Made by a program: the position numbers and the translations under genes
Shown: positions 1 through 8,172 of the stretch, in pieces
Layout of the letters: every line of letters begins with the position of its first letter
Numbering within the stretch: position 1 is the stretch's first letter
NCBI GenBank assembly: GCA_017964705.1
Contig: JAGCRL010000270.1
Span: 1 to 8,172 of the forward strand
Length of the DNA: 8,172 bases
Reading direction: 5' to 3'
From: Alphaproteobacteria bacterium
Lineage (GTDB): Bacteria > Pseudomonadota > Alphaproteobacteria > RF32 > CAG-239
The notes under the pieces: model-generated
What the model saw: the letters and a program-made list of their open reading frames with translations, nothing else
Database searches by the model: none
Told to the model about the DNA's origin: nothing

Positions 1-91
1 AAATCTATTATCTTAAAAAATACACCTTTAATAATGTGCCTTGTTTAGCTTGTTAATATAAGAGTATAGAACTTCTATATACAATCACCAA

Positions 92-1198
92 TCACTCTTC
101 TTTATGCAAATAAACCGATATACTTATTGATGCGATAACAATTGTCGGCGCCCACACCGAAAACCAAATTGGTATGTATGAATTCAGTCCGAAAGCAGAA
201 ATAACTTGAGATGTAAAATAAACTGTAAAACCCGTTGCAATTCCTAAAATAATCATCCACAAAACACCGCCTTGCCTTTGACTCGGTTTTAAGGCAAATA
301 AACCTGCAACTAAAACCATTGCCACCAGCAAAAAGGGCAATGATGTTAAACTTAAGTATCTCATTTTATGCCGAATAACAGAAAAACCTGAGGTTTCATA
401 AAAATCTATTGTATCCGGCAAATTCCAATAAGAAATGGCTTCCGGATCAACAAAATTATCTCTGATACGTTGAATATTCATTTCCGTCGGATAGGTCATA
501 CTATTAACTATTTCAGCCTTTTGTCCTGGTTGATAAATATGAACATCTTTCAAATTCAAATTACCGTTTTCCAATGTGGCAACAAACGCTTCTATGTGTC
601 GTTTAACCCGCATATCCTCATCTATTTCTATAATACTTAAATCGTTTAACCATAGCACCTGACTTTTTAGATTAAGACCTTTTGCATTAATAATTGCAAT
701 CGTATTATCTTCTTTGCCTTCTCGCATCCACAACCCTTTATTTGAAAACAAAAAAGCATTCGGATTGTTTGTACTTAATCTGTAAGAAAGAGTCTCCTTA
801 ACTTCATAAAGTTTTGCAGAAATCGGATTAATAACCGCCACCCATAAAGAGCCTATAACAAAAACAGCCAACAAAACCGGCATTAAAACACCCCAAATAG
901 AGACACCTGTTGCACGAATAATAACAAACTCATTGTTTTTACTGATTCTCCAAAACATTATCATTGTAGAAACCATAACAATAAATGGTATAACCTTATC
1001 AACCGTTTCCGGCAATTTGGCCAAAACATACTCTACTAAAAAACCAATAGAAATATCATGCTTTCCGGAAGTACGACGCAATAGCTCTATCATATCAACC
1101 ATCATGATGATGGCGCAAATAACAATAAGCACAAACAAAAAACTTAAAACTGCTTGCTTAAACAAATAAGAACCTAAAATAGAGTTTGGTTTCATCAT
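92..1198 (-). CDS. lptG: LptG-type permease of the lipopolysaccharide export ABC transporter
   Basis: This 368-residue inner-membrane protein belongs to the YjgP/YjgQ (LptF/LptG) family, which with LptF and the ATPase LptB extracts lipopolysaccharide from the inner membrane and passes it to LptC and LptA. Hydrophobic segments lie near residues 13-35, 65-85 and 103-123, then a beta-rich periplasmic domain near 125-275, then three more near 283-303, 309-330 and 336-364, which is the family's six-helix layout. The N-terminal IELLRR stretch, the NNEFVIIRATG coupling stretch and the GIATGFTVYFTSQ C-terminal stretch favour LptG over LptF. It is the last gene of a gmk-cysK-lptG operon, starting 12 bases after the cysK stop. 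An AGGA overlaps that stop about 10 bases before the first of two adjacent ATG codons. No lptF is visible in the window, although lptF and lptG are often adjacent. The family call is firm; G rather than F is likely. Confidence 0.9.
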   Translation of the reverse strand: MMKPNSILGSYLFKQAVLSFLFVLIVICAIIMMVDMIELLRRTSGKHDISIGFLVEYVLAKLPETVDKVIPFIVMVSTMIMFWRISKNNEFVIIRATGVSIWGVLMPVLLAVFVIGSLWVAVINPISAKLYEVKETLSYRLSTNNPNAFLFSNKGLWMREGKEDNTIAIINAKGLNLKSQVLWLNDLSIIEIDEDMRVKRHIEAFVATLENGNLNLKDVHIYQPGQKAEIVNSMTYPTEMNIQRIRDNFVDPEAISYWNLPDTIDFYETSGFSVIRHKMRYLSLTSLPFLLVAMVLVAGLFALKPSQRQGGVLWMIILGIATGFTVYFTSQVISAFGLNSYIPIWFSVWAPTIVIASISISVYLHKEE

Positions 1199-1210
1199 TA
1201 TCCAAAAATC

Positions 1211-2134
1211 CTAAAAAACACCTGTTGAAAGATACCGTTCAACACTATCCGGTAATATAACAATCAATCTTTTATTTGTAAAGATAGAACGTTTTGCAAT
1301 TTCTACCGCTGCCGCCACAGCTGCTCCAGCAGATATTCCCACCAAAAGCCCCTCTGTTTGGGCAATCATTTGAGACATTTTTATAGCAGCTGCATCTTCC
1401 ATTTTAATAATCTCATCCACAAGCTTTTCATCAAAAAATGGTGGCTTAAAACCTGCACCTATACCTTGTATTTGATGAATTCCTTTTTTTTCACCGCTCA
1501 AGACTGCACTGCTTGCAGGCTCAACAGCTGCCACAAATAAATCTTTATTATATGTTTTAAGAACAGAAGAAATACCTGTTATGGTACCTGATGTGCCAAC
1601 GCCGGCAACAATTGCATCAAAATTTCCATCTGTATCCTCAATAATTTCCATGGCCGTACCCATACGATGCGCATTTGGATTCGCTTCATTTTGAAACTGG
1701 CTTAAAACAACCACCTTAGGATTGCGATTTTTTAGCATTTCCGCTTTATGGATAGCTCCGCTCATACCTTCTTCTGCCGGGGTTAAAATAACCTCTGCAC
1801 CCAAATGACGAATAAGGTTAATTCGTTCTTTAGACATGTTTTCAGGCATAATGATAATCAATTTATATCCTTTTGCGGCACATAATCCGGCCAATCCGAT
1901 ACCTGTATTTCCGGAAGTTGCCTCAACAAATATCGTATCTTTATCAATGCCAAGCTTTTCTTGTTTTTCAAGCATTGCCAATGCTACTCTATCTTTAACA
2001 GAAAAAAGTGGATTATACATTTCACATTTAGCCAAAATTTCTGCATTTAACCGCAGCTTTGTTGTTAAATTACCTAATCTCAATAACGGAGTACGCCCAA
2101 CTAATTCTGATATAGAATTATAAATATTTGCCAT
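1211..2134 (-). CDS. cysK: Cysteine synthase (O-acetylserine sulfhydrylase), PLP-dependent
   Basis: The enzyme makes cysteine from O-acetylserine and sulfide in the cytoplasm, the last step of cysteine synthesis. The 307 residues match the usual length of the family. The PLP lysine is K47 in NPLFSVKDR, the substrate-binding loop SGNTG is at 74-78, and the PLP phosphate-binding loop GVGTSGTITG is at 178-187. The PDSVERYLSTGVF tail is typical of CysK. One deviation is the segment NPNAHRMGTAMEI near 152-164, where the family usually has a TGPEI-like motif. That could reflect a lineage variant or a shifted substrate preference (CysM-like enzymes are relatives). The ATG lies one base after the gmk stop codon, so translation is probably coupled; no independent promoter or clear Shine-Dalgarno is seen. 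CysK versus CysM is not fully settled, but the length and tail favour CysK. Confidence 0.9.
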   Translation of the reverse strand: MANIYNSISELVGRTPLLRLGNLTTKLRLNAEILAKCEMYNPLFSVKDRVALAMLEKQEKLGIDKDTIFVEATSGNTGIGLAGLCAAKGYKLIIIMPENMSKERINLIRHLGAEVILTPAEEGMSGAIHKAEMLKNRNPKVVVLSQFQNEANPNAHRMGTAMEIIEDTDGNFDAIVAGVGTSGTITGISSVLKTYNKDLFVAAVEPASSAVLSGEKKGIHQIQGIGAGFKPPFFDEKLVDEIIKMEDAAAIKMSQMIAQTEGLLVGISAGAAVAAAVEIAKRSIFTNKRLIVILPDSVERYLSTGVF

Positions 2135-2135
2135 T

Positions 2136-2777
2136 TTATTTATCTTTCATAACTCTTTTAATCATTTTATCTAAACCGACAAGATTTTTTTGCTCCACTC
2201 TTGAAGCAATAACAATTGCCTTAACCTCTTCCACCGCATTATCTAAAATATCATTAACCACAACATAATCATAAAACACACTTTCGTTAATGCGTTTCTC
2301 TGCCATACTCATGCGGCGCTCTATAACTTCTGCACTATCTGTCCCACGATTAACCAATCTCTCTCTTAAAATTTTCAACGAAGGTGGCATTAAAAAAATT
2401 GCCTTAACACGATCTCCAGCTAAAGATCTAAGTTGCTGCACACCTGGGTAATCTAAGTCTAAAATAACATCTTGCCCAGCAGCCAACATCTTATTTATAG
2501 GCTCTTTAGGTGTTCCATAATTTGAACCGAAATCAGAATCAACATATTCATAAAAGGCATCATCTTTAATCATTTGCTTAAATTTTTTATCTGAAACAAA
2601 GTAATAATCTTCTCCTTCAACCTCTCCTTCTCTTTTATCTCTGGTTGTAACAGATATAGAAATTTTAATATCTTTAACTTCTTGCAATACTCGTTTAATA
2701 ACAGAACTTTTTCCACCACCGCTTGGACCGGAAAAAACAAACATTGTTCCTCTTGTCTTTATTTGATTATCAGCCAT
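2136..2777 (-). CDS. gmk: Guanylate kinase
   Basis: This essential cytoplasmic enzyme phosphorylates GMP (and dGMP) to GDP with ATP. The 213-residue protein has the P-loop GPSGGGKS at 17-24. The GMP-binding block runs from about 42 to 60, with SVTTRDKREGE followed by GEDYYF. The lid and ATP-side segment RERLVNRGTDSAEVIERRM lies around 136-154, and the YDYVVVND motif follows near 169. Length and motifs are those of a complete bacterial Gmk. A GAGGTGG ribosome binding site lies 3 bases before the ATG. This is the first gene of the minus-strand operon with cysK and lptG and is divergent from the dehydrogenase gene at 2871. The pairing with cysK and lptG has no obvious biochemical logic. The sequence style around RGTDSAEVIERR resembles alphaproteobacterial guanylate kinases. 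Confidence 0.95.
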   Translation of the reverse strand: MADNQIKTRGTMFVFSGPSGGGKSSVIKRVLQEVKDIKISISVTTRDKREGEVEGEDYYFVSDKKFKQMIKDDAFYEYVDSDFGSNYGTPKEPINKMLAAGQDVILDLDYPGVQQLRSLAGDRVKAIFLMPPSLKILRERLVNRGTDSAEVIERRMSMAEKRINESVFYDYVVVNDILDNAVEEVKAIVIASRVEQKNLVGLDKMIKRVMKDK

Positions 2778-2801
2778 AGTCCACCTCTTAAACGATTAGT
2801 C

Positions 2802-2830
2802 TTTACAAATACGCCACTTTAATATATATC
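2802..2830 (+). promoter_or_regulatory. Candidate sigma70 promoter for the SDR gene
   Basis: TTTACA at 2802-2807 and TATATC at 2825-2830 are separated by 17 bases, about 40 bases before the ATG at 2871. The intergenic stretch of 93 bases must also hold the divergent gmk promoter, for which no convincing box pair was found. Confidence 0.4.
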
Positions 2831-2870
2831 ATAAAATAGATAAATAAAGCTTTATTTCAAGGATGATACC

Positions 2871-3632
2871 ATGATTATTAAAAATATTTTGTTAACCGGC
2901 GCTTCTTCCGGAATAGGAGAGGCTCTGGCCTATTACTACGCACAACAAAAAGAAACAGAAAACCTCTTTATTTGCGGCAGAAACGAACAACGATTAAACC
3001 TTGTTAAAGAAAAATGCACCCAATTAGGAAATGCCAAAATACACGCTAAAATTTTAGATGTTGCAGATAAACAAGCTGTTGAAGATTGGATAATAAACGC
3101 AGAGAAAACGGCGTATTTAAACCTTGTTTTTGCCAATGCCGGTGTTGCCACTCTTGAAGAAACACCTGAAAACATTTACAACACTTTTAACATTAATGTT
3201 ATGGGGGTTTTAAACACTGTTACACCGGCTATAGAAATTTATAAAAAACGCCAAGACAAAGATAAAATTATAGCTATTACTGCTTCTATTGCCGGCTATC
3301 ATGGTTTGCCTGCTTGCCCGTCATACAGTGCCTCAAAAGCCTGTGTTAAAGCCTATGGAGAAGCCTTAAGGCTAAACCTTTTGCCTTATAATATCCAGGT
3401 AAACACCATTTGTCCCGGATTCGTTCGCTCAAGAATAACCGATAAAAACACTTGCCCGATGCCGTTTTTCATGGAAGCAGATGTTGCCGCCGCTTTAATA
3501 GCTAACCGTATAAAAAAGAATGTCGGTTTAATCGCTTTCCCATGGCCAATGCGTTTCGTAACATGGTTAGCAAGCATTGTTCCAAACCGAGTAAGTGATT
3601 TTATATACAAGCGCCTCCCCTATAAAGTCTAA
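2871..3632 (+). CDS. Short-chain dehydrogenase/reductase (SDR), substrate unknown
   Basis: This 253-residue classical SDR has a complete set of active-site residues. The dinucleotide-binding TGASSGIG is at 9-16, NAG at 89-91, and the catalytic tetrad is N109, S139, Y152 (YSASK) and K156. R37 in the ICGRN sequence after the second beta strand suggests a preference for NADP(H). The PGFVRSRIT stretch is the usual post-catalytic loop. The C-terminal part (about 228-253) is hydrophobic then basic, and could touch the membrane, as seen in some SDRs acting on lipids; this is inference. An AAGGA site sits 7 bases before the ATG. The gene is transcribed alone, divergent from gmk, and ends in a terminator at 3654. 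The substrate cannot be named from sequence. Confidence 0.85.
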   Translation: MIIKNILLTGASSGIGEALAYYYAQQKETENLFICGRNEQRLNLVKEKCTQLGNAKIHAKILDVADKQAVEDWIINAEKTAYLNLVFANAGVATLEETPENIYNTFNINVMGVLNTVTPAIEIYKKRQDKDKIIAITASIAGYHGLPACPSYSASKACVKAYGEALRLNLLPYNIQVNTICPGFVRSRITDKNTCPMPFFMEADVAAALIANRIKKNVGLIAFPWPMRFVTWLASIVPNRVSDFIYKRLPYKV

Positions 3633-3653
3633 AAACCTCGGATATTTCTAAGT

Positions 3654-3685
3654 AAAAACAGTCCTCTGCCATAAGGGCTGTTTTT
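3654..3685 (+). terminator. Intrinsic terminator after the SDR gene
   Basis: A 12-bp stem (AAAAACAGTCCT paired with AGGGCTGTTTTT, one G-U pair) with an 8-base loop leads into a T-rich tract, 22 bases after the SDR stop codon. It separates the SDR gene from rpsA. Confidence 0.85.
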
Positions 3686-3718
3686 ATATTTAAATCTACG
3701 AAACAACACCTTTTTTTC

Positions 3719-3749
3719 TTGACATTTCTTATTTTTTCACCTAAACAAT
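3719..3749 (+). promoter_or_regulatory. Candidate rpsA promoter
   Basis: A perfect TTGACA -35 box lies at 3719-3724. The best -10 candidates are TAAACA at 3742-3747 (17-base spacer) and AACAAT at 3744-3749 (19-base spacer). Both are weak matches, so the -10 assignment is uncertain. The predicted start would fall at the base of the GC-rich hairpin that follows. A weaker alternative using TAAAAT at 3808-3813 would lie downstream of that hairpin. Confidence 0.45.
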
Positions 3750-3751
3750 AC

Positions 3752-3789
3752 GCAATTCTTCCGCGGCGCGGCGGCAGAATGCTTTTTTT
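3752..3789 (+). promoter_or_regulatory. GC-rich hairpin plus T-tract in the rpsA leader (attenuator-like)
   Basis: GCAATTCTTCCGC pairs with GCGGCAGAATGC across a 6-base GGCGCG loop, with one bulged A and one T/C mismatch, and is followed directly by seven T residues (3783-3789). This is the form of an intrinsic terminator. It lies after a plausible rpsA promoter and 58 bases before the rpsA ATG. The GC run at 3761-3774 stands out in an AT-rich region. It could attenuate rpsA transcription, act as a second terminator for read-through from the SDR gene, or be a conserved leader structure. Confidence 0.55.
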
Positions 3790-3847
3790 AACTCGCGCAA
3801 GTCCGCTTAAAATTTAAGGTCTGGCATTTTTTGAAAAAATAAATATA

Positions 3848-5530
3848 ATGGCAAATACTGCAGAAGTTAAAATCCCTGAAATGACTGAAAATTTTGAAGA
3901 ATTGTTAAATGAACAATTCGGATCTAAAGGTATTGTTGGAACAGTTATGAAGGGTACCGTCATTCGTATTCATGATGGTTTTGCAACAATTGAGGTTGGT
4001 TTAAAATCAGAAGGTCGAATTCCTTTGCGTGAATTTGGCAGAAATGATGAATTAAAAGTTGGCGATGTTGTTGAAGTTTTAGTTGATAGATATGAAGACA
4101 AAGATGGCAATATCGTATTATCACGTGAAAAAGCTCGCCGTGAAGAAGTATGGCAAGATCTTGAAAAGATGATGAACAATAACGAACGTGTTAACGGCGT
4201 TATCTTTGGTCGCGTTAAAGGTGGCTTCACTGTTGACTTAAACGGTGCTATCGCTTTCTTACCAGGTTCTCAGATAGATATTCGCCCAATCAAAGATATT
4301 TCTCCTTTAATGGGCATTTCACAACCTTTCCAAATTTTGAAAATGGATAAAATTCGCGGCAATATCGTTGTTTCTCGTCGTGTTGTTTTAGAAGAAACTC
4401 GTTCTGCTGCTCGCGCTGAATTAATAGACACAATCAAAGAAGGTGCTATATTAGAAGGTATTGTTAAGAACCTGACCGAATATGGTGCATTTATTGATTT
4501 GGGCGGTGTTGATGGCTTGTTACACGTAACAGATATCTCTTGGAAGAGAATTAATCACCCGGCAGAAGTTCTTTCTCTCGGACAAACTGTTAAAGTACAA
4601 ATTATTAAATTTAATGAAGACACTCAACGCATTAGTTTGGGTATGAAACAATTAGAAAATGACCCATGGCAAGCCGTTGCTGATAAATACAAAGTTGGAG
4701 AAATTTACAAAGGTAAAGTTACCAACATTACCGACTATGGTGCATTTATCGAATTAGAAGATGGTATTGAAGGTTTGGTTCATGTTTCTGAAATGAGCTG
4801 GACACGTAAAAACGTTCACCCAGGCAAAATTGTTTCTACTTCACAAGAAGTTGATGTTAAGGTATTAGAAGTTGATGCAGATAAGCGTCGTATCAGCCTT
4901 GGCATTAAACAATGCACACCAAATCCTTGGGCTGCTTATATTGAAGAACATCCTGTTAATTCTATCATTGAAGGCAAAATTAAAAACATTACCGAATTCG
5001 GTTTGTTTATCGGTCTTTCTGATGAAATTGACGGCATGATTCACTTGTCTGATATTTCTTGGGAAAAATCCGGCGAAGAAGCTGTTAAAGATTATACCAA
5101 AGGTCAGACAATTGAAGCAAAGATTATTGATGTTGATGTTGAAAAAGAACGCATTAGCTTAGGAATTAAGCAAATGTCTGAAAACAACATTGCCTTAACC
5201 TTAGAATCTTTGAAAAAAGGTGATATTGTTAAAGCAGTTGTAACCGGAACAGATGAAAAGGGCGTTCAAGTAACTGTTCAAGGCATTCCTGCAACAATCA
5301 GAAAAGCAGAATTATCTAAAGACAGAAAAGATTTGTCAAGCTACAAAGAAGGTGACATTTTAGAAGCAAAAATCACTTCTGTTGACCGCAAAAACATTAA
5401 AGTTGGTGTTTCTGTAAAAGCTTACGAATTAGAAGAAGAAAAGAAAGCATTAGAAGAATATTCTAATAATCAAGCTGCAGCTGCTTCTTTAGGTGATGCT
5501 TTAGGTGAAGCTTTGAAAAACAAAGAATAA
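3848..5530 (+). CDS. rpsA: 30S ribosomal protein S1
   Basis: S1 binds mRNA on the small ribosomal subunit and helps start translation, especially on messages with weak or no Shine-Dalgarno. The 560 residues contain six S1 (OB-fold) repeats: about 31-97, 113-178, 197-268, 282-355, 369-442 and 456-524, followed by a charged tail of about 35 residues. Repeats 3 to 5 are the most canonical (EYGAFIDLGGVDGLLHVTDI, DYGAFIELEDGIEGLVHVSE, EFGLFIGLSDEIDGMIHLSD). The six-repeat form and length match proteobacterial S1. The ATG is preceded only by an A/T-rich stretch (GAAAAAATAAATATA) with no Shine-Dalgarno, consistent with the unusual initiation regions of rpsA in other proteobacteria, where S1 regulates its own synthesis; autoregulation here is inference. 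The common neighbours cmk and ihfB are absent from the window. Confidence 0.96.
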   Translation: MANTAEVKIPEMTENFEELLNEQFGSKGIVGTVMKGTVIRIHDGFATIEVGLKSEGRIPLREFGRNDELKVGDVVEVLVDRYEDKDGNIVLSREKARREEVWQDLEKMMNNNERVNGVIFGRVKGGFTVDLNGAIAFLPGSQIDIRPIKDISPLMGISQPFQILKMDKIRGNIVVSRRVVLEETRSAARAELIDTIKEGAILEGIVKNLTEYGAFIDLGGVDGLLHVTDISWKRINHPAEVLSLGQTVKVQIIKFNEDTQRISLGMKQLENDPWQAVADKYKVGEIYKGKVTNITDYGAFIELEDGIEGLVHVSEMSWTRKNVHPGKIVSTSQEVDVKVLEVDADKRRISLGIKQCTPNPWAAYIEEHPVNSIIEGKIKNITEFGLFIGLSDEIDGMIHLSDISWEKSGEEAVKDYTKGQTIEAKIIDVDVEKERISLGIKQMSENNIALTLESLKKGDIVKAVVTGTDEKGVQVTVQGIPATIRKAELSKDRKDLSSYKEGDILEAKITSVDRKNIKVGVSVKAYELEEEKKALEEYSNNQAAAASLGDALGEALKNKE

Positions 5531-5547
5531 TCTGATTTGTATTCAAC

Positions 5548-5584
5548 AAAAAACTCCTCATAATCATTTATGGGGAGTTTTTTT
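5548..5584 (+). terminator. Strong bidirectional terminator between rpsA and the small exported-protein gene
   Basis: A 16-bp stem with a single G-U pair and a TCAT loop is flanked by an A run on the left and a T run on the right, so it can terminate both rpsA (plus) and the converging gene ending at 5596 (minus). It starts 17 bases after the rpsA stop. Confidence 0.92.
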
Positions 5585-5595
5585 CATAAAAAAAC

Positions 5596-5874
5596 CTATT
5601 GTTCAGTTTGCTCAACAAGCATATCTTCCTCTACCATAGCCGGTTGCGGAGTGTCATTTGGTGCAACCTCCACACCGGGACTTCCGGGTAAAGGCTGCAT
5701 ATTATCACTTGAAGAAGCAAAAGAATTAGCAGATGCAGAATATGTTTCAATAATCATAACACCACCATTTGCCATAGACCCGTTTTGTGAAGAAGCTGCG
5801 TTTTCTGCCACCGCCTGACGAATGACCAAGGCCAAAGCTGCTACGGCTAAAAAACCTAAAAAAAATCTGCTCAT
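5596..5874 (-). CDS. Small exported protein of unknown function
   Basis: This 92-residue protein has a hydrophobic N terminus (about residues 4-18), after which AVA at 21-23 followed by E could be a signal peptidase I site; an uncleaved membrane anchor is also possible because R19 and Q20 interrupt the run. The mature part is low in complexity: Ser/Ala/Asn-rich to about 58, a Pro-rich patch near 61-79, and an acidic tail ending EEDMLVEQTEQ. No family was recognised. The start is well supported by an AGGAGG site 5 bases before the ATG and by a promoter at 5903-5932. It converges on rpsA and shares its terminator. AT content and translation signals match the left part of the window rather than the two genes to its right. 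Other frames over this stretch lack such signals. Confidence 0.7.
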   Translation of the reverse strand: MSRFFLGFLAVAALALVIRQAVAENAASSQNGSMANGGVMIIETYSASANSFASSSDNMQPLPGSPGVEVAPNDTPQPAMVEEDMLVEQTEQ

Positions 5875-5884
5875 AAAATCCTCC

Positions 5885-5910
5885 TATATAAAAATGACAT
5901 TTTTTATATA
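5885..5910. promoter_or_regulatory. AT-rich palindrome overlapping the promoter of the small exported-protein gene
   Basis: TATATAAAAATG and CATTTTTTATATA form arms of 12 and 13 bases around a single A, with one extra T in the right arm. The site covers the -10 box and the expected transcription start, as a repressor operator would. It could also form a hairpin in the 5' leader just before the ribosome binding site. In such AT-rich sequence chance is a real alternative. Confidence 0.35.
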
Positions 5911-5932
5911 AACAGGCTTTACTTTTTTTCAA
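5903..5932 (-). promoter_or_regulatory. Sigma70-type promoter of the small exported-protein gene
   Basis: On the minus strand, TTGAAA (5927-5932) and TATAAA (5903-5908) are separated by 18 bases, with a start site expected near 5895 and a 20-base leader containing AGGAGG. The -35 box sits within about 10 bases of the point where the GC-richer right-hand segment appears to begin. Confidence 0.6.
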
Positions 5933-5962
5933 TAAGCTAAAATTTTTATCTTTAAAACAAAA

Positions 5963-5996
5963 AGAGAGTGGCGAGGATAACCCCTCACCACTCTCT
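5963..5996 (-). terminator. Terminator hairpin of the 341-residue protein gene (cassette 3' flank, copy 1)
   Basis: Read on the minus strand, a 14-bp stem (AGAGAGTGGTGAGG with CCTCGCCACTCTCT) closes a GGTTAT loop and is followed by TTTTGTTTT. The one imperfect pair is U-G in minus-strand RNA but C-A on the plus strand, which fixes the direction of transcription as minus. Its apex matches that of the hairpin at 7292-7334, and both start exactly 5 bases after a TTCTAA motif. Confidence 0.85.
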
Positions 5997-6001
5997 TTTT
6001 C

Positions 6002-6013
6002 TTAGAAGTTAGT
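6002..6013 (-). repeat. Shared 3' tail motif of the cassette genes, copy 1
   Basis: The minus strand reads ACTAACTTCTAA across and just after the stop of the 341-residue gene. The identical 12 bases occur on the plus strand at 7141-7152, and a close variant (ACCAAGTTCTAA) follows the 269-residue gene. Here the gene uses an earlier stop (6009-6011) in a frame one base off the one that would read TNF-stop. Confidence 0.5.
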
Positions 6014-7034
6014 AGTTCTTAATCCGGTCTCGTCCGAGACCGAGTTTTACTACAAGTTTTACATACAGACTGTTACCAGTCTGCATATCGGAATTTTGCA
6101 GCACATATTTCTTGTACTGCCACCCCACCACAAAGCCGATATTGTTGGCTGTGGCAAATGGGCGGTAATCAAGTTCGATCTCGGCGTACGGGGACCAGTA
6201 ATTGCCCCAACTTTTGACATAAGAGCCATCGTCCAGCGGTTTGCTGTCCGTTTTATAGGCTTCACAGACACCTCCGCCCTTGAGGTAAAGTTGCCATACA
6301 TCATACCTATCCAAGCGGAAAGGCTTGATACCGGCTCCCACACGGGCTGTAAAAGCCGTGTAATTCTCGCCAGCATGTTCCGCCAGGTTAGAATACTGAT
6401 TTTTACAGATGCCGGCTGACCCATCGATGAGCCAGCAAGAACCAGAAAGGCTCAAACCTCCACCCGCAACCCAAGCATCGCAGGCTTCCTCCGAGAGGCC
6501 AAATTGGTATCCGCCATAAGCGAATACCGACCACCCGTTTTTATTGGCGGCTTTGCGAATGATCTTACCATCAAAAGCAGACCCTTCCGGGGCTACTTGA
6601 TAGTAGTATACATCCCGATGCTGGTTGTGGTTGGTGATCTCGTAATCAGTACGAGTCTCCACAACCTTAGCTGCATAGTTGGCTTTGCTTGTTGGTTCGT
6701 AGACCTGTACGTGATCTCCTACAACCTTTACTATCTTGAGATAGTTCGGCTGTTGTCTGACACCTTCGGCATCTTTAAACGCCGTGAATCCCTTCAAATA
6801 GAGAGTGTCGCCAACCGCGACATTTACTCCGGCAATCTCTCCTGGGGTGCTGGCGATCAGCATCTGCGGCGGATCAAATACACACCGCACAGTATCCTGC
6901 GGATGAGTTTTCAGGAAGTTGTCACAGAACTGGAAATCTGTGGCATCTCCTACAATTACATTCTGAGCATTCACTCCCACCTGGAGAGTGATTGCAACCA
7001 TCAGGACGATGGTTTTGAAAAGAAATTTTTTCAT
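6009..7034 (-). CDS. Secreted protein with likely C-terminal outer-membrane beta-barrel (cassette 1)
   Basis: The family of this 341-residue protein was not recognised. It begins with a signal peptide (MKKFLFKTIV to VNAQNV, cleavage probably after A23), identical in DNA to that of the gene at 7358-8167. Residues about 27-160 form a soluble-looking domain containing a GVNVAVGDTLYLKGF stretch. Residues about 165-334 show roughly eight alternating, aromatic-rich amphipathic strands (such as GWSVFAYGGYQFGL and NIGFVVGWQYKKYVL), suggesting a small barrel; the last residue is Y. Six cysteines (37, 51, 185, 200, 210, 257) in an exported protein may form disulfides. There is no Shine-Dalgarno before the ATG (AAAACAAAGATT), unlike most genes on the left, and GC content is clearly higher. 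Its last codons contain an 18-base palindrome (6025-6042). Barrel and surface location are inference from pattern. Confidence 0.8.
   Translation of the reverse strand: MKKFLFKTIVLMVAITLQVGVNAQNVIVGDATDFQFCDNFLKTHPQDTVRCVFDPPQMLIASTPGEIAGVNVAVGDTLYLKGFTAFKDAEGVRQQPNYLKIVKVVGDHVQVYEPTSKANYAAKVVETRTDYEITNHNQHRDVYYYQVAPEGSAFDGKIIRKAANKNGWSVFAYGGYQFGLSEEACDAWVAGGGLSLSGSCWLIDGSAGICKNQYSNLAEHAGENYTAFTARVGAGIKPFRLDRYDVWQLYLKGGGVCEAYKTDSKPLDDGSYVKSWGNYWSPYAEIELDYRPFATANNIGFVVGWQYKKYVLQNSDMQTGNSLYVKLVVKLGLGRDRIKNY
6025..6042. repeat. Perfect 8-bp inverted repeat near the 3' end of cassette 1
   Basis: CGGTCTCG and CGAGACCG flank a 2-base centre inside the last codons of the 341-residue gene, 14 bases before its stop. 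It is GC-rich and perfect. It could be chance, a recombination scar or a protein-binding site; nothing similar was found at the end of the neighbouring gene. Confidence 0.5.
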
Positions 7035-7039
7035 AATCT
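6956..7039 (-). repeat. 84-bp direct repeat encoding the shared signal peptide, copy 1
   Basis: This copy is identical base for base to 8089-8172. It covers 5 bases before the ATG, all 26 codons of the signal peptide region and one base of codon 27. The first mismatch is at 6955 versus 8088. The two genes show no obvious similarity beyond it. Homologous exchange between the copies would join the front of one gene to the body of the other. Confidence 0.97.
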
Positions 7040-7064
7040 TTGTTTTTATATGTTAATGATAAAA

Positions 7065-7093
7065 TATATATTTCCACAAAAAACGTATGAAAA
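7065..7093 (-). promoter_or_regulatory. Weak candidate promoter for cassette gene 1
   Basis: On the minus strand TTTTCA (7088-7093), a 17-base spacer and TATATA (7065-7070) form a poor sigma70 pair. The overlapping TATATTTT (7061-7068) is one base off the Bacteroidetes -7 consensus TAnnTTTG, with only a T run where the -33 TTTG would be. Either reading is low confidence, and it overlaps the small plus-strand frame. Confidence 0.25.
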
Positions 7094-7152
7094 AGTTCTT
7101 GAAAAACCATAGACACCTGATAGCCACCCCATACAAACGGACTAACTTCTAA
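7087..7152 (+). CDS. Possible 21-residue peptide or collapsed cassette remnant
   Basis: This plus-strand frame, opposite to its neighbours, starts MKKFLKNHRH and ends PYKRTNF-stop. Its first five residues match the start of both cassette proteins. Its last 12 bases are identical to the 3' tail motif after the 341-residue gene, and 7139-7157 matches the tail after the 269-residue gene in 17 of 19 bases. It has no Shine-Dalgarno and no hairpin follows. It may be a cassette whose body was lost, a leader peptide, or an accidental frame carrying a stray 3' motif. The nucleotide spelling of MKKFL differs from the 84-bp repeat, so the N-terminal match alone is weak; the tail match is the stronger evidence. 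Confidence 0.25.
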   Translation: MKKFLKNHRHLIATPYKRTNF

Positions 7153-7157
7153 TACTT
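7139..7157 (+). repeat. Shared 3' tail motif, inverted third copy
   Basis: GGACTAACTTCTAATACTT on the plus strand matches the minus-strand tail after the 269-residue gene (GGACCAAGTTCTAATACTT, 7335-7353) in 17 of 19 bases, and shares 12 identical bases with the tail at 6002-6013. In frame it reads TNF-stop versus TKF-stop, so the two differences are conservative at codon level. Unlike the other two copies it lacks a hairpin downstream. Confidence 0.55.
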
Positions 7158-7291
7158 CTACAATAATTCATCACATAATCATACTTTTTTGACACATCTA
7201 ATATACCATTTTTATTTTTATTTTTCAAGCACTTTTTTCTATTTTCTGTCTACTTGACTCTGTGTTTCTTAAAATTAGACTTTAAAAACAG

Positions 7292-7334
7292 AGAAGCAGA
7301 GAAGCAAGGGTAACCCCCTCACAACTCTGCTTCT
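7292..7334 (-). terminator. Terminator hairpin of the 269-residue protein gene (cassette 3' flank, copy 2)
   Basis: On the minus strand a 10-bp lower stem (AGAAGCAGAG with CTCTGCTTCT), two U-U mismatches and a 7-bp upper stem (GTGAGGG with CCCTTGC, two G-U pairs) close a GGTTA loop, followed by CTGTTTTTAAAG. The G-U pairs form only in minus-strand RNA. The upper stem and loop match the hairpin at 5963-5996, while the lower stem differs in sequence but still pairs. A GAGAAGCA direct doublet (7291-7306) allows a shifted pairing. Confidence 0.8.
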
Positions 7335-7340
7335 AAGTAT

Positions 7341-7376
7341 TAGAACTTGGTCCCAAACTAGAACTTGGTCTTTATC
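7341..7376 (-). repeat. 18-base tandem duplication across the stop codon of cassette gene 2
   Basis: TAGAACTTGGTC occurs at 7341-7352 and 7359-7370 on the plus strand, 18 bases apart. On the coding strand the gene ends ACC AAG TTC TAG, then reads on in the same frame as TTT GGG ACC AAG TTC TAA. The stop context TKF-stop is therefore present twice in frame, the second copy belonging to the shared 3' flank. Confidence 0.85.
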
Positions 7377-8167
7377 GGGACCTTAATGCCCATCTGAGCA
7401 TACGGCCCGATATTGTGCCAATTCTGATGGTCGTTTTTCAGGTGGCTTACATAGGGTTGGAGGATACCTCCTACCTCTACCACCGCGGCCACCTTGCCGA
7501 GGGAGATGTTGCCCCTGAGGAACAGTTTGCCTGATGCCCCCATGTTCCATGAGCGTACCTCGGCACCCTTAATGTCTGAACGACAATGGGTATAACCCCA
7601 CGCTCCGCCGATGGCGAGTGAGGAACTATTTTTTAAAGCTCCTTGGGCAACTTTCCACATACCTGCCACGTAGGCTGAATATGTGAAATAGTTTTCATCA
7701 GACATCGCCCCTTCGGGATAAGGAGCCATAGATGCGCCACCCTGAACTTCAAAGCCAAAGTGGCAGGTTTCATACCCTATGGCAAGAGTGCCAATAGGAT
7801 TGAACTGGTGCTCCTTATGGAGCCAATCTGCACCAGCTTCGAGAACAACATACAACCCGTGCCTGTAATCGCCCTGGAAATCATGATGCGGGGTAAGATA
7901 CACCTGTGTTTCCCCAGAGAGATACTCCTTTTTGGTCTGTAAGGAAATATCTTTTGTACGCTCTCGCACAAAGACTGTCTGGTCGTTTGTCTCGTACGTA
8001 ATAACGACCGCTCTGTCGTTCTGCTTCTGCACCTTTGACACCTCTGCTGGAGCTTCTGCGGGGGTAACGAACTGAGGCTCAACGCCTCTTACATTCTGAG
8101 CATTCACTCCCACCTGGAGAGTGATTGCAACCATCAGGACGATGGTTTTGAAAAGAAATTTTTTCAT
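7358..8167 (-). CDS. Secreted protein with likely outer-membrane beta-barrel (cassette 2)
   Basis: The family of this 269-residue protein was not recognised. The signal peptide is identical to that of the gene at 6009-7034, with cleavage probably after A23 (VNAQ). Residues about 27-100 are polar and probably periplasmic or surface-exposed (an Ala/Pro/Glu-rich stretch, then NDRAVVITYE). Residues 104-266 show about eight amphipathic strands (for example GLYVVLEAGADWL, IGTLAIGYETCHFGFEVQGG and GPYAQMGIKVPI), ending in the aromatic F269, as is usual for barrels recognised by the BAM machinery. There is no alignable similarity to the neighbouring protein after residue 26, although domain order is alike. 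The gene ends in TAG, 18 bases before a second in-frame TKF-stop. The ATG is 5 bases from the window edge, so its promoter and ribosome binding site are not visible. Location in the outer membrane is inferred. Confidence 0.8.
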   Translation of the reverse strand: MKKFLFKTIVLMVAITLQVGVNAQNVRGVEPQFVTPAEAPAEVSKVQKQNDRAVVITYETNDQTVFVRERTKDISLQTKKEYLSGETQVYLTPHHDFQGDYRHGLYVVLEAGADWLHKEHQFNPIGTLAIGYETCHFGFEVQGGASMAPYPEGAMSDENYFTYSAYVAGMWKVAQGALKNSSSLAIGGAWGYTHCRSDIKGAEVRSWNMGASGKLFLRGNISLGKVAAVVEVGGILQPYVSHLKNDHQNWHNIGPYAQMGIKVPIKTKF

Positions 8168-8172
8168 AATCT
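8089..8172 (-). repeat. 84-bp direct repeat encoding the shared signal peptide, copy 2
   Basis: This copy is identical to 6956-7039 and reaches the last base of the window, so the repeat may extend further upstream of the gene and more cassettes may follow to the right. Confidence 0.97.

Follow-up and report, generated by a model that had tools for sequence, protein, structure and literature searches.

How can two neighbouring genes begin with the same bases and yet encode mature proteins that scarcely resemble each other? This question is raised by the right end of the window, by which we mean the whole analysed stretch of 8,172 nucleotides from a genus of uncultured alphaproteobacteria. The first-pass annotation had described the region as an array of surface-protein cassettes that runs off the right edge, with bodies exchanged between fixed flanks. 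The identity at the gene starts was reproduced exactly, 84 of 84 bases being the same between 6956-7039 and 8089-8172, with an abrupt end of identity after codon 26. The window is the entire contig C173, and position 8172 is its physical end, inside the repeat, so that the second leader copy, that of gene B, is cut off. The other side of the locus was placed via synteny on contig C267, whose bases 1-283 correspond to window 7005-7287 at 98.6%, and the shared leader therefore reaches at least 7287, spanning at least 6956-7287 (332 bp), or about 330 bp. Instead of a long open-ended array, the locus most likely comprises just a pair of genes, A and B, with rpsA on one side and smr on the other. 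Its features in the window are as follows.

3848..5530, plus strand: rpsA, the conserved left neighbour, which anchors the locus in relatives.
5596..5874, minus strand: small predicted exported protein, a conserved neighbour between rpsA and gene A.
5956..6003, minus strand: inverted repeat and T run 3′ of A, a likely terminator; A-type 3′ flank.
6009..7034, minus strand: gene A, an open reading frame of 341 aa; predicted outer-membrane protein with signal peptide, variable N-terminal part and C-terminal 8-strand barrel.
6956..7287, minus strand: shared leader of gene A, with the upstream region and its predicted promoter, the 5′ untranslated region and the signal-peptide codons.
6963..7034, minus strand: signal-peptide codons of A, 24 codons ending in AQ, read from the sequence; cleavage would follow AQ.
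7200..7228, minus strand: predicted sigma-70-type promoter TTGAAA-17-TATATT in the A leader, from scan and conservation.
7285..7341, minus strand: inverted repeat and T run 3′ of B, a likely terminator; B-type 3′ flank.
7358..8167, minus strand: gene B, an open reading frame of 269 aa; predicted outer-membrane protein and distant paralogue of A.
8089..8172, minus strand: shared leader of gene B, cut by the contig end, identical to 6956-7039.
8096..8167, minus strand: signal-peptide codons of B, the same as those of A in sequence.

The leader thus carries a predicted promoter, a 5′ region and a signal peptide, and it starts, for gene A, at the edge of the inverted repeat behind B; wherever the signal peptide is shared, the shared tract stops near the signal-peptide boundary. 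Because the promoter scan returned 6 sites where shuffling gave 3.4, the evidence for the promoter is conservation and not the scan, the -10 element and its flanking positions being nearly invariant across 21 aligned leaders of the genus. A terminator scan listed neither of the two inverted repeats. Within the window, no short tandem repeat was found in the 5′ coding part, and a 3-copy ATTTTT run in the promoter spacer (7208-7225) is a weak candidate for phase variation. A conserved RNA element in the leader was considered and dropped, as the five Rfam matches in the window all fell below the gathering score and the RNAalifold consensus was weak (-3.46 kcal/mol). When a 120-bp query, the 84 bp plus upstream bases, was searched against 90 genomes, G000 (the genome of the window) included, 18 had matches; outside G000 these were of 23 to 67 bases and mostly AT-rich, one of them being a real leader at the locus (G012). 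No complete copy of the 84 bp was thus found beyond G000 in the 90 genomes, a result that the first-pass annotation had named as counting against its proposal; the pattern itself recurs in other genomes, each with a version of its own.

The two bodies of the window share 15.7% and 13.6% identity in two multiple alignments. By profile, the A and B families align over nearly their full length (probability 98.5, E 3.8e-15; signal peptides removed and G001 left out, its proteins, the most divergent rows, being included in another A-B body profile comparison), and the bodies are therefore distant paralogues. The earlier description of unrelated mature proteins holds in pairwise comparison but not by profile, and alignment over the whole length had itself been given as grounds for rejection; the leader signal, however, stands apart from it. 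The AF2 models have mean pLDDT of 54.5 for gene A, with strands at 167-333 and PDB matches to OmpA, NspA and OmpW, and of 60.9 for gene B, with 8 strands at 104-265 and matches to OmpA, Ail and NspA. With model confidence modest and the signal peptide judged by eye, we predict that the C-terminal parts of both form an OmpA-like 8-strand barrel and that both are outer-membrane proteins; they resemble OmpA/NspA/OmpW-type barrels in this modelled fold, but possess an additional N-terminal part that was modelled with low confidence, and neither window protein matched a Pfam family. Among related proteins, PF13505 matched 3 of 12 B-type and 2 of 11 A-type rows.

Relatives of the window genes were found by synteny, and the B-type profile then yielded 13 proteins. 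In a search of 5.8 billion proteins, body A retrieved one relative and body B one near-identical cluster only, the listed sequence being 1 residue off. A scan of named genomes with gene A gave no match; with the B of a relative as query, six loci were obtained. A phage origin is not supported, as searching 50,697 phage records with the A protein of a relative gave no match. P0001, a homologue of A (87%), has 282 of 317 body residues in common with the window protein, yet only 16 of 24 signal-peptide residues.

The material consists of draft metagenome bins, one per species, and evolutionary events are deduced from it. Of 18 genus genomes, 10 have both A and B, which are adjacent in nine of the ten, G012 being the exception; the remaining eight (G002, G004, G005, G007, G009, G010, G013, G017) stand outside the within-genome comparison, because the sequence inspected there yielded a single gene of the pair or none. 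Leader identity between A and B of the same genome averages 88.9% over the 10 genomes, lying at 83.7-98.7% in nine and at 61.6% in G001, where the leader is only weakly shared. Between genomes, the median is 60.6% for leaders of the same type and 60.3% across types (n=90 each), although own-genome and between-genome values overlap within the group G003, G006, G008, G016 and G011. Random A-B pairing matched the observed mean in 0 of 20000 trials, and a single A clade in the leader tree was rejected (p-AU 6e-54). The leader, G001 excepted, is thus more alike within than between genomes. For the signal-peptide codons this likeness fails in G001 and also in G008 and G016, which share the upstream part but not these codons (56.9 and 52.0%).

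The bodies follow gene type across genomes. The nearest body was of the same type in 20 of 20 cases and from the own genome in none of 20, and own-genome pairing in the body tree was rejected in all four cases tested. One A clade was not rejected (p-AU 0.45), G014A and G015A, which are A by position, grouping with the B bodies, though weakly supported. Own-genome bodies are slightly more alike than under random pairing, where the observed mean was reached in 734 of 20000 trials. The pattern is one of segmental concerted evolution, for which gene conversion is most likely the mechanism.

A whole gene recently duplicated in tandem in each genome, with one of the two bodies then exchanged through transfer, would also leave nearly identical leaders on genes that mostly lie side by side, and whole-body replacement probably does occur. 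This account is nevertheless improbable. The bodies keep their type throughout the genus, and among relatives an A-type 3′ flank lies behind A genes and a B-type flank behind B genes, which makes the A/B pair older than the species. In G012, moreover, a common leader precedes genes on different contigs (A on C11, B on C16): leader and signal-peptide codons are 95.4% identical over 328 bp, and the signal peptides are identical although the genes are separated, a sequence pattern, seen in this one genome, of conversion between physically separate loci. The type-specific flanks also led us to reject a common 3′ flank of A and B. The arrangement noted earlier, TTCTAA followed by 5 bases and a hairpin, does stand behind both window genes, but is not supported as a feature shared by A and B in relatives, among which TTCTAA is not constant at this position. 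Homogenisation of a 3′ segment, in the manner of babA/babB, was not found, as the 3′ flanks are type-specific and the bodies diverge.

The case for replacement of whole bodies comes from comparisons of G011 with G003, G006, G008 and G016. In these four pairs, the bodies are 44-48% identical, against 98-99% for rpsA, 97-99% for valS and 87-93% for smr; the 240-base upstream leaders are 85-94% identical, and the first 60 bases past each stop 95-98% in the three pairs profiled. Fourfold third-base identity is 33-43% in the bodies, compared with 64-87% in valS, 60-65% in gene C and 50-66% in smr for pairs of the G011 lineage; this silent-site argument is weaker than it appears, since smr reaches only 41% in G008-G016, a pair without claimed replacement. 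The signal-peptide codons vary too in the G011 pairs (58-93%), and the constant 5′ flank between species is therefore the upstream part and not the whole leader. From these sequence comparisons, whole bodies were probably replaced in the G011 lineage; the case concerns this one lineage, G011, plus G009 for gene A. Hybrid genes, with an A-type N-terminal part joined to a B barrel, occur in G017 and G002, and in P0011 the sequence passes from A-type to B-type near residue 150. Of the earlier proposal that bodies are exchanged between fixed flanks, the independent evolution of leader and body and the difference of whole bodies between nearly constant upstream and 3′ flanks among close species are upheld. 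The near-identical starts of A and B are not accounted for in this way, however, as the bodies of the two genes are long-established paralogues that keep to their type, their 3′ flanks differ, and the homogenised part is the leader.

Selection for shared regulation and export could by itself keep leaders alike with no recombination, and the near invariance of the promoter -10 and its flanks in the 21 leaders is in its favour; indeed, purifying selection on the leader is also at work. As the sole cause it is still less probable than duplication and replacement, because leaders would then be as similar between genomes as within them, which the own-genome mean of 89% against medians near 60% contradicts. 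Moreover, the signal-peptide codons of A and B are identical even at silent sites in G000 and G014, and leader markers of A and B are reversed or merged in single genomes: a TGG/CAAG marker tracks gene type in G003, G008 and G011, is reversed in G006 and is uniform in G016.

Borrelia vls and Anaplasma msp2 combine an expression site with silent cassettes. Antigenic variation of this kind within the cell would fit the constant 5′ end with its promoter, the variable bodies and the hybrid genes, and incomplete bins could conceal cassettes. We regard it as very unlikely here, because A and B are both intact and each has its own leader. The G003 leader matches 12 of 18 genomes with at most two matches per genome; G000 has three leader places, one of which is the C267 piece, likely the rest of B's leader. 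Searching with the B profile revealed, beyond intact related open reading frames, no partial copies, and an archive of promoterless partial copies was thus found neither by leader matches nor by this search of incomplete bins. For a diversity-generating retroelement, reverse transcriptase PF00078 was found in 0 of 5 genomes, with control matches in 3 of 14. An assembly artefact, with the repeat or the pairing of the two genes created by chimeric joining in a metagenome bin, can practically be dismissed: the contig does end within the repeat and the bins are drafts, but a single contig carries both copies with their differing bodies, and the pattern recurs in other bins of different accession series.

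Based on these findings, we propose, with a probability of roughly 0.77, that the ~330-bp start of A and B is kept alike within a genome by gene conversion, and that the bodies diverge and, in one lineage or more, have undergone wholesale replacement. The predicted promoter, the 5′ region and usually the signal peptide would be copied repeatedly from one gene to the other within the genome through homologous recombination, presumably conversion of the RecA type; RecA itself turned up in 3 of 5 genomes, and not in the draft bins G000 or G014. Foreign bodies may be acquired by taking up DNA of relatives, with the constant flanks serving for recombination, and pressure from phage, host or competitors might favour new bodies with one expression and export unit retained. 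A further, tentative idea, which we hold to be rather doubtful, is that the leader and the type-specific 3′ flank serve, in these uncultured, host-associated alphaproteobacteria, as homology arms of an archive-free two-gene exchange platform for whole bodies imported from other cells, the standard leader being kept uniform by conversion even across unlinked loci; if so, any imported body would be expressed at once behind a standard promoter and export signal.

Two opposite forces would thus be separated in one gene pair: copying, which makes for a uniform promoter and export signal, and change of the exported body, by diversification or by replacement. If confirmed, an uncultured lineage could alter its surface without losing expression, and a leader alike within and unlike between genomes would be a simple marker for similar systems elsewhere, with the warning that signal peptides may group by genome and not by gene.

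A literature search for homogenisation of 5′ leaders in outer-membrane genes led us to no published case recognised within that search, and several known systems are comparable in part. In relapsing-fever Borrelia, a constant upstream segment near the promoter and a downstream segment flank the exchanged vmp bodies, as here, but the expression site is fed by archived copies (PMC4534519), whereas A and B have a leader each and no archive was found. The opa genes of Neisseria are likewise multi-locus outer-membrane antigens, shaped by recombination and gene conversion, whose alleles differ even between close strains; they are more numerous, with CTCTT coding repeats for phase variation and with semivariable and hypervariable regions (PMC13183285, PMC5020929), whereas here there are two genes, the whole body is variable and no such coding repeat was found. 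In Helicobacter pylori, babA/babB and homA/homB are paralogous outer-membrane genes in which one segment is alike within a strain via gene conversion, another follows gene type between strains, and chimeric genes occur (PMC3960876). The locus described here shares all these traits, a paralogous pair, one homogenised segment, one type-following segment and chimeras, and differs in that evidence of on/off switching is absent from it. In the Helicobacter genes, the 3′ part is homogenised and the 5′ and middle parts follow type (PMC3960876), whereas here homogenisation affects the promoter region, the 5′ region and, usually, the signal peptide, with the entire mature protein keeping to its type. 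The closest known case is therefore Helicobacter babA/babB, of which the present gene pair is the mirror image.

The window (the complete contig C173 of the draft genome G000, which comprises 1.23 Mb on 283 contigs and is ~82% complete) carries housekeeping genes in its left part and, in its right part, two paralogous genes, A and B, predicted to encode outer-membrane barrel proteins, each consisting of a leader (predicted promoter, 5′ region and signal peptide) and a body.

Left part of the window: LptF/LptG permease
Left part of the window: PLP enzyme, cysteine-synthase kind
Left part of the window: guanylate kinase
Left part of the window: short-chain dehydrogenase
Left part of the window: S1-domain protein, rpsA type
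6009-7034, minus strand, right part: gene A, 341 aa
7358-8167, minus strand, right part: gene B, 269 aa
Inside the gene A leader: sigma-70-like promoter TTGAAA-17-TATATT, predicted by scan
L047:14774-15382, L042:16564-17178 and L051:817-1422, stretches read in relatives: gene C

Just after the gene B end (window 7340-7370, minus strand), a near repeat of its final bases was seen, GACCAAGTTCTA occurring twice. All six relative loci in the named collection carry the label Alphaproteobacteria, two of them coming from water deer colon and rectum. The G+C of the bodies (in the window 6009-6962 and 7358-8095) is 45-52% and that of the upstream leaders 25-32% in the nine genomes measured, and neighbour genes in G000 have 30-39%; gene C is likewise G+C-rich, and therefore the high body G+C is not specific to the A/B pair.

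Among the 18 draft genomes of the genus, G000 included, rpsA was located in 15 and smr in 17, and the adjoining stretches were read in 14 relatives for rpsA and in 10 for smr. Where contigs permit, the genes run from rpsA through the gene for a small exported protein, in some cases gene C, then A, B and in some cases valS, to smr; C267, another contig of G000, runs past its leader piece directly into smr, mltA, tim44 and further genes. Judged by the gene order in relatives, what the first-pass annotation had read as an array of cassettes is most likely a two-gene locus instead, and C267 is most likely its right-hand side; contigs break in or beside the leader in several genomes, as in the window. 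Gene C, a third barrel-like gene of ~202 aa, occurs in several relatives beside the gene for the small exported protein; it has its own signal peptide, is conserved between species and stands outside the shared-leader pair. In several relatives valS separates smr from B (L047:9370-12006 and others), and it is absent beside smr on C267 and in G012; by sequence, valS was either inserted or lost here. In G001 and G005, intergenic DNA close to the locus (L039, L071) holds repeated short elements, which may be small mobile repeats, and G005 also has a gene (L045:1355-2005), whose start we take to be type IV pilin-like, beside its B-type gene.

The identical start of A and B noted earlier was confirmed as an exact match over the first 79 coding bases and the 5 preceding bases. 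The second copy, that of gene B, is interrupted by the end of C173, and bases 1-283 of C267 have a 98.6% match in the region upstream of gene A (7005-7287); on sequence comparison the shared start exceeds 84 bp, and the gene A leader is 6956-7287. It extends from the edge of an inverted repeat behind gene B to codon 26 and contains, besides the promoter and the signal peptide, a 5′ region of ~160 bases; the promoter −10 region is nearly invariant among 21 aligned leaders of the genus. In several relatives a small palindrome, GTCAA-A-TTGAC (leader alignment A5, columns 54-70), precedes the −35 box and could be a candidate regulator site; a looser version occurs at window 7246-7260 (minus strand).

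Leaders group by genome and bodies by type. Both genes were obtained from 10 of the 18 genomes, and leader identity, computed on 240 upstream bases plus the signal-peptide codons, was 98.7% between A and B in G000, 98.1 in G014, 95.8 in G012, 94.9 in G011, 92.1 in G003, 90.6 in G015, 89.3 in G006, 84.1 in G008, 83.7 in G016 and 61.6 in G001; the medians over the 90 same-type and the 90 cross-type pairs between genomes were 60.6% and 60.3%, respectively. Random A-B pairing of leaders equalled the observed mean in none of 20000 trials, and for 13 of 20 leaders the closest one was that of the own-genome partner; the nearest body, with types assigned from position and sequence, was of the same type in 20/20 and the own-genome partner in 0/20. 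Random body pairing equalled the own-genome mean in 734 of 20000 trials, so own-genome bodies are also slightly more alike than random. In the leader tree (18 rows, G012 left out), monophyly of the A leaders is rejected (p-AU 6e-54). The body tree was tested for own-genome pairing in G000, G011, G014 and G015, and the pairing was rejected in all four; monophyly of the A bodies is not rejected (p-AU 0.45), with G014A and G015A falling on the B side at weak support. The signal-peptide codons alone are 78-100% identical between A and B in seven of the ten genomes and 52-63% in G001, G008 and G016. Where they are shared, identity drops within ~30 bases past them, and G006 and G008 have a second short island (70 and 83%) at bases 120-150.

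With signal peptides removed, the alignment of the A and B profiles covers most of both (built from 8 sequences each, probability 98.5, E 3.8e-15; from 6 each, 89.4, E 2e-6), and the bodies are therefore distant paralogues. Predicted models place an 8-strand C-terminal barrel in both, with ten-residue confidence means of 44-87 there and lower before it, and OmpA, NspA, OmpW and Ail are among their best PDB matches. The B profile found matches in 14 of 101 family genomes, 12 in the genus and 2 weak ones elsewhere.

Several features of the sequences point to probable exchange between A and B. One leader site, TGG or CAAG, tracks A/B in G003, G008 and G011; in G006 the two variants have changed places, and in G016 both genes carry the same one. 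In G012, gene B occupies the usual locus (C16:170006, 192-kb contig) without an adjoining gene A, which lies away from rpsA and smr at C11:97848-98897 (109-kb contig; L126:1849-2898); the two signal peptides nonetheless match exactly, the leaders with signal-peptide codons show 95.4% identity across 328 bases, and each barrel scores to its own type by HMM (A 134 bits, B 121 bits). Tandem duplication alone would not keep such separate leaders alike, and we infer that conversion can; a recent move of gene A is a possible alternative account of alike leaders on separate contigs. A search of 5 genomes for RecA succeeded in 3, and a ComEC-type family turned up in 5/5, neither being proof of an exchange route. 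G017 and G002 each showed one gene, a hybrid whose N-terminal part is A-type (27 and 38 bits to A vs 0.3 and 9 to B) and whose barrel is B-type (178 and 183 bits to B vs 3.5 and 6.5 to A), and the two hybrids may derive from one common event. The related protein P0011 resembles G015 A up to ~residue 150 and B beyond, on a 1187-base contig where assembly error is possible, and P0001, which is related to window gene A, shares with it 282/317 body residues and only 16/24 signal-peptide residues.

Whole bodies were probably replaced in the G011 lineage. Six close species have rpsA 98-100% identical. Within the set G003, G006, G008 and G016, identity is 86-90% for A bodies and 80-89% for B bodies. 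When G011 is compared with that set, it is 46-48% in A bodies and 44-46% in B bodies, with 85-94% in upstream leaders, 87-93% in smr, 97-99% in valS and a variable 58-93% in signal-peptide codons. The DNA profile of G011 against G003 runs at ~80-95% over most of the leader, drops to ~50% in the body and returns to 95-97% over the 60 bases that directly follow the stops. The G009 A body is of the G011 kind (92%; 45-48% to the other four), and yet its smr is closest to that of G016 (98%). At the third positions of conserved fourfold codons, the G011-pair bodies show 33-43% identity, compared with 64-87% for valS, 60-65% for gene C and 50-66% for smr; such low values are unexpected from fast amino-acid selection alone, and import of a diverged body is therefore the likelier cause. 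Against this argument, smr falls to 41% in the G008-G016 pair, so silent sites in the locus are near saturation anyway.

The constant 3′ flank also claimed for both genes did not hold, as the flank is conserved per gene type in close genomes and differs between A and B. No silent archive of copies was seen in the B-profile search of the 101 family genomes or the leader search of the genus genomes, no phase-variation repeat was found in coding sequence within the window, no reverse transcriptase in 5 genomes and no match in the phage collection searched. The nearest described case found is that of Helicobacter babA/babB and homA/homB, which resemble each other within a strain in their 3′ segment and go by gene type elsewhere (PMC3960876). 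The likeness lies in one segment being alike within a genome while the rest goes by gene type; however, relative to that description, the polarity is reversed here and the homogenised segment includes the promoter region, and the A/B pair is therefore classed as a variant of the bab/hom kind, not as identical to it.
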